A stretch of DNA of 64,000 bases from an uncultured archaeon (GTDB lineage: Archaea; Thermoplasmatota; Thermoplasmata; Thermoplasmatales; Thermoplasmataceae). The notes under the pieces were generated by a model, which saw only the letters and a list, made by a program, of their open reading frames with translations, ran no database searches and had not been told where the DNA came from. Every line of letters begins with the position of its first letter. Positions within the stretch are counted from its first letter, which is position 1. The position numbers and the translations under genes were made by a program. Where the stretch lies: positions 1,808,457-1,872,456 of the forward strand of contig CP009479.1 in NCBI GenBank assembly GCA_000965745.1. The letters run 5' to 3'. This document shows, piece by piece, positions 1-64,000 of the stretch.

Positions 1-624
1 GCCTTTGCAACTGCCTATCCTGATCAGCCGTTATCCGGGAAATGGGCTGAATCACTGGTGAGGTCATTCATCGGTTTCGAATACCCTGTGGAAAATAGCA
101 TTGATTTGGTAAAGGAGTTCCTCTCAGAGTCCAGGAAGATGTGGCTTGAATTACTGGACTGGGGCAACCTTAAATGGTATATCAGAAACAAATCAATGGA
201 TGGTGTTTATTCTTCCTTCTCCGGACTTTCAGTTGCATCCAGGGATGGGTCAATCGAATGCAGGGGGTTTTCTTCAGGCTTTGACAGTTTTTTTGCCCTG
301 GGCCCGTCAGATAAGATTTCCCGGATTGATTCTGCTGGCTCAGCACCCGATATTCACGAATTCTGGAGTGGCTATCCTTCTTCAGCTTCACCTGTGTACA
401 GGTGGGATGTTCCCCAGAATGTCTTTTTTAAGTGGATTGTCCCCATAGATTCACGTATGGTCCTTGTAACCCCCAACGTATCGAGGTGGATCCTGAAAAA
501 TCCCGAAGTTAACCTGGTCACTGTCGTTAATAACAGCGACCCGGGAGTCCTGGTAAGGAATAAGATGAAGTCGGGGGATATAGATAACGCCGAATCAGTG
601 GTTCTCCTTCTTGAAAGGCGATAG
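1..624 (+). CDS. PP2C-like protein lacking metal-binding residues (5' truncated)
   Basis: The frame is open from base 1, so the gene starts outside the window; the GTG at 58 is internal. I do not recognise it from a motif, but it aligns over its whole visible length with the PP2C phosphatase at 8001-8729: SGKWAESLVRSF matches SSIWANALVKAF, and YSSFSGLSV matches FSTFLGVQI, with WSGY shared by both. Every acidic metal-binding signature of PP2C is lost here: IADGAS is replaced by AFATAY, ATDAISKWVL by VTPNVSRWIL, and the final DDVTF by NAESVV. It is therefore probably a catalytically dead PP2C-fold protein, perhaps a binding or regulatory partner. It ends 9 bases from the convergent P-type ATPase. 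The paralogy is seen directly; the role is inferred. Confidence 0.72.
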   Translation, partial: AFATAYPDQPLSGKWAESLVRSFIGFEYPVENSIDLVKEFLSESRKMWLELLDWGNLKWYIRNKSMDGVYSSFSGLSVASRDGSIECRGFSSGFDSFFALGPSDKISRIDSAGSAPDIHEFWSGYPSSASPVYRWDVPQNVFFKWIVPIDSRMVLVTPNVSRWILKNPEVNLVTVVNNSDPGVLVRNKMKSGDIDNAESVVLLLERR

Positions 625-633
625 TTAGAGCCC

Positions 634-2487
634 TCAGAACCTGCTTCTCACCGCGTTCAATATGGAAATTGCGTCCACTATTTCCTGAATTACCGCTCCG
701 ACTGCAGGCTCAATATACCCAACGGATGCAATAATCATGAAGAATATGCTTAACCCCATCCCGGCGAATATACTCTGTTTCACAATGTCAAGAGTTCTTC
801 TTCCTATCTTTATGGCATCGCCAACCTTCAGGACGTCGTCCACAGATATTATGACGTCGGCAGTTTCAGAAGAGATCTCCGACCCCTTTGCCCCCATGGC
901 TATCCCCACTGTGGCAGATGCCAGCGCAGGAGCATCATTAATTCCGTCACCAACCATAACAACCGACAGTCCATCTTCAAGGGACCTTCTGACATAATTG
1001 GTCTTGTCCTCAGGCTTCAGGTCTGCCTTGTAATCTGATATCCCGGCCTCGCGCGAGATCCTGAAGGCGTTTTGCTCATTATCCCCTGTAAGCAGAACCG
1101 TCTTAGTTATTCCGGCTTTCTTCAGATCCAGGATCATGTTTTTCACCCCGCCCCTCAGCAAATCTGAAAAGAGGATCATCCCCGCAAGGCTGCGGCCAAC
1201 AGAAATGAAGCTTGCAACCATCTCCCTGTTCTCAGCCATTATGTCCTCTATGACCGATAGTTTTCCATAATCGGGTGCAAGCTCCATGCAGTATGTGAGA
1301 GTGCCAACACGCACTATTTCTCCGTCCACTTCCGCCTGTGTCCCCATTCCCGGGGATTCTAGAAAATTTTCAGGAAGGGGGAGGTCACCGACCCTTTCCC
1401 TTGCATAATCAGTTATCTCAACCGCAAGGGGGTGTGAGGAAAAGCTCTCTGCTATACCAATTATCCTGATAAGATCGACCTCATGATATTTGTCTATAGG
1501 CATTATCCTGTTTATGACAGGTTTACCGTGAGTCAGTGTTCCAGTCTTGTCGAATATGACAGTATCGCATCTTCCGAGCTCTTCAAGCGGTGTCCCTCCT
1601 TTGATTATAATTCCTTTTTCTGCTGCCTTGTTAAGTCCTCCCATCATGCCAATTGGTGTGGCAAGGATCAGGGGGCAAGGAGTAGCGACAACCAGGACAG
1701 ACAATATGGTGAGTGTTTCTCCGGTAATAAGCCAGCCGATAAATGCAACAGAAAGAGTGACTGGAATCAGCAGTGCACCATACCTGTCTGCTATCCTCTG
1801 CACGGGTGCCCGGTCCTGCTGAGCCTGTTTGACAAGCTCAACTATTCTTGAGTACTCGCTTTCACCGCTCGTCCTGTCAGCCCTTATCTCTAGAGTGCGT
1901 GAAATGTTGATTGTTCCGCTCATAACCGTGTCGCCCCTCTCCTTTACAACCGGCATGGGTTCGCCGGTGATCGATGATTCATCGACTTCAGAGTACCCAC
2001 TTGTCACGGTACCGTCAACTGGTATCATGTCACCCTGTCGAACTATCAGGACATCATTGATCGCCACTTGCTCCGCCCCTATATCCAACACGGTCCCGTT
2101 CAATTTCCTGTGCGCCACTTTTGGCGTTCTCTCAAGCAATTTCCTCGTATCACTGGTTGCTCTCGAAAAGGCGTAGTTCTCGAGTGATTCACCGCCCGAC
2201 TGCATCAGGACTATTATCGAGCCGGCAAATGCCTGGTCCATCACGAGCGCTGCGATAATGGCCATCATTGCCACAACATCGACTGAGAATTTCCCGCGGA
2301 GAAGGTTTCTGATGGTCTTATAGGATAACGGAACACCGCCGACTAGGAGAACCGACAGCCATATGTACCTGCTAAGGAACGGATGGAAATCTAAGAGGAT
2401 CAGAACGGAACCCGTTATTATGCCAGCTATGGCAAAAAATGGCAGTGGGTATTTTCTGACAGTTCCAGAAAGTTTCCCAGCACTCAT
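634..2487 (-). CDS. Heavy-metal translocating P1B-type ATPase
   Basis: This membrane pump moves a transition-metal ion, using ATP and an aspartyl-phosphate intermediate. The 617-residue protein has the actuator motif SSITGEP, the membrane metal-site motif TPCPL (Cys near 271), the phosphorylation motif DKTGTLT (Asp near 313), the SHPLA motif with the P1B-specific HP pair, and the hinge MVGDGINDAPALA. Hydrophobic segments occupy about residues 12-90, 240-290 and the C-terminus. There is no N-terminal CxxC heavy-metal-associated domain. The TPCPL variant is common in Zn/Cd/Co/Mn-type pumps and less typical of CPC copper pumps, but the substrate cannot be fixed from sequence. It is convergent with the preceding PP2C-like gene and stands alone, with no metal regulator next to it. 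Confidence 0.93.
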   Translation of the reverse strand: MSAGKLSGTVRKYPLPFFAIAGIITGSVLILLDFHPFLSRYIWLSVLLVGGVPLSYKTIRNLLRGKFSVDVVAMMAIIAALVMDQAFAGSIIVLMQSGGESLENYAFSRATSDTRKLLERTPKVAHRKLNGTVLDIGAEQVAINDVLIVRQGDMIPVDGTVTSGYSEVDESSITGEPMPVVKERGDTVMSGTINISRTLEIRADRTSGESEYSRIVELVKQAQQDRAPVQRIADRYGALLIPVTLSVAFIGWLITGETLTILSVLVVATPCPLILATPIGMMGGLNKAAEKGIIIKGGTPLEELGRCDTVIFDKTGTLTHGKPVINRIMPIDKYHEVDLIRIIGIAESFSSHPLAVEITDYARERVGDLPLPENFLESPGMGTQAEVDGEIVRVGTLTYCMELAPDYGKLSVIEDIMAENREMVASFISVGRSLAGMILFSDLLRGGVKNMILDLKKAGITKTVLLTGDNEQNAFRISREAGISDYKADLKPEDKTNYVRRSLEDGLSVVMVGDGINDAPALASATVGIAMGAKGSEISSETADVIISVDDVLKVGDAIKIGRRTLDIVKQSIFAGMGLSIFFMIIASVGYIEPAVGAVIQEIVDAISILNAVRSRF

Positions 2488-2602
2488 TTACATGTCCCCG
2501 CATAAAGCCTATGGAATCATGTTCATGTAATTTATTCAGGCATTGCGTTAAAATAACCATCTGCTGTTCATACTAATAATACACGCCTAACAGATTATAT
2601 TT

Positions 2603-2610
2603 TAAAATAT
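2603..2610 (+). promoter_or_regulatory. TATA box of the SDR gene
   Basis: TAAAATAT lies inside a long AT run (2596-2610) and is centred about 28 bp before the ATG at 2635, the spacing expected of an archaeal leaderless transcript. No Shine-Dalgarno match precedes the ATG. Confidence 0.55.
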
Positions 2611-2634
2611 TAATGATGTTCCCGCTATTATATT

Positions 2635-3399
2635 ATGGGAGATACTCTAAGTGATAAGATTGCAGTTATTACTGGGGCTGGCTCCGGCATAGGACGGGAG
2701 ATGGCAATTCTATTCCATGCCGAAGGGGCAAAAGTAGTGATTGTGGATATAGACGGAGAAAGGCTCAAGGAAACTGCCTCCTTATTGCATACAGATGATG
2801 AGGGAGTCCGTTCCATGACGCTGGACCTCATGAAGCCGGAGAATACAAAGAAGATGATAGACGACACTGTAAAGGCGTACGGGAGAATAAACATCCTGTG
2901 CAATAATGCAGGAATCATGGATGGCGTCAAGGCAGCGGCTGAGACCTCAGATGAATTATGGGGCAAAGTCTTTGATATCAACGTTAACGCACCGTTCAGG
3001 GCGATCAGGGAAGTGATACCGCACATGCAGAACCAGGGCCATGGGGTCATTCTCAATACAGGGTCCATTGCAGGCCTGCATGGCGGGCGGGCAGGTGCGG
3101 CCTACACCGCTTCAAAGCATGCACTGCTTGGGCTTACAAAACACACAGCTGCCTTCTATGGCCCGGAGGGCATAAGATGCAACGCAATGGCCCTGGGGGC
3201 TGTGGAAACGAATATAGGGTACGGAGCCGAGAAACCATCTGAAGTCGGAATCCAGGTGATGCAGAAGACATTTCCAGCTATGCCTGCCCCGGCCAATCCG
3301 AAAGAGATTGCAAGGCTTGCATTGTTTTTGGTGTCAGATCAGTCATCGTACGTCAACGGATCTATTGTCGTCGCAGATGGCGGTTGGACTTCCTACTGA
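2635..3399 (+). CDS. SDR-family NAD(P)-dependent oxidoreductase
   Basis: This is a classical short-chain dehydrogenase of 254 residues, the normal length. The cofactor motif TGAGSGIG is at 13-20, NNAG at 90-93, and the catalytic set Ser144, Tyr157 and Lys161 has the usual spacing (YTASK). Asp38 at the end of the second beta strand favours NAD(H) over NADP(H), as is known for this family. The substrate cannot be told; the closest general types are 3-oxoacyl-ACP reductase-like and glucose/sugar-alcohol dehydrogenases. It is a single-gene unit with its own TATA box, divergent from the P-type ATPase and convergent with the large solute-binding protein. Confidence 0.93.
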   Translation: MGDTLSDKIAVITGAGSGIGREMAILFHAEGAKVVIVDIDGERLKETASLLHTDDEGVRSMTLDLMKPENTKKMIDDTVKAYGRINILCNNAGIMDGVKAAAETSDELWGKVFDINVNAPFRAIREVIPHMQNQGHGVILNTGSIAGLHGGRAGAAYTASKHALLGLTKHTAAFYGPEGIRCNAMALGAVETNIGYGAEKPSEVGIQVMQKTFPAMPAPANPKEIARLALFLVSDQSSYVNGSIVVADGGWTSY

Positions 3400-3485
3400 C
3401 ACTGGGCTGGTTTCAAATCAGCCACACCACTCATTTTTGACTGCACTAATAATCTCTGGTACAACAGGGCAGATCCTAGATGTTA

Positions 3486-3511
3486 TAAAAAAGTAAAAAT
3501 AAAAAAAAAAA
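3486..3511 (-). terminator. Poly-T terminator of the peptide-binding protein gene
   Basis: The minus strand reads an almost uninterrupted T tract just after the stop of the gene at 3520-6888. Long oligo-T runs without a hairpin are the usual archaeal intrinsic termination signal. Confidence 0.6.
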
Positions 3512-3519
3512 TATACGGC

Positions 3520-6500
3520 TCATGTCGTGCTGTATGACAACAGGTTGTATAGCAACAGATATGTGTCGGCGATCATTGTATTCCCCTGGTAGTTGGTCAT
3601 ATCACTGCTGCTGATCTTTGAACTTATTGTCCAGTGGTTGTGCTGCTGCCCGATATACACACGCATTGTAGTGTTTACGGCCAGACCGTTTGTTACATGG
3701 AACCATTTCTTTGCCAGCGCTGGATTTGTCGAATTATCCGTTCCGTTGTTGTATGCGCTGATTATCTGCCCCATTTGCGCAGCCTCTGTCGTGTTGTGTA
3801 TGTAAGCAGACATGTTCCCGACAAAATACGGCGTAAACTGGTCTGCGCCCATGAAGAGAGACCCGTTCGTTGGGAGGCTCAGCGGGAGCAGGTAATCCGT
3901 TGGGTATGGGTAGTCTGGGTACCATGCGGCCCATCCGACCGGCATCGGGTTCTGGTTCTGTGCAGTATACGCAATCACGTCAGTAAATGGTATGCTTATC
4001 ACAGGGAAACTGGCACCCGGCATTATCTGGGCAAGGTCCTTGCTCCATGTGGTGGCGCCGGCAAGCACGCTCGGGTAATTCGTTGGCACAAAGAGCGGGA
4101 CAACAAGCTGCTTGTTGTTGTAAAGCACTTTACCGTTGGAATACGTAACATTCATTAAATTTCCAACGTCAGTCTGGCCAGCAGTGGAGGTCCCATGCAG
4201 GAAGTAGTTCAGGTATTTCTTCGCCTGGCTGATCTGGAATGGCTCTTTGCCATTTGCGTTGATCACTGGGGTTCCTGAGCTGATCATCTGCTGCTCTGTC
4301 TGGTTATACAGCATTCCTGGCGGAAGCATTCCCACATACGGCGAGAAGAACGTTGTATTGTATATCTTGTTCCCAACCTGGTAGTCGAAATACTCAGAAT
4401 AGTTGAATGCGTATGAGAAGGCTTTCCTGACATTGGGGTTCATGAAGAACGATGCCGGGAGGTTAGCCTGCGAATATATCGAGTGCAGAATTGAAGTATT
4501 CACAAACAGGTTGTATGTGAAGAAATATATTCCAAGGGTCGAGAAGCCGTAGGTGCTCAGCTGGCCACTGTTTACCATGTCCTGTGTCTGGTTCCAGTAC
4601 TGTGTCGAAAGGACTGCGTTCTGTGCCTGTCCCGACTTCAGCAGTAGATATGCCTGCTGGTTCGAGGACGAATAGAGTATGTTTATCCTGCTGATTGAAG
4701 GTGTCGGGTACCAAGGCCCGGGTGAAACAAAGTCCGGGTTTGCTGCGAGCGTGACCTGTGATCCGGGCACAATGTATGAAATCTTGTAAGGACCGTCTGG
4801 CATCACGTGATTCTGCACGTATATGTTGTAGTTTGCCTGGTTTCCATACGCCTTGTAATCCTGGAATCCCTTTGGTGTCCAGTTAATTCCCGCACCGTGG
4901 GCTTCAAGCCACTTGGCATCCATTATTGAGGTTCCCGGGCCTTCAAATATCTGATAGACAAGTTCCTGGGACATTGGAGTCTGGAAATGGAACGTTATGC
5001 TGTTGGTTGAATTGTCTACTGTCATGTTCTGCGTTATGTTGTAGAATGTGTTTGACACGTACAGGTTACCCGGAAGCAGGTACTGGGCAATGATCCATCC
5101 CGGGGTTCCCGGGGACCCGGCAGCAAACAGTATGTCCCTTGTAAGGGAATACATCACGTCCCACGCAGTGGTATTGTCACCATTGGCGAATTTTGTATTG
5201 TTGTTGATGTAGAATGTGTAATTCGTGCCGGGAGCAACTGTATAATTGTACTTTACGCCTGAAGGTGTTGTTAGCTGGTTAGGCTGACCCGGATTGGTGG
5301 ACGAATTCTGCCAGTTGGTGTTCACGCCTCCGTTGGATGCTGAAGGGAGCTTGGCCGCAAGAAGCGGTATGAAGCTGCTTGTTGATGTGCCGTTGTATGT
5401 GTCGAGTGGCAGCAGGGTATTGTAGAGAATTTCGGAATCTGCTGTGTAATAAGCTACTGCAGGGTCTAGCGTGTTGTATCCGCCCGAATATTGTGGTTCT
5501 GCATTTGTGAATGAGGTGGATGTTGCTGTCTGCTGGCTCACCGATGACACCACGGGGAAGTCTATGAAGTAAGTTGTTGTTATTGTCCTGGAGCTGTCAT
5601 ACTGCCCATTGTTGAGCGGTATGGTAGTAGTGCCTTCCAGCGTGTATGTCACACTGACATTGCTTGCAGCACTGATGAATTTTATGACTGTTCCATTGTC
5701 CACTGTCACGCTCGTGTTCGCCCCGTAGAACAGGGATGTTGTATGGGTGTCATTGAGCTGAGTAGTAGTCTTCGTGTTGAAGGTGAGGTTTGTGCCCTTG
5801 ACAAGTGAAAGTTCAGTTGACGCATTCAGGGTGGCCGTGTTTCCGGCTGTTACCTGAAATGTTGTGCCTGTCTCATTCTTGTAGGTTACAGTCCCGTTTT
5901 CAACGGTTATGTTTGCCATAGTTCCCAGATACAAGGTTGACGGAGTTGTGTAATTGACACCGGAACCAGCGGCATAGGTTACATTTGTCCTCAAAAACTG
6001 CATTTCTGCCATTGAGATATTGGCAAGCCTTGTTCCTGATGCTGCTGTATAATTCTGGTTGGCTGTGAAGTTCATGACAACATTCTTCTGCACAGTTGTG
6101 ACAACAGTCTGTGTTGTATTCACCGGAGCTGTTGTTGTGTTTACCTCAAGGGAATATATGCCTGTTTTGAGGCCACCGTAAGCGACGCTCTGTATCGGTA
6201 TTACATATCCTTTGCTCTGGAGATTGTACACATAGGGGACGTTCTGCTGGGATACGGTGGAAGTACTGTTCGACATCGTAAGTGTCTGTTCAACTATCTG
6301 GTAGCTTCCACCACCAACAGCTGGAAGGAAGTCAAGCACCGTGTGCGAGCCCGGGGTGAATATGTTGGACAGGTTGTTGACTAGTTGCGGTGATGAACTT
6401 ATTGGATCAACAGAGAGTGACCTGTATGCATACTGGGCATTTGGAAAGTCCGGATTGACTTTAACAGGTTCCATGAAGTAACCCTGGCTGGAGCCATAAT

Positions 6501-6888
6501 TGATGTCTGCAAATATGTAATACTCGCCCGGGTTCTTGTAGACATGTTTCACCTGGAGAGTATTGCTGCCGCTGTAGCTTAATAGCTCACTGGTGCCGTC
6601 TCCAAAATATACTGTTGCATTCTGGAAAGTCTTTGTTGCTGTTATGTTCGTTGTGTATGTGCTGTTCTGGTTGATTGCGCCTAGCTGGCTTGACAGGGTT
6701 GCACTGGGGGGGCTGCTCTGTGGAGCAGTGTAATGTGTCGCAAGCACACCACCCAGAACACCGATCACTGCCAGAAGTGCAATTATAACAGCAATCCACT
6801 TACCCGAAGATTTGCCTCCAGCAGGCCTTTTCACAGGCCCCACGGAAGGCTCTACGGAGTTTTTTTCGTTATTTTCTTTGCCGTTCAA
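3520..6888 (-). CDS. Giant membrane-anchored peptide/solute-binding protein (SBP family 5)
   Basis: This 1122-residue protein probably captures peptides outside the cell for an ABC transporter. A charged N-terminal tail (about 1-30) is followed by one transmembrane anchor (about 31-50). Residues about 85-130 look like a PKD-type fold (FGDGTS and later HVYKNPGEYY), followed by a Thr/Asn/Val-rich beta region to about 470. The SBP_bac_5 domain starts near YNTLDPAVAYY (about 475) and runs to the C-terminus. Typical family members are 500-600 residues, so the roughly 420-residue exposed extension is unusual. NxS/T sequons are very numerous, as in glycosylated Thermoplasmatales surface proteins. 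The start is TTG, supported by a GGAGGA ribosome site. No permease or ATPase gene is adjacent. Confidence 0.9.
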   Translation of the reverse strand: MNGKENNEKNSVEPSVGPVKRPAGGKSSGKWIAVIIALLAVIGVLGGVLATHYTAPQSSPPSATLSSQLGAINQNSTYTTNITATKTFQNATVYFGDGTSELLSYSGSNTLQVKHVYKNPGEYYIFADINYGSSQGYFMEPVKVNPDFPNAQYAYRSLSVDPISSSPQLVNNLSNIFTPGSHTVLDFLPAVGGGSYQIVEQTLTMSNSTSTVSQQNVPYVYNLQSKGYVIPIQSVAYGGLKTGIYSLEVNTTTAPVNTTQTVVTTVQKNVVMNFTANQNYTAASGTRLANISMAEMQFLRTNVTYAAGSGVNYTTPSTLYLGTMANITVENGTVTYKNETGTTFQVTAGNTATLNASTELSLVKGTNLTFNTKTTTQLNDTHTTSLFYGANTSVTVDNGTVIKFISAASNVSVTYTLEGTTTIPLNNGQYDSSRTITTTYFIDFPVVSSVSQQTATSTSFTNAEPQYSGGYNTLDPAVAYYTADSEILYNTLLPLDTYNGTSTSSFIPLLAAKLPSASNGGVNTNWQNSSTNPGQPNQLTTPSGVKYNYTVAPGTNYTFYINNNTKFANGDNTTAWDVMYSLTRDILFAAGSPGTPGWIIAQYLLPGNLYVSNTFYNITQNMTVDNSTNSITFHFQTPMSQELVYQIFEGPGTSIMDAKWLEAHGAGINWTPKGFQDYKAYGNQANYNIYVQNHVMPDGPYKISYIVPGSQVTLAANPDFVSPGPWYPTPSISRINILYSSSNQQAYLLLKSGQAQNAVLSTQYWNQTQDMVNSGQLSTYGFSTLGIYFFTYNLFVNTSILHSIYSQANLPASFFMNPNVRKAFSYAFNYSEYFDYQVGNKIYNTTFFSPYVGMLPPGMLYNQTEQQMISSGTPVINANGKEPFQISQAKKYLNYFLHGTSTAGQTDVGNLMNVTYSNGKVLYNNKQLVVPLFVPTNYPSVLAGATTWSKDLAQIMPGASFPVISIPFTDVIAYTAQNQNPMPVGWAAWYPDYPYPTDYLLPLSLPTNGSLFMGADQFTPYFVGNMSAYIHNTTEAAQMGQIISAYNNGTDNSTNPALAKKWFHVTNGLAVNTTMRVYIGQQHNHWTISSKISSSDMTNYQGNTMIADTYLLLYNLLSYSTT

Positions 6889-6896
6889 GATAATTT

Positions 6897-6902
6897 TCCT
6901 CC
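6897..6902 (-). promoter_or_regulatory. Shine-Dalgarno site deciding a TTG start
   Basis: The minus strand reads GGAGGA eight bases before the TTG at 6888. This strong match fixes an unusual TTG start for the large solute-binding protein and shows that this transcript has a leader. Confidence 0.65.
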
Positions 6903-7150
6903 ATTAGAATTGAACATTGTTCGCACGTCGCATGCGAAACGTACTAGTTAAATCTTTACTTCTCAATCCGGTTTTACAAAGGTTTTCCTGGAAGATTCAT
7001 AGACATGTAGCACTATTATTATTTTCTTCTAATGTTTTTCATTCAATTGTCAGACAACACAGTTACCCGAGCTCACGAACTTGATAGATTGCAGCCTTGA
7101 AGCTAAATGTAATTATATTTTGCCTAAAATAAATCTGTCTGACAGCTAAG

Positions 7151-7158
7151 ATTATATT
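7151..7158 (+). promoter_or_regulatory. TATA box of the vWA-PP2C operon
   Basis: ATTATATT is centred about 25 bp before the ATG at 7180, consistent with a leaderless transcript carrying the vWA and PP2C genes. The rest of the 6903-7179 gap shows no gene. Confidence 0.55.
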
Positions 7159-7179
7159 GTTTCATTATTATGGGGTCGC

Positions 7180-8004
7180 ATGACCTATTCATCCGAAATA
7201 AGCAGGAAGAATCCTGGACTATTCATTTTTCTCATAGACCAGTCTAGATCGATGAGCCACAAGATTGGCGGCAGCGACAGGTCGAAAGCGATAGAAGCTG
7301 CTGATGCAATAAACAGGCAGTTGAACGAATTGATTAACAGATGCACCAAATCCGAAGGAATCAGAGATTACTTTGAAATCGGCATCATAGGATATGGGGG
7401 TGCAAGAGGACAGGCGTTCTCACTTCTCAAGGATTCGACTCTTGTGCCGATCAGCGAACTTGAGTCCAGAATACTCAAAATGGAAAACAGGACACAGGTA
7501 ATAGAAGACCAGGAGGTCGAATACGAACTGCCGATATGGTTTGAACCCATTGCCGCAAGCGATACTCCAATGGTCAAGGGCCTTCAGTTGGCTGAGGAAT
7601 GGGCCAAAGACTGGGCTGCAGAGCATCCTGAATCATTCCCGCCCATAATTATAAACATTTCTGACGGGGAAGCTACAGATGGCAACCCAATGGACGTAGC
7701 GGGCAACATTTTCTCAATATCCACTTCAGATGGAGATGCAATGATCTGGAACTGCCACCTTTCAAGCAACAAAATTGAGCCAGTTTCTTTTCCAAACGAC
7801 TCATCCAGCCTTCCTGAGGACAGGTACGCCCAGACCATGTTCCAGATGTCCAGCACACTGCCGGACAACATGGTTGCCATTGCCAGAGAGGAATATACTG
7901 ATGTTGAGGATGGTGCCAAGGGCTACGTATTTAACGCCCAGCTCGAGGACCTGATCAAACTTCTGGACATAGGAACAAGAGCAGTTTCCTCGCTGATGCG
8001 ATGA
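7180..8004 (+). CDS. TerY-like von Willebrand factor A domain protein
   Basis: This 274-residue protein is a single vWA domain, a metal-dependent protein-interaction fold. The MIDAS motif DQSRS sits at residues 20-24 after the strand GLFIFLI; the distal MIDAS threonine is probably in ASDTPM, and NISDGEATDG supplies the last acidic position. There is no signal peptide, so it is cytosolic. The stop overlaps the next gene by four bases (ATGA), indicating translational coupling to the PP2C phosphatase. In bacteria, TerY-type vWA proteins occur with a PP2C and a protein kinase (the TerY-P triad linked to tellurite and stress systems), and the same trio is here. Its role as a phosphorylation-controlled scaffold is an inference. 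Confidence 0.86.
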   Translation: MTYSSEISRKNPGLFIFLIDQSRSMSHKIGGSDRSKAIEAADAINRQLNELINRCTKSEGIRDYFEIGIIGYGGARGQAFSLLKDSTLVPISELESRILKMENRTQVIEDQEVEYELPIWFEPIAASDTPMVKGLQLAEEWAKDWAAEHPESFPPIIINISDGEATDGNPMDVAGNIFSISTSDGDAMIWNCHLSSNKIEPVSFPNDSSSLPEDRYAQTMFQMSSTLPDNMVAIAREEYTDVEDGAKGYVFNAQLEDLIKLLDIGTRAVSSLMR

Positions 8005-8729
8005 TTTCCGTAAAGGAATTTCATCGCCCCAAACTGGGTAACAGCGATGATGAGTACGAAGATGCCTTTGCATGCAACTTTAAGAACAGGAGATTCGCCA
8101 TAGCTGATGGTGCAAGCGACTCAATTTTTTCCAGTATATGGGCTAATGCCCTCGTTAAGGCGTTTTCAGACTCAACTCTTCCATTTTCCAGGGAAAGTGC
8201 CTTTCTGAGGAATATAATCTATATGGCCAGAAAGACCTGGTACAATAATATCGAATGGGATTCCCTTAAGCTCTTTGTCAAGAACAAGGCACTCAAGGGG
8301 TCTTTTTCAACCTTCCTTGGTGTGCAGATAGACCCTTCAGGGCTCAACTACCATTACAGGGCAATAGCAGTCGGGGATTCATGCCTCTTCCTCAGGAACA
8401 ATGATGATATCACAGGTTTCCCGATAAATGACCCTTCTAAGTTCAATATCACTCCAAAACTTATATGGAGTGGCTATGGAAGTCCGTTTCCTGAGGACTA
8501 CAACACAAAACTTCCAGAGATAAAATACTACGAGGGCAAGATAAAGCCCGGCGAACAGATGCTTATGGCCACCGATGCCATTTCAAAATGGGTGCTTGAA
8601 AACTCTCCAAAGTCATTTGACCGGCTCTGCAGGATGGATGACCCTTACAGGTTCATTACGGGAATGCTTGAGGCCAGGGAGCTGAGAAATGATGATGTCA
8701 CATTTTCCGCCATCACTTTAGAGATGTGA
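8001..8729 (+). CDS. PP2C-type protein phosphatase
   Basis: This 242-residue protein should be a Mg/Mn-dependent serine/threonine phosphatase. It shows the PP2C landmarks in order: EDAF near residue 19, IADGAS near 34-39, GDSCLF in mid-protein, MATDAISKWVL near 194, and the C-terminal RNDDVTFSAITL that carries the last metal-binding aspartates. It is a minimal catalytic domain with no membrane segment. It is translationally coupled to the vWA gene and meets the protein kinase gene tail-to-tail with a 17-base overlap, so phosphatase, vWA and kinase form a compact signalling unit. The degenerate protein at 1-624 is its paralogue. Confidence 0.86.
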   Translation: MISVKEFHRPKLGNSDDEYEDAFACNFKNRRFAIADGASDSIFSSIWANALVKAFSDSTLPFSRESAFLRNIIYMARKTWYNNIEWDSLKLFVKNKALKGSFSTFLGVQIDPSGLNYHYRAIAVGDSCLFLRNNDDITGFPINDPSKFNITPKLIWSGYGSPFPEDYNTKLPEIKYYEGKIKPGEQMLMATDAISKWVLENSPKSFDRLCRMDDPYRFITGMLEARELRNDDVTFSAITLEM

Positions 8730-10089
8730 TTCTGCCAGGTGAAGCACCGTCCCAGAGTGGGTCTTTTCCCAATGCCTGATAGAGCAGCTTACCCAGTTTC
8801 CCGAGTTTTCCCTTCATTTTCATTATCTCTGCAAGAAGTTCCGAATTGGAAGGATCCTTGAAGTCTGCGGCCGAAAAAATCAGCTTGTCCCCGTCACTGC
8901 CATTGTAATCCCAAAGGTCTGGCTTCTCATATAGTGCAAGCAGGGAGGTGTATATTACAAGGAGGGAAAAATTGTCAAGGGAGCTGGAAAAATGCTCATT
9001 TCTGCCTGGATGCTGAAAATTGTCATGCCCTTTCTCGGGGGCCTTCCTTTTGGAGAATGCAGGAACATACATGCCGTCGTAGTCGATGAGCATCAGGTTG
9101 CCTGAAGGTCCAACCAGAATATTGTCTCCGGAAAGGTCTCCGTGCGCAAGTCCGTTAGCCTGAAGATCAGTGACCATGCCTAGAACACTTTCAGCCGCAT
9201 TCTTCAGTGCCTTCGAGTCATTCAGGCTCTCTGAAATAAATTCGTTAAGGCTTCTTCCGGTGATCCATTCCATCTTCAATACCGGATAATACTGTTTTGG
9301 ATTGGTCAACAGGCGCACTGCACTCATAAGGTACTGGAAATCAACTAGAAATGGAAGCTTCAGGGCAGCAATGTAATGGCCAATGTAATAATACCTTTCG
9401 GCAAGCCCCGTTGCAGCCCTTGTGAAGCATTTTATTGCGTAAGACTTTCCATTGGCGTTCAATTTGAATACCGTTCCGAAATTACCTGATCCAAAGATGT
9501 ATGACGTGTATTTGACGTTTGTATTCTTTTCCAGCTGTCCGTCCCTCAGTTCCATGTAATCTGGTGAAACGCTGAATTTAAGGTTCTGGAACGCTTGCGC
9601 GTAGGAACTTGAATTTGGCCATGATTTTATATCTTCGCCTTTGAATTTTTCAGGGACCTTTGGCACCCTGATCTGCCTGGGCTTTCCTGCCTGGCTGCGG
9701 TCGGAAGCATGCCCTTTTCCATTGTTTTTCCTGGCAGGGCTGACCACGTTAAATGATATGTCGTTAAGAACAGCATAACCCCTCCTTCCGTAAGCAGCGA
9801 CTGATGCCATGTGCTGCCCTGCCTCCCTCGTGCTGAAGGTGACAAGGTATCCTCCGTTATTACGATCAGCTTTTATTATGCGGCTTCTGCCTGAGGGCTC
9901 GACTATAGCAACATCGATGCGGTTGAATATACCATCCTCTGATAAGGCGATCCTGACCTTTTGCAGATTGCTTATATTCACTTCCTTCAGGAACTCAATA
10001 TCCACATTCCTGTTTTCAAGATGTTTCACCTTACCGGCTTTCTTTACCGGTTTTCTTGAAGTAGTGGGGCTCTTGGCTTTAGCAGGCAT
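8713..10089 (-). CDS. Serine/threonine protein kinase with N-terminal basic tail and beta-sandwich
   Basis: The 458-residue protein has an eukaryotic-type kinase core: glycine loop GSGNFGTVF (near 200), AIKCF with the ATP-binding lysine (near 219), catalytic loop HGDLSGDN (near 315) and IDYDG in place of DFG (near 335). Before it come a lysine/proline-rich tail (about 1-28) and a domain of about 90 residues ending near VSPARK, rich in beta-strand patterns and possibly Ig-like. The ATG at 10089 is chosen because a TATA box precedes it; a longer open frame to 10212 would run into the neighbouring gene. TerY-P triad kinases are related in context, but I see no C-terminal zinc ribbon here. It probably opposes the adjacent PP2C. 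Confidence 0.87.
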   Translation of the reverse strand: MPAKAKSPTTSRKPVKKAGKVKHLENRNVDIEFLKEVNISNLQKVRIALSEDGIFNRIDVAIVEPSGRSRIIKADRNNGGYLVTFSTREAGQHMASVAAYGRRGYAVLNDISFNVVSPARKNNGKGHASDRSQAGKPRQIRVPKVPEKFKGEDIKSWPNSSSYAQAFQNLKFSVSPDYMELRDGQLEKNTNVKYTSYIFGSGNFGTVFKLNANGKSYAIKCFTRAATGLAERYYYIGHYIAALKLPFLVDFQYLMSAVRLLTNPKQYYPVLKMEWITGRSLNEFISESLNDSKALKNAAESVLGMVTDLQANGLAHGDLSGDNILVGPSGNLMLIDYDGMYVPAFSKRKAPEKGHDNFQHPGRNEHFSSSLDNFSLLVIYTSLLALYEKPDLWDYNGSDGDKLIFSAADFKDPSNSELLAEIMKMKGKLGKLGKLLYQALGKDPLWDGASPGRITSLK

Positions 10090-10116
10090 CTGAATGGAGG
10101 TAGTATATACATAAAA

Positions 10117-10124
10117 TATAAAAC
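10117..10124 (-). promoter_or_regulatory. TATA box of the protein kinase gene
   Basis: The minus strand reads GTTTTATA about 28-35 bp before the ATG at 10089. The sequence around the start codon (10083-10097) is identical over 15 bases to that of the gene starting at 21066, which has the same GTTTTATA box. Confidence 0.5.
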
Positions 10125-10168
10125 GTTCCTTTGTCCGGCATGATTCGCATGTTCGGCCAATTACAAAT

Positions 10169-10690
10169 TCATGGTATTGAATAGCTAAAAGGGAAGTAGG
10201 TCGAAACAACAAATACTAGCACAATGAATGATAGCTGAAGGACGAGGAGATTAACGACATTCTTTTCAAGCACCACAAAATGTGCTATGCTCTGATTCTT
10301 GATCTTCTGTTCGAGTGAGGTGTATATCGACGAATACATGCCCATTCTCGGCAGTAGCATACCCTCTCCCACGACGACGTACGCCACGATAATGAGGAGT
10401 TGGACCGTGAAAACATTCAAGGGGGAGAACCTTTCCAGAATCGCCAACGGAGATGCAAACGGGAAGAAAAATTCGGCAATGCCCATAATAACTGCCAGAA
10501 TGCCCCAGCCCCTGATATAAAGCCTGCTTTTCCTGTAGATGCTGGCATTTGCAGTAACTCTAGTCTCTCCCTGGAACTGCCTGACAGCCGGAACCAAAAC
10601 TATCAGCAGGAATATGATCGCCCCTGCCCAAGCCGCGAGGGATATCGATTTCAGGATTCCAACTGCCAAGCTCAAGATGTGCAGGTCCAT
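10169..10690 (-). CDS. Four-helix integral membrane protein of unknown function
   Basis: I do not recognise the family. The 173-residue product has about four hydrophobic segments (around residues 10-32, 62-85, 95-115 and 145-168) joined by short basic loops, so it is a small inner-membrane protein. The start is taken at the ATG at 10690, because a TATA-like AATAT/TATTATA run (10713-10722) lies 23-32 bp upstream; an in-frame ATG at 10714 would lie inside that box. It is upstream of the kinase gene on the same strand, with a 79-base gap and a separate kinase promoter, so co-function is uncertain. Confidence 0.7.
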   Translation of the reverse strand: MDLHILSLAVGILKSISLAAWAGAIIFLLIVLVPAVRQFQGETRVTANASIYRKSRLYIRGWGILAVIMGIAEFFFPFASPLAILERFSPLNVFTVQLLIIVAYVVVGEGMLLPRMGMYSSIYTSLEQKIKNQSIAHFVVLEKNVVNLLVLQLSFIVLVFVVSTYFPFSYSIP

Positions 10691-10833
10691 TAGCGGAGTC
10701 TTAATCGGATACATATAATAAAGGTTCGTCGCATTGAATCGATGAGAAGGCAGGCATTACAGTTTTGTGCACATAGTACAGCTACCAGCGCAAGAGCTTA
10801 ATAGAATAATTATGATTAATGTCCTGTATCAAC

Positions 10834-11157
10834 ATGGGTACAAAGAAGAACGTGGCATTCATCATGGCATTCGCGCTGGCCATAGTCACTGTAGAGGTTG
10901 TAAATTTTTTCTTCATCTCATGGAAGGCAATATTGAGTTTCCCAATGCTTTTCCTGCTTATCAGGCCCGTTGAGCAGGAGCGAAGGAGAAGGGAGAGACT
11001 TCTGCAATGGTGTGTCAATTGTGGCCACAAGATAAAGGCGTACCAGAACAGGTGGAAGCACTTTGACGGAAAGATAAGGACTCGGTTGTGCATGCACAAA
11101 GGGTGTGACTGCATGCTTCCGGAGTATGCGCAGCCCTACACGACAATTGCAAGCTGA
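10834..11157 (+). CDS. Small membrane protein with cysteine-rich cytosolic tail
   Basis: This 107-residue protein has two hydrophobic stretches (about residues 6-24 and 27-43), a very basic loop (QERRRRER), then CVNCGH and CMHKGCDC, enough cysteines and histidines for a zinc site. I do not recognise a family. The ATG at 10834 is chosen because AATAATTA at about 10805-10812 is a TATA-like box with leaderless spacing; an upstream in-frame start at 10819 is possible. It is divergent from the membrane protein at 10169-10690 and convergent with a methyltransferase. Confidence 0.62.
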   Translation: MGTKKNVAFIMAFALAIVTVEVVNFFFISWKAILSFPMLFLLIRPVEQERRRRERLLQWCVNCGHKIKAYQNRWKHFDGKIRTRLCMHKGCDCMLPEYAQPYTTIAS

Positions 11158-11186
11158 CCGGAAATTTTTCGGAGGAAAAATAATCT

Positions 11187-11954
11187 CTATTTTACTGCAA
11201 CCAGTATGCGGTCATTGGAATATTGCCACACGACGTCTATGAACCTGAACCCTGCCTGTTTCAAGTAATCGATGTGCCTGTTCAGAGATACCATCTGGTT
11301 GTGATTATCCGGATTGGAGTATCTTCTAGCCCTCTCTTCAAGAAGGCCGTTGAATTTTTCATTATCCCTGATCTTTGACCACCACTGTTCCCAGTTCGGT
11401 GCCTTGTTCTCTGCAAATGAACGCTCACTCCATCTCTCATTCGCTTTGTGCACGAGATCGTGAACCCTGTCCACTCTTTCCTCAAGGATCATGTGGTCTC
11501 CATTCATGAATATCCCGCCCTCCTTGAGAACAGAATATATGTTCCTATACAGGTTCCTTAGGCTGTCAGCACCAAGCCAGTGCAGTGCCGTGGTGCTCAT
11601 TGCACAATCAAACGGGCCGGGCGTTAACTCACCTGGCCAATCGTTCTTGCGAAGGTCTCCTTCAATCCAACTGACCCTGTCACCATATGCAGACATGGAG
11701 TTTCGGCCAATTGCCAGGAGTACAGGATCAAAGTCAACTGAGTTTACCCTTGATTCGGGAAACCTGTCCAACAGTCTTCTACTGAGAGATCCTGGGCCGC
11801 ATGCTACGTCCAGGCCTTTAAAATCACCCCCAAAAGCCTGCTCAGCAATATCCAGCATTATGCCGAACCTTGTCTCCCTGAACCTGATGTGGGAGTTTTG
11901 CTGACTTTCCCAGCTGCTGACAAGCTGATTGAGGGTTTCGGGTTCAATTTCCAT
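11187..11954 (-). CDS. Class I SAM-dependent methyltransferase
   Basis: The 255-residue protein has the SAM-binding motif LDVACGPGSLSRRL (near residue 50), the acidic residue after the second strand in VDFDP, and DCAMSTTALHWLG typical of the UbiE/trans-aconitate methyltransferase type. It is a cytosolic enzyme whose substrate, probably a small molecule, cannot be named. The ATG giving MEIEPETL is preferred; the frame stays open to 12020, but a TATA box (TTTATAAA, 12000-12007) lies inside that extension, which argues against the longer form. Confidence 0.85.
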   Translation of the reverse strand: MEIEPETLNQLVSSWESQQNSHIRFRETRFGIMLDIAEQAFGGDFKGLDVACGPGSLSRRLLDRFPESRVNSVDFDPVLLAIGRNSMSAYGDRVSWIEGDLRKNDWPGELTPGPFDCAMSTTALHWLGADSLRNLYRNIYSVLKEGGIFMNGDHMILEERVDRVHDLVHKANERWSERSFAENKAPNWEQWWSKIRDNEKFNGLLEERARRYSNPDNHNQMVSLNRHIDYLKQAGFRFIDVVWQYSNDRILVAVK

Positions 11955-12156
11955 TGCTTTGCTATACGATAGTTTGTGATGAATCTTGCCGTTGCCCGCT
12001 TTATAAATCCATATGAACAATTCCTCTAGAATTCAATTTCATATGTCTAATTCGATCCGCTTTATAAAACGACTTGGGATATATATTCAGGACACCACAA
12101 GAAAGAGCAAGCTACGATCTACTGATGTCCTGAACACCCACGGGGTAAGGAAATTG

Positions 12157-12783
12157 ATGTCGAGAGGGAAATATGATGCAAGAAAGTATGCCATCCTAGG
12201 TGTAGCCATCTTAATCTCCTCGGCTATAATCCTGCCCTTGGCCACAGGAGATGTTGTAGTTAATGGAAACCTTTCCATGACACAGACCTATGTGCCGCCC
12301 TCCATCACAGTTAACGAGACGAACCAGAGCTATAAGGGAGCAACGTTTGTTTTTAATACTACAGTCCAGAACGGGACAACGATCTCCACCCTCCAGGTGC
12401 ACCTCAATTTCAAGCTGAATGGCAGCCAGAATTTTACAACCCTGCTGCTGAATGTTCTGCAAGTTTTCAACACGGGCAACATAACCGGGAACTTCTCAGT
12501 CATAATAGAGAAGAGTGCCCAGGCAGGGACCAACAAGACCCTTAACAGCACGTATACCGATGCGATGCACGTTTACATGAGCCATGCTTACCAGAACAGC
12601 AGCAACATGGGAACGCAATTGTATAACAACACGCTCTATTACTTCCCGTTCTATCCTTTCGATAACGTCATTCCCATGTATTACATAGGGATGAATTACA
12701 CCGAGCCACCACTTCCTCCGTCTGGAACTGATATCAATTCAATCCAGCAGTTCATTACCTTCACCTTCACGGTTGTCAGTTGA
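12157..12783 (+). CDS. Exported, sequon-rich surface protein of unknown function
   Basis: This 208-residue protein starts with a short basic segment (MSRGKYDARKY) and one hydrophobic helix (about residues 12-30) that is a signal anchor; the rest is outside the cell. It holds about fourteen NxS/T sequons (for example NETNQS, FNTT, NGSQNFT), so it is likely heavily N-glycosylated, as is usual for acidophile surface proteins. No catalytic motif is visible and I do not recognise a family. The frame is open up to 12013, but the added N-terminus would be a basic non-hydrophobic stretch before the signal anchor; I prefer 12157. Confidence 0.68.
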   Translation: MSRGKYDARKYAILGVAILISSAIILPLATGDVVVNGNLSMTQTYVPPSITVNETNQSYKGATFVFNTTVQNGTTISTLQVHLNFKLNGSQNFTTLLLNVLQVFNTGNITGNFSVIIEKSAQAGTNKTLNSTYTDAMHVYMSHAYQNSSNMGTQLYNNTLYYFPFYPFDNVIPMYYIGMNYTEPPLPPSGTDINSIQQFITFTFTVVS

Positions 12784-12856
12784 TTTACATCCTATCAACC
12801 ACACATTCTTTTTACCGGAAAAAAATAATGAGCCGGCAAAAGAGGTTTGAAGAAAA

Positions 12857-13951
12857 TTATCTTCTTATGAGGAACATTCTGAATATTTCAGGATCCATTC
12901 CGTGCTCATGGGAGAATCCTTCAATCATCAGTTTTGAGAGCTCTTTTTCATTTGACAGTATCAGGTTTGGCGGAAGGTAATAGAATGCGCCTTTCCATGA
13001 GATAAATCCCTGGATCAGCCTCACAAGCTGAGCTAAATCAGAATTGTTCAGCTTACTCACCTGGAAGAGATATCCTTCTTTGAGGCTGTCACCGCTCTGT
13101 TCATACATCTTGAGCATCTCAAGCATCTGGTTTTCCATTATTTGGCCCATTCCCGGTTCCTTGGACCGGTCTGACATTCTCCACATCTTGAAGGCCTCTA
13201 TGTTATTGATCAGGGTCCACATTTCTGATGTGCCCATCCGTGCTACCTCTCTGGTTATTGTAGAGAACCTTTCCTTCCTGGTCAGGTTGTCGATCACCTG
13301 CGGAATTTCATCCTTGGAGAAAACCATGTTGGAGTTTTCAGATACTTTCTGGATAATTTCGTCCTTTTCTGCACCCTCCAGTATGTAGTCGAGTATTATT
13401 GCCCTTGAGTTTTCCTCCGCTTCATCTATTGCTTCCAGCAGCTCACCCTCTCCCATCACCTGAAGCTTCGTAAATTCGTCAGAAGAGTCCACGAGCCCTT
13501 GACGCTCAAATTCCCTGGAAAGTTTCACGGTGTCGAACATTACGCCTTGCTCCCGCCTCTCCCGCATTGCAATAGAGATCTGCTCTTCACGGACAATCCG
13601 GTTGAGTTCATAATTGAAGTAGTCGTATCGTGAAAGAAGCTGGTTCATGTTAACTGAGTTGACAGACGGTATAGGAACAGGGCAGTCAAGCGAATATTCA
13701 CTCCAGTCCCTGATTTCCGAAAGTTTTCTGCTTTCCTTGAGCATCTGCAGAATTTTCTCCTTCGATTCTGCCTTAACAGTGTAGAGAAGCTCCTCAATCT
13801 GTTCCTCCTCTGCCATATGTTCCATGGATGCCTTCTCCATGTCAGATTTGATCATATGTGGCGGGTATTCGTACGGAACACAATTCGAAAAATAACTCAT
13901 AGTCTTGAACCTGTGCAGGATATAATTCCTGGATTTTTCATCCATATGCAT
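12857..13951 (-). CDS. Unknown helical cytosolic protein, 364 residues
   Basis: I do not recognise this protein. It is predominantly charged and helical, with many Glu, Lys, Arg and Met residues and heptad-like stretches (for example residues 35-75 and 150-230), no membrane segment, few cysteines and no nucleotide-binding motif. The start MHMDEKSRNY is supported by GGAGG seven bases upstream on the minus strand (about 13959-13963); the frame continues to a TTG at 14005. It lies upstream of, and convergent with, a surface protein gene, and downstream of a winged-helix regulator on the same strand (189 bases apart). It may be specific to Thermoplasmatales. Confidence 0.7.
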   Translation of the reverse strand: MHMDEKSRNYILHRFKTMSYFSNCVPYEYPPHMIKSDMEKASMEHMAEEEQIEELLYTVKAESKEKILQMLKESRKLSEIRDWSEYSLDCPVPIPSVNSVNMNQLLSRYDYFNYELNRIVREEQISIAMRERREQGVMFDTVKLSREFERQGLVDSSDEFTKLQVMGEGELLEAIDEAEENSRAIILDYILEGAEKDEIIQKVSENSNMVFSKDEIPQVIDNLTRKERFSTITREVARMGTSEMWTLINNIEAFKMWRMSDRSKEPGMGQIMENQMLEMLKMYEQSGDSLKEGYLFQVSKLNNSDLAQLVRLIQGFISWKGAFYYLPPNLILSNEKELSKLMIEGFSHEHGMDPEIFRMFLIRR

Positions 13952-14139
13952 GTATTCGCCTCCGCTCTGTTTTGAACGCTGTCTCTTTTCCAGTTGAATC
14001 ACCAAACAGATTGTTGTTGTGATATTGTAGCCTAAGGGTGTTGTATGCTATACCAGTAAAAAAATGGGCATAAAGTGACGCGAATCAAAAATATGAATAA
14101 ATTATACTTTTGCTGAAGTGGGAAAAGAATATTGGGAAT

Positions 14140-14877
14140 TCAGAGATTTATGTAGAATTGAAGTCTTTCCAGCATCTTTCTTCCCCTGTCTGTCATTTCG
14201 TATCTTTTGCCTATTGAGCTGTACTCGACTATCTTGAGAAGGTCCTTTGAAATCATTTCATTCAGCAGATTTTTTGCAGATTTGTAATTGAGGTTGCATT
14301 TGTATATAAGCTGCGTAATGCTCGCGCTCTTCATGTAGAGGACACTTTCAAGGACATCCTGGATGATCTTGGTTCTGTCCCTGTTCTTTCTCCTGAATAT
14401 TTTGGGCTTTTCTGAAAAGATTTCGTCATTGGCATTTCTCCTCACCGTCTCCGTTACATCATAGAAAGCGTTGTGGAAGCGGTCCGATATCAATCTTCCA
14501 TTCTGAAACTGCCCGACGTTGATGACTTTGAGGTGTGACATTTCAGAAAGTATCCTGTCCTTTGGTTCCATGGGAAAGTCTGTCAATACATAACTCAGGT
14601 TTGCAGAAACATCGTCCGACTTGACTTTGTGCAGCATGATCTTACTGGCCTTGTTTTCATCGGTGGACCTTAGAAAAAGAATCGGGGCAAGCGCCTTGTT
14701 CGTTTCTGATTCCATCACGAGGTCAAAGTAGTGGAGAATCTGAGATTTTCCCCTTATTGTACCCCTGAAAACTATCCTCCACTCCGTTGGATCTATCCCG
14801 AGAATTTCGGACATTCTTGTGGCAGTCTCGGGATCATCATTATTTAATTCGCTTTTAAAAGCTACAATGGCTGTCAT
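14140..14877 (-). CDS. Winged-helix transcriptional regulator with N-terminal sensor-like domain
   Basis: The C-terminal 80 residues of this 245-residue protein form an archaeal winged helix-turn-helix: a helix pair beginning RTKIIQDVL, the recognition segment LNYKSAKNLLNEM and the wing SSIGKRYEMTDRG. This matches the small archaeal wHTH family (HTH_45-like). The first 160 residues are alpha/beta and not recognised; they may bind a ligand or form a dimer. The ATG at 14877 follows the TATA-like CTTTAAAT (about 14893-14900) at leaderless distance. Targets are unknown; the nearest same-strand gene is the unknown helical protein. Confidence 0.75.
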   Translation of the reverse strand: MTAIVAFKSELNNDDPETATRMSEILGIDPTEWRIVFRGTIRGKSQILHYFDLVMESETNKALAPILFLRSTDENKASKIMLHKVKSDDVSANLSYVLTDFPMEPKDRILSEMSHLKVINVGQFQNGRLISDRFHNAFYDVTETVRRNANDEIFSEKPKIFRRKNRDRTKIIQDVLESVLYMKSASITQLIYKCNLNYKSAKNLLNEMISKDLLKIVEYSSIGKRYEMTDRGRKMLERLQFYINL

Positions 14878-15071
14878 ATACACTCCCCAGTGATTTAAAG
14901 CCTTCCAGCGAAGGGTTCATTTATAACACAAATTCCGGGGATATAAACGTATTGGTAACGCCGGAAGTAGCATACAATGTCTGACAAGCTGTTTCACAAC
15001 ATACCATTATCCAGCATGTCTGCCCTGTGCATCAGGGGGCAATACTTTATATTGCCGTATATTAACAGAAT

Positions 15072-15875
15072 ATGGAACTAAAAGAACATTGGGGATCTTT
15101 TTATTCAGAAAACAAATCTGTAGATTCTTTCTTCTGCTCCCCGGGCATAGTGCCCGACAAGAAGCCTGCAATAATACTCATTCAGGAGATATGGGGAGTT
15201 GATGAGCACATACAGGACATGGCCAGGAGATATGCCAGTGCAGGATATTTTGTTGCGGCTCCCGATCTCTATTCCAAGGGTGGCAAGGATGCTGCAAGAT
15301 CACCGGGAAGGATTACAGAACTCAAGGATTTTCTGGACAGGGCCCCTATGAGTGTCATCATGAACGAGGATGAGAGGAAGAAGTTTGTTGAACGGGAAGG
15401 TCCGGACAGGGCAAGGAGGCTCGTAGAAACCATGGAGTCAATATTCAAGGGAAGAGACATGGATGGTATGGTCAAAACGCTTAATGACACGGTATCTCTA
15501 TTGAAAGGAGACATGGGTGCAACATCGGTTGGAACAGTCGGATACTGCATGGGTGGTGCGCTCTCATTCATGATGTCAACGAACAGGGAGGTTGATGCAT
15601 CAGTGGTTTATTATGGAGTGGCACCCGAGGACGAGAAATTGAAAGATGTTTCTTCACCGGTTCTGGGACTTTATGGCGGGGAGGACCACCGGATATCTGA
15701 TGCGGTTCCTGATGTTGCCTCAAAGCTTAAGGATCTTGGAAAATCATATCAATACAGGATCTATGATGGAGCTCAGCACGCCTTTTTCAACGACACAAGA
15801 TCTTCTTATGGATACGGGGCATCGAAGGATGCCTGGGCTAGAACACTTGAGTTCTTCAGGGCAAACCTGAAATAA
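15072..15875 (+). CDS. Dienelactone hydrolase family protein
   Basis: This 267-residue alpha/beta hydrolase belongs to the carboxymethylenebutenolidase family, which opens lactones using a cysteine nucleophile. The nucleophile elbow reads GYCMGGA (Cys near residue 160), the acid is in YGGEDHRI and the histidine in AQHAFFND, completing the Cys-Asp-His triad. EIWGVDEHIQDMARR near the N-terminus is also typical. There is no export signal. A role in breakdown of aromatic or lactone compounds is plausible, but many archaeal members have no known substrate. The gene stands alone and converges with a membrane protein 5 bases away. Confidence 0.9.
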   Translation: MELKEHWGSFYSENKSVDSFFCSPGIVPDKKPAIILIQEIWGVDEHIQDMARRYASAGYFVAAPDLYSKGGKDAARSPGRITELKDFLDRAPMSVIMNEDERKKFVEREGPDRARRLVETMESIFKGRDMDGMVKTLNDTVSLLKGDMGATSVGTVGYCMGGALSFMMSTNREVDASVVYYGVAPEDEKLKDVSSPVLGLYGGEDHRISDAVPDVASKLKDLGKSYQYRIYDGAQHAFFNDTRSSYGYGASKDAWARTLEFFRANLK

Positions 15876-15880
15876 ATTCC

Positions 15881-16405
15881 TTAATTTTTCCTTCCAGGCC
15901 CTGTGCTGTATCCGAGAAGGAGGGCGTCTGACAGTATGAATGCCGGAACCATTATGAAATACTGCAGCACATTCCAGTAAATTCCATAATCTGAGATCGA
16001 GGTGATGCCGCTGTAGTAGTTGTTGAAATTCAGAAAGGCCACCAGGTCTGCCAGCAGGTAAACCACCACTGGAATAGCGAAATACCTCCTGCTGTAAATG
16101 TCCAGGTCCCTTATGCCAGACAGCTTCTTGAATCCGTATATCCCGACCAGGTTTGCAGAGAATCCCAAAAGGTCATCAAAAACACCTGCAACGTACCATT
16201 CAAACCCTGTTGTGGTATAATTATGGAAGAGAAATGGCAGGACAACGATCCGGTGATATGAGAAATCCTTTACCCAGCCACCCTGTGCATTGAGCCATGC
16301 CCCGAGTATTCCCAGCATAATGAAAAGAAAAAGGAACCGCCTTCTCCTGGAGAGGATAAAGTCCTCCAACGCAGACTTCCTCTTCACAGCACTCTCGTCA
16401 ATCAT
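15881..16405 (-). CDS. Polytopic membrane protein of unknown function
   Basis: The 174-residue product has a basic N-terminus (RRRRF) and about four hydrophobic segments (near 25-45, 70-95, 110-130 and 150-168), with an NFNNYY loop. I do not recognise a family. The ATG giving MIDESAVKRK is preferred because GGGAG precedes it; an in-frame ATG ten codons upstream is the alternative. It is convergent with the dienelactone hydrolase. Confidence 0.65.
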   Translation of the reverse strand: MIDESAVKRKSALEDFILSRRRRFLFLFIMLGILGAWLNAQGGWVKDFSYHRIVVLPFLFHNYTTTGFEWYVAGVFDDLLGFSANLVGIYGFKKLSGIRDLDIYSRRYFAIPVVVYLLADLVAFLNFNNYYSGITSISDYGIYWNVLQYFIMVPAFILSDALLLGYSTGPGRKN

Positions 16406-16484
16406 AACGCTCCCGAAAATTCCAATCCGGGTCAAGAACTTTTCGATTTTCGAATAATTCAGTCCCCTGCCTGCGCTCTCATGG

Positions 16485-17018
16485 TCATGATTCCCTGTTT
16501 ATGCTCCAGATTTTTTCCTCTATCCCTTTTCTCTTGTTTGCTGCCAATGCATGCATGAAGAGCAGGGATGAGAGCCTATTGGCATAACTTAGTACATGGG
16601 GGCTAATTTTCTTTGATTGCGAGGCAACAACTATTGAACGCTCCAGCCGGCGTGCAACAGTTCTTGCAACGTGAAGGACTGCAGATTCCATAGATCCGCC
16701 GGGAACGACGAATAATTGAATCTTTCCAATTTCTTCCCTGTACCTGTAAACTCTTTCTTCAAGCCACTTGGTTCTTTCCTCCTGGATCGTCCTCTTCTTT
16801 CCGTCCGCCAGGATGTCTTCCCCAAGCGTGAAAATATCCTCCTGAATTGCAGCAAGGTCCTGCCTGATATCGTCCCACTCTACCATTGATCGGGCAAAAC
16901 CAATGAAAGAGTTCAGCTCGTCACTGGTCCCTTCAACTTCGACAAGAGGGTTTCCTTTGGATGTCCTGTTCCCTGTGGAGGTGTCAGTTTCACCGGAATC
17001 GCCTTTTCGCGTGAACAT
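16485..17018 (-). CDS. ATP:cob(I)alamin adenosyltransferase, PduO type
   Basis: This enzyme transfers adenosyl from ATP to cobalamin to make coenzyme B12. The 177-residue protein shows the family's order of motifs: TRKGDSGET at 3-11 (ATP binding), VEVEGTSDELNSFIG, FVVPGGS, ARTVARRLER with the essential arginines, and SYANRLSSLLF near the C-terminus. The start is fixed by the TATA box at 17039-17050. A longer open frame to 17141 would overlap the upstream gene and lacks family similarity. It implies that the cell uses or salvages B12. No other cobalamin gene is clearly present in the window. Confidence 0.92.
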   Translation of the reverse strand: MFTRKGDSGETDTSTGNRTSKGNPLVEVEGTSDELNSFIGFARSMVEWDDIRQDLAAIQEDIFTLGEDILADGKKRTIQEERTKWLEERVYRYREEIGKIQLFVVPGGSMESAVLHVARTVARRLERSIVVASQSKKISPHVLSYANRLSSLLFMHALAANKRKGIEEKIWSINRES

Positions 17019-17038
17019 GTCTCTTTGTAATAACTTTG

Positions 17039-17050
17039 TATAATTTAAAA
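17039..17050 (-). promoter_or_regulatory. TATA box of the cobalamin adenosyltransferase gene
   Basis: The minus strand reads TTTTAAATTATA centred about 27 bp before the ATG at 17018. It fixes the start and indicates a leaderless transcript separate from the gene at 17071-17424. Confidence 0.6.
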
Positions 17051-17070
17051 TCGAGTGTGCTTTTGAGCAA

Positions 17071-17424
17071 TCACTTCGTACGGCTGTTATCTCCGTTATT
17101 CCGCAGGACTTTGAAGAGTACGTAGAGCATGAACCCGCCAAACATTACAACGTGTCCCCCGACAAAAAGCACCATTGTGACAAGGAAAGAAAAACCATAG
17201 GCCAGAAGGGCGAGATACAGGCCCACGTAATAAATCCCGAGGATTACAGCAGCGATCCCAAGAATCGTGTAGAACCTTCTTGCCCTCTTCCTTGTTTCAG
17301 GGTCACCTTCTTCCTTCCCTGCTTCTATGAATCCGAGCCCGAAACATTCAGTGCATATGTCTATGTGGTTCTGCTCATCCCGGACCTTACCGGTGCCACC
17401 ACACTTATCGCAAGCAAGCTTCAA
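17071..17424 (-). CDS. DnaJ-type zinc-finger membrane protein
   Basis: The 117-residue protein opens with CDKCGGTGKV (residues 5-14) and CTECFGLGF (about 24-32), a single CxxCxGxG zinc-binding unit of the type found in the DnaJ central domain. Two hydrophobic helices follow (about 52-75 and 80-105). It lacks a J domain, so it is not DnaJ. Small proteins of this layout may bind unfolded chains or act as membrane redox or zinc proteins; no function is assigned. It is upstream of the adenosyltransferase on the same strand. Confidence 0.75.
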   Translation of the reverse strand: MKLACDKCGGTGKVRDEQNHIDICTECFGLGFIEAGKEEGDPETRKRARRFYTILGIAAVILGIYYVGLYLALLAYGFSFLVTMVLFVGGHVVMFGGFMLYVLFKVLRNNGDNSRTK

Positions 17425-17600
17425 TTTTGTCCCCTTCCGCTATACTGCCGTAGTCCATACACTTCCAGGAATAACCCTGGCATTGCCACGACCATGGCGC
17501 ATTGGAATCATAATATCATAATCGGTTCTGGACTTTGAATTTAATGTAACAGTTGATGCAAATTGGCCCGCAACCAGAAGGTAGGTGCATGTTCAGCCCC

Positions 17601-18548
17601 TCATACAGTGTACTTGGGCCGATTGCCTTTTAGAGCCTCGATGAGGTTGGTTACAGCGAGTTCAGCCATCTTATCCCGTGTCTCAATGGTGGCACTGCCA
17701 AGATGAGGTGACAACACGATATTCTCGAGGTTGACGAGAGGGCTGTCTAAATTGACTGGCTCTTCAGTGTATACATCAAGGGCCGCCCCAGCAATGTTGC
17801 CTCCTTTGAGAGCTTCATAAAGGGCAATTTCATCCACAACCGGCCCTCTAGATATGTTGACAAGGATCGCGTCGTTTTTCATTGCATCAAGGGCAGCCTT
17901 GTCTATGGAGTTCCTTGTTTCTTCATTAAGTGATACAGTCACGACCAGGAAGTCGCTCTCTGAAAGAAGCTTCTTGAAATCCACATATTCGGCGAAGCCG
18001 ACGCGCTTGTCAGTCCTGCTGTAATATATTACGTTCATGCTGAAAGCCCTGGCCCTTTCAGCAACAGCTTTTCCAATTCGCCCAAGGCCATAAATCCCAA
18101 GTGTCTTTCCTGAGACTTCCAGGCCAAGCATGAAGTCCGGTTTCCATTTCTCCTTCCAGCCCTTGTTCCTGACCAACCTGTCCCCTTCAACAATCCTTCT
18201 AGCTGCAGACAGGAGCAATGCCATTCCCATGTCGGCAGTCGAGTCGGTAAGGACGTCAGGGGTGTTGGATACAACAATACCATTTTTCCTGGCGTATTCT
18301 GCATCAATGTGATCATACCCCACGCTCATTGTGCTGATCGCTTTGAGTCCCTTTCCAGCTTCAATCAATTCCCTGTCCACTGAATCGGTAAGCATTACGA
18401 TTGCGCCATCTTTTCCCTTGACGTTTGAAATCAGCCATTCCCTGTCAGCGGGTGCATCTTTTTGCCATAGCGTAACATCAGCAAACTCTTTGAGTCTTTC
18501 AATCCACTTGCCGGAAAAATTCCTGGTGACAATGACCTTAGGCTTCAT
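17601..18548 (-). CDS. D-2-hydroxyacid dehydrogenase (glyoxylate/hydroxypyruvate reductase type)
   Basis: The 315-residue enzyme reduces a 2-oxoacid with NAD(P)H. The dinucleotide motif is GLGRIG in the middle of the chain; the catalytic arginine is in NISRGP, the glutamate in VYTEEPV and the histidine in SPHLGSAT, the standard R-E-H triad. The overall sequence (SVGYDHID near 75, DVLTDSTADM) is most like glyoxylate/hydroxypyruvate reductases. Together with the glycerate 2-kinase at 61474 it could interconvert hydroxypyruvate, glycerate and 2-phosphoglycerate, but the genes are far apart. It is a single-gene unit, divergent from the FAH-family gene. Confidence 0.9.
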   Translation of the reverse strand: MKPKVIVTRNFSGKWIERLKEFADVTLWQKDAPADREWLISNVKGKDGAIVMLTDSVDRELIEAGKGLKAISTMSVGYDHIDAEYARKNGIVVSNTPDVLTDSTADMGMALLLSAARRIVEGDRLVRNKGWKEKWKPDFMLGLEVSGKTLGIYGLGRIGKAVAERARAFSMNVIYYSRTDKRVGFAEYVDFKKLLSESDFLVVTVSLNEETRNSIDKAALDAMKNDAILVNISRGPVVDEIALYEALKGGNIAGAALDVYTEEPVNLDSPLVNLENIVLSPHLGSATIETRDKMAELAVTNLIEALKGNRPKYTV

Positions 18549-18656
18549 AACTCTCCATGATCAGGATTTAGATTAATTAATACATCGTGGCTCTTTTCTA
18601 TAATACCTATTTTACTGCAGAAGCAATCAATTTAATATGAAAAGAAATGTCGGTTT

Positions 18657-19532
18657 ATGAGATTCGCATTTGTACGCGTTAAAAATCACACTGAGCTGGC
18701 TGTTGCGACGGGAGAAGGCCTTGTTCCCCTAAACACTATCACAATCAAGGGCCTTGAGAATGTCAGGCTAACAATAAGCTCGTTGATGAAGAACCCGTAT
18801 TATATCGATCTCATAGATGATGCTCTGTGTGAAGTCAATGGTGAGCTGGAATACCTCAGGGAGGGTGAGTACAAGTTTGATTCAGCCGTTGGCAAGCCTG
18901 AGAAGATTATATGTCTGGGCCACAACTACAAGGAGCATGTGGGCGAGCTGAAGAAGAAACTGCCCGAAAACCCCATTCTCTTTAGCAAGTTCAACAACAG
19001 CCTTGCCGGGCACGAGGAGGAAATACCCCTGCCGGAGAACAGCTCCCAGATAGATTATGAAGGAGAGCTTGGAATTGTCATCGGGAAGGCTGCATATAAT
19101 GTCTCTGAAGATAAGGCCCTGGATCATGTTTTCGGATATTTCATTGCAAACGATGTTTCAGCAAGGGACCTCCAGTTCAGAACTGAGCAATGGCTCCTGG
19201 GAAAGACCTGCGAGAAATTCTTTCCAAACGGCCCTTTCCTTGTCACGTCTGATGAGGTTCGCGATCCTCAAAACCTTTCCATCAAGACCCGTGTAAATGG
19301 TGAAGTGAGGCAAAATTCCAACACCTCCCGGATGATATTTTCCTGCAGCAGGATAATAAGCTACATTTCGAAGTACATTCCTCTCAAGCCGGGGGATGTC
19401 ATATCGACTGGAACCCCTGAAGGAGTCATAGTTGGCATGCCTGCAGAAAAGAGAAAGTGGCTAAAGAACGGAGATATTGTGGAAGTTGAGATCGAGAAAC
19501 TGGGAACACTGAGAAACAGGTTTGTGTCCTGA
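18657..19532 (+). CDS. Fumarylacetoacetate hydrolase family protein
   Basis: This 291-residue protein belongs to the FAH superfamily, whose members hydrolyse or dehydrate acylpyruvates and keto-acids at a divalent metal. It has CLGHNYKEHV (catalytic His), the metal-ligand pattern YEGELGIVIG (ExE), then NDVSARDLQ and GTPEGV, all family hallmarks. The N-terminal 75 residues form the smaller accessory domain. Candidate activities are acylpyruvase, oxaloacetate decarboxylase or 2-keto-3-deoxy-sugar-acid dehydratase; sequence alone does not separate them. It is distinct from the FAH-family gene in the homogentisate operon at 51078. Confidence 0.9.
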   Translation: MRFAFVRVKNHTELAVATGEGLVPLNTITIKGLENVRLTISSLMKNPYYIDLIDDALCEVNGELEYLREGEYKFDSAVGKPEKIICLGHNYKEHVGELKKKLPENPILFSKFNNSLAGHEEEIPLPENSSQIDYEGELGIVIGKAAYNVSEDKALDHVFGYFIANDVSARDLQFRTEQWLLGKTCEKFFPNGPFLVTSDEVRDPQNLSIKTRVNGEVRQNSNTSRMIFSCSRIISYISKYIPLKPGDVISTGTPEGVIVGMPAEKRKWLKNGDIVEVEIEKLGTLRNRFVS

Positions 19533-19612
19533 TTCTCTGACCGGGGCGGTGCAAAGGCACTTCCTCTGTGCTGCTGCGCGGGAATGGGTTTGTGTCCAGT
19601 TATTGTTCCCGG

Positions 19613-19975
19613 TTACAGGCTGCTGAGATATTCCTTCGGAGTCATGCGCCCCTCGGTCGGATATTCGGACTCCACCCACTCCTTTATTCCACCTTCATAT
19701 GCCAGAACTTCGAACCCTCGGCCCATCATCAAAGCAGCGGCCTTTCTTGAGGCGCCACAGTTGTAGCTTGCACAGTATATTACAAGTTTCTTGTTCTTAT
19801 CTATACTGTCGAATTCACCATTCTCAAGTTTATCATAAGGTGCGGAGAGGGAGTTTTTAATGTGAATCATTTCGTAAGAATGGCTTGCAAGAACGTTCAA
19901 GAGCACAACATCTTCTGAATCAAGCAGTTTCAGTAGTTCTTCTTTCTGTATCGTGGGAATGTTCTCCAGATCCAT
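19613..19975 (-). CDS. Rhodanese-like sulfurtransferase
   Basis: This 120-residue single-domain rhodanese has the active-site segment VIYCASYNCGASRKAA, where a loop cysteine carries the persulfide. LNVLASHSYEMIHIKNSLSAPYD is the usual CH2A region but with an alanine-serine replacement of the aspartate-arginine pair (DVRE) seen in many family members. It is cytosolic and probably handles sulfane sulfur or redox sensing. Similar short proteins with CASxxCxAS occur widely. It is convergent with the FAH-family gene at 18657. Confidence 0.85.
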   Translation of the reverse strand: MDLENIPTIQKEELLKLLDSEDVVLLNVLASHSYEMIHIKNSLSAPYDKLENGEFDSIDKNKKLVIYCASYNCGASRKAAALMMGRGFEVLAYEGGIKEWVESEYPTEGRMTPKEYLSSL

Positions 19976-20108
19976 GCATGGTTATTGCCATAGATTGAAA
20001 TATTCTTTTCCATACTTTTCCTCTTCGGATACCTGGGGCTTCCCGGGCATTTTCCAATTAATGATCCACGCTGCAACAGAAATTTAAATGTTGTATCATT
20101 TCAGTCAT

Positions 20109-20414
20109 ATGGCTGAGTTCAATTGCTATGTGTGTTCCAAGAAAGTACTGACTGGAGAGAAGTTCACATTTACCAAGGATGGAGCTGTTCATTTTGACTG
20201 CTTTGTCTCTAAGAAGAGAAGTGAGATAGAAGAGTCCAAAGTGGAACAGCTTAGAGTTCTTTCACTCGTCCTCGATTCAGAGCTTCAGCACCTCCTAAAT
20301 GTTCTCGGTGTTCAGCAGAATGGCCCGGAAATCCAGAAAGAGAACATCAGGCTGAAGTACAAAGATGTGGAAAAAGCTGCTGGAGAAACTACTAAACTGA
20401 TAAGCTCTCTCTGA
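20109..20414 (+). CDS. DUF2175-like small zinc-binding protein
   Basis: The 101-residue protein begins with CYVCSKKVLTGEKFTF and then HFDCF, giving a CxxC...HxxC treble-clef-type metal site, as in the archaeal DUF2175 family. The remaining two thirds is helical. The ATG at 20109 is chosen because AATTTAAA at 20081-20088 lies about 25 bp upstream; an in-frame ATG at 20088 falls inside that box. It is cytosolic and of unknown function. It is convergent with the PH-like/zinc-ribbon gene, with one base between their stops. Confidence 0.75.
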   Translation: MAEFNCYVCSKKVLTGEKFTFTKDGAVHFDCFVSKKRSEIEESKVEQLRVLSLVLDSELQHLLNVLGVQQNGPEIQKENIRLKYKDVEKAAGETTKLISSL

Positions 20415-20415
20415 T

Positions 20416-21066
20416 TTACAGAGGGTTGCCGCAGTTGGGGCAAAATTTCATGCCGGCATCGACCGATGTACCACATTTTTTGCATTTGCTTGAAGCTTTC
20501 GCCGGATATTCCTTTTCGGATACCTGAAGGTCGGTTTCACCTGATTCCTCGTATTCGGCATCAACATATTCATCATCGGTCGGCTGCATCTGCTTTTTTC
20601 GGTCGCCCATGTACACGTTGCCGATGTTAGCCTTGGGGGACTTAGCCTTGGCCAACTCCACCTCTTTCTTGTACGCTTCTTCTTTTTCCCTTCTTTCCTG
20701 TTCTTCCTTGAATCTCTTGGAATCGCTTATCCATTCCCTTATGGTCCTATCCCATTTTACGGGGTCGTCAACGATGAAATTTGCGTGTTCCTCACCCTTG
20801 TCCGTCTTATAATCCAGGGTGAGTGTCTTCTTAGTCATAAGCTTGAATCTTGGAACGGCAGTTGAAACGTTCATTATGGCATCGAGGCGTATGTCGATCA
20901 TGGTTACTGGCGCAGATGCCCTGAGAAAGCCCCTCTTGCCCTTGAGTTCGTATATGAATCGCCTGTCGGTCAGGTACAGCATACCCTCGGATATTTGCAC
21001 ACCTTCTTTTATCTGCTTTGTCTCTTCTTTCAGGATTTCGTGTTCATTAGGTTCGTAAACAGGCAT
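20416..21066 (-). CDS. PH-like domain protein with C-terminal zinc ribbon
   Basis: Residues about 1-115 of this 216-residue protein look like a bacterial/archaeal PH-like domain (EGMLYLTDRRFIYE and SAPVTMIDIRLDAIMNV), residues 115-145 are a charged helix that may form a coiled coil, an acidic linker follows, and CKKCGTSVDAGMKFCPNCG closes the chain as a CxxC-x10-CxxC zinc ribbon. No membrane segment is present. Such proteins often act as adaptors at membranes or with signalling kinases; no function is known. Its start region shares a 15-base identity and the same TATA sequence with the protein kinase gene at 8713-10089. Confidence 0.75.
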   Translation of the reverse strand: MPVYEPNEHEILKEETKQIKEGVQISEGMLYLTDRRFIYELKGKRGFLRASAPVTMIDIRLDAIMNVSTAVPRFKLMTKKTLTLDYKTDKGEEHANFIVDDPVKWDRTIREWISDSKRFKEEQERREKEEAYKKEVELAKAKSPKANIGNVYMGDRKKQMQPTDDEYVDAEYEESGETDLQVSEKEYPAKASSKCKKCGTSVDAGMKFCPNCGNPL

Positions 21067-21088
21067 CTGAATGGTAATTTATATGCGC

Positions 21089-21096
21089 TATAAAAC
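21089..21096 (-). promoter_or_regulatory. TATA box of the PH-like/zinc-ribbon gene
   Basis: The minus strand reads GTTTTATA centred about 26 bp before the ATG at 21066, giving a leaderless transcript. The same octamer precedes the kinase gene at 10117-10124. Confidence 0.5.
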
Positions 21097-21247
21097 TTTT
21101 CACTGGAGAGACCATTTTTCATTTGCTCTTCCGATTAAGATGTTATGCTTTCAATCGGAGAGGATAATGGCTGTTGCAACCCGAAATTTCATTCGATTCG
21201 CATATCAGCACAATAAAAATGAAATATAACCAGTTTCTTATCGCATC

Positions 21248-23347
21248 ATGCCTAAGGCGAGAATTCGGCGTATGGTTTACATGTCAGCTGCGATTCTGCT
21301 TGCTCTCCTTATATTGACATCACCGGCATTAGTTTATTTTCAAAACGGTTCAGGATTAAATATCCATTCTGCGAAGAAAAACTCCCAGCAAAGCAGTGCT
21401 GACTCGATCCCGGCACATTCAGTAAATTCAGCCACTGGCCCGGAAAGTGGCTACCATGTTTCACTGTCAAAATTCTATAACAGCGGGCCTGCGCCTATGG
21501 GCATTGCCGACTACGGGTACAGCTCACAGTCAGGCGCATACAGATACAACTCAACTTCATTCCTGGGGACTTTGAAACTGAACAGCATGTATGTGTACAA
21601 TTCCACATCCGGCAGTACGGGTTCTGCCTTTCAGCTGAACCTGATGCTGAACTTTTCGGCCGGTGGCAACTCTTACACATACTGGATCCAGGATGTAGCA
21701 GCCATTAATTCCGGTTCAAATGGAAAATCTCAGTACATTTCATTCATCGACAATGTGTGGAATTTTTCTTCAAGCCACTCCACAAGCATATACCCTTCCA
21801 GCCTGCGTGGGAATGGTAGCGTCTATCAGAACACCCTGTACTATGCCTATGCGTCAAATGGGCTCGCCGGAAGCAACATAACCGTATCAGCCCCCGTGAA
21901 GATTGAGCTCAAAGCTGATTCGAACTTAATTGCAGGAGTGCCTGAAGTCTCTCTGATGTACAACGATGGATACGGGTGGGTAACTTATGATAACATCTAC
22001 TTCACTTTTGCATCAGGTGCTTCTTCAGATTCGGGTTTCGTGGTTTCTGGCTATTCGTATAACAAACTGGGATTATATTATGACGCTGAACTGATACTTG
22101 GTGGACCCGGGAACGGGAGCAGCACCAAACTTCAATCCGGTTCAGTGGACTTCAGCCTGCAATACTGGAATGGGCACAATTACCAGTTCGTGCCAAATGC
22201 CTGGAATTATGGGTCTGATACTGCCGAAACAATTTACGGATCGAATCTCAGTTTCCTGCCCTCGACCAGGAATGCGTCTCTGTACTCTTCAATGTCGACA
22301 GGGGTGGAAACCCTTGGGCAGCTGTATTCATCGGGTTCGGTAGGTGATGTCAATATTTCACTTCCGTACAGTTCGGGAACTGCGTATGTGAACAACGCAG
22401 AGTATAACTACACCAATTACGGGCTTAATCTGACGTTGATGCCCGGTGTTTACAATGTTACTATTTCCCCGGCATCTAAAAATGAAACTCTCAAAGGTTC
22501 TTTCTCAATTAGGCCAGGTCAGTATCTGAGTCTTAACCAGTCGTACTTTGGGAAGAAATATACCGTGAAGCTCAATGAGACCGGACTTGAGGCAGGGACC
22601 CCATGGACCGTCGTGTTTGCCAATGGAACCCTTGTGAGCTCTGACTTGCCTACTATTGCCATTTATTTGCAAAACGGGACTTACACACTGATACCAAATT
22701 CGACCGCCGGGTACAGATACACAGGACCGCCCCTTATAGTAACCGTGGATGGATCAAACCAGAGCATGTACGTTAACTTCAGCAGGCTTTACAAGATAAC
22801 CTTCAATCAAACTGGCCTGCATGGAGTGGAATGGTTTGTAAATCTGAGCGGGAATGTGAGTTACGAACTTGGGGATTCGATTTCATTCAATCTTACTAAT
22901 GGAACTTACAATTACTCGGTCATTCACATAAAAGGTTACACAACATCACCGGATAAGGGCATTTTAACAGTCAATGGTTCCGCAGCCAACCTTACCATAA
23001 GATTCATCCAGTCAGCCTATACTGTTACTGTCAAGGAGCACGGACTTCCGGACGGATACAACTGGTCATTGTTTATCGATGGAAGCTGGCATTATTCCAA
23101 TGACTCGATCCTGATATTAAACCTGTCAAACGGCACATACGCCTTTGCGGCATACGGTTTGAACGGTTCTTACACCATAAAGGGAAGTAATGCCACAATT
23201 TCTGTAGCGGGCAGTAATGAGACTGTCGGGATAACATTCATCAGCGCATACAACAGCGGCATAAATCTGGATTACAAACTAATCTATGTTGTATTTCTGG
23301 CAGCAGTTTCAATAAGCGGAACAATAGCGATCAGGAGGAGACAATAA
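21248..23347 (+). CDS. Thermopsin-family (A5) surface acid protease with three C-terminal repeats
   Basis: This 699-residue exported protein has a signal helix (about residues 9-30) and the thermopsin signature PAPMGIADYG at 81-90, then YWIQDVA and FIDNVWN, typical of peptidase family A5, which cleaves proteins at acid pH and high temperature. After about residue 435 come three repeats of about 76 residues beginning at YTVKLNETGL (about 438), YKITFNQTGL (about 515) and YTVTVKEHGL (about 590). A final hydrophobic helix (about 678-695) followed by RRRQ anchors it in the membrane. Sequons are abundant. It probably feeds peptides to uptake systems such as the large binding protein at 3520-6888. 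Confidence 0.88.
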   Translation: MPKARIRRMVYMSAAILLALLILTSPALVYFQNGSGLNIHSAKKNSQQSSADSIPAHSVNSATGPESGYHVSLSKFYNSGPAPMGIADYGYSSQSGAYRYNSTSFLGTLKLNSMYVYNSTSGSTGSAFQLNLMLNFSAGGNSYTYWIQDVAAINSGSNGKSQYISFIDNVWNFSSSHSTSIYPSSLRGNGSVYQNTLYYAYASNGLAGSNITVSAPVKIELKADSNLIAGVPEVSLMYNDGYGWVTYDNIYFTFASGASSDSGFVVSGYSYNKLGLYYDAELILGGPGNGSSTKLQSGSVDFSLQYWNGHNYQFVPNAWNYGSDTAETIYGSNLSFLPSTRNASLYSSMSTGVETLGQLYSSGSVGDVNISLPYSSGTAYVNNAEYNYTNYGLNLTLMPGVYNVTISPASKNETLKGSFSIRPGQYLSLNQSYFGKKYTVKLNETGLEAGTPWTVVFANGTLVSSDLPTIAIYLQNGTYTLIPNSTAGYRYTGPPLIVTVDGSNQSMYVNFSRLYKITFNQTGLHGVEWFVNLSGNVSYELGDSISFNLTNGTYNYSVIHIKGYTTSPDKGILTVNGSAANLTIRFIQSAYTVTVKEHGLPDGYNWSLFIDGSWHYSNDSILILNLSNGTYAFAAYGLNGSYTIKGSNATISVAGSNETVGITFISAYNSGINLDYKLIYVVFLAAVSISGTIAIRRRQ

Positions 23348-23377
23348 GAATTGCTTGCCGGTAGCAGAGCGGGAAAG

Positions 23378-23398
23378 CCTCCCGAAAGGGCGGGGAGG
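23378..23398. terminator. Possible hairpin between convergent genes
   Basis: CCTCCC (23378-23383) pairs with GGGAGG (23393-23398) across a nine-base loop between the stops of the thermopsin and RidA genes. It could end transcription on both strands, but archaeal terminators do not need hairpins. Confidence 0.3.
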
Positions 23399-23401
23399 AT
23401 T

Positions 23402-23779
23402 TCACTCTGCACAAGCCGTGATATCAAGTTCAACCAGCACTTCCGGAAGCGTGAAGGCACAGACAACAGTTGTTCTGGCCGGGGCCCCTTCTCCAAAAGT
23501 GGATTGAAAGGCGTTGTTCAATTCGGGAAAATACTCATTGCTGGAAAGATACGCTGTCAGCTTCAGTGTATGATCCTTAAGTTCTGAGCCCAAATTTCTG
23601 AGGATCTTGTCCGCGCGGCCAATGATGGTTTCCCACTGTTCCATGAAAGTTTTCTGTTCCCCCTTCGAAACACCCACCAGCCCGGACAAATACGCAATGC
23701 CGTTATACACAACAGCCTGGGAATATGGGCCACCTCTGGGCATTCCTTCAATATTTACTCTCCTCGGATCTCTTGCCAT
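23402..23779 (-). CDS. ridA: RidA family enamine/imine deaminase
   Basis: This 125-residue protein has the YjgF/YER057c/UK114 fold; the family hydrolyses reactive enamines and imines released by PLP enzymes. GGPYSQAVVYNG near residue 16 and PARTTV with the substrate-binding arginine (near 101) are present, as is the terminal VELDITACA. The length is normal. It lies 15 bases downstream of the S9 peptidase gene on the same strand and may be cotranscribed with it, though no functional link is obvious. Confidence 0.88.
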   Translation of the reverse strand: MARDPRRVNIEGMPRGGPYSQAVVYNGIAYLSGLVGVSKGEQKTFMEQWETIIGRADKILRNLGSELKDHTLKLTAYLSSNEYFPELNNAFQSTFGEGAPARTTVVCAFTLPEVLVELDITACAE

Positions 23780-23794
23780 ATTGCAGAAGCGTTG

Positions 23795-25621
23795 CTAATA
23801 TGATGAATCTTTTGGAAGCACTTGATCCTGGATCTTTGGTTTGGCTGCACCTTTCAAATACCTGTCAAACCATTCCAGCTTGATGAGAAGTGCATCCATT
23901 CGGTTCAGGGGGTTCTCCCTGTTGGCCAGTTCATGGCTTTCCCCCTGCAGTCTTACGAATACTGTGTCAACCCCGTAGAATTTCAACGCCGTGAAAAACT
24001 GCTCAGATTGCTCAATTGGGCAGCGATGATCCTCCTCACCGTGTATCAGAAGGGTCGGAGTCCGGACGTTCTTCACGTATGATATGGGTGATCGCTCCAT
24101 GAATTTTGAGATCGAGTCTGCCGACCATGGGTCAGAACTTCCAATTTCTTCGGGCCCGTCAAACCAGTACCCTATATCGCTGGTTCCAACAGAACTTAGC
24201 AGGTTTGAGACCCCCTTTTCTGAGACTGCTGCATCAAACTCCCAGGTCTGAGTTACAAGCCAGTTAACCATGTAACCGCCGTATGATATCCCCTTGATAC
24301 CTGTTTTCCCAGTTAACCCGTATTGTTTCCTGGCGCTGGCAAGAAAGCGCATGATATCCCTGCTGTCCTCTCCTCCCCAGTCCCCAATGCTACCCTTGAC
24401 AAAGGCCTCTCCGTACCCTGTGCTACCCCTGGGATTGCAGTACAGAATGTTATAGCCCCTGCTGGAAAAGTACTGCATCTCAATTGTGTAAACAGGACCG
24501 AAAGCACTATGTGGGCCACCGTGAATGAAAAGTATTGACGGGCTTAGTTCCCCTGAAAATATGACCCAACCTTCAATGCTCCCTGCCCATATGTTATCCG
24601 CACTCTTTCCCCTGAATCCACTGTTGGGGTCATAATCCCCGAAAGGTGATACGATAACTGATGGAATGTCTGCCTGTGAATAGCTGTATGAGACCTTTCC
24701 TCCTGCAGCGTCAAAATGCCTGACTGAACGGTTTTCAGGCGTTATTCTCCTGATCGCATTCTGGCGCAGCTCGAACACCGAGGTTACCCCGCCCTTCTGG
24801 CCCATTACGAAAACGGACCCGTGGTCCCATCTTACCTTTGCTTCGCTGTCGTCAAACATGTCTGTGCTGATCGAACTTCCAGCGGTACTGGCGATGTTGA
24901 ACTCAAGCCTAGGCTCAAGAAGATACAGTTTCTTTGGTGCCCAGTCCTTTGCACCCTGCCTGTGACCGATATATGCAACCTCTCCGCCGTCTGATACATC
25001 AAATGAATCTATTGAACCTCTGCCGCGTGTCAGTTTTGCCATGTTGCCGTTCTCAAAATCCAATTCGTACAGGTCGGTCAAGCCTAGATCATCGTTCAAG
25101 TGTGCACATGATACTATTATGCGTGAACCATTGCTCCTCACATCGGCAACATCATAGGAGCCGGAGATCATTTTCCTCGTCCCCGTTGAGTTGGAAAACA
25201 GCAGTGTCCTCCTCTTCCGGAGAAGGCCGGTACTGTCATGCTTATACCTGAGTCCGTTTATTACAAAAGGTCTCCTTGACTTGAAATTCTCGCTTACAAC
25301 AGTCAGAACACCATCTCTGAACGGTATGTAATCAAGGATCTGCTTATGCCTGAATATGACCTCAGGCTCACTCATCTCTTCGAGTTTCATAACATTGTCA
25401 ATGTCTGCTTCTCTGGAGAGATAATACAATGCCGACCCCAGGTGGATAGGTTTGCTCTCAGAACCGCCATGGGTTATGCGACGGACTTCCCTGTCGCTTA
25501 TTGAATATATCGAAGATGCATAACGGTCCCCATCAACCCAGGTGAGAGTAAAGAAAATCCGGTCCGTTGCTGAAGAAATACCGGAAACTAGCCTTATGTT
25601 GAAAGGGTTCTCAATCTGCAC
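23795..25621 (-). CDS. S9 family peptidase (acylaminoacyl-peptidase-like)
   Basis: This 608-residue serine peptidase has an N-terminal beta-propeller (about 1-340) that gates a C-terminal alpha/beta hydrolase. The nucleophile is in GISYGGYM (Ser near 446), the acid in HGEEDHRCP (Asp near 531) and the histidine in GESHELANR (near 563). FIHGGPHSAFG is the oxyanion strand. It has no signal peptide and acts in the cytosol, where it would trim peptides or remove acylated N-terminal residues. It complements the tricorn protease encoded at 53959, but the tricorn partners F1-F3 belong to other families. RidA follows directly. Confidence 0.92.
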   Translation of the reverse strand: MQIENPFNIRLVSGISSATDRIFFTLTWVDGDRYASSIYSISDREVRRITHGGSESKPIHLGSALYYLSREADIDNVMKLEEMSEPEVIFRHKQILDYIPFRDGVLTVVSENFKSRRPFVINGLRYKHDSTGLLRKRRTLLFSNSTGTRKMISGSYDVADVRSNGSRIIVSCAHLNDDLGLTDLYELDFENGNMAKLTRGRGSIDSFDVSDGGEVAYIGHRQGAKDWAPKKLYLLEPRLEFNIASTAGSSISTDMFDDSEAKVRWDHGSVFVMGQKGGVTSVFELRQNAIRRITPENRSVRHFDAAGGKVSYSYSQADIPSVIVSPFGDYDPNSGFRGKSADNIWAGSIEGWVIFSGELSPSILFIHGGPHSAFGPVYTIEMQYFSSRGYNILYCNPRGSTGYGEAFVKGSIGDWGGEDSRDIMRFLASARKQYGLTGKTGIKGISYGGYMVNWLVTQTWEFDAAVSEKGVSNLLSSVGTSDIGYWFDGPEEIGSSDPWSADSISKFMERSPISYVKNVRTPTLLIHGEEDHRCPIEQSEQFFTALKFYGVDTVFVRLQGESHELANRENPLNRMDALLIKLEWFDRYLKGAAKPKIQDQVLPKDSSY

Positions 25622-25732
25622 TTGACCAGATTTTGGACCGTTATATAAGGACTGGGAACTGGGCTTTCAAGGCATGGTTATGCCATAGTTCCCGGGAGAT
25701 TCGTCACATTTTCCAGTTGCACCCGGCCATGG

Positions 25733-27157
25733 CTAATGTGAGCTGTATTTTTCCACCCCTTCAAAATATGTTTTCAGGACCGAAAGATCGTTTCTGTCCA
25801 GTGCTACTATGTCGGATTTCTTTCCTGGCTCGAGCATGCCGGTGATTCCCTCTAGATGTAGTGCATAGGCTGAATTTTCGGTATAGCACTTGATTGCCTG
25901 GTCGAAGCTTATCTTCTGGCCCGATGTTGGGGGTTTCATTGCCAGGTTTATTCCATACATGGGGCCAACAGGCATTGAGTCTGATCCAAACGCTACCTTG
26001 ACGCCATTCTTAAGAAGGGACCCGAATCTGTTGTTCAGGCCAATATAACCTGAACCGAGGCGCCTCTCATACATTCCTCCCTTGAATGACCACCTCAGGA
26101 AATTTGGTTGCATGCTCACAACCATTCCCTTTTCCTCCATTTCCGTCCTGAGAGGCAGAACAAACTCATTGTGCTCGATCTTGAGCCTTCCCTTGTCGAA
26201 CTTCTTGGTTGTCCGTATAACCTGGTCTATGGCCACATCACCGATAGCATGGGTCATGACATCATTTCCGGAGCTTATAATTTCACTATAAAGTGCTTCA
26301 AGCTGTGAGTCCGAATATACCAGTGAAGGGGAGGCGTCAGAATCCCTGTAGCCGTCTGACATCACCGCTGTCCTGGCTCCGACAGAGCCATCGGCAAACA
26401 GTTTTACATGCCCCATGTACAGGTTCTCAGAGACAAGGTCTCCAGTGTTGAATCCCATTCTATGCAGGCCGATAGGGTTGAAAACGATTCTGAGTTTGTG
26501 CTGCATCTTTCTGTAATCCGCAAGAAGGTCCGGTGTTTCTATATCAGAAATGGATGTTATTCCCTGGGAGAGGCAGTATTCTTCAGCCCTCATAATAGCC
26601 TCATTGATATCTGAACTGGGCTTGATCCTGCTCATCAGTTTGTCCAGCTCACCTTCTTTTATGACTCCGTCGGACTCCACGTGCAGGCCCAGGCCAATAC
26701 TTTCCATTATGCCTTTCTTGTTCAGCACTGCCATGTGCCCATCCACACGTATTGCAAGCACCGGATTGCCGTTGGATATTTCATCTGGTGTAAGGAACTC
26801 CTGTTTCTTCCAGAGGCTTTCATCCCAACCTCTGGAAACAACCCATCCATTCTGGTTCGGCTTTGCCCCGGTAAGCTTGAGCAACACCTCTCGGCGAGAG
26901 AGGCCGTCAAGATCCTGAGTCATCAGTTTCAGCGCTGTACTGTAGAGATGCATATGGCTGTCGACAAAGCCCGGGACTATGACAGCACCATTCATGTCCA
27001 AGACCTGATTTCCTTTTTCTTTCCCCCCCAGTGAGATGATATTCTCATCGAATGTGATAGAATCATATTCTTCTCCACCGGAGAGTACTGTACAATTTTC
27101 AAGGGTCTTGCTGAACATTAGATTGTTTAGACCGACAATGCCCTTAAACTGTTGCAT
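25733..27157 (-). CDS. Amidohydrolase family protein (YtcJ-like)
   Basis: The 474-residue metal-dependent hydrolase has the TIM-barrel amidohydrolase motifs: VDSHMHLYS (HxH metal pair, near 67), ISDIETPD, VMTHAIGDVAID, IEHNEFV and FGSDSMPV with the terminal aspartate. The N-terminal and C-terminal segments form the small beta-sandwich subdomain. Members of this YtcJ/Amidohydro_3 group act on amides or formyl groups, mostly with unknown substrates. The ATG at 27157 is supported by a TATA box (GTTATAATAT, about 27175-27184); upstream in-frame starts are less likely. Confidence 0.88.
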   Translation of the reverse strand: MQQFKGIVGLNNLMFSKTLENCTVLSGGEEYDSITFDENIISLGGKEKGNQVLDMNGAVIVPGFVDSHMHLYSTALKLMTQDLDGLSRREVLLKLTGAKPNQNGWVVSRGWDESLWKKQEFLTPDEISNGNPVLAIRVDGHMAVLNKKGIMESIGLGLHVESDGVIKEGELDKLMSRIKPSSDINEAIMRAEEYCLSQGITSISDIETPDLLADYRKMQHKLRIVFNPIGLHRMGFNTGDLVSENLYMGHVKLFADGSVGARTAVMSDGYRDSDASPSLVYSDSQLEALYSEIISSGNDVMTHAIGDVAIDQVIRTTKKFDKGRLKIEHNEFVLPLRTEMEEKGMVVSMQPNFLRWSFKGGMYERRLGSGYIGLNNRFGSLLKNGVKVAFGSDSMPVGPMYGINLAMKPPTSGQKISFDQAIKCYTENSAYALHLEGITGMLEPGKKSDIVALDRNDLSVLKTYFEGVEKYSSH

Positions 27158-27229
27158 CAGAGGATTCAGCGAAGATATTATAACTGTAAACAAATTTATC
27201 TGATTCGTTAAGAAGAGCCTGTAAAATGG

Positions 27230-27418
27230 GTGATTGATGTGGCAAAACTTAGGGAACTTGAAAAATATGAGATACGCGCACTTGATATCTGTCCTGATCC
27301 GGAATACAGAGAAAAGCTGAAACTGTGGGTACAGAAGAGGAAAGACCCCCTGGATGATTACGGATTAAAGAAGTTGAAGGACAAGATTGACGCTTATATC
27401 AGAAGGCACAGCAGATAA
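27230..27418 (+). CDS. Small charged protein of unknown function
   Basis: This 62-residue protein is rich in Lys, Arg, Glu and Asp and is helical. It starts at GTG and contains CPDPEYREKL and LDDYGLKKLKDKI. A TATA-like AAATTTAT lies at 27192-27199; an ATG at 27226 gives only a three-codon frame, so the GTG at 27230 is the best start. It is divergent from the amidohydrolase and convergent with the SIS-domain gene. No family is recognised. Confidence 0.55.
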   Translation: MIDVAKLRELEKYEIRALDICPDPEYREKLKLWVQKRKDPLDDYGLKKLKDKIDAYIRRHSR

Positions 27419-27435
27419 GTAATTTGCTTGAATAG

Positions 27436-28470
27436 CTAGTGCGCCCCCGGAGGAAATATCACCTGGTCATATTTCAGGTAAGCTTCCTCCTCAAATCTCA
27501 GATAATCCGGATTTATCCCTTTCTGAATTGCAAGATAGTATGCCAGATAATACAATGGGACAATGTTTACCACCGGGCTGAGGGCCTCCTCGATTTCGGG
27601 CGTTCTGACCGAGAATTCGCCATCACCGTTAATGACAAGAGTTCTTGTCCCTACTTCCCTGCTTGCCCTGACAATATCCTGTGACCTTTCCATGACAGTG
27701 GGGGTCTCGATGATTATCACGAGAGAGTGTTCATCTATCACAGCTGTGCACCCATGGTTGAATTCCTCAAGCTCTATCCCCTCAGCATGGATATGGGTCG
27801 CTTCCTTGATCTTCTGGGCAGCTTCCCTGGCAATAACATAATTTGGGCCCGCACCCAGCACAAAGATATCATCAACCTCAGTGAGCTTTTTTGCAATATC
27901 CTTAATTGGCTCATCAAGGGTCTTTATTGAGGCTTCTACTGCATCAAGCAAGGAAGTGAAATCAATCTCGAGGACGCCGTATGACGCTGCGATCTTCATG
28001 ACTGCAAAGACGTTGTCGAAAAAGGTCTTCGTATTGCATAGCGACCTGTCAGGGGAATTTCCAATAACGAGAGGGTGATCTACTGTACCGGCCATAGGGC
28101 TGTCCGGGTAATGTGTTATCCCCACGGTGCTTGCGTGTTCCTTTGCTTTCTTAAGCGCATCCATGGTAGACTTTGTTTTTCCCGTGTGTGACACGGCTAT
28201 GACTGTTCCGCTGGGCTTATGGTATTTTTCAAGTTCGTACGCCTGGATCGCATGCCATTCCTTTGATGACGAACTTAGTATCTGAGCCCCGACCATTGCT
28301 GAATGGAACGCGGTCCCATTGCCGGTGAAATAAAGCGGAGACTTCAGGACCCCGTAATCGAAGTCCTTCATTCTTTCAAGGGTTGCCCTGATCCCGTTCG
28401 GGGTATCTTTCATCATATCATACATCACGAAAGGGTGTGATTTCCTTATTTCCGGGAGTTCGTCAGTCAT
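27436..28470 (-). CDS. SIS-domain sugar isomerase/deglycase (GlmS-isomerase or FrlB-like)
   Basis: The 344-residue protein has two sugar-isomerase (SIS) domains, as in the C-terminal half of GlmS: the first with GNGTAFHSAMVG and AVSHTGKTKSTMDAL (phosphosugar-binding Ser/Thr), the second with VLGAGPNYVIAREAA and GIELEEFNHG. There is no N-terminal glutaminase domain, so it cannot use glutamine itself; it is more like ammonia-dependent deaminase/isomerases or fructoselysine-6-phosphate deglycase. It is cytosolic. A TATA-like GTTAAATG at about 28496-28503 supports the start at 28470. Confidence 0.85.
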   Translation of the reverse strand: MTDELPEIRKSHPFVMYDMMKDTPNGIRATLERMKDFDYGVLKSPLYFTGNGTAFHSAMVGAQILSSSSKEWHAIQAYELEKYHKPSGTVIAVSHTGKTKSTMDALKKAKEHASTVGITHYPDSPMAGTVDHPLVIGNSPDRSLCNTKTFFDNVFAVMKIAASYGVLEIDFTSLLDAVEASIKTLDEPIKDIAKKLTEVDDIFVLGAGPNYVIAREAAQKIKEATHIHAEGIELEEFNHGCTAVIDEHSLVIIIETPTVMERSQDIVRASREVGTRTLVINGDGEFSVRTPEIEEALSPVVNIVPLYYLAYYLAIQKGINPDYLRFEEEAYLKYDQVIFPPGAH

Positions 28471-28595
28471 TCGGTGATAAAGATGTTCATTTCATTTAAC
28501 TTTTTGTAAGACAGGCTTTGATAACTACAGGCGTAAATCAATAAATGTCATATTCCAGTACAGCGATACGGGTGTGATTAGGAGAACCTGAAAAA

Positions 28596-28946
28596 GTGTT
28601 GCTGGAAGACGGAGATTACTCAGATCTTGTTACGTACCTGACAGGGCTGTTCAGCATAAAGAAAATTCCCGAAGTGGCCATGGATCAGTACGGGATAAAA
28701 TACAGTTCAGCTGTGATTCTGCAAGGGATGAGCGGGGACAGTGAGTATGAAATCACAAGGTACCCGGAGAAAGACGAAAGGGAGGCAGTCAAGATAATCA
28801 ACCTGGAAGTCTCTGGAATAGTCCCGGATGTTACATGCAAAGTCTCGATTAACTGGGATTGGGTCAGCATCACCCCTGAGATTGATGAGAAGGATGCGAC
28901 CGCGTTTGTTGACAAGCTCGACATGTCAACCTTCAGATATTTCTAA
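28596..28946 (+). CDS. Hypothetical protein, 116 residues
   Basis: I do not recognise this acidic alpha/beta protein. It starts with GTG, preceded by TAGGAG eleven bases upstream, and has no membrane segment or cysteine cluster. It contains DQYGIKYSSAV and INWDWVSITP. The next gene (CinA-like) begins 45 bases downstream on the same strand, so the two may form an operon. Confidence 0.65.
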   Translation: MLLEDGDYSDLVTYLTGLFSIKKIPEVAMDQYGIKYSSAVILQGMSGDSEYEITRYPEKDEREAVKIINLEVSGIVPDVTCKVSINWDWVSITPEIDEKDATAFVDKLDMSTFRYF

Positions 28947-28991
28947 GTGCTGTCACCAATAGAGATGCAGAAGAATATTGGGGTATGAGTG

Positions 28992-29759
28992 ATGAAAGCC
29001 TGTATAATAACAATTGGCAATGAGATCCTTAAGGGCAGGACCGTAAACACAAATGCGGCTCATATTGGAAAGTTCCTGACCTCGCGAGGGTATGAAGTTG
29101 AGAGGGGCATTACTGTCAAGGACAACCTGGATGAGATCAAGTGGGCAATTGACGAATCTTTTGGCAAGTACGATATCATAGTCACCAGTGGCGGACTGGG
29201 CCCAACCTTTGATGACATGACCGTCGAGGGTGTTTCCAGGGCCCTAGGGCTGGAGCTTGTTGAAGACAGGGAAACGTTGGAAATCCTCTCCAAAAGATAT
29301 AAGGAACTCAGTGCCGAGCTAACTCCGGAAAGGCTTAAGCTTGCGTATATCCCGGCAGGCTCACATGCGATCAGGAATCCCGTTGGAGCAGCGCCCGGTA
29401 TATGGATCAGCGGCGGGAAATCGAGCATACTTGTCCTGCCAGGTGTGCCCAGGGAAATGGAGGCGATCCTGGACCAAGCTGACAGCCTGATCAACAAAAA
29501 TGACAGATTCTATTATGAGGCCACTGAAAGACTGGCAGGCGTTATGGAGAGCGCAATGGCCCCGATAGTCAACAGGATAATGGAAGAGCACGCCGGTGAG
29601 GTTTATGTCAAAACCCATCCGCTTAAATCAGAGACGAGAAATCCTGAAATCGATGTAGAGGTCTCCGCATACGCTGATTCAGCCGAAATGGCAGAGCAGG
29701 CAGTCAGGGATACCATAAGAGAAATCCTTGCAGAAGCCAGAAGGATGGGAAAAAAATAG
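28992..29759 (+). CDS. CinA-type molybdopterin-binding-fold protein
   Basis: This 255-residue protein carries the MoCF/CinA N-terminal domain: ITIGNEILKGRTVNTNA at the start, VTSGGLGPTFDD (the GGxGPT signature) near 65-77, and LPGVPREM. In bacteria this domain of CinA acts as an ADP-ribose or NAD-metabolite pyrophosphatase. The C-terminal nicotinamide-mononucleotide deamidase domain of CinA is absent, as in many archaeal homologues. It is cytosolic. Adjacent ATG and GTG codons compete for the start; I use the ATG at 28992. Confidence 0.88.
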   Translation: MKACIITIGNEILKGRTVNTNAAHIGKFLTSRGYEVERGITVKDNLDEIKWAIDESFGKYDIIVTSGGLGPTFDDMTVEGVSRALGLELVEDRETLEILSKRYKELSAELTPERLKLAYIPAGSHAIRNPVGAAPGIWISGGKSSILVLPGVPREMEAILDQADSLINKNDRFYYEATERLAGVMESAMAPIVNRIMEEHAGEVYVKTHPLKSETRNPEIDVEVSAYADSAEMAEQAVRDTIREILAEARRMGKK

Positions 29760-29781
29760 CTTCCAAAGCCGAATACGGCAC

Positions 29782-30141
29782 TTAACCTCTGAAAAACTCA
29801 GTCAGGTTTCTTTCAACAAACCAGTAGGATGGGCGGTAGTACTCCCAGAAGTACCTTTTCGGAACCGATATCCACCGGTTCCCGTTTAAGCTGACCGTGG
29901 CTTCAGCCCCTTTAAGATACTTTTTCAGATCCTCGAAAGAGGTGTCAACAAGAACTTCCCCCTTGCCGTCCCTGATACAAAGCGCTATCCTGCACTTTTT
30001 GCCATCAGAATCCCTGATGGTGTAGGAGTCTATTGTGAAAAGAAGGCCTTCCTCAAGCTCCACAAGCTCTATGCCACTGTTTCTGTAGAATTTCTTCAGC
30101 TCTTTTAGAATGTTGTCTTTATCTACAGGTAATGTTTCCAT
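29782..30141 (-). CDS. Hypothetical protein, 119 residues
   Basis: No family is recognised. The protein has a beta-rich middle (FTIDSYTIRDSDGKKCRIAL) and an aromatic C-terminus (KRYFWEYYRPSYWF). It is cytosolic. GGAGCGG about seven bases upstream of the ATG may serve as ribosome site. It is convergent with the CinA-like gene and divergent from the large ATPase gene. Confidence 0.65.
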   Translation of the reverse strand: METLPVDKDNILKELKKFYRNSGIELVELEEGLLFTIDSYTIRDSDGKKCRIALCIRDGKGEVLVDTSFEDLKKYLKGAEATVSLNGNRWISVPKRYFWEYYRPSYWFVERNLTEFFRG

Positions 30142-30237
30142 TCTACCGCTCCGAAATGCCGGAACTGCTGATAACCTTTACCTTATCCTGCAACATTCCC
30201 CAGTCATTATCTGGCCAGGTACTCTGTATTCAGGCGG

Positions 30238-32250
30238 GTGAATGGAGACATGTACAGCTACGACAGAATCATTTCAAAGAACGGGAAGCCTTTTTACACC
30301 AAAGAAGGAATCGCCATTGGAGAAGACTACAGGAAACGCAGTATAAGAATGCCTGAGCAGATGCTCGAAGGGCACCTGCTTATACTGGGGAAATCGGGAA
30401 CTGGAAAATCGAACCTTATATTCAACCTGGTTAATCAAATCGGGGAGGTGGATGGCCCCAACATAATCCTGTTTGATCCCCATGGCACCCTTCTCAATGA
30501 TGTGGTACTCTCAAATACCGGGAATGACTTGATCTATCTGTCACCCGGCATCATCATGGAGGATGGCCGGGAAAGAGCAGTATCATTCAATACGATATCA
30601 ACTGGAAGCGGAGAACAGGAGGACATTGACAGAACAACTGGCTGGTTGAGAGATATGATGGCAAATGAGGAGGCGTTCTCCAACGGGTCGTGGGGGCCGA
30701 GGCTTGAAGTGATCTTCAGGGTCGTTCTTGCAGAGCTCATACGGCAACATGATGGGGCTAATCTCGAATATCTTGCGCAAACGCTGACCAGCAGGCAGAA
30801 TATGAAGAATTTTATTTCTTCAGTGAGCGATGAATCAACCAGGAAATTTCTGGAGGGGCAGTACCAGGACTGGAAAAGCTGGACCCAGTATATTTCCAGC
30901 ACAATGAACAGGCTGCTGCCGTTGCTCTCGACACCCTCCACCAAGTACCTAATCTCCGGGAAGGAAGATTCTGTCGATCTCTATAAGGAACTGAAAAGAG
31001 GGAACAGCCTTGTTGCATTGAACATCTCAAAATCCTCGTTTTCAGATGAGGTAATCAAGATCGTATCCTCGCTGTTTCTTATGAAAATCTGGACCAGCAT
31101 CCTTGATGGTTTCAGGAAAACGCATGAGAAAATAAGCACTTATGTCATTATTGACGAATTCCAGTCCATTCCGGCTGCAATCATCGAGAATCTTCTCCGG
31201 GAGGGAAGAAAGTTCGGTATTAGGGTCATACTCGCTTCACAGTACATTGATTCAGGGTCCGAGCAACTCATGCAGGCAGTCTTTGGAAATGTCAGAAATT
31301 ACATATCATTCAATCTCTCCGATAGAGATGCAGGATATTTTGCAAGAATGGCTCCAAATGGAGGAAGATCAAAGGAGCTCGCCGAGACCGTTAAGGAGCA
31401 GAAGCTGCATAGAGCTGTCATCATCTCCCAAACCCGGGAAGGCCCAGCTGGCCCACTTTCGTTCACACCGTTTTTTGAAGAACCGGCCCGGAACTATGAG
31501 AAGGTGGAGAAAATGAAGCGGGAGAGCATGATCAGATATTCTGCTGATATCGTGAAAGAAGCCCCACAAACCATAAACAGGTCCTTGCATGAAAAGATAA
31601 TTGACACACTGGAATCAGTTCTTGGAAAGAATGGAATAGAAATATCGAGATCAACCAGGATCAACGGATCCATAGCTGATGCATCTTTTCACTACTCAGG
31701 AAATGAGTACATTGTTGAGGTTGAGGTTTCTGATGTTTCGAGGAAGTCAAGGGTCCTCTCAAAACTGAAGAGTTATCCGGGGAAAAATATCATTCTCGTC
31801 TGCCCGCAGGGGCAGGGTGAGGTGATCCATTCCATGATATCTGACCCCACGAGGTACCGCGTAAAGAATGGCTTTGTTGTGGAGTTTCCGCTTTCAGATG
31901 GCGGAAGGGATATCTATGCGAGGGATGTTGCCCCGTCGATCAAGAATACCTGGATTCTGGAATATTGTGACAACGGGTTAAAATCATACTGGAACGGGAA
32001 AGGCAGGAGGTTCCTTCTGAAACACCTTCTTGAAGCTCCCACCTTCCAACGGGAACTGAACAACGGAGAATATGCGGAAGCAAAAAACTACCTTTTCAGG
32101 CTTATGCTGTCAAGTGAAACATTTGCCTTGAAGAAGAGGGATGTAATTGATAACGGTGTTATCAAGAAAGCCTTCATGAATGAGTTCATCAGAAAAAACT
32201 GTGAGAAGGAGTCAGAATTCGTTTTCATGAAAGATTTGTTCGGGGATTGA
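30238..32250 (+). CDS. VirD4/HerA-type ATPase with C-terminal nuclease-like domain
   Basis: This 670-residue protein is a RecA-fold translocase related to conjugative coupling proteins and HerA: Walker A GKSGTGKS at 51-58, NIILFDPHG, Walker B YVIIDEFQS with Asp/Glu near 306-307, and ILASQY as the sensor strand. No N-terminal membrane anchor is present, so it is cytosolic, unlike classic VirD4. After about residue 430 a second domain contains IADASF and YIVEVEVS (acidic residues near 480, 493 and 495), a spacing that resembles PD-(D/E)xK nucleases or their inactive relatives. No relaxase, NurA or secretion gene is adjacent. It may pump or process DNA. Confidence 0.82.
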   Translation: MNGDMYSYDRIISKNGKPFYTKEGIAIGEDYRKRSIRMPEQMLEGHLLILGKSGTGKSNLIFNLVNQIGEVDGPNIILFDPHGTLLNDVVLSNTGNDLIYLSPGIIMEDGRERAVSFNTISTGSGEQEDIDRTTGWLRDMMANEEAFSNGSWGPRLEVIFRVVLAELIRQHDGANLEYLAQTLTSRQNMKNFISSVSDESTRKFLEGQYQDWKSWTQYISSTMNRLLPLLSTPSTKYLISGKEDSVDLYKELKRGNSLVALNISKSSFSDEVIKIVSSLFLMKIWTSILDGFRKTHEKISTYVIIDEFQSIPAAIIENLLREGRKFGIRVILASQYIDSGSEQLMQAVFGNVRNYISFNLSDRDAGYFARMAPNGGRSKELAETVKEQKLHRAVIISQTREGPAGPLSFTPFFEEPARNYEKVEKMKRESMIRYSADIVKEAPQTINRSLHEKIIDTLESVLGKNGIEISRSTRINGSIADASFHYSGNEYIVEVEVSDVSRKSRVLSKLKSYPGKNIILVCPQGQGEVIHSMISDPTRYRVKNGFVVEFPLSDGGRDIYARDVAPSIKNTWILEYCDNGLKSYWNGKGRRFLLKHLLEAPTFQRELNNGEYAEAKNYLFRLMLSSETFALKKRDVIDNGVIKKAFMNEFIRKNCEKESEFVFMKDLFGD

Positions 32251-32253
32251 GGT

Positions 32254-33237
32254 CTATAATTCAACCCATTTCCCGATATAATCACCCTCAAAGGCTGCAT
32301 TTACTGTTTTTACAACCGCAAGTCCATCATTGCCATCAGCAATCTCAGTTTTTTCCCCCCTTGTAGCTGCAACGAAAGCTCGAATCTCATCTTCATACAT
32401 ATTACCAGAGTCGAAGGACTTCACTTTCTTTCCATTCAGTTCTAAAACCGATCCTTTTACGTCCGTGCCAAAGAAATTATTAACAACAACCGTACCTTCG
32501 GCACCGAAAATTTTCAAACTATTGTCAGGAGTTCGGATATCCCTGGAAGATAAGGAAAAACCGGCAAATTTCCCATAATCCATATGAACAGTCTCAGTTA
32601 TGTCGATTACCTTTTTTTTGGGAAATCTTGAAGAAGTCACTCTTTTGGGTAGCGAATTTGTCGTATAATTTAGAGTGTCTATGACATGCACACCACTACC
32701 CATTACGGACCCCCCACCAACCTTCTCATCATCATCCCACCATTTGCTCCTCGGGTCTTCGTGAATCATGGGTGACTGCCATGCCCAGGAACCCATTACA
32801 AATACTATTTTCCCCACATCACCTTTTCTGATGATTTCCTTTACAATTTTCATTGCAGGGTGAAATCGCATATGGAACCCTACTGACAGATTCAGATTTT
32901 TTCTATTTGCTGTTCTTACGAGTTCTTCGGCATCTGAGTTCTTGAGAGTCATTGGTTTCTCGAGAAGTACGTGTTTTCCCCTTGAAAGTGATTTCATCGC
33001 GTGCTCAAAGTGAAGAAAATTTGGAGAAGATATGTAGACTGATTCAAAATCCCCTGCAAAGAATGTTTCAAGGTCATCGTAGGGTTTGGAAAGGTATTTG
33101 AGCCCTATATCTTTTGCATTCTGGATATCCCTGCTATAAATGGCACTAACCTCATGTCCGGCCTTAACAATTGCAGGCATTACTTTGTTCCTGGCATGTT
33201 TTCCTGCCGATATGATTCCGAACTTCATAAGTTGCAT
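32254..33237 (-). CDS. Gfo/Idh/MocA family oxidoreductase
   Basis: The 327-residue NAD(P)-dependent dehydrogenase has the Rossmann start GIISAGKHARNKVMPAI, the cofactor/substrate motif LLEKPMT near residue 95, and the C-terminal catalytic-type segment GSGVHVIDTLN. Members act on sugars, inositols and related compounds. It is the first gene of the AT-rich block and is convergent with the ATPase (3-base gap). An in-frame ATG three codons downstream (33228) is an alternative start; TTAAAAAATAA at about 33255-33265 is the likely TATA box for either. Confidence 0.87.
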   Translation of the reverse strand: MQLMKFGIISAGKHARNKVMPAIVKAGHEVSAIYSRDIQNAKDIGLKYLSKPYDDLETFFAGDFESVYISSPNFLHFEHAMKSLSRGKHVLLEKPMTLKNSDAEELVRTANRKNLNLSVGFHMRFHPAMKIVKEIIRKGDVGKIVFVMGSWAWQSPMIHEDPRSKWWDDDEKVGGGSVMGSGVHVIDTLNYTTNSLPKRVTSSRFPKKKVIDITETVHMDYGKFAGFSLSSRDIRTPDNSLKIFGAEGTVVVNNFFGTDVKGSVLELNGKKVKSFDSGNMYEDEIRAFVAATRGEKTEIADGNDGLAVVKTVNAAFEGDYIGKWVEL

Positions 33238-33277
33238 AATTGAACAAAGTTAAAATTATTTTTTAAGACTACAGTAT

Positions 33278-33285
33278 GAGGTGAT
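33278..33285 (+). promoter_or_regulatory. Strong Shine-Dalgarno site pointing to an unusual start
   Basis: GAGGTGAT matches the archaeal 16S 3' end over eight bases and sits seven bases (from GAGG) before CTG at 33289. It is in frame with the hypothetical gene annotated from TTG at 33325, so translation may begin at CTG 33289. Confidence 0.45.
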
Positions 33286-33324
33286 AAACTGGACCCACGA
33301 CTAGCAAATCTTCCTTTCATTCCA

Positions 33325-34215
33325 TTGTTGCCCAACGAACATAGAATTATCAATATATCCATTAGGAATTCATTGGATGTTCGCCCATCAATAAGGTTCT
33401 TCGTTATAGACAAGGGAAAGGTGTTCAGAGTCAAGGAGTTTTTCCTGGATTGGTTTTACACTGGTTTTCCAAAGAGCCTTATGAAATCATTGGTAGATAC
33501 TTACGACCCAATCGAGTCTTTTCTTATGGACGGGAAAATCTGCTACTTCGGAAGAGATTACAAAGGGAGAAATTCAGTCTCATTCTACTGGCAAGGCACT
33601 AGCGTTGAAATAGAGTGTTTTCAGGAAGCAGAGATGCAGGATTTTGAGAATGTTTTAAAAGACCTAAATGCAGAATCAGATTTTGTAAATAGTTTGGCAA
33701 ATAAAGGATTTTTAGATCGTTCTTTTCTGGCTTCTGGAGGAAACGACAACTGGTGGGAGGCCCAAAGGATCAGTCGTATGAAATGGGTGAAGTTATGTGA
33801 AACGAGCAAGCAATCAGTATCGGGAAGAAGCCTGAGGTTGGACTCTTTTGGAAACTATCTGGGGCACGACGGAACAACCAATAGTATATTGATATTATCT
33901 GACAAATTGTACAGTTCTGTAGTGTGGGTAGACTTGCTGGATTTGAGCAGTTTAATAGACCATGGATATTACAAATTCAGAAAAGTTGTGGGGATATTTG
34001 ATTTGTTTGAAGACGATCCAAACTTCCTTTGTCATAGGTCCCCTTATGGCCCAAGTATTCTTCAGGCGAGTATGTTTGGAAAAAAATGTACCATTTCATT
34101 GACCCCAGACTTTAATTTTAGAGATCTGAAAGTGGTTTCACGTCACACTGAAGAACTAATCTCACTGGCTTTAAATGAACAAGAGAAACTTTATAAAGAA
34201 AATAAATTATTTTAA
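33325..34215 (+). CDS. Hypothetical protein of the AT-rich block
   Basis: I do not recognise this protein of 296 residues (308 if it begins at CTG 33289, where a Shine-Dalgarno match points). It is mixed alpha/beta, rich in aromatic residues (WWEAQRISRMKWVKLC), without membrane segments or known catalytic motifs. In the line starting at 33961, I count 20 G or C in 60 bases, far lower than most of the window, which suggests recent acquisition. It is divergent from the Gfo/Idh/MocA gene and convergent with the MFS transporter. Confidence 0.66.
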   Translation: MLPNEHRIINISIRNSLDVRPSIRFFVIDKGKVFRVKEFFLDWFYTGFPKSLMKSLVDTYDPIESFLMDGKICYFGRDYKGRNSVSFYWQGTSVEIECFQEAEMQDFENVLKDLNAESDFVNSLANKGFLDRSFLASGGNDNWWEAQRISRMKWVKLCETSKQSVSGRSLRLDSFGNYLGHDGTTNSILILSDKLYSSVVWVDLLDLSSLIDHGYYKFRKVVGIFDLFEDDPNFLCHRSPYGPSILQASMFGKKCTISLTPDFNFRDLKVVSRHTEELISLALNEQEKLYKENKLF

Positions 34216-34243
34216 AAATGTATTGTCCCATCCGTTCAAAAAC

Positions 34244-35518
34244 CTAAGATGGGGAAAAATTCTCTTTTAATTTTGGTTTCTCTCTTAAAGGGATTGAGAG
34301 GAACACACATGCTGCCGCAGGTATTATTACAACGTAGGTTATCGCTCCGAGCCAACCTATCGAACCAACCAGACCACCTACTATGAAGCCAGATGCGAAC
34401 CCAGTTCCATAATAGGCACTCATCGCAATTCCCGATATGATGGGGATGTTCCTGTGCTTCACGGAGTTTTGAAGCGACGCTAGCACATTAGTAAATGCAA
34501 AAGCACTGGTGGAGACACCGAATATTGCAGCTACAAGCAATGCTTCTGTTACACTTACATTTGTACCAAATATTATAAAAGACGCGACAACCTCTCCAAT
34601 TGAACCTATCAATATAGGCCATATTCTGTTAACACGGTCTCCGAATTGTCCCCCTAATACTGCTAGAATGAATCCTATTCCGATTATTCCGGAAACACCC
34701 GCTGACTCTACAACAGTAAAACCAACACTCTGAAGGTATGATGAAAGTAGTACTAGCCAGGGCCACTGAATCAATCCAAGCAGTGCCATTATGATGATCC
34801 CGAAGATTGACCGAGTACTGAATACTCCCGACAGCCTTTCTCTCGTCAAAGGAACCTTTTCTTCATCTAAATCAACTCTGGGCTTAAGAAATTCTTTTGA
34901 AGCTTTGGGAAAAGTCAGCAGAATATAAGCAGCTACCATAACCACAAATCCAAGAATTCCGGCGATCACCAAAGTCAATCTCCAAGATGACGTACTAGTA
35001 AACAAAAGCGCATATATCACTGGACCAGTAAACACACCGATTCCCTGCAGAAGATTTACCACACCAATTGCAGTTCCCCTAAATCGTCTGGACATCATTC
35101 CAACTATAGAGAGAGCTACTGGGAAGAAAAACGCTTCACCAACTCCCGTGATGGTTCTTGAAGCGAAAATTTGTTCAGAATTTTGACTAATCCCAGTAAG
35201 AACGGTAAAAAGTGAAAAGATTCCGATCCCAAGCATTAGAGTGTTTCTTAATCCCAATTTACGTGATACAAACCCGCTTGCAGGAGCAGCAATAAACTGA
35301 CCTAACGCGAAAATGGTTGCAAGCCCACCAGCCAAAACAAATGGCAAACCTAAACCAATAAAGAGTGGCCTTAGAATTACACCAAACCCAATCCGATCAG
35401 CCCAGTAGAAAACTGAGGGAAAACCTACAGCGACTGCAACTACGATCCAACCATAGGCAGCAAATGCCGTACCGGATTCATTCTTTTTAGCCAATCTTTC
35501 TTTTTCAATATCTTCCAT
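34244..35518 (-). CDS. Major facilitator superfamily transporter
   Basis: The 424-residue protein has about twelve hydrophobic helices in two halves with a central polar loop (KEFLKPRVDLDEEKVPL). The MFS loop motif between helices 2 and 3 reads GFVSRKLGLRN, and GQFGDRVNR is its counterpart in the second half. It is an integral membrane secondary transporter, probably for an organic anion or aromatic acid given the nearby UbiD and cyclodeaminase-like genes; the substrate is inferred only from context. It is divergently arranged with the cyclodeaminase-like gene around a palindromic control region. Confidence 0.9.
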   Translation of the reverse strand: MEDIEKERLAKKNESGTAFAAYGWIVVAVAVGFPSVFYWADRIGFGVILRPLFIGLGLPFVLAGGLATIFALGQFIAAPASGFVSRKLGLRNTLMLGIGIFSLFTVLTGISQNSEQIFASRTITGVGEAFFFPVALSIVGMMSRRFRGTAIGVVNLLQGIGVFTGPVIYALLFTSTSSWRLTLVIAGILGFVVMVAAYILLTFPKASKEFLKPRVDLDEEKVPLTRERLSGVFSTRSIFGIIIMALLGLIQWPWLVLLSSYLQSVGFTVVESAGVSGIIGIGFILAVLGGQFGDRVNRIWPILIGSIGEVVASFIIFGTNVSVTEALLVAAIFGVSTSAFAFTNVLASLQNSVKHRNIPIISGIAMSAYYGTGFASGFIVGGLVGSIGWLGAITYVVIIPAAACVFLSIPLREKPKLKENFSPS

Positions 35519-35574
35519 TATTTAAAACCCATGAATAAATGGGATTACTAACTATTAAATCTTTTGTACTACAA

Positions 35575-35659
35575 ATCACTTGACCAAAATACTTAAATAA
35601 TTTAATACGAATAAAGAATTTGTAATATTACACAATTTGATTCATTTAAGTCAAGTGAT
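35575..35659. promoter_or_regulatory. Nested palindromes in the MFS/cyclodeaminase control region
   Basis: ATCACTTGAC (35575-35584) is an exact inverted copy of GTCAAGTGAT (35650-35659). Between them lies the perfect 12-base palindrome TGTAATATTACA (35621-35632). The 289-base gap holds no gene and is very AT-rich, with TATA-like boxes near 35707-35719 and 35778-35791, the latter 25 bp before the ATG at 35808. A regulator binding site for both divergent genes is the likely reading. Confidence 0.5.
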
Positions 35660-35807
35660 ATTAGGTCTTAGATAGAAGTCTGTTAATTTAATCTTCGAGA
35701 GAGTTTATATAAATATTTGTGTGGTTATGTATTAAAGTCTTCCTGCTTTTCAATATTACAAAAAATGCTGAACAGCAAATATTTAATATCATATCCAATC
35801 AGATACC

Positions 35808-36791
35808 ATGGTTCTATACTTATCTAACGAAGATGTGCAGAAAGCTGTGGGGATAGACGATCTTGTCAAGAATGTAAGAACTGCACTTATGGATTACGGG
35901 CTTAAAAGGGCACAAAATTCTCGCCGCCATACCCTATCATTGGAAGGTGGTATTTTTAGGAATATGATGGCAGTGATTCCTGCACTAGAGGTTGTTGGAC
36001 TGAAGGAAGGTATGTGGAAATCAAGTGAAAAAGAAGGAAGGACAAAAGATGTAGAGAGGAACACTGAATTGGTATGCCTTTATTCTTTAAAAGAGGAAAA
36101 ACTCCTGTCAATAATAAAATCTCATCGGTTGAATGAATTGCGCACTGCCGCGGGAAGCGCGATAGCTACTGAATTGTTATCCAGAAACAATTCTACTACT
36201 TTAGGGATAATAGGAACAGGACCACATGCATTTGCTCATCTGGAAGTCCTTCAAAGGATTAAACCGTTTAAATCATACAGAGTATATAGCAGGAAGCCTG
36301 AAAATAGGAAGGCATTCATAAATAAAGCTCAGACAATGTTTGATTCTGTTGAGTCAGTCAACTGTAATAGTGCCGAAGAAGTCTTAGAATACTCTGATGT
36401 AATAGTGGAGGCCACATACTCAAGAGACCCTGTGATAAAAGGTGATTTCATTCAAGATGGGACACATATAAATTCAATAGGGTCGAGTTTTGGTGGGAAG
36501 CAGGTCTTGGACGATACTTTGTTGCGCAAAATGTCTCGGATGGTAGTTGATTTTAAAGAGCAGTCTCTTTATGATAATTCAGGCGATATAATTGGTCCCG
36601 TATCAAAGAACATCATAGCATATCCAGATATTGATGAGCTTGGTCAATTAGTGGCAGGAGTGAGAGAAGCTAGAATTTCAAATGATGAGGTAACTGTATA
36701 CAAGTCACTAGGCATGGGTTTGTTTGATGTTGCAGCAGCATTCTCTGTTTACGCTTCTGCAATTAAAGAAGGTATTGGTAGGGAGATATAG
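35808..36791 (+). CDS. Ornithine cyclodeaminase/mu-crystallin family protein
   Basis: The 327-residue protein has the family layout: an N-terminal substrate domain (HTLSLEGGIF, LKEGMW), then a Rossmann domain with GIIGTGPHAFAHLEVL near residue 128, EATYSRDPVI and NSIGSSFGGKQ. Members include ornithine cyclodeaminase, alanine dehydrogenase of archaea and ketimine reductases; the exact reaction cannot be decided. Cytosolic, NAD(P)-dependent. It belongs to the AT-rich block, divergent from the MFS transporter and convergent with ubiD. Confidence 0.86.
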   Translation: MVLYLSNEDVQKAVGIDDLVKNVRTALMDYGLKRAQNSRRHTLSLEGGIFRNMMAVIPALEVVGLKEGMWKSSEKEGRTKDVERNTELVCLYSLKEEKLLSIIKSHRLNELRTAAGSAIATELLSRNNSTTLGIIGTGPHAFAHLEVLQRIKPFKSYRVYSRKPENRKAFINKAQTMFDSVESVNCNSAEEVLEYSDVIVEATYSRDPVIKGDFIQDGTHINSIGSSFGGKQVLDDTLLRKMSRMVVDFKEQSLYDNSGDIIGPVSKNIIAYPDIDELGQLVAGVREARISNDEVTVYKSLGMGLFDVAAAFSVYASAIKEGIGREI

Positions 36792-36807
36792 AGAAATCGG
36801 AACTATC

Positions 36808-38277
36808 TTAAGTATCTGGACCTCTATTCCTTTGTTTTAAAGCTAAATCTATTTTCGAGATAGCCGCTTTCCTTATCTCCTCTGGAAACTCGAGGAAATC
36901 AGATACAGGTGGAACTTCACCTTCCTTGAACCATGCGGGAAATCTGCAGTCAATTATCACTTTTGCTAGCCCCCTTCTCTGCTTGATCAGAGACGGATCC
37001 CTTCCTTGCGGTATCAACCCAGCGAAATCATAGAAGTTCGGAATAACAGTAATGTCCCTATCGGGCTTACACCTAGTGCACATTGCCCATATAACTTCGT
37101 TAAGATTTGTTATATCAATATCTTTATTGACTATAACTACCCAGTCAGCACCTGCTCCGACCTTAGTTCCCCAAAGTGCAGAAGCTACGTGTTTGTCGTG
37201 GCCGGGGTATGGATTTCCATCAGTGGCTATAACCACTAAGTGATTTGAAGGAGACCATGGGTGGTAAGCAATATCTACAACTGCTGGAATTCCAAGATCA
37301 TCTATTAGAGCTTTTCTACTAAGTGCACTATTGCCAACTGACATTATAATGTGGTCTTCAACAATTGGTTTTCCTTCCAGTGTCCCTGTATTAATAGGAG
37401 AGTCCCTATGGGTTATGCATTTAACATCAAAAACAGGTCTTTCCTGAATGCCGCCAGCGTAATATCCTATATACTCACCAAATGGGCCCTCAGTTCTAAG
37501 CTTATGTGGGTCAATTTCTCCCTCCAACACTATTTCAGCGCTTGCGGGAACTTCTAAATCCAATGTTTCGCATTTCACCATTTCCAGGGGTTTTTCGCGA
37601 AGTGCTCCTGCCATTTCAAGTTCATTGACATTAAATGTATACCTTCCACACGAGGCAAGAACCACCGAGGGGTCAACTCCTATGGCAACCGCCGCAGGCA
37701 TTGGTTTGTTAAGCATCTTGTATTTCTTGAAATGATAACCTATGTGTTGCGCCGGAACAATGAACATTCCAGTGCTGGTTGGATCATGTATCATCATTCT
37801 GTAAACGCCCATGTTAGTCCAGTCAGTTTCAGGGTCTTTGGTTATGACACAACCAAAGGTTCCAATAAATTTGCCTCCGTCCCGAGGGTTCCACTTAGGC
37901 GTAGGGAACTTATATAAGTCCACTTCTTCATCCTTGAGAATGTTTTCCTTGACTGGGCCGGAACTAACAATTTTAGGCGGAATTGGTTTTTTAATCCGTT
38001 CGTAGTACGTTTTAATGATCTCTTTTACGTCAGTATCGGCGGGTAGCCCAAGAGCGATGGCATATCTTCGATACGTGGATACCATTCCTGAAAAGAATTT
38101 GTAATCTGAACCGTACCCCTTTAATTTGTTGAACATGATTGCAGGTCCTCCAATGTCAAACGTCCTCCTAGTTATTGCTCCTACCTCTAGATCGGGGTCC
38201 ACCTCCTCATTTATTTCTAGAATCTCGTTTGTAACCCTGAGCTTATCGATGAACTGTCGCAAGTCATTGAATGCCAT
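36808..38277 (-). CDS. ubiD: UbiD family (de)carboxylase
   Basis: The protein is 489 residues from the preferred ATG. UbiD enzymes use prenylated FMN to decarboxylate aromatic or unsaturated acids. The family signature EGPFGEYIGYYAGG is intact (near residue 270), as are IMFNKLKG and the NSALSRKALIDDLG region. The start at 38277 is supported by the TATA box AATATATATT (38298-38307); a start three codons upstream is also open. No UbiX prenyltransferase gene, needed to make the cofactor, is in the window. It lies at the edge of the AT-rich block and may act on a compound brought in by the MFS transporter. Confidence 0.9.
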   Translation of the reverse strand: MAFNDLRQFIDKLRVTNEILEINEEVDPDLEVGAITRRTFDIGGPAIMFNKLKGYGSDYKFFSGMVSTYRRYAIALGLPADTDVKEIIKTYYERIKKPIPPKIVSSGPVKENILKDEEVDLYKFPTPKWNPRDGGKFIGTFGCVITKDPETDWTNMGVYRMMIHDPTSTGMFIVPAQHIGYHFKKYKMLNKPMPAAVAIGVDPSVVLASCGRYTFNVNELEMAGALREKPLEMVKCETLDLEVPASAEIVLEGEIDPHKLRTEGPFGEYIGYYAGGIQERPVFDVKCITHRDSPINTGTLEGKPIVEDHIIMSVGNSALSRKALIDDLGIPAVVDIAYHPWSPSNHLVVIATDGNPYPGHDKHVASALWGTKVGAGADWVVIVNKDIDITNLNEVIWAMCTRCKPDRDITVIPNFYDFAGLIPQGRDPSLIKQRRGLAKVIIDCRFPAWFKEGEVPPVSDFLEFPEEIRKAAISKIDLALKQRNRGPDT

Positions 38278-38460
38278 ACCTGTCAAACATTACTCGAATA
38301 TATATTCTTTTTGTAATTTCTATAACCAAACATCAAAAATTTTCTATGGGCTACTTTAAGCCAATGAGTAATCCGACCCATATCACAACTTTCCAGAGAG
38401 CCAACCAATTTGTGGAAATGGAATAGATCTCTTTTTGGTGGTGGTGAACCCTTCATATAA

Positions 38461-39144
38461 CTAATGGAATCTGTTAGCTTGATGCTTGACCTTCCACAGT
38501 ACGTCTATAAATTGCTTTCTACTTAGTCTTCCAGTGTTGACGTTTCTCGGGCTGGGGTGGTAGCAGCATACTTCCTTGAATTTCCCATAGTCATACACCT
38601 CTCCGTGCACAAATTTCTTCCCCCTGGTATCAAAACCTTTCTTCCTGAGGTATTTATTGAAACCAGTATGAGCCACGGTTCCAAGTGTAAGTACAACTTT
38701 GAGGTTTGACATTGAGTCAATCTCAAATTCAAGATACTCCGAACAGTTATTTATCTCCTCACCTGCGGGCTTATCGTTAGGGGGAACACACTTCAGGACA
38801 GCAGTTATGTATGTATCGTAATATTCAAGCCCGTCGTCTATAGATGTCGAAGTAGGAATGTTCGATATTCCCACCTCATGCAGGCAGGATACCAGAAAAT
38901 CCGAGCTTTTATCGCCGGTGAAGACTCTCCCAGTCCTGTTGCCTCCAGTGGCGGCGGGAGCAAGTCCAAGGACAAGGATGCTGCCGGATATATCCCCAAA
39001 TCCAGGGACGGGCCTGGACCAGAAATTCTCGCCAGCGTATCTTGAATTCCTCCCGGATACTTCCTCGCGAAACCTGACCAGCCTGTCGCATTTTCTGCAC
39101 TCTATCAGCTTCTTGTTGAACTCCTGCATGTTTTTGTATTTCAA
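38461..39144 (-). CDS. Uracil-DNA glycosylase, type 5 (UDGb)
   Basis: The 227-residue repair enzyme removes uracil and other deaminated bases from DNA. Family features are GLAPAATGGNRTGRVFTGD (motif A, near 60-78) and YHPSPRNVNTGRLS (motif B, near 193). Cysteines in ECRKC (near 16-20), KCVPP and NNC provide the 4Fe-4S cluster ligands. A TTG start at 39144 lies about 26 bp after a TATA-like TTAAGTATAT (about 39167-39176), compatible with a leaderless message; the ATG five codons in (39129) is the alternative. Divergent from the TPR gene. Confidence 0.92.
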   Translation of the reverse strand: MKYKNMQEFNKKLIECRKCDRLVRFREEVSGRNSRYAGENFWSRPVPGFGDISGSILVLGLAPAATGGNRTGRVFTGDKSSDFLVSCLHEVGISNIPTSTSIDDGLEYYDTYITAVLKCVPPNDKPAGEEINNCSEYLEFEIDSMSNLKVVLTLGTVAHTGFNKYLRKKGFDTRGKKFVHGEVYDYGKFKEVCCYHPSPRNVNTGRLSRKQFIDVLWKVKHQANRFH

Positions 39145-39282
39145 CGCAACCGCCCATGCATTGAACGATATACTTAACTTGTTCCCTTGTCCGGACGTGC
39201 CCCCTTACATACACATATTCGTACCGCCTGACGTGCAGATCAAGCTTAAATATGGAGTAATCTGTTTGTGTAAGTAATCATT

Positions 39283-40470
39283 ATGCAGGGTCAGTCTAAG
39301 ATCGAATATGTACGAAACAGGATCAACATACTGATGAAACTTGGCCGTGAAGACCAGGTTCTGAAAGAGTATGATGAAATTATTAGATTAACCGGCGAAA
39401 ATGATGAAATTCGCTTCAAGAAGGCTGTGCTTCTTTTCAGGATGAAGAGAATGAAGGAGGCTGCCGAGGAGTGCGACAGGGCGATCTCAATAAATTCCTC
39501 CGTTCCAATATACCACTACGGGAAAGCCCTGGCACTCAATGTCCTCGAAGATTACCCGGGAAGTCTTAAAGAGATCAATGAAGTTCTCAGGCTTGTTTCA
39601 TCACCCCAAAGGGAGAGTGTGTATGAGACCCCAAGCAGGAATATCAACCTCGAAATAGAGCGGCTGCTGAAGCACTTTGAAGAAATAGAATCACACGAAG
39701 TTCCTGAGCACAACATAGAAACCTTTGCTGAAGGAGCAGAGGAAAAGGAGGAACCGGTTCGGAAAGAGGAATTCTTTGAACCGCAGGCCCGAAACAAGAT
39801 TTCTGTCAGGGATCAGAGTTTTCTGGACCCGGATTTCACTGAATCCATAGATGACCTCAAGAAACTTGACAAGGCGCTAAAGGATATAGACATACATTTC
39901 AACCGGCTGAAGAGTGCCGCACAGAGCGTAGATCTTGCAATAGACGAGAAAGAGGGGAGACTGAAAAGATTATTGGCCAGTTGCACCGATCCGCAAATTG
40001 AAGAAATTCTCAGAGGATACAGTGATGTATTGAGGGTCGACATTAATGGGGAAGACCGCAGAAACCTTAGAAAGATCGAACGTGTACTGGATTCCAATCC
40101 CAAAAATGGTGAACTTCATTATGGAAAAGCGCTCTTTCTCTACACTAGGGGAGATTTTGATGAGGCCATGGCCGAGATGGAAATAGCCAGGAACCTTGAC
40201 CCTGTCAGCAGTGCTTACAATTTTGGGATCACCCTTATCGAAAATAAGTCCATGGACTATGAGCAATCAATCAAAAACCTGACCAACCAGGCAAGGGAAA
40301 GCCCTGACAACCCTTCTGTCCATTACAAGAGGGGGATGATGCTTTACCTGCTCAAGCGTTTTGGAGAGGCAGCCGATGAGTTCAACAATGCAATAGATCT
40401 CTACCAGTATGACCCGAGATACTACTTTGGGCGCACTCTTGCGAGATACATGCTAGATTCTGTAGCATGA
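39283..40470 (+). CDS. Tetratricopeptide repeat protein
   Basis: The 395-residue cytosolic protein has TPR-like helix pairs at both ends: residues about 1-110 (AVLLFRMKRMKEAAEECDRA, AISINSSVP) and about 265-390 (ELHYGKALFLYTRGDFDEAM, GMMLYLLKRFGEAADEFNN). The centre is acidic and then charged and helical, possibly a coiled coil (about 185-245). It is likely a protein-protein scaffold; no enzymatic motif is seen. TATA-like CTTAAATAT at about 39244-39252 precedes the ATG. Confidence 0.85.
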   Translation: MQGQSKIEYVRNRINILMKLGREDQVLKEYDEIIRLTGENDEIRFKKAVLLFRMKRMKEAAEECDRAISINSSVPIYHYGKALALNVLEDYPGSLKEINEVLRLVSSPQRESVYETPSRNINLEIERLLKHFEEIESHEVPEHNIETFAEGAEEKEEPVRKEEFFEPQARNKISVRDQSFLDPDFTESIDDLKKLDKALKDIDIHFNRLKSAAQSVDLAIDEKEGRLKRLLASCTDPQIEEILRGYSDVLRVDINGEDRRNLRKIERVLDSNPKNGELHYGKALFLYTRGDFDEAMAEMEIARNLDPVSSAYNFGITLIENKSMDYEQSIKNLTNQARESPDNPSVHYKRGMMLYLLKRFGEAADEFNNAIDLYQYDPRYYFGRTLARYMLDSVA

Positions 40471-40518
40471 TAGTACTATTTTTTATACCTGTACATTATA
40501 TTAATAATAAGTGTAATA

Positions 40519-40935
40519 ATGGCTCTTTCGGCACTCTACGTTATAATTGGACTAGTTGTGGCATGGATTGTGATTTCCATCCCACTGTATCTGGCAGCTA
40601 AGGTAGTTGCTGGAAGGCGTGCAACATTCGGAAAGGCGCTCCTCGCATCCCTCATTGGCCCGGTGGTTGAGTATTTGTTCCTTTTTGTGTTCATACTTTT
40701 CCTGACGCCGTTTATAGGTGTTGCTGCCATCCCGATTGCACTGATACTGGCAATAATAATCCTGATATACGTATACGCATCGATATTCAGCACCTCATGG
40801 CTTGGCGGGCTGGGGATTGCTATCATTTCCTTCATCATAAGCTTCATTATAATCGGGATATTCTCGGCGTTTTTCACGTTCCTGCCACTCGGAACTTCAA
40901 TCTTTCATGGTGGTCCGAGGTCCGGACTCCCGTAA
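40519..40935 (+). CDS. Small hydrophobic membrane protein
   Basis: Nearly the whole of this 138-residue protein is hydrophobic, with four predicted transmembrane helices (about 5-25, 40-65, 68-92 and 95-122) and a short glycine-rich tail (HGGPRSGLP). No family is recognised. The ATG follows a TATA-like ATATTAATAA (40497-40506) at leaderless distance. It lies 48 bases after the TPR gene. Confidence 0.72.
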   Translation: MALSALYVIIGLVVAWIVISIPLYLAAKVVAGRRATFGKALLASLIGPVVEYLFLFVFILFLTPFIGVAAIPIALILAIIILIYVYASIFSTSWLGGLGIAIISFIISFIIIGIFSAFFTFLPLGTSIFHGGPRSGLP

Positions 40936-41032
40936 TTTTTCCCTTTAAACCCGTTATTGTTTCTAGCGTTCCTTAAGTATATCTGAACAAAAAGGTTAAA
41001 TAATGAACTATTGTTATATTTCTGGTGATAAT

Positions 41033-41725
41033 ATGCAATTAAACGGAGAAGAAGATTTCTATTCACAGGCTTACAAGTTTGTCAAAAGGCACAACGCCAC
41101 CAATAATGAATTCATTGACAGGTTTTCCAGGGGAGACATTTCGGACGGAGAATTCCGTCGTTTCTCGGTTGAATTCTATCATTTTACAAGAGAGTGGCCC
41201 TCGATTTTGTCTACGCTGCTTGTGAACACCCCCGACGAGAACGATGCAGCCAACCTTACTACGATCCTTGTATCCGAACTTGGCGATGACGACCCCGGCC
41301 AGAGACACGAGCTTCTATACAGAAAGTATCTCAGAAGCATAGGGCTTGACCCGGCTGAAATAGTAATGAAGAAGCAGCTCAACACAACTAAGTCTTGGCT
41401 TGACGGAATGAGAAAATACTTCGCGGGCGACCATTTTGAAGCTCTAGGGGCAGAATTCGGGCTTGAAAACATGGCAATTCCAATGTGGGACAAGTTGCTC
41501 GCCGGTTTTGAGAAATGGAAAGCATCCCATCCTGACTATTCGGGAATGGACCTTGAATATTTCACATTCCACAGGGCACTTGAGGAGAAGCATGAAGAAG
41601 CAATGGAGGATGTGCTCGGGAAGCACAAGGATGATGGGTCAGCCAGGGAAAAATTCATCACTGGTGCCAGAGGAATTTTAGATCTAGAGGAGAAGTTCTG
41701 GATCGGGCTAGGAAATAACCAGTGA
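41033..41725 (+). CDS. Haem-oxygenase-like di-iron protein (TenA/HDO superfamily)
   Basis: This 230-residue all-helical protein matches the iron-containing redox enzyme branch of the haem-oxygenase-like fold. Candidate metal ligands have the family spacing: Glu47 (VEFYHF), Glu82 and His92 (SELGDDDPGQRHELL), a glutamate in GAEFGLEN, and His residues in TFHRALEEKHEEAM near the C-terminus. Known relatives include CADD, UndA and SznF-type oxygenases, which act on fatty acids, amino acids or tyrosine-derived cofactors; the substrate here is unknown. The ATG at 41033 follows GGTGAT (41024-41029), a clear Shine-Dalgarno site. Confidence 0.78.
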   Translation: MQLNGEEDFYSQAYKFVKRHNATNNEFIDRFSRGDISDGEFRRFSVEFYHFTREWPSILSTLLVNTPDENDAANLTTILVSELGDDDPGQRHELLYRKYLRSIGLDPAEIVMKKQLNTTKSWLDGMRKYFAGDHFEALGAEFGLENMAIPMWDKLLAGFEKWKASHPDYSGMDLEYFTFHRALEEKHEEAMEDVLGKHKDDGSAREKFITGARGILDLEEKFWIGLGNNQ

Positions 41726-41746
41726 TCCGGCCTCAACCCTGCCCTC

Positions 41747-42922
41747 CTATGCAGGAGCAGTTTCCCTTGCGGCATTTTCCTCCATTTTTTGAAGTATGAT
41801 ATCCGTATCTTTGAGGATATGGCCTGTCAGTACGCACGCAACCACATCATTCCTGTCAATTACCCCCTGATTCCTCAGTTTTTTCACTCCAGCAACAGAA
41901 GCCGCAGAGGCCGGCTCACAGCCTATGCCGGATAAATCGATCATGCGCTTGGAATCGTATATTTCCTCATCAGAAACTGACACAGCAATTCCGTTGGTGT
42001 ATTCCAGCGATTTTTTGGCTTTCCTCCAGTTTACAGGGTTCCCTATTCGAATTGCCGAGGCCATAGTCTGCGGGTCATCTTCAGGAACGAGGGGATCGCT
42101 GCCCCCTTCTGACATGTATCTGTAGAACGGGCTTGCGCCTTCTGCCTGCACCGCAATAATCCGTGGGATGTCGTAAAGGACTCCCCAATCCTTCATCTCC
42201 TTGATGGCCTTTCCAAACGCGCTGGTATTCCCCAGATTTCCTGCGGGGACAGCGATGTAATCGACGGTGATAAGTTCCTCTATAAGCTCAAAGATGATGG
42301 TTTTCTGCCCTTCAACTCTCCACGGGTTGATAGAGTTTAAGGGGTAGGGCTTATCGTATGCGCCGACAGAATCTATTACTTTCCTCATCGCTCCATCGAA
42401 ATTACCATCGAAAGTCTCGATGTTTGCGCCATAGGCAACTGCCTGTGCAAGCTTTGATTTTGTAATCCTTCCCGATGGGATAACCACGGTCATTCCTATA
42501 CCTGCGAATGAAGTATAAGCCGCTGCAGACGAAGAGGTATTGCCGGTTGAGGCACAAATTGCGTGATTGAGGCCAAGCCTTTTTGCTTCGGATACAGCCA
42601 CCGTCATGCCCCGATCCTTGAAGCTACCTGTGGGATTCCTCCCCTCGTGTTTTAGGTGGAGGTTGTTCACTCCTGAATATGCTGACAGTTTGTCATTTTC
42701 GTAAATTGTGGTGGCACCTTCACCAAGGGTCACGATGAATTCTTCAGGCAGAGTGGGGTGTATCATCTCCTTGTACCTCCAAACACCTTTTGTAGAGTAT
42801 ACCTCCCACTCCACATCCTGGTGATTCACCTCCAGGGGAGACTTGCATTTATCGCACCTATAATCTGTCCTGTTTATGTGATAATATTCCCCGCATTCAA
42901 TGCATCTGAGATTTGTAATCAT
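41747..42922 (-). CDS. thrC: Threonine synthase
   Basis: The PLP enzyme converts O-phosphohomoserine to threonine. The 391-residue protein starts with a zinc-ribbon-like CIECGEYY...CDKCKS (residues 7-27), then NPTGSFKDRGMT with the PLP lysine (near 100-104), CASTGNTSSSAAAY, and the phosphate loop PAGNLGNTSAFG. This N-terminal ribbon is typical of archaeal threonine synthases. The start overlaps the stop of thrB by four bases (ATGA), so the two are translationally coupled and form the last two steps of the threonine pathway. Confidence 0.95.
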   Translation of the reverse strand: MITNLRCIECGEYYHINRTDYRCDKCKSPLEVNHQDVEWEVYSTKGVWRYKEMIHPTLPEEFIVTLGEGATTIYENDKLSAYSGVNNLHLKHEGRNPTGSFKDRGMTVAVSEAKRLGLNHAICASTGNTSSSAAAYTSFAGIGMTVVIPSGRITKSKLAQAVAYGANIETFDGNFDGAMRKVIDSVGAYDKPYPLNSINPWRVEGQKTIIFELIEELITVDYIAVPAGNLGNTSAFGKAIKEMKDWGVLYDIPRIIAVQAEGASPFYRYMSEGGSDPLVPEDDPQTMASAIRIGNPVNWRKAKKSLEYTNGIAVSVSDEEIYDSKRMIDLSGIGCEPASAASVAGVKKLRNQGVIDRNDVVACVLTGHILKDTDIILQKMEENAARETAPA

Positions 42923-43830
42923 CCAATCACCAACGATCCTGTATCAGAGGACTTCGTGATGACAGCAGTCGATTCCAGCCCGTTGTCAAGAAACGCCTCT
43001 GACATGGCCGCTGATACATCCTCCAACATTTCCTCTGGAGCTATGGCAAACACTGAAGGGCCGGAGCCACTTATTGACACCCCATAAGCACCACGCTTAA
43101 GGGCAGACTGCTTCACCTCGGTGTATCCGCTGATCAGACTTGCTCTCCTCTTTTCCACAACATTGTCAGAGTTTACAAATCTTCCTATCAACCTCGCATC
43201 ACCTTTCAGAAATGCGTGAAGAAGCAGAGTTGAAGATGAGATGTGGTTTCTCATCTCGGAGAATGGCATACAGTCTCCCAGCACCTTTCTGGAATCCGAC
43301 GTTTTAAGTTCCACTGATGGAGTAGCTACGGCAATGGGGAGGTCTCCTGCTGGCACCTTTAGAAACTGGTGCCCATCGTTCACGACTAAACCGCCTAAGA
43401 TTGAAGCTGATACATTATCATGATGAACAGTTCCGGAAGATACAGTCTCACCGTATGAGGCGTACTGGATCAATGCATCCGAATCAACCTTGCAGTAGAT
43501 AGAGTCTAAAGCATAAAGGGCTCCAGCAGCTGAAGCAGCGGAACTTCCCAATCCACCGCCCGGGCGAATGCCTTTGTCTATTTCTATGACGAATTCCCCG
43601 GCAATTCCGAAGTCCTTCAGGTACTTCAGGGCCGCGATTCCGGCAGTATTGTCTTGAGGCTCAGTTGGAACTTTGTATTTTCCCTTAGAAATGAGTTCAA
43701 GTGATAGTCTCTCAGAGGGTCTTGTTGTAACTGTTACTGTCTCATACGGCTCTTGCAGCGCTAGGGCAAACACGTCAAATCCCGGACCAAGGTTCGCAAT
43801 GGTCGCCGGTACCCTGACAGACAGTTTCAT
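42919..43830 (-). CDS. thrB: Homoserine kinase
   Basis: This GHMP-family kinase phosphorylates homoserine, feeding ThrC. The 303-residue protein starts MKLSVRVPATIANLGPGFD, the standard N-terminus of the family, then GGLGSSAASAAGAL (the ATP-binding GHMP motif, near 85-98) and YGVSISGSGPSVFA near the C-terminus. An upstream in-frame ATG at 43890 would add twenty residues that do not fit the family. Four-base overlap with thrC. Aspartate kinase and homoserine dehydrogenase genes are not in the window. Confidence 0.95.
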   Translation of the reverse strand: MKLSVRVPATIANLGPGFDVFALALQEPYETVTVTTRPSERLSLELISKGKYKVPTEPQDNTAGIAALKYLKDFGIAGEFVIEIDKGIRPGGGLGSSAASAAGALYALDSIYCKVDSDALIQYASYGETVSSGTVHHDNVSASILGGLVVNDGHQFLKVPAGDLPIAVATPSVELKTSDSRKVLGDCMPFSEMRNHISSSTLLLHAFLKGDARLIGRFVNSDNVVEKRRASLISGYTEVKQSALKRGAYGVSISGSGPSVFAIAPEEMLEDVSAAMSEAFLDNGLESTAVITKSSDTGSLVIG

Positions 43831-43982
43831 GGTACCTGTGAAATGTTTCTTAACATAACATTTTACTAGGCAATTCCGAATAAATGACAAACATACTGCT
43901 CATTATCTGGTATATATCCGGGAAGAATTTGCAATCATGTTATTGCGTTAGACGTGAATAAAAAGAAAAATGGTTTGGGAAA

Positions 43983-45125
43983 TCAGGATCTGACTTCTTC
44001 TGATATGCCCTCAAGGATTTCCTTGTTGAATGAAGCCTCTTCAGGCACAGATGAAGGGTCAACTCTTGTTTCGGACCCTACAGACCTGAAATATGTGTTC
44101 AGGAAGGCAGATATCTTCTCAGAATCCACAACTCCCAGCAGGCCGACTCTTACCATCTTGTCAGCAAAAGATTTCATTCCCTTGGATACCTGGATTCCAG
44201 CAGCCTTCATGTCACCCTGCACCTTCTTGACTGGAACAGGTGGTTCGAACGCGAGAACTGTGTTGGAATAGTTAGCTGGAGTTCCATACATCCTGGAGCC
44301 GGTGCTTATGATCTGTTCCCTTACAAACTCTGCCGCAGCACTGTGCCTCTTCCACCTGTTCTCAATCCCCTCGCGCTCCAGTATCTTCAATGCGGTGTAG
44401 AGTGCATTAAAGCTTCCGGTTGACGGGGTGTATGGAGTTTCATCCTTATCCAGAAATTTCAGCGATACAGAAAGGTCCATGTACTTTGGAACATCGGCAC
44501 TTTCAAGGACATAGCCAAGGCCTTCTTCGCTGATTGAAACCATGCCCAGGCCCGGCACCGATGCCAGACCTTTCTGGCTGCATGATGCAATTGCATCAAT
44601 GCCCCAGCTGTTCGCCTTCACCTCAAGGCTACCAAAGCCGGAAACAGAGTCAACCAGAACTTTCATTCCAAGGTTCTTGGCTTCGCGGGCCGCTTCCCTT
44701 AGATTATAAATTGATGTCCCGTTCCCTGTTTCGTTGTGAATAAGGCACACAGTTTTGATCTCTTTGTTCTTGGATATGTAATCTGCAATTTCTCCCGGCT
44801 CTAAAGTGTCTGAATAGGATTTCTCCATTACTTTTACATTGCACCCATGCCGGTTCAGGCTCTCCACAAGCCTTCCACCGAATTCACCGAATGTAACTGC
44901 GAGGACACCCTCGTTTCTGGAAGTCATTGAATATAACATTGATTCAACTGCTGTAGTGCCCGATCCTGTTGTAATCACACTGGCGGAGGAGTCGGCAAAT
45001 CTGTTCAGAAGATCCGAGCTTGAGCGCACAATATCCCTGAACTCGTCGGATCTGTGGTTCTGTACATAGGCTGAAGCTTTCAGGACTTCATCGGGAACGT
45101 CAACCGGACCCGGAAGGAGAAGCAT
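43983..45125 (-). CDS. Class V aminotransferase (probable phosphoserine/serine-pyruvate type)
   Basis: The 380-residue PLP enzyme opens with LLLPGPVDVPDEVL, typical of the alanine-glyoxylate/serine-pyruvate subgroup, with TTGSGTTAVESML (PLP phosphate site), DSVSGFGSLE (PLP aspartate) and SCSQKGLASVPGLG (PLP lysine near 186). In several archaea this subgroup supplies the aminotransferase step of serine synthesis. Here its start codon abuts and overlaps by one base the stop of serA, so 3-phosphohydroxypyruvate is its most likely substrate; this is inference from context. Confidence 0.9.
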   Translation of the reverse strand: MLLLPGPVDVPDEVLKASAYVQNHRSDEFRDIVRSSSDLLNRFADSSASVITTGSGTTAVESMLYSMTSRNEGVLAVTFGEFGGRLVESLNRHGCNVKVMEKSYSDTLEPGEIADYISKNKEIKTVCLIHNETGNGTSIYNLREAAREAKNLGMKVLVDSVSGFGSLEVKANSWGIDAIASCSQKGLASVPGLGMVSISEEGLGYVLESADVPKYMDLSVSLKFLDKDETPYTPSTGSFNALYTALKILEREGIENRWKRHSAAAEFVREQIISTGSRMYGTPANYSNTVLAFEPPVPVKKVQGDMKAAGIQVSKGMKSFADKMVRVGLLGVVDSEKISAFLNTYFRSVGSETRVDPSSVPEEASFNKEILEGISEEVRS

Positions 45126-46072
45126 TACAGTTCCCCCCTTACAGCTTTTGCTACGTTTTCCACAGTTGCAAGTGCTACCCTTTTCTGTGCTTCTCTAGTC
45201 TGCGCCCCGATGTGAGGGGTTACAATCACATTTTCCATGTTTATCAACTCCTTTTCCCACTCTTCCTTTGGAGGCTCATTCCACATTACATCCGCCGCAT
45301 ATCCACCGATTCTTCCCGCCTTGAGGGCTTCCAGAAGTGCAACACCGTCCATAGCCTCGGCACGGCTGGTGTTTATGATATATGCGCCTTCTTTTACTCT
45401 TGAGAACTGCTCCTTTGCCATAAGGCTCTTGGAACTCCCGTTCAGGGTTACACATGTAAATATAAAGTCCGAACTCGAAAGGAGGTCATCCAATTCAACG
45501 TAACGGCCGCCTATGGTCTTTATCAGTTCGTCATTATGCACTATGTCATATGCCACAATATTGGCTCCGAGAGATGAAAGGACTCTTGCTGTCTCATAGC
45601 CTATCCTTCCAAACCCGATAACACCGCAAGTTGACCCGGAGAGTTCCTTGCCTTTCTGTTTCTTGTATTCTCCTTCCCTGATTTTACGGTTCAAAGCAGA
45701 AATTCTTCTGGCGAGGTCTATCGCGAGAACAAGGTTGAGCTCAACAACAGACTCAGTTGATGAGCCGGCTGCCGTAATAATCTTCACTCCCTTTGAGTTT
45801 GCACTTTCGGAGTCTATATTATCAATGCCAATTCCTGCACGCGCTATAATTTTAAGGTTTTTTGCAGCATCCATGACATCGGAATCCACCTTTGTCCTGC
45901 TTCTTACTACTATGATCTGATAGTCGCTTATATTCTCCACAAGCTCAGACTTTGTGATCTCAGGTTTATAATCTACGTTATAACCTTCATTTTTAAGCCC
46001 GTCGAGGAGTTCCTGAGCAACACTGTCACAAACAAGAACTCGTATATGAGTATCATTAACTAGCTCGGTCAC
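45125..46072 (-). CDS. serA: D-3-phosphoglycerate dehydrogenase
   Basis: The 315-residue enzyme oxidises 3-phosphoglycerate to 3-phosphohydroxypyruvate, the first serine step. Landmarks are ARAGIGIDNID (near 75), GFGRIGYE for NAD, NTSRAEAMD (catalytic Arg), DVMWNEPP (Glu) and TPHIGAQT (His). It has no C-terminal ACT or ASB domain, so serine feedback by that route is absent. The start is GTG, about 25 bp after a TATA box. It forms an operon with the class V aminotransferase. Glyoxylate reductases are close relatives, but the operon and the ARAGIGIDN segment favour SerA. Confidence 0.9.
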   Translation of the reverse strand: MTELVNDTHIRVLVCDSVAQELLDGLKNEGYNVDYKPEITKSELVENISDYQIIVVRSRTKVDSDVMDAAKNLKIIARAGIGIDNIDSESANSKGVKIITAAGSSTESVVELNLVLAIDLARRISALNRKIREGEYKKQKGKELSGSTCGVIGFGRIGYETARVLSSLGANIVAYDIVHNDELIKTIGGRYVELDDLLSSSDFIFTCVTLNGSSKSLMAKEQFSRVKEGAYIINTSRAEAMDGVALLEALKAGRIGGYAADVMWNEPPKEEWEKELINMENVIVTPHIGAQTREAQKRVALATVENVAKAVRGEL

Positions 46073-46092
46073 AGCACCGAATTGTGTCTATT

Positions 46093-46100
46093 TTATTTAA
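46093..46100 (-). promoter_or_regulatory. TATA box of the serA operon
   Basis: The minus strand reads TTAAATAA centred about 24 bp before the GTG at 46072. This indicates a leaderless GTG-initiated message and puts the nearby hairpin cluster upstream of the serA promoter, outside its transcript. Confidence 0.6.
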
Positions 46101-46158
46101 GTTCTCCGACATGGATTTGTTACATCTGCGAGAATGGCTGTCTGAGGAAATACCGCCT

Positions 46159-46240
46159 TGCGTGAGTCAATATATCACGCAAGACTATATTACAGGGGCC
46201 GCCCTGTAAAAAACAGCACAATAGGGCAGGTTTGCCCTGA
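46159..46240. repeat. Three successive perfect inverted repeats in the serA/DUF1015 intergenic space
   Basis: CTTGCGTGA (46159-46167) pairs with TCACGCAAG (46177-46185); TTACAGGG (46192-46199) pairs with CCCTGTAA (46204-46211); AGGGCA (46225-46230) pairs with TGCCCT (46235-46240). Arms are exact and loops are 9, 4 and 4 bases. The first two flank a TATA-like ACTATATTA. The 397-base gap (46073-46469) contains no gene apart from this. It may be an operator array or a structured small RNA. Confidence 0.6.
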
Positions 46241-46469
46241 CGATATGACAAGAAATCCTGCAAAACTGTTAAGTTCTAACTGCTGATCCCACGAACGGCA
46301 ACAAGCATTAAAATACTGGTTAAGATAAAATGATTTGCAGATCTGTGAATTCTTTGGGAAAAGTGAATTGCAAAGCGGTACTTGGCCATGGTTGCTTATC
46401 CAAGGTTGTGCAAAATGATGAGATGTAAGCTGTTTAGGTATGTTCTACATATGAAGGAGTGTTTCTGAT

Positions 46470-47663
46470 ATGTGCCCGGAAGTACGCCCATTCAAGCCAT
46501 TGAAGTTTAAAGATAATAGGACAAGCTCCCTGTCTCCACCGTTTGATACTATTTCCGGAGAGCAGGAGATGCGGTTGAAGTCCAACCCTTATAACATAAC
46601 ACACCTGACCCTGCCTGACGAGGGTGGGCCTGAGGGAGCAAGAAATAAGCTCGATCAGTGGCTGGAAAGTAATGTTCTGGTACCCGAAGACCAGGATTCC
46701 GTTATCGTTGTCAAGCAGAAATTCAGCTTTGAGAATAACGAAATGACTAGACTTGGGATAATATCACTCGTAAGAATAAATCCTGATGACGGATCCATAA
46801 AGCCCCATGAGAAGACATTTGAAAGTTCTGTAAATGGCAGGGTCTCAATAATGTCAAGGCTTCGGTCACAGCTCGAACCCATATTCCTCACAGTGGATTG
46901 TGATACAATGGAACCAATCCTGGAGGACGCCATTGATGGACAGCAACCGGACCTTACGTACAGTGACGATGAAGGAACTGTGCATAACATTTACACAGTG
47001 AGGGACCAATCCAGAATAGCGAAGCTTCAGTCGGCCCTTTCCAGCAAAACCTTTCTCGTCGCTGACGGACACCACAGGCTGGAAGCCACCAGAAGGCTCT
47101 CCAGCGAGAGTGAGGGTGGCCAGAGAGAATTCTGGAATTATGTAATGGCATACATCACCCCGATCAAGGAGCAAGGGCTGGTTATAGCTGGTATTCACAG
47201 GCTTGTGAAAAAGAGCATGAAGCTGGGCCAGTTTGCCGTGGAGGCTTCTAAATTCTTTGAATTAAATGAGACTTCTTATCCGAAGGATTCCAAACACATG
47301 GTTGTTTATGACGGAAAATATACGGAGCTTGTCCCCAAAGAGGAGGAGATAAGAAATGAGTTGGGCATCAGCGGAGAAGAACCACTCGTTCATGCAGAGA
47401 TGCTAAATGACATTTTTTTCGCCAGGACACTGAACCTGTCTCCACATGACCTAGAATACAGCGTGTCGTATATCCACGATGTCGAAGAGGCCAGAAAAGA
47501 GGTTGACAGCGGTAAGGCGGGAATGGTTGTCATAATGCCAAAATGGAGTAAAGAGGAGTTTCTAAGAGCCATATCCAACGGAAAACATCTTCCTCAGAAA
47601 TCGACTTACTTCTTCCCAAAGGTACTCTCAGGGATAGCTATAAACGCATACCTCGGAGAATGA
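46470..47663 (+). CDS. DUF1015 family protein
   Basis: This 397-residue cytosolic protein belongs to the DUF1015 (COG4198) family: it starts with VRPFKPLKFKD, has TISGEQEMRLKSNPYN, the conserved VADGHHRLEATRRL (near 196-209) and ends with FFPKVLSGIAINAY. The family is widely found next to serA and is of unknown biochemical role; the ADGHHR segment recalls ParB/SerK-like kinases, so serine phosphorylation or free-serine metabolism has been a reasonable guess. AAGGAG eleven bases upstream supports the ATG at 46470. It is divergent from the serA operon across the hairpin cluster. Confidence 0.9.
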   Translation: MCPEVRPFKPLKFKDNRTSSLSPPFDTISGEQEMRLKSNPYNITHLTLPDEGGPEGARNKLDQWLESNVLVPEDQDSVIVVKQKFSFENNEMTRLGIISLVRINPDDGSIKPHEKTFESSVNGRVSIMSRLRSQLEPIFLTVDCDTMEPILEDAIDGQQPDLTYSDDEGTVHNIYTVRDQSRIAKLQSALSSKTFLVADGHHRLEATRRLSSESEGGQREFWNYVMAYITPIKEQGLVIAGIHRLVKKSMKLGQFAVEASKFFELNETSYPKDSKHMVVYDGKYTELVPKEEEIRNELGISGEEPLVHAEMLNDIFFARTLNLSPHDLEYSVSYIHDVEEARKEVDSGKAGMVVIMPKWSKEEFLRAISNGKHLPQKSTYFFPKVLSGIAINAYLGE

Positions 47664-47824
47664 AACTCTTAACCTTTTCCATCCATTTTTCCCAATCATT
47701 TGGGAATTGAGATTCAGTGAGCCTGTATGTGCCACAGTAGTTCACCTGACCTCTGACAGGTGGACCGGCATCTGTGCGATAACATTGAAAGGTCATATAC
47801 CTACAACCGATTAACCAAGCATCG

Positions 47825-48409
47825 ATGGTATCCGAAATACTCGTAGCAAGACACGGAGAAACTGATTGGAACTTTAATGGAAAATGGCAGGGGCATACCG
47901 ACCGTCCACTCAACGAAAGAGGGCTGGAACAGGCGAGGGTTCTTGCTACCAAGCTCTCCTCAATCAGGATAGATTCGATATACGCAAGTGATCTTGCACG
48001 TGCAAGAACAACAGCAGAGATCATTGCCAGTGCTGTTGGCGTGAGTAATGTGGAAATAGACGCCCGGCTTCGGGAGAGGAATCTGGGGTCATTTGAAGGA
48101 TTGTCGAGTGACGAGATATGTGCAATCCTGGGTATTCCGAGGCACAAACTTACAATAAAGGAGATAGGGGCCAATGAAACCATAGAGAAATGGGGAAGTT
48201 TCGCCAATCGTATCAGGAGTGCTGTTGATGACATAAGAGCAAGAAACAGTGACAAAAGGGTCCTGATTGTAGCACATGGCGGAGTCATGGCTGCCCTGTC
48301 CATGATCATACTGAATGATTTTGAAACACCGAGAAAGTTCACGAACGGAGAAATAATCAGGCTGTCATTCGAGGACGAGTGGTCCATTCAGTTTAGCGGC
48401 TCTCAGTAA
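47825..48409 (+). CDS. Histidine phosphatase family protein (candidate phosphoserine phosphatase)
   Basis: The 194-residue protein has the phosphohistidine motif ARHGETDWN (His near 11), WQGHTDRPLNERG, YASDLARARTTAE with the second arginine, and VAHGGVM carrying the acid/base histidine. It is of the cofactor-dependent phosphoglycerate mutase-like branch. Known activities include phosphoserine phosphatase (as in Hydrogenobacter), alpha-ribazole phosphatase and sugar phosphatases. Its place just after serA, aminotransferase and DUF1015 makes the last step of serine synthesis attractive; this is inference. A TATA-like TCATATAC lies about 25 bp upstream. Confidence 0.88.
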   Translation: MVSEILVARHGETDWNFNGKWQGHTDRPLNERGLEQARVLATKLSSIRIDSIYASDLARARTTAEIIASAVGVSNVEIDARLRERNLGSFEGLSSDEICAILGIPRHKLTIKEIGANETIEKWGSFANRIRSAVDDIRARNSDKRVLIVAHGGVMAALSMIILNDFETPRKFTNGEIIRLSFEDEWSIQFSGSQ

Positions 48410-48472
48410 AACTTGCCATAACTCAGCGCCAGCGGAAGGCTAATTTATTATTCCTGTCCAGCATCTAACTTT

Positions 48473-48889
48473 ATGCAGTGGAAGAGAGACGGGAACGATT
48501 TCATCGTCAAGGTGGAGAGAGGAGAGGATGTGAAGGGTTCCATAATGGATGTGGTGCAGAAAAATAATGTTAAGGCCGGCTCAATCCTGTGGGCGGTAGG
48601 CATGATCCAGGACCTTGAAATAGGCTACTTCAATGGAAAGGAGTATGAAAAGGAAAAATATGAGGGGCCACTGGAAGTTGTCTCTTTTCATGGTTCGATA
48701 GCAGAGAACGACCCCCGTATGCATATACATGTTTCCGTTGCTGACAGAAGCCACGGTGTAGTAGGAGGCCATCTCTTTGAAGGTGTGGCGAACCCGCTTC
48801 TTGAAGTCCACATTCAAAAACTTGAGAATATTACTTTGAAGAGGAAGTACAGTGAGTCTTCCACCCTGAAGGAACTTGAAGTCAGCTGA
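48473..48889 (+). CDS. PPC/PCC (DUF296) domain protein
   Basis: This 138-residue protein is a single PPC domain, found alone in bacteria and archaea and fused to AT-hooks in plants. Landmarks are RGEDVKGSI, VVSFHGSIA and the metal-site-like MHIHVSVADRSHGVVGGHL. Archaeal stand-alone forms assemble as trimers; their role is not settled and may be DNA-linked or metabolic. The ATG follows TAATTTATTA (48441-48450) at leaderless distance. Its 3' end overlaps the convergent dehydrogenase-fold gene by eight bases. Confidence 0.88.
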   Translation: MQWKRDGNDFIVKVERGEDVKGSIMDVVQKNNVKAGSILWAVGMIQDLEIGYFNGKEYEKEKYEGPLEVVSFHGSIAENDPRMHIHVSVADRSHGVVGGHLFEGVANPLLEVHIQKLENITLKRKYSESSTLKELEVS

Positions 48890-49919
48890 TGGGGCTGTAT
48901 ATCGAAGAGATAACCTGATCCACAATCCCCTTATCCAGGGAGAGGCGGTTCAGTTCATGCCTCATTTGCTCCAGCCCAAAACCATGCTCAGAGAGTGTTT
49001 CGGTAACACCCAGCTTGCGAATCAGGCCCTGCACAAGCTCATAACTCTTCCCTGAAAGTTCTGAAGTGTTGTCTCCCCTGAACCCAAGCCTGTTTGCAAG
49101 GTCTGACAGGCTTTTCTTCTTCCTTTCCATGCAATAGTAGGCAGTGAGGGGGAGAACCACAGCAGCGATAAGTTCATCTGGCATGTCCATGGATTTCTTC
49201 AGGCTGTTCCTGATAGGTGTCATTGGATCCCTGCTGACGGAGTACCCGTCCTCTTTTGAGTACCATGATGACAGGAAGCTTTCCATCCTTGATTCCATGC
49301 TCTGTCCGGGAAGATTTATTATAAGCCTTTCAAGGGATGAAAGAAGCAGGTCCTCAACCTCAGTGCTTATGTCGTCCCTCATCAGGTTTGAGAATGTGTA
49401 GTCCATGACGCTCAGGCCTGATGAGTACCAGATGGAAGCGTCTGTTTCGACGCTTGATTGCGGGTCAAGAATCACGGTTTCGGGAATGAGCGATGCCTCA
49501 GAAACATGGTTGATTTCATCGCCAATCCTGTACTCGGCCCAATCTGAGAATGAAGAGACCGTCAGAGTTGTAGGGATTGCCATATGGTGCGCTCCGTGTG
49601 CATAATAATATTTCAGGAGCTTTGATGACCATATGACACTGGCATCGCCGACGGAGATTATGGAGTCGCATTCTTTGTTCCTGTACGCCTCGGTAAGATG
49701 CTCCACTTCCGGGAGCGGGGGGCCGTATGTTATCTCCCTGAATTCAGAATACCCATTTTCCAGCTCTTCGGTAAGTTTCCTGTAGAAGTTTGTGGACGAG
49801 TATCCTGTAGTGGAGACGATGAGAGGGTTACTGCTCCCCTTCTCCTTGATATATTCTGCTGCTGATTTGACTGTGTCGATGCCGTAAATGAGCTTTCTGC
49901 CATTGGACTGGACTGGCAT
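48882..49919 (-). CDS. Iron-alcohol-dehydrogenase-fold protein lacking metal ligands
   Basis: The 345-residue protein follows the Fe-ADH/maleylacetate reductase/glycerol-dehydrogenase fold: a nucleotide-binding half with VGDASVIWSSK (residues 90-100) where GGGS...D..K is usual, then IPTTLTVSSFSDWAE (115-129) and VILDPQSS (149-156). In SGLSVMDYTFS (167-177) the metal-binding Asp and His of the family consensus SGLDAxxHAxE are Ser170 and Tyr174. It is thus unlikely to bind the usual iron or zinc. It is the last gene of the homogentisate operon, four bases after the dioxygenase. Maleylacetate reductases share the fold and act on ring-cleavage products, so a role on maleyl- or fumarylacetoacetate is possible. 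Confidence 0.7.
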   Translation of the reverse strand: MPVQSNGRKLIYGIDTVKSAAEYIKEKGSSNPLIVSTTGYSSTNFYRKLTEELENGYSEFREITYGPPLPEVEHLTEAYRNKECDSIISVGDASVIWSSKLLKYYYAHGAHHMAIPTTLTVSSFSDWAEYRIGDEINHVSEASLIPETVILDPQSSVETDASIWYSSGLSVMDYTFSNLMRDDISTEVEDLLLSSLERLIINLPGQSMESRMESFLSSWYSKEDGYSVSRDPMTPIRNSLKKSMDMPDELIAAVVLPLTAYYCMERKKKSLSDLANRLGFRGDNTSELSGKSYELVQGLIRKLGVTETLSEHGFGLEQMRHELNRLSLDKGIVDQVISSIYSPIS

Positions 49920-49923
49920 GCTT

Positions 49924-51069
49924 CTACTGATACCAGGAAGACATATACTTCTTGTCCTCTATTTCCGATCCTTCCCTGGTGACTTTCAGTGGTTTGTAAG
50001 CTTCTACCATGACGGCTATTTCGTCTGTCTCCTCCTTCCCTATGGAAGCGTCGACGGCTCCCGGCTGAGGACCATGAATGAGCCCCCTTACGTGCAGGGT
50101 CATGGAACCGGGGCCTATGCCCTTCCTGCTCATGAAGTTTCCAGATGAATAGAATAGAACTTCATCTGTGTCGATGTTGCTATGATAGTATGAGATAGGT
50201 ATGGAATGGGGGTGAAAATCGAATTTTCTTGGGAGGAATGTACCGACCATGAAAGAGGGCCCGCTGAAGGTCTCATGGACGGGTGGAGGCTGATGCAGTT
50301 TCCCAACGATAGGGGCCATAAGGCTCACGTTTATTGTGAACGGGTACAGATAGCCATCCCAGCCAACAACGTCCAAGGGGTTTCTGTCGCGCTCCTCTGA
50401 AATGTAATAATCGTCATAATCCACGAGCACAGTATACCTTCCAGCGTCATTGGAAGGTTCCTCCAGCACAGGTACCCTTATGTCCCTGGTATAATATGGC
50501 GTGCCTTCCTTGAGCTGGCCGTACTTGTTCAGGTATCTCCCCGGTATTGAAATTCGTTCCCTTGACTCCAGGTAGAAAAATTCCGAATTCATTTCATATT
50601 CCGCAGAGTAAGTTGTGCCCTTGGGGATGTAAACATAATCGCCCTTGCTGAACCCCAGGCTGCCCAGAACGCTCCTCAAAACACCCTTTCCCTCGTGGAC
50701 AAAAAGAAGCTGGTCCCTAAGCGCGTGCCTGAAATAATTCTCCATGGGTTTCTCGGGTTTCACCGTTCCCATTCTTACATCATCGTTGAACAGGACTGGC
50801 CTCCTTCCTGAAACCAGATCCCCTGATGGCTTGAAGAATGAGGTCGAGAAGTGCCTGTGAAGAAGTTCGTCGGTCGATTTTTCATTTATGGGCTCCTTCA
50901 TTACTTTCGTGACTTTCTTTACCCTTGTTGGCTCACCCAGGTGGTACAACAATGAATATGGGCCGTCAAAACCCTCTTCGCCGAATAACTCCTCCTTGTA
51001 TATCCTTGACCTGTCAATGTAAGTATGCCTGCTCTCAGGCACTTCCCCCTGCTTTACATAATACACCAT
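49924..51069 (-). CDS. hmgA: Homogentisate 1,2-dioxygenase
   Basis: The 381-residue cupin enzyme opens the ring of homogentisate to give maleylacetoacetate. It has the N-terminal RRPVLFNDDVR region, FVHEGKGVLRSVLG and YVYIPKGTTY of the first cupin, and the iron-binding C-terminal part with FDFHPHSIP, YYHSNIDTDEVLFY and LHVRGLIHGPQPGA, which supply the two histidines and the glutamate. Bacterial and human enzymes are about 430-450 residues, so it is somewhat short but complete. It lies between the FAH-family gene (8-base gap) and the dehydrogenase-fold gene (4-base gap) in one operon. Confidence 0.88.
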   Translation of the reverse strand: MVYYVKQGEVPESRHTYIDRSRIYKEELFGEEGFDGPYSLLYHLGEPTRVKKVTKVMKEPINEKSTDELLHRHFSTSFFKPSGDLVSGRRPVLFNDDVRMGTVKPEKPMENYFRHALRDQLLFVHEGKGVLRSVLGSLGFSKGDYVYIPKGTTYSAEYEMNSEFFYLESRERISIPGRYLNKYGQLKEGTPYYTRDIRVPVLEEPSNDAGRYTVLVDYDDYYISEERDRNPLDVVGWDGYLYPFTINVSLMAPIVGKLHQPPPVHETFSGPSFMVGTFLPRKFDFHPHSIPISYYHSNIDTDEVLFYSSGNFMSRKGIGPGSMTLHVRGLIHGPQPGAVDASIGKEETDEIAVMVEAYKPLKVTREGSEIEDKKYMSSWYQ

Positions 51070-51077
51070 AATGTCAC

Positions 51078-51980
51078 CTACACAACTTTGCTGATTAATT
51101 TTCCCAGGGCGTCAGATTCAAACACGACTGTATCACCCCTGTTAAGCCAGCCATACTTCTCAGGGCCTAGTTCGAGGATACACCCGGTACCGACAGTCCC
51201 TGACATGATTACGTCACCAGGGAACAGGGTGACTTCATTCGATGCCCTCTCTATCATGTCTCCAAACCCCCAGTACATTGTCTTGAGATTGGCATCACTG
51301 TACTTCCTGCCGTTAACGTATCCCTGGATACTTATGTCAAATCTCCCACTTTTCTCTTCAAGGTCCCACAGTTCCCTTCCTGCGAGAATATGGGGGCCAA
51401 AGCTCGTCCCGAAATCTTTGCTCTTGGCCGGGCCAAGGTTGAGTTTCATCTCCTTCTTCTGCTCGTCACGGGCACTCCAGTCATTCATCAGGAATGCCCC
51501 GGCTATATGATCTGCTGCCCCGGTAGCTGAAATGTCCCTTCCCTCCTTTCCTATAACTACAGCGGCCTCGAGCTCAAAATCAAGCTGTCCGGTGTATCGC
51601 GGGTATCTCACATCCTCGCCTGACGGATACAGAGAGGAGGTTCCAGAGTAATAAAAAACGGGAATTTCGTACCATTCGGGAACCATTTCCAGTCCCCTGC
51701 TATTTCTGCCAGCCTTTACATGCTCTTCAAAGGCGTAGAAATCCCTGATCTGGTTTACCTTAGGAACCGGAATGTCATGCTGCCAGGGTTCCGGTACAAC
51801 ACCCCTTCCGCCTTTTGCGGCTTCAACAAGGTCGTTTTCATGGTGGAGGATTATGTCGTAGAACTGGTCTGATATTGCCTTCTCGTCAATCCCCATTATG
51901 GTGGAAATTGAGTGTGCGCTGCCTCCTTCGAAGATTACGGAAAGTGTCTGCCCATCTTTTCTTATTCTGCCGACCTTCAA
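51078..51980 (-). CDS. Fumarylacetoacetate hydrolase family protein of the homogentisate operon
   Basis: The 300-residue protein carries FAH landmarks: RDFYAFEEHVK with the catalytic-type histidine, DFELEAAVVIGKEGRDI (ExE metal ligands), NDWSARDEQ and GTVGTGC in place of GTPAG. It should cleave fumarylacetoacetate or maleylacetoacetate to acetoacetate plus fumarate or maleate. It begins immediately after the stop of the HPD gene with no gap, so the pair is coupled. It is more similar to two-domain bacterial FAH-like enzymes than to the 420-residue eukaryotic FAH. Confidence 0.9.
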   Translation of the reverse strand: MKVGRIRKDGQTLSVIFEGGSAHSISTIMGIDEKAISDQFYDIILHHENDLVEAAKGGRGVVPEPWQHDIPVPKVNQIRDFYAFEEHVKAGRNSRGLEMVPEWYEIPVFYYSGTSSLYPSGEDVRYPRYTGQLDFELEAAVVIGKEGRDISATGAADHIAGAFLMNDWSARDEQKKEMKLNLGPAKSKDFGTSFGPHILAGRELWDLEEKSGRFDISIQGYVNGRKYSDANLKTMYWGFGDMIERASNEVTLFPGDVIMSGTVGTGCILELGPEKYGWLNRGDTVVFESDALGKLISKVV

Positions 51981-53069
51981 TCAGAGATTACCCCTTCTTG
52001 CCTGCTCCACTTCAATAGACTCGAACAGTGCCTTGAAGTTTCCCTTGCCGAAGGACCTTGCCCCCTTTCTCTGTATTATCTCATAGAAGAAAGTTGGCCT
52101 GTCCCCGGTTGGCTTGGTGAATATCTGAAGCAGATAACCGGATTCATCCCTGTCCACAAGTATCTTCAGGTCCCTGAGCTTCTCCACATTTTCATCTATT
52201 TCCCCGACACGCTGGTTCAGGGTATCATAATATATGTCCGGGGTGTCCAGAAACTCTATGCCGCGTTTCTTCAGGTCGGACACAGTTTTGACAATATCGT
52301 CGGTTTCAAGGGCTATGTGCTGAACGCCCGGGGAGTTGTAGTAATCAAGGTACTCCTGTATCTGTGATTTCTTCATCCCGAGTGCAGGCTCGTTAATCGG
52401 GAACACTATCTTCCTGTCATTGTAATGGACAACCTTGGACCTGAGGGCCGAATATTTCGTTGAGATATCCTTATCGTCAAAGCTCATTAGCTGGTCGAAT
52501 CCCAGGCCTTTGACATAGTAGTCAACCCATTTGTCCATAAGACTGTCCTCGACGTTTCCCACCGCGTGATCGACTTTTTTCAGGCCTATCGGGTCAAGCG
52601 TCCTGTCATACACCTCTTCAAATCCAGGCGGTATGCTGCCTTCATATTCTGAAAAGTCAGTAATGGTATGGACTGTCTCGCCAAATGTTGGGAGGACTGC
52701 CTTCCTTATCCTGCCATTCTCCGTCTTCTGTTCCCTGACCTTACCCGGCTTTACGAGGCCTCTTCCTTCAACATACTTTACTGTGTAGTCTATATTCGGC
52801 ACAGCAAGTTCAACATCCTTGACCCCATCTCCGTGCACCCTCATATGATCGGCGATTGGCGACGAGGGATTGAGAAAAGAAGTGAAAATCATCCTGATTG
52901 AACTCTGTTCCATCAAATATGAAACTCGATCCCTGACACCGGTTTCAGGCCCTGAATATGCCCTGAACCTGAATCCCATGCCGTGTTCATGCATGAAGGC
53001 CCATTGCCTTGCCGATCCAACATAGAACTCGATGGTGTTAACAGAATCAAAGGCATTTTCATCTGTCAT
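51981..53069 (-). CDS. hppD: 4-Hydroxyphenylpyruvate dioxygenase
   Basis: The 362-residue non-haem iron enzyme turns 4-hydroxyphenylpyruvate into homogentisate. The iron ligands are visible: His in KVDHAVGNV, His in PGVQHIALETDD and Glu in TFFYEIIQRKG, and the C-terminal lid GKGNFKALFESIEVEQARRG is that of true HPD and not of hydroxymandelate synthase in general form. The N-terminal vicinal-oxygen-chelate domain begins IEFYVGSARQWA. It is the first gene of the four-gene operon and has its own TATA box. A tyrosine aminotransferase is not in the window. Confidence 0.94.
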   Translation of the reverse strand: MTDENAFDSVNTIEFYVGSARQWAFMHEHGMGFRFRAYSGPETGVRDRVSYLMEQSSIRMIFTSFLNPSSPIADHMRVHGDGVKDVELAVPNIDYTVKYVEGRGLVKPGKVREQKTENGRIRKAVLPTFGETVHTITDFSEYEGSIPPGFEEVYDRTLDPIGLKKVDHAVGNVEDSLMDKWVDYYVKGLGFDQLMSFDDKDISTKYSALRSKVVHYNDRKIVFPINEPALGMKKSQIQEYLDYYNSPGVQHIALETDDIVKTVSDLKKRGIEFLDTPDIYYDTLNQRVGEIDENVEKLRDLKILVDRDESGYLLQIFTKPTGDRPTFFYEIIQRKGARSFGKGNFKALFESIEVEQARRGNL

Positions 53070-53090
53070 ATATCAGTATAAGAGTCCTTG

Positions 53091-53098
53091 GATATAAC
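53091..53098 (-). promoter_or_regulatory. TATA box of the homogentisate operon
   Basis: The minus strand reads GTTATATC centred about 25 bp before the ATG at 53069, giving a leaderless transcript for HPD and the three genes behind it. The divergent gap 53070-53308 has no gene. Confidence 0.6.
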
Positions 53099-53308
53099 TA
53101 TTTTCTCTCTGAGGCCGTAAAATAGCGTGTTACAAGATAACAAGTGGCTATTCGATTCAACAACAGTTCCAAGGGACAAGAAACAGAAAATTGTCGTTGA
53201 TGTGGGTTCCAGAGGTGCATTCCGGTCAATGTTGTGTCTGCACTACTAGAAACAGATATCTATTTTCAACGAATATCCCCCATGATATTATTGTCTGGCG
53301 AAATTTAC

Positions 53309-53950
53309 ATGATGGTGCTTTCCTACAGGTTCACCGATGATTTCTGGGTGCAGGATTCCTACAGGCAGAACAACATACTGAAAGCTGTTAACAGAATTGT
53401 AAATGATGAGAGCAATGAGCTCATACACCTAAAAACGTACAAGGGAATAAGGTATGACAGCGACGTTATATTCTGGATGTCTTCCTACAAACCGGAGGCG
53501 CTGACTGAGGTCAGGTTCAAGATAAACAGGTACTTCGGCGGATATGCTGGCACGAACTACGGGATGATATCCCTTTACGAGCATTCGCCCTACCTGAAAA
53601 AAGATGGAGAGCTGTCGGATACCTTGACACAGGAGCCGCTGAAATACTTTGTTGCATACCCTATGAGCAAACTTTCCGAATGGTACCTGATGGATTATGA
53701 GGAGAGGAAGAAGATACTCGCCGAGCATATAGGAATGGCGTCCAGCAGTCCTGAAAGCAAGGGAATCAGGTCATACACCACTTATTCGCACGGGCTTGAT
53801 GACCAGGAATTTGTCGTACTGTACGAAGTTGAGTCGCTCAGTGACTGGTCCCACGTTACTGCCAAGTTAAGAGAGGCCAGGGCAAGAAAGTGGATCATAA
53901 AGGAAACGCCCATAATCACTGGCGTTCTTGCGGATCTGGACAATTTCTGA
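53309..53950 (+). CDS. Chlorite dismutase/HemQ family haem protein
   Basis: The 213-residue protein belongs to the Cld family, whose members include chlorite dismutase and coproheme decarboxylase (HemQ). It has the C-terminal signature YPMSKLSEWYLMDYEER, LAEHIGMAS with the probable proximal haem histidine (near 140), YSHGLDDQEFVVLYE and ARKWIIKETPIITG. The length fits the long, pentameric clade. A HemQ-like haem-synthesis role is most common in archaea and Gram-positives, but the exact activity is not decided by motif. The ATG at 53309 lies about 22 bp after a TATA-like GATATTA (53284-53290). Convergent with tricorn. Confidence 0.85.
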   Translation: MMVLSYRFTDDFWVQDSYRQNNILKAVNRIVNDESNELIHLKTYKGIRYDSDVIFWMSSYKPEALTEVRFKINRYFGGYAGTNYGMISLYEHSPYLKKDGELSDTLTQEPLKYFVAYPMSKLSEWYLMDYEERKKILAEHIGMASSSPESKGIRSYTTYSHGLDDQEFVVLYEVESLSDWSHVTAKLREARARKWIIKETPIITGVLADLDNF

Positions 53951-53958
53951 TTCCGGAT

Positions 53959-56900
53959 TCACAATAGCCTTCTATCATCAAGGATCTTGCCGTTCCGGTT
54001 TATTCTCTCAATTGCCTCGCTTATTGCCCTGTCCAGTTGGGGGTCCGACCCTTCTGCAAAGTTTTCGGGTGGATATTCCACCTCAATTGTCGGATCGGTA
54101 CCATAGTTTTCAACATTCCATCCGACATCCTTGAACCAGAATGCGTATTGGGGCTGGGTGATTATGGTTCCGTCGACGAGATTGTGTCTTGGGTCAATAC
54201 CCACGACACCGCCCCATGTTCGTGTCCCTATCAGCGGGCCGATACCGTACAGCTTGAAGGAATGGCTGAAAATATCGCCGTCCGACCCGGCGAATTCATT
54301 GGTAACGGCAACTATTGGCCCATTCACGGAATATTGGGGGTAGTGCTGAAGCTTTCCCTTCCTTGGTTTGTCGAACCCAATAATCTTGCGGTTCAGCTTT
54401 TCCAGGATAAGTTCTGAAACATGCCCGCCCCCATTGTACCTTACATCCACAATAAGCCCCTCATGGCTGGATTCCTCGGGGAGAAGCCTGTGGAATTCGT
54501 TGAAGCCGTTCGGCCCCATGTCGGGAATATGGAGGTATCCTACCTTTCCGCCACTCTTTTCATGGACATACTTTCTGTTACTTTCAACCCATGATCTGTA
54601 TAAGAGCATCTTATCCTGCACGAGAGTCCTGACAAAAGTCGTGAATTTCCTTGTTCCCGTGTTTATACCGAGGATTGCATCCTCCCCCGCGTGATTGACA
54701 AGAGCCGCGTGGGGCGTGTATGTTTCGGTAAGCTTCTTGCCATTGATAGTTTCAATGACGTACCCTTCCCTGATCTCTTCATGAGCCATCAGAAGTGGCG
54801 ATTTCTCATTCTCGTTTGACGGGTTTCCAAGGTAAATATGCCTGATCGCATACCCATCTACTGTGTATTCCAGGTCGGCGCCAAGTTTTCCGACTGAAAA
54901 CGCACCCTCCTGGGAAATTTCCGGGTTAATCTCGTATGCGTGGGATGTGCCGAGTTCCCCCTGCAGTTCCCTTATGACGTCGGAGAGCTCGTACCTGGAT
55001 CCGATCCTGTCCAGAAGGGGTTCGTATTTCCTGTATTCGTCCAGCCAGGAGTCACATACCTTTTCACTGTTCCAGTAATTTTCCCTCATGAGCCTCCATG
55101 CCTCCCTGAACATCTGTTTCCATTCCTCGGCAGGCTCTATCCTGCATTTTATCCTCCCCGTATCTATATAGCCTGAGGACCTTGAGGGGGATTCCTCGCC
55201 GGACATTTTCTCCTCAGTCTTATCTGGCTTGATCACCCTGAACAGTGAAGCTGCTTCAACCATGATGCTTTTCAAGTCCCCGCTCAACACTGCAGATGAG
55301 ACGCCGGATATGACCGTGATAGTGTTTCCGTCCTCAAGACTGTAGGCTATAAGTTCGCCGTTCGGCCGGCCAGGCTTGCCAAACAATGACGTGCCCATTG
55401 ATCCTTCTACGGGGAATTTCAAAAACATGACACGGTCTTCAGTGGCGAGAAGTTGTGAGTAATTGGAGCTGCCAACGGGAAAGGGCTCTGACCTGTACTC
55501 AATCCCTTCAAGTTCCACAGAAGCGTCAACCTCCTCTTCTTTATCCTCTTTCCTGAACGTATCAGGAACCACCCGGAAGGGTGAGCTGACATCTTTTCTG
55601 AGTGCAGCAGCATAAGGCTTAGATGCGGTCGGGTACCCGAGATCGAATACTACTTTGTCGTATACGGGGTCAAGTGTTCTTCTTGAAAGGTAGTATAGAT
55701 AGCGGTTCTTTGGGTCAAAATACGGGGAATAGTCCACAGATCCGGTGGTTGTGACCTGGCACTTCTCCCCTTTCTCAATGTCGGCGATCATAATGACGCT
55801 GCCCTCACCTTCTGTGGGGCTTGTGTAAGACAGGAATTTGCCGTTGAAGTTCCATACTGGATCTCCAATGATTCCATTTTTATTCTCATCCAGAAGGCGC
55901 ACCTCCCCAGACGGCACTCCAGCCAGAAACAACTGGAACCTGTTGTTCGATATTGCCAGATTTTCGCCGTCTGGCGATGGGGCCAGGTATTCGATTGTAC
56001 CGAAATCGCCCTCCAGATATTTCAGTGAAAAATCACGCACATCGAAAATGAATATCCTTTCTTCAGGTCCGTCGTCGATGACTCCGGCAACCTTCCGCCG
56101 GATGTTTCCAAGAAAACAGGCCAGCCTGATCCTCCCGGGAACGTAGTTTGATACTTCGACCACCGGGCCTTCCCAGTTTCCCATCGCGAAAAGGTGTCCG
56201 CGCACCACATAAAGGGATGCCTCACCATTGTGGTTGAGATCGTATTCGGTCATAAATTTCTCATTTTCAACGAACCTTGGCAACTTCTTTCTTCCCGTTT
56301 GTCGCGTGTCTATTTCTACTTTTGAAGCTTTTCCGTTTTCCGGTGAGAACTCGTAGATGTCGCCACCGTTCTGAAATACGATTTTAGACCCGTCCCCTTT
56401 GGCATTTCTCACATAATACCTGTCGAAATCGGTGTGTTTCCTCAGTCCCCTGCCATCAAGATCAACGGAGTAGAGATTGCCATGCCCCTCGTGGTCAGAT
56501 ATGAAGTACAATCTGTCCTTCAGGAGGACGGGAGAATTTATGTTTGAGTCCATTTCCAGGAATTTGCTGAATTTTTTTCCGCCGTCAGACGAGATCCATA
56601 TCTTTCCTCTTAAGCCACCTTTGTATCTTTTCCAGAATGTCAGATCATTGGTGTTTCTCCCCAGGAATATTGTCTGCCCCCGGTAGATTATTGACGTCGC
56701 GGGACCGTAGCCGACTGGAACGGGGTACCCTCCCATCAGGTCAAGAGTAAACAGTTCGTTTACCCTGCTGAATGGGTTCTTCATGTCCGATGAAACCACG
56801 AGTTTACCATCGGGAGTCCACCCGGCAATATCAGTTCCTGGTGAGCCCATGTGTGTGAGCTGCCTGATCTCTCCTCCCTCTGTTGGTATGGCAAATATTT

Positions 56901-57105
56901 CTGAGACGGTGGAATTTTCTCCCCTTTTCAATACAAATGCTATGTTTTTGCCGTCCGGGGAGAAAGAAGGGCTAGCTATTACACCTGAATTTGAAACAAT
57001 TCTTGCAATACTTGCCTTCTTAGTGTCATGCAGCCAGAGGTCGTCCTCTGATGTGAAAACTATGTTGTTTCCTGAAACAGCCGGGTATGAATAATAAGAG
57101 GCCAT
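53959..57105 (-). CDS. tri: Tricorn protease
   Basis: This giant cytosolic serine protease trims peptides released by the proteasome to di- to tetrapeptides, which factors F1-F3 finish. The 1048-residue chain has the family order: six- and seven-bladed propellers (about 1-660, with SFSPDGKNIAF and APSPDGENLAI blades), then the C1 domain, a PDZ domain (EGYVIETINGKKL, near 765) and C2. The catalytic set is visible: Ser-His in GTSHAYE (near 720), the nucleophile in NEFAGSDGD (near 940) and the glutamate in VENYG (near 1000), matching Ser745-His746, Ser965 and Glu1023 of Thermoplasma. No interacting-factor gene is adjacent. Confidence 0.95.
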   Translation of the reverse strand: MASYYSYPAVSGNNIVFTSEDDLWLHDTKKASIARIVSNSGVIASPSFSPDGKNIAFVLKRGENSTVSEIFAIPTEGGEIRQLTHMGSPGTDIAGWTPDGKLVVSSDMKNPFSRVNELFTLDLMGGYPVPVGYGPATSIIYRGQTIFLGRNTNDLTFWKRYKGGLRGKIWISSDGGKKFSKFLEMDSNINSPVLLKDRLYFISDHEGHGNLYSVDLDGRGLRKHTDFDRYYVRNAKGDGSKIVFQNGGDIYEFSPENGKASKVEIDTRQTGRKKLPRFVENEKFMTEYDLNHNGEASLYVVRGHLFAMGNWEGPVVEVSNYVPGRIRLACFLGNIRRKVAGVIDDGPEERIFIFDVRDFSLKYLEGDFGTIEYLAPSPDGENLAISNNRFQLFLAGVPSGEVRLLDENKNGIIGDPVWNFNGKFLSYTSPTEGEGSVIMIADIEKGEKCQVTTTGSVDYSPYFDPKNRYLYYLSRRTLDPVYDKVVFDLGYPTASKPYAAALRKDVSSPFRVVPDTFRKEDKEEEVDASVELEGIEYRSEPFPVGSSNYSQLLATEDRVMFLKFPVEGSMGTSLFGKPGRPNGELIAYSLEDGNTITVISGVSSAVLSGDLKSIMVEAASLFRVIKPDKTEEKMSGEESPSRSSGYIDTGRIKCRIEPAEEWKQMFREAWRLMRENYWNSEKVCDSWLDEYRKYEPLLDRIGSRYELSDVIRELQGELGTSHAYEINPEISQEGAFSVGKLGADLEYTVDGYAIRHIYLGNPSNENEKSPLLMAHEEIREGYVIETINGKKLTETYTPHAALVNHAGEDAILGINTGTRKFTTFVRTLVQDKMLLYRSWVESNRKYVHEKSGGKVGYLHIPDMGPNGFNEFHRLLPEESSHEGLIVDVRYNGGGHVSELILEKLNRKIIGFDKPRKGKLQHYPQYSVNGPIVAVTNEFAGSDGDIFSHSFKLYGIGPLIGTRTWGGVVGIDPRHNLVDGTIITQPQYAFWFKDVGWNVENYGTDPTIEVEYPPENFAEGSDPQLDRAISEAIERINRNGKILDDRRLL

Positions 57106-57156
57106 GCGGAGTGATAAAGACCTGATTCAATATGTCTTCGCATTAAAGCCCGTAAT

Positions 57157-57165
57157 GTTTAAATC
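57157..57165 (+). promoter_or_regulatory. TATA box of thiI
   Basis: GTTTAAATC is centred 25 bp before the GTG at 57186, supporting a leaderless message that begins at a GTG start. Confidence 0.6.
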
Positions 57166-57185
57166 AGGTTTGGAATGAACAGTGC

Positions 57186-58616
57186 GTGTACATAGTCCGC
57201 TATTCTGAGATCGGCCTCAAGGGTACCAAGGCTAGGGAGAGGATGGAGCAGTTGCTCGTAAGGAACATATCCAAGGGCCTCGGTGAACTATCCGTGGAGG
57301 CGACCATCAAACGTGGCTTCGGCAGGATTTATATCACTGGCGAAACGGATTCCGATCGGGCGGCAGACGTACTCTCCCGGACAATGGGGGTCAAGAATTA
57401 CTCCAGGGCGATTCATAGCAGGTTCACCAGGCTGGAAGACATAACGTCCAAGGCCGTGGAGCTATGGGCTGATAAGGTGAATGGGAAAAGCTTTGCCGTG
57501 CGTGCCAGGAGAACAGGCCAGCACGATTTCAGCAGCAGGGACATAATGAGGGCTGTCGGAGATGCGGTCTACCCATATGCTGGCAGGGTAAACCTTGTAA
57601 ATCCTGATGTTGAGATTAATGTTGAGGTCAGGGAAAATTCCGCATATTACTTCGGGGAATATAGCCCCGGACCGGGAGGCCTTCCTCTTGGAAGTGAAGG
57701 GAAGCTGGTCGCGCTTGTTTCGGGTGGAATAGATTCCCCTGTTGCTGCCTGGAGCGTTATGAAGAGGGGCTGCCCGACGGATCTGATATTCTGCTCACTT
57801 GCCCATCCAGTGGACACGAGAGATTTTCTGATAGCTGCAAAGGCGCTCAATGATAACTGGGGCCACGGATATGATCCGAAGATTCACATCATAAACGGTT
57901 CTAAACTTGTCGGTGAACTCACAGACAGGTCAAAATTCAAGCTTGCAAACATAACGTTCAAGAGGATTCTCTATCTTCTGGCCGAGAGAATTGCAAAGAA
58001 ATCAAAGGCGCATGGCATAGTCACAGGCGAGTCGCTGGGCCAGGTTTCCTCGCAGACACCTGAAAGCCTTCATGCGACCAGCCATAATCTGGAAGTACCA
58101 GTGATGAGGCCGATGCTTGGATTTGACAAGGACGACATAGTTGCACTGTCCCGGAAGATTGGCACCTTTCCCGAAAGTTCCAAAGGGGAGTTTTGTTCCC
58201 TGTTTGCTGCACACCCGATAACCAGGCCCACGATTTCAGAATTAGAAGAAGACATGAAGAATTTTGACTTCCTTGAGCACCTGATTGGTAATGATACCGT
58301 CATAAGAGGATCAGAAATTGCAGACTTCCTTTCATCTCTCGGTGAATCCGATGTCGAAGCGTCAGAAGTTCCAATGAATTCTATCGTGGTCGATTTGAGG
58401 TCGAAAGACAAGTATGAACAATGGCATTTTCCAGGTGCGGTGAATATGGATCTCCAGGCTGTCGATCAGCTTTTTTCGTCCCGGGACGGAAATACATACA
58501 TTTTTTATTGCATGAAAGGACTGCAGAGTGCTTACGCCGCAAGCAGGGCAAGGGCGATGGGGACAACTGCGTACTTCATTTCCGAAGACAAACTTCGAAA
58601 GAAAGTGGAAGCTTAA
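57186..58616 (+). CDS. thiI: tRNA 4-thiouridine synthase ThiI with C-terminal rhodanese domain
   Basis: The 476-residue enzyme makes 4-thiouridine in tRNA and can supply sulfur for thiamine. It has an N-terminal ferredoxin-like/THUMP region (about 1-160; VRYSEIGLKGTKARERME), the PP-loop SGGIDSPVAAW (near 179), KGEFCSLFAAHPITRP with the mid-chain cysteine (near 337), and a rhodanese domain (about 385-476) with FYCMKGLQS (Cys near 441). These two cysteines correspond to the redox pair of the E. coli enzyme. Many archaeal ThiI lack the rhodanese domain, so this is the long form. GTG start after a TATA box; divergent from tricorn. Confidence 0.94.
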   Translation: MYIVRYSEIGLKGTKARERMEQLLVRNISKGLGELSVEATIKRGFGRIYITGETDSDRAADVLSRTMGVKNYSRAIHSRFTRLEDITSKAVELWADKVNGKSFAVRARRTGQHDFSSRDIMRAVGDAVYPYAGRVNLVNPDVEINVEVRENSAYYFGEYSPGPGGLPLGSEGKLVALVSGGIDSPVAAWSVMKRGCPTDLIFCSLAHPVDTRDFLIAAKALNDNWGHGYDPKIHIINGSKLVGELTDRSKFKLANITFKRILYLLAERIAKKSKAHGIVTGESLGQVSSQTPESLHATSHNLEVPVMRPMLGFDKDDIVALSRKIGTFPESSKGEFCSLFAAHPITRPTISELEEDMKNFDFLEHLIGNDTVIRGSEIADFLSSLGESDVEASEVPMNSIVVDLRSKDKYEQWHFPGAVNMDLQAVDQLFSSRDGNTYIFYCMKGLQSAYAASRARAMGTTAYFISEDKLRKKVEA

Positions 58617-58656
58617 CCCGGTCCAATATTAAATAACGCCACTGGCATATTGAACC

Positions 58657-59076
58657 ATGGACCATCCTGAATTGCGATCCGGATCATCTCGAAAACAGGC
58701 CGGCCTCGTGGTTCTTTATGATGGATACTGTCCAGTATGCAGAAGGTCTGCCCGCATCATACGTAAAATGGATATCCTTGGCATAATCGAGCTCAGAAAA
58801 TACCAGGACTTTCCGCTGGAAAAACTTCCGGTATCGCTTGAACGTCTTGGAAAGCGCGTCCAGGCCTGTGATCCTGAATTAAGGGTCTGCAACGAGGGCA
58901 TTTTCGCCTTCAGTTCCATCCTGATTCGAATACCTCCATTGTTCATTCCTGCAGTAATCTCTTTCATTCTTGGGAAACTTGGAATAGGCCAGAGATTTTA
59001 TGATTTTATCTCTGATAACAGGTATCATCTCCCGTTTTCCGGAATGTCAAGAATTTTGCTCGGATCTGATGAATGA
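58657..59076 (+). CDS. DCC family (DUF393) thiol-disulfide oxidoreductase-like protein
   Basis: The 139-residue protein begins VVLYDGYCPVCRRSARIIRK, the DxxCxxC motif that names the family (Cys27 and Cys30 approximately). A hydrophobic segment near 90-110 may associate with the membrane. The family is thought to be thioredoxin-fold redox proteins. Three bases separate it from the next membrane-protein gene, so the two are probably cotranslated. It lies 40 bases after thiI on the same strand. Confidence 0.87.
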   Translation: MDHPELRSGSSRKQAGLVVLYDGYCPVCRRSARIIRKMDILGIIELRKYQDFPLEKLPVSLERLGKRVQACDPELRVCNEGIFAFSSILIRIPPLFIPAVISFILGKLGIGQRFYDFISDNRYHLPFSGMSRILLGSDE

Positions 59077-59079
59077 AGC

Positions 59080-59541
59080 ATGAAAATTTCGGGTAAAGTA
59101 ATAATCCCGGATCCAATCTGCATGACGAAAATGGCCAAAGACAGTTTATTCTTGTCCTCATTCATGCTTGCCTCGTCGGCCTTCGTCTCTATCGGGGCAT
59201 TCCTTCTGAGATATTATTCCATGGTTCCGGTAATGCTCACTTACTTGACCGCCGCAGCAGTGCTGTCAGTTCTCATTACTTCGTTCTTCGTCCACAGGGG
59301 TAGCAGACTTGCAATGAACATTGGTGTGATATTGTCGGCCCTGGCAATATTGTCTTCACTGTCCTCCATAAGCCATCTTGAAGCAATGACCCGGATTTTT
59401 CGTGGAGGCCTGATAACAGTTCTTGACCTTCTCGAAATACTCGGCTTCTATGCGTTCCCTCTCCTGTACATTTTTTACTGGGCTGTGGCTGCAAGAAAGA
59501 GGGGGCCGAAATCAACCGGGCTGAAAGAAAGCCGCGACTAG
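59080..59541 (+). CDS. Four-helix membrane protein next to the DCC protein
   Basis: The 153-residue product has four hydrophobic helices (about 25-45, 50-70, 78-98 and 115-138) and a basic tail (RKRGPKSTGLKESRD). I do not recognise it. Three bases separate it from the DCC-family gene, so it may be a membrane partner for that redox protein; DCC proteins are commonly next to or fused with membrane proteins. Its 3' end overlaps the SLOG gene by four bases on the other strand. Confidence 0.72.
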   Translation: MKISGKVIIPDPICMTKMAKDSLFLSSFMLASSAFVSIGAFLLRYYSMVPVMLTYLTAAAVLSVLITSFFVHRGSRLAMNIGVILSALAILSSLSSISHLEAMTRIFRGGLITVLDLLEILGFYAFPLLYIFYWAVAARKRGPKSTGLKESRD

Positions 59542-60056
59542 GCAAACTCGTTCCAGTATGATTTCCTTGACCTTTCAAGAGAACGCTGAATTTCTGCCTC
59601 CTTTATGGCAATTTCAACAGCTTCTTCCGGATCAGATATCTTGATAAATTTCCCGTCGCCGGGCTTGAGGTTGTTAATCGCCATGTCACCGAGGGAGATA
59701 ACTGATTTCCCTTCTGTGATTGCAAATGACGCCTCGGAAAGGGTTCCTGAAGACCCCTGCAGCGCTATTACGGAGTCAGCAGCACGAATTATCAGGAAAT
59801 TTCTGGCATATCCGATTCCAGTTGGAAGGCTAACCGAAAGGTACTTGTTGCCGTTCTCAGGGTTTGTTCCAGGGATGATGCCTACTATCAGCCCCTCGTT
59901 TTCGTATGCTCCACGGGAGACGCATTCCATTACGCCCTCGCCCCCTCCATTAATTAATGCAACTCCTTTCTGGGCCAGAAGCTTTCCTATGGTGTATGCG
60001 CCTGCGCATGCCTCTCCGTGTTCAGTGCTACCCCCAATTACAGCGATGTTATACAT
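59538..60056 (-). CDS. SLOG-family nucleotide-binding protein (TIGR00725/LOG-like)
   Basis: The 172-residue Rossmann-like protein starts with NIAVIGGSTEHGE and has LINGGGEGVMECVSRGA and ALQGSSGTLSEASFA, the GGGxGxM and PGGxGTxxE-type motifs of the SLOG superfamily that includes lysine-decarboxylase-like LOG proteins and DprA. The GSSGTLSE version replaces PGGxGT, as in the TIGR00725 subgroup. It probably binds or cleaves a nucleotide; the substrate is unknown. Cytosolic; convergent with the membrane protein at 59080. Confidence 0.87.
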   Translation of the reverse strand: MYNIAVIGGSTEHGEACAGAYTIGKLLAQKGVALINGGGEGVMECVSRGAYENEGLIVGIIPGTNPENGNKYLSVSLPTGIGYARNFLIIRAADSVIALQGSSGTLSEASFAITEGKSVISLGDMAINNLKPGDGKFIKISDPEEAVEIAIKEAEIQRSLERSRKSYWNEFA

Positions 60057-60187
60057 TTATCACACCTTCAGGTCAACCCTGGAGCTAACCGGACAGTTTA
60101 GAATATCGTATTGTGTCAAGATTGAAAATTTTGTGCCTGCCTGAAAATTTATGAAAGTGTTAAATGACAATTAGTATCTAGGTGAGG

Positions 60188-60988
60188 ATGACATTTTCGG
60201 TGGTTTTCCATGATCGGGAAACAAAGACATGGGGAGTAGGAGTTGCCAGCAAGTTTATCTCAGTGGGATCTGTAGTTCCGTGGGCCAAAGCAGGGCATGG
60301 TGCAGTTGCTACCCAGTCCTTTTCAAACTATTCTTACGGGCCTCATGGGCTGGAGCTGCTAAGGGACAAAGATGCGTCAACCGTATTGAACCTGCTTACA
60401 TCCGATGATCCCTTGAGAGAAACAAGGCAGGCCGCAGTTGTTGATAGAAATGGAAATGTTGCGGCACACACCGGAAGCAAATGTATGGACTTTGCAGGCC
60501 ACATAACCGGCGATGGGTTCTCAGTTCAGGGAAACATACTCGCCGGAAGGGAAGTAATCGAGGCCATGGCAAAGGAAATGGAGAAAGGCGGGCCAGTCCT
60601 TGAGAGAATATTAAGGACGCTTGAGGCAGGAGATTCCAAAGGGGGAGACAGAAGGGGGAGGCAGAGTGCCGCAATACTCATAGCAACAGAAGGAAAACCC
60701 TTCGAAGAGTTTTCAGACAGATGGGTTGACCTCAGAGTCGATGACTCCATCGAGCCGTTTAAGGAGATGAGAAAGCTGTCCCTGCTCTGGGAGGCCACAT
60801 TCTTTGACCAGGAGATGGTATCCATCAAAGACCATGAGGCGGAAATCAACCCTGCCCTGAAGAAGGCAGGCTACAGCTCCCTGAGAGAATGGGCGGACAA
60901 CAACAATTTCACGGACAAGGTAACAGAGCTGAAAATTGGCGATAAGGTTCTTGAGGCACTGGTAACGGGTGCAAGAAGCGAATGGTGA
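60188..60988 (+). CDS. DUF1028 (Ntn-hydrolase-like) family protein
   Basis: The 267-residue protein starts with TFSVVFHDRETKTWGVGVASKF, followed by VPWAKAGHGAVATQ and NYSYGPHGLELL, the hallmarks of DUF1028. The family adopts an Ntn-hydrolase-like fold; its members lie near proteases and amidases in many genomes, but their reaction is unknown. No export signal. The ATG at 60188 is 25 bp after the TATA-like GTTAAATG (60159-60166); a GTG two codons upstream is less likely. Confidence 0.87.
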   Translation: MTFSVVFHDRETKTWGVGVASKFISVGSVVPWAKAGHGAVATQSFSNYSYGPHGLELLRDKDASTVLNLLTSDDPLRETRQAAVVDRNGNVAAHTGSKCMDFAGHITGDGFSVQGNILAGREVIEAMAKEMEKGGPVLERILRTLEAGDSKGGDRRGRQSAAILIATEGKPFEEFSDRWVDLRVDDSIEPFKEMRKLSLLWEATFFDQEMVSIKDHEAEINPALKKAGYSSLREWADNNNFTDKVTELKIGDKVLEALVTGARSEW

Positions 60989-61070
60989 TCTCGCCATCTC
61001 CGCCGGGAACTTCATAAAAAAAGCTAATAGTTAAAAAAATATATTCCTCAACAATAAGGTGGCGTTACAA

Positions 61071-61430
61071 ATGAATGGATCCTTTGCATCAAGAAAAGTG
61101 GATCAGCTTAACCCGTACGACATTCAGGAGATGATGGAAGAAGACAACGAAAACGTTGTTGTCCTGGATGTGAGGGAGCCATGGGAATACAATGGCGATA
61201 CCGGTCACGTAAAGGATTCCCTGCACATACCAATGGGGGAAGTTCCAGACAGGGTAGAGGAGCTCAGGAAGCTTATAAACAAGAATATTGCAGTCATATG
61301 CAATAGCGGGAACAGGAGCTACAGCGTATGCGAGTACCTTAAGGAAAACGGTTTCGACAAGGTTTACAACATACGTGGCGGCATTATTCAATGGCACCTG
61401 TCCGGGCTCGATGTTGAATACGGGGACTAG
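61071..61430 (+). CDS. Rhodanese-like sulfurtransferase
   Basis: This 119-residue single-domain rhodanese has VVLDVREPWEY (near 29-39), the active loop VICNSGNRSYSV with the persulfide cysteine (near 79) and NIRGGIIQWHLSG at the end. The CNSGNRS loop is of the GlpE/thiosulfate type and fits sulfane-sulfur transfer. The ATG at 61071 follows AAGGTGG, an acceptable ribosome site; an upstream GTG at 61059 is possible. An oligo-T run (61441-61459) follows the stop and may both end this transcript and serve the next promoter. Confidence 0.88.
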   Translation: MNGSFASRKVDQLNPYDIQEMMEEDNENVVVLDVREPWEYNGDTGHVKDSLHIPMGEVPDRVEELRKLINKNIAVICNSGNRSYSVCEYLKENGFDKVYNIRGGIIQWHLSGLDVEYGD

Positions 61431-61473
61431 GCGCCCACAAATCCTTTTTTTATTATTTTGTGTTACATAAAAC

Positions 61474-62784
61474 ATGAAGGTGGAGAATCTAGAGTCTGTT
61501 TCCACAAATCCGAGAAGGCGGAAGATTCTGGAACAGCTCCCGGATATCTTCCATAAGCTCGACCCGGAAAATGTTTGTCGCGAGAAGGGGGCAGAGTTAA
61601 AGCAGTCGCCGAAAAAATCGGGCAGGACGTACGTAATTGGCTTTGGCAAAGCCTCCCTTAAGATGTACAAAGGCATCAGAAGCTCATTCGTTGACTGCAT
61701 TGACGGTGCATACATCATTGTCCCGGATGATGAGATCATTGATTCAACGTTTCCTGAGTTGACAGTACTTGAAGGCACACATCCTGTCCCAGACGGAAAG
61801 TCGGTCAGTTCTACTGAAAAGATTCTTCGCTCCCTTGAAGATCTCAATGAGGAGGACACAGTATTTGTTTTAATCTCCGGAGGCGGATCAGCACTATTTG
61901 AAAGCCCGGTTGAGGGCGTCACCATAGAGGACATTGGGAAAGCCTCTGAATGCCTCATGGATGCCGATGCGGACATATATGAGCTGAATACTTTCAGGAA
62001 GTTTTTCTCCAGGGTAAAGGGAGGGAGGCTGGCCAATCTTCTAAGGCCTGCGAGAGTGATCGGCCTCGTTATATCCGATGTCTTTGGGGACGACCTTTCT
62101 ATGATAGCCTCCGGACCGCTTACATACACCGAATATAAAGAGCAGGATCTTGAGGACATCATTGGAAAATATGGGCAAAGATGTCCCATTCTGAAAGAGA
62201 TGGGAAGCAAGTCCGCAATAGCAGGGCCGGATTCTTCTGCTTTCACGAACGTTCAATTGCACGTTGTCTTAAGGAACCGGGATTTTGTGAATGAATTCTA
62301 CAATACATTCAATCACTGGGGAGCGGACTGCATAAACCTGGGTTCCGATGTCAATGGAGATGTGCAGAGCGTGGCTGACAGGGTGATATCCATTATCAGG
62401 TCTGCGAGGAGCATCAAGAGGAACGGGTTCTGGTTCACATTCGGCGGTGAAACCACTGTTAAGGTCAGGGGGGACGGACAGGGAGGAAGGAACCAGGAAC
62501 TTTCGCTGCGAGTCCTTAAACGGATGAAAGACCAGGATTTTCTCTTCATGAGCATAGGAACTGATGGCATTGACGGAAAGAGCCCTGCAATGGGCGCTAT
62601 TGTCGACTCGGAACTCAGAAAAAAACTCACAGACGAAGAAATAGACAGATCCATCGCATCGAGTGATTCGTACACGTTGTTGAACAGTTATAACAGTGCA
62701 ATCATTACAGGAAGAACTGGAACAAATGTTTCTGATATAGCAGTCGGATACTTTGGTGGCAGTCAGAGAGATGAGGATGATTGA
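61474..62784 (+). CDS. Glycerate 2-kinase (MOFRL family)
   Basis: The 436-residue enzyme phosphorylates D-glycerate to 2-phosphoglycerate, the step that joins the non-phosphorylative Entner-Doudoroff route of Thermoplasmatales to lower glycolysis. It has VIGFGKASLKMYKG (near 50), VFVLISGGGSALFE (near 130-143), NTFRKFFSRVKGGRLA and, in the MOFRL domain, FGGETTVKVRGDGQGGRNQE near residue 330. TATA-like TTTATTAT lies about 22-26 bp upstream. Its stop overlaps the start of trmI by four bases, so the two are translationally coupled, without an obvious functional link. Confidence 0.93.
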   Translation: MKVENLESVSTNPRRRKILEQLPDIFHKLDPENVCREKGAELKQSPKKSGRTYVIGFGKASLKMYKGIRSSFVDCIDGAYIIVPDDEIIDSTFPELTVLEGTHPVPDGKSVSSTEKILRSLEDLNEEDTVFVLISGGGSALFESPVEGVTIEDIGKASECLMDADADIYELNTFRKFFSRVKGGRLANLLRPARVIGLVISDVFGDDLSMIASGPLTYTEYKEQDLEDIIGKYGQRCPILKEMGSKSAIAGPDSSAFTNVQLHVVLRNRDFVNEFYNTFNHWGADCINLGSDVNGDVQSVADRVISIIRSARSIKRNGFWFTFGGETTVKVRGDGQGGRNQELSLRVLKRMKDQDFLFMSIGTDGIDGKSPAMGAIVDSELRKKLTDEEIDRSIASSDSYTLLNSYNSAIITGRTGTNVSDIAVGYFGGSQRDEDD

Positions 62785-63533
62785 AGGTTGTTAAGGGAAG
62801 GGAACAGGTTGGGGTTTACGATGAATCCTGCAGGGAAATCAGAATAAGAAACAGAACCTATGAGGTTCCGCCAAACCTGATCATATCGACCGGAGATACA
62901 GTGACTGTCAAGGGTGATCGGTATGATGTGCTGGACTACAACCCGTCCTGGTTTGCCGTTGTTGCCAGGAGAGGAGCGCAGATCATACATTCAAAGGATG
63001 CTGCATACATCATATCCAGGGCAGGAATTTCTCATGGTGATACGGTACTGGAGGCGGGGGTAGGTTCAGGCGCGCTCTCTTCTGCACTTCTTTGGGCTGT
63101 TGGCAAAAATGGGAAACTTTTCAGCGTCGAATCAGACCGTTCCGCTATTGAGCGCGCCAGGGAAAATGTCTCGAATTTTCAAGTGATAGAAGACTGGGAA
63201 ATAATACAGGGAGATGTGAGAACCGATCTTCTTCCCACGGATCTGGATTGCATTATCCTGGACATTCCTGACCCATGGGATGCTGTGGGGAATTCAATCA
63301 GGTCGTTAAAGACGGGTGGCCACCTTGTGACGTACTCGCCGACGTTCAACCAGACAGAAAGAAATGTAGCCGAAATGGAAGCTGCCGGAATGTCTGTTGT
63401 GGAGACTGTTGAGATCACTAAGAGGAACATCCTGGTAAGGCCCGATGCGACAAGGCCGGACCATCAGATGATAGGGCATACCGCTTTTATTACGTTTGGA
63501 GTTAAAAAGTCAGGCCACTCTGTCGAATTATAA
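62781..63533 (+). CDS. trmI: tRNA (adenine-N1) methyltransferase TrmI
   Basis: The 250-residue SAM enzyme makes 1-methyladenosine at positions 57/58 of tRNA, a common stabilising change in thermophilic archaea. After an N-terminal beta domain (about 1-70, RRGAQIIHSKDAAYI) comes the methyltransferase core with VLEAGVGSGALSSAL (near 93), VESDRSAIERAREN and LDIPDPWD. The C-terminal RPDHQMIGHTAFITFG is typical of the TrmI family. The TTG start overlaps the stop of the glycerate kinase gene; GAGGATGA eight bases upstream may serve as ribosome site. Confidence 0.92.
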   Translation: MKVVKGREQVGVYDESCREIRIRNRTYEVPPNLIISTGDTVTVKGDRYDVLDYNPSWFAVVARRGAQIIHSKDAAYIISRAGISHGDTVLEAGVGSGALSSALLWAVGKNGKLFSVESDRSAIERARENVSNFQVIEDWEIIQGDVRTDLLPTDLDCIILDIPDPWDAVGNSIRSLKTGGHLVTYSPTFNQTERNVAEMEAAGMSVVETVEITKRNILVRPDATRPDHQMIGHTAFITFGVKKSGHSVEL

Positions 63534-63547
63534 CAGGTGCTGTAACC

Positions 63548-64000
63548 TCACCTTGTAGTGTGGAGAATGTTTTCCAGGCTCCTTTTGCAATTTGGGCAGC
63601 AGGCATAGTATGTGTTTCCTTTTGTCTGAAGCTTCAGAGGGGCATCAAGAATCTGTTTTCTGCAATAGTCGCAGTAAAGGTCAAAGTCAACTTCATTCTC
63701 CTCATATCTTGAAAGTTTATGAACAATCTTCATGCTCCTTACCGGGAATTTTTCGTACATTGCTTCCTTTCTCAAAACAACGAGAAATGTTCCATCGGAT
63801 AGTTCGATCGATTCGACCATAAATTCCTCTGGGATGTCAAAGAGATTTTCAACCTCGGCGAGCACCATTATGTCTTCGTCTTCGGAATCCACGTTTATTG
63901 TGAAATTTCTGATTATGCCTCTCTCGACAAGATTGGATATTATTCGCGAGACAGTGTTCCTGTTCAACCCTGTCATTTCAGCAATCTCGCTTGCTGACCT
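63548..64000 (-). CDS. HTH/TRASH-domain metal-responsive regulator (5' truncated)
   Basis: The frame stays open to the window edge (RSASEIAEMTGLNRNTVSR upstream and through the apparent ATG at 63976), so the true start is outside. The visible part holds a winged helix with the recognition segment MTGLNRNTVSRII, as in AsnC/Lrp regulators, a beta-rich middle, and a C-terminal cysteine cluster CDYCRKQI...YACCPNCKRSLEN. The latter is a TRASH domain, known for copper sensing in archaeal CopT/CopR-type regulators. A copper pump or chaperone gene next to it would lie beyond the right edge. Metal identity is inferred. Confidence 0.82.
   Translation of the reverse strand, partial: RSASEIAEMTGLNRNTVSRIISNLVERGIIRNFTINVDSEDEDIMVLAEVENLFDIPEEFMVESIELSDGTFLVVLRKEAMYEKFPVRSMKIVHKLSRYEENEVDFDLYCDYCRKQILDAPLKLQTKGNTYYACCPNCKRSLENILHTTR

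What the first reader, a model, noticed from the sequence alone, without database searches (positions are those of the whole stretch)
7180..10089. Archaeal TerY-P-like triad: vWA, PP2C and a protein kinase in one 3-kb module
A TerY-like vWA protein and a PP2C phosphatase overlap by ATGA, and a protein kinase gene converges on them with a 17-base overlap. In bacteria such trios (TerY-P triads) belong to tellurite/phage/chemical-stress systems with TerD and TerC-type partners, none of which is visible here. The kinase is atypical: a Lys/Pro-rich tail and a beta-sandwich precede the kinase core and the zinc ribbon known from triad kinases is absent. This may be a separate archaeal branch with its own targets. 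The tail-to-tail overlap would also let kinase and phosphatase transcripts form antisense pairs.
Basis: partly seen in the sequence, partly recalled or inferred. Interest (0 to 1): 0.72.

Follow-up and report, generated by a model that had tools for sequence, protein, structure and literature searches.

The report
Archaeal branch of TerY-P signalling triad
A three-gene kinase-phosphatase-metal-binding switch, known from bacterial phage-defence systems, exists in acid-loving archaea as its own lineage, with the kinase gene always facing the other two and with its sensor end swapped between three different types; what it controls is not known.

Summary
TerY-like vWA (7180-8004), PP2C (8001-8729) and a convergent protein kinase (8713-10089) all match the PADLOC TerY-P models. 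The kinase matches only the kinase half of STK_OB, with no OB fold and no CxxC.

Survey results:
- In Thermoplasmatota the triad is single-copy and widespread. 28 of 37 family genomes hold the kinase, and all 27 complete triads keep the convergent order with 3' ends within -23 to +12 nt (one broken assembly excepted).
- All 47 archaeal loci with a kinase are convergent; all 29 bacterial ones are codirectional.
- TerY, PP2C and kinase trees each separate this archaeal branch from the bacteria.
- The kinase head comes in three types (beta-sandwich, as here; PH-like; multi-TM). Each tree needs only two changes of head type.
- Flanking genes are shared in 2/315 and 0/340 between-genus pairs and are mostly metabolic. 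TerD and TerC are absent from the genome.

Verdict: a real new variant of the TerY-P kind, most likely a chromosomal phosphorylation switch whose interchangeable head sets location or input. Its targets, any role in defence, and antisense regulation are untested. TM and beta-rich fusions on such kinases were reported before in actinobacteria (PMC7159879).

The parts
7150..7159 (+). TATA-like box about 26 nt before the TerY ATG (leaderless transcript likely)
   Evidence: sequence read; inferred
7180..8004 (+). TerY-like vWA protein, 274 aa, MIDAS D20-S22-S24...T129...D162; C55 invariant in archaea and bacteria, C192 invariant in archaea (19 of 31 bacteria)
   Evidence: PADLOC TerY E=3.9e-82; residues invariant
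8001..8004 (+). ATGA stop/start overlap TerY-PP2C
8001..8729 (+). PP2C/PPM phosphatase, 242 aa, metal ligands intact
   Evidence: PADLOC PP2C E=2.1e-24; alignment
8713..8729 (.). 17-nt tail-to-tail coding overlap of PP2C and kinase
8713..10089 (-). Protein kinase, 458 aa, start ATG 10089
   Evidence: Pfam Pkinase E=4.1e-12; STK_OB kinase half only
8716..9621 (-). Conserved kinase part (residues 157-458), beginning with WPNSSSYAQAFQN; HGD, DYD and QHP signatures shared with bacterial TerY-P kinases
9622..9741 (-). Linker residues 117-156, low-confidence at 119-135
9742..10005 (-). Beta-sandwich (Ig-like) head, residues 29-116
   Evidence: AlphaFold2 model; weak Filamin repeat hit E=0.015
10006..10089 (-). 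Lys/Pro-rich N-terminal tail, disordered
   Evidence: sequence; pLDDT below 50 over residues 1-20
10114..10123 (-). TATA-like box about 25-34 nt before the kinase ATG: own promoter
   Evidence: sequence read; inferred

Best explanation
The locus is an archaeal branch of the TerY-P triad that works as a reversible phosphorylation switch. The kinase phosphorylates a target held or presented by the MIDAS-type vWA protein (perhaps TerY itself), and the PP2C, translationally coupled to the vWA gene, removes the phosphate. The kinase is transcribed from its own promoter on the opposite strand. Its N-terminal head (beta-sandwich here, PH-like or multi-TM in relatives) sets the location or input of a conserved kinase core and takes the place of the C-terminal OB fold or zinc ribbon of bacterial triads. 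It is a single-copy chromosomal system of Thermoplasmatales, more like a stress or envelope signalling pathway than a mobile defence cassette. Shown: three intact enzyme and adaptor domains, conserved linkage and orientation, head classes, distinct branch. Inferred: the enzymatic cycle, vWA as adaptor, head as sensor or anchor, role outside defence.
For: PADLOC matches for all three genes. Catalytic residues invariant or nearly so across archaea. 27/27 complete family triads share order and convergence; 47/47 archaeal loci convergent against 29/29 bacterial codirectional. TerY, kinase and PP2C trees put archaea and bacteria on opposite sides of one branch (SH-aLRT 99, 97, 90). Head type needs 2 changes on each tree, the minimum for 3 states, and is constant within every genus sampled twice. 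PH-like head: 7 strands plus a C-terminal helix with weak bPH_3, PH_TFIIH and GRAM hits. Neighbours are housekeeping and not conserved. No TerD or TerC. No relative on viral contigs.
Against: No experiment in archaea; no target known. The bacterial close relatives are validated antiphage systems, so a defence role is not excluded. Sporadic defence-type matches occur among 56 neighbours (type II methyltransferase and UvrD-like helicase models, each in single proteins). The heads have no strong Pfam match.
Confidence: 0.6

Rival explanations
1. It is a stand-alone antiviral defence system, the archaeal counterpart of bacterial TerY-P, with the head replacing the OB fold as the sensor of infection.
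For: All three PADLOC models hit. Bacterial relatives protect against phages (PMC7699616, PMC10889362) and are annotated as TerY-P anti-phage genes next to a type I R-M system in E. coli. The triad is missing from whole genera (g9, g18, g19).
Against: Single copy and present in most genera of the family; head type and all three trees agree, so it is mainly vertically inherited. Neighbours are metabolic, not defence islands. No viral-contig relative; two plasmid records, both cyanobacterial.
Confidence: 0.25
2. The tail-to-tail arrangement is itself a regulator: kinase and phosphatase mRNAs pair or their polymerases collide, so only one enzyme is made at a time.
For: 3' ends lie within -23..+12 nt in 26 triads, 20 of them overlapping against about 10% of 71 other convergent pairs. 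Order conserved while both flanks are reshuffled.
Against: Orthologues are not independent. Overlap is absent in g3, g10 and g15. Compact convergent pairs are common (34% of others within -25..+15). No RNA data.
Confidence: 0.12
3. An ordinary inherited gene arrangement: one ancestral inversion of the kinase, kept because the genes are needed together; the heads are unconstrained fusions with no switch function.
For: Every archaeal instance of the branch is explained by one inversion on the branch between bacteria and archaea.
Against: Both outer boundaries are broken between genera while the two inner ones are not, so linkage is probably selected; head type has stayed fixed within genera.
Confidence: 0.2

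Closest known systems
TerY-P antiphage system (TerY / PP2C / STK_OB), reported by Gao et al. 2020 and summarised in PMC7699616 and PMC11090510
   Same: The same three genes; TerY and PP2C codirectional and adjacent; kinase core shares the W/YPS..Y..A.Q start, HGD, DYD and QHP signatures; catalytic residues intact
   Different: Kinase gene inverted (convergent); kinase domain at the C-terminus with an N-terminal head; OB region (profile about 275-562) absent; core chromosomal gene rather than accessory island
TerY-P triads of CoCoNuT and Ter-associated loci with zinc-ribbon kinase (PMC11090510; Anantharaman et al. 2012, not readable here)
   Same: vWA, PP2C and kinase trio
   Different: No zinc ribbon, no TerD/TerC, no conserved helicase or nuclease partners
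Actinobacterial kinase/PP2C/vWA modules of GAP1-N2 systems (PMC7159879)
   Same: Kinase linked to PP2C and vWA, with reported fusions to a beta-rich domain or TM helices
   Different: Those lie in GTPase conflict systems of actinobacteria; no such partner is conserved here; orientation there not examined
Thermoplasma volcanium PPM phosphatase (Dahche et al. 2009, seen only as a reference in PMC3052367)
   Same: A PPM-family phosphatase of the same archaeal family, reported to hydrolyse phosphotyrosine
   Different: Whether it is the triad PP2C was not verified; lead only

Membership tests
TerY-P triad | TerY-type vWA with intact MIDAS | tested here: met
   PADLOC TerY E=3.9e-82; DxSxS, T, D invariant in 50/50 archaea
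TerY-P triad | PP2C phosphatase adjacent to TerY | tested here: met
   E=2.1e-24; ATGA overlap; adjacent in 27/27 complete triads
TerY-P triad | Protein kinase of the TerY-P kinase family next to them | tested here: met
   STK_OB E=3.9e-64 on the kinase half; kinase tree and signatures
TerY-P triad | Kinase fused at its C-terminus to an OB fold or zinc ribbon | tested here: not met
   Archaeal kinases match STK_OB only to about position 274/562 whereas a bacterial one matches 1-552; no CxxC; kinase core ends at the C-terminus
TerY-P triad | Three genes codirectional, as in all bacterial triads found here | tested here: not met
   Kinase convergent in 47/47 archaeal loci; codirectional in 29/29 bacterial loci and in E. 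coli G3/10
Ter tellurite/stress systems | TerD or TerC partners | tested here: not met
   No TerD or TerC match in the genome; controls ring in 2 and 9 genomes
TerY-P antiphage function | Protection against viruses | not testable with these tools
   No phenotype data for Thermoplasmatales
TerY-P antiphage function | Location in defence islands | tested here: not met
   56 neighbours of 14 genomes are mainly metabolic; only sporadic defence-type hits

The most novel reading that the evidence does not exclude
The Thermoplasmatales triad is a dedicated archaeal signalling pathway, not a defence system: kinase cores with interchangeable soluble, lipid- or protein-binding and membrane heads, balanced against a vWA-coupled phosphatase, with the convergent gene ends providing mutual transcriptional control.
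Probability: 0.15. Interest if true: 0.72.

Novelty: new variant of a known kind. Interest (0 to 1): 0.52.

Why it matters
TerY-P is known almost only as a bacterial phage-defence or stress module. A largely vertically kept archaeal branch with altered gene orientation and a swapped sensor would show what the core of the system is (vWA, PP2C and the kinase core) and what is replaceable (the head). It also gives a genus-by-genus natural series (beta-sandwich, PH-like, TM) for working out how the kinase is switched on. Thermoplasma genomes carry it, so cultivable species are at hand.

Tried and rejected
Unrelated, scattered genes: rejected. Conserved further partner next to the triad: none found. 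Solved-structure sequence search: only generic eukaryotic-type kinases for the kinase, nothing useful for TerY or PP2C. Foldseek of the full kinase: dominated by kinase domains, no information on the head. Pfam on the heads: only sub-threshold hits. Viral contigs: no relative. The primary Ter paper (doi 10.1039/c2mb25239b) is not held, so whether it already listed Thermoplasma triads is unknown.

Full report
Observation. TerY-like vWA 7180-8004 (+), PP2C 8001-8729 (+) and kinase 8713-10089 (-) are present as described, with ATGA and 17-nt overlaps. Pfam recognises the kinase (E=4e-12) and weakly the vWA, and nothing in the PP2C. PADLOC recognises all three as TerY, PP2C and STK_OB. The longest kinase frame opens at a TTG (10212), but a TATA-like box at 10114-10123 favours the ATG at 10089; a similar box at 7150-7159 precedes TerY. 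Two independent, probably leaderless transcripts are therefore likely (inference).

Distribution. In 61 relatives the kinase, the vWA and the PP2C are each confined to the window's own family apart from marginal kinase hits: 28 of 37 family genomes hold the kinase. A 390-genome sample of the phylum adds a same-class family (G361, same type) and one genome with two divergent triads (G404); genera g9, g18 and g19 lack it in every genome searched. In G404 one triad is codirectional, and in the other PP2C is divergent from TerY, so the fixed convergent order belongs to the Thermoplasmatales/Sysuiplasma branch, not to all Thermoplasmatota.

Arrangement. All 27 complete family triads are TerY>PP2C> <kinase. 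The gap between the two 3' ends is -23 to +12 nt in 26; Thermogymnomonas, whose kinase frame is broken, is the exception. In named genomes 47 of 47 archaeal loci with a detectable kinase are convergent and 29 of 29 bacterial ones codirectional. The two archaeal sets overlap, since many loci are the same assemblies. As an internal control, the gene beside TerY is homologous in 2 of 315 between-genus pairs and the gene beside the kinase in 0 of 340, so conservation of the inner boundaries is not background synteny.

Kinase anatomy. Archaeal kinases share a C-terminal core that begins with WPxxxxYxxAxQN, equivalent to YPSLEQYNQAFQ near the N-terminus of bacterial TerY-P kinases. Before it lies one of three heads: a beta-sandwich (window, Cuniculiplasma, E-plasma), PH-like domains (one or two copies), or 2-6 predicted TM segments (Thermoplasma, Sysuiplasma and others). 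TM segments were called by hydropathy alone, and head classes by profiles built from some of the same sequences. AlphaFold2 supports the sandwich and a 7-strand plus C-terminal helix PH topology. The OB half of STK_OB is missing; a bacterial control matches it through position 552.

Phylogeny. On TerY, kinase and PP2C trees the archaeal branch is one side of one branch (support 99, 97, 90), and head type needs two changes on each. The quick method and some long branches limit confidence in details. Sysuiplasma sequences nest near a Thermoplasmatales TM clade, so at least one transfer between orders is possible.

Function. Intact catalytic residues in 43-50 archaeal sequences support a working kinase-phosphatase pair with a metal-dependent vWA adaptor. 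Missing TerD/TerC, absence of conserved DNA-processing partners, and a housekeeping neighbourhood argue against tellurite and restriction roles. Antiphage activity of bacterial relatives (PMC7699616, PMC10889362) keeps defence as the main rival. Fusions of such kinases to beta-rich or TM segments were already noted in actinobacteria (PMC7159879), which limits the novelty of head diversity as such; the fixed convergent order and the co-evolving heads were not found described in the papers searched, a limited library.

Noticed in passing
window 1-624 (+), starting about 108 nt before the window (L031:7893-8624): A second PP2C-like protein, 24% identical to the triad PP2C (E=7e-22), that has lost essentially all metal ligands (ADG, GDS, ATD and NDD motifs gone): a probable pseudophosphatase found only in this genome among the 61 searched.
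   Followed up: partly
L031:6646-7668 (-): An archaeal actin homologue (ALP_N and MreB-like_C) transcribed divergently from the pseudophosphatase; possible functional pair.
   Followed up: no
L066 / L048 (Thermogymnomonas acidicola): Triad kinase frame broken and the PP2C N-terminal part aberrant (D36 replaced by R); sequencing error or decay.
   Followed up: partly
L165, L166 (G404): A same-class genome carries two divergent TerY-P triads with different gene orders.
   Followed up: partly
L119-L141: Many Rhodospirillales, including magnetotactic genera, carry a short TerY-P variant whose kinase (about 320 aa) lacks the OB half.
   Followed up: no
L121:7740-10913: A Thermotogae TerY-P kinase of 1057 aa with long N-terminal Gly/Asn/Phe-rich repeats and a C-terminal FGE-sulfatase domain.
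   Followed up: no
L113, L117, L118, L132: Some bacterial STK_OB kinases end in a hydrophobic, probably membrane-anchoring tail, so membrane attachment is not unique to the archaeal TM heads.
   Followed up: no
TerY C55, C192, H193 (window 7342-7344 and 7753-7758): C55 is invariant in all TerY proteins aligned; C192 in all archaeal but only 19 of 31 bacterial ones; H193 nearly invariant. A possible second metal or redox site besides MIDAS.
   Followed up: partly
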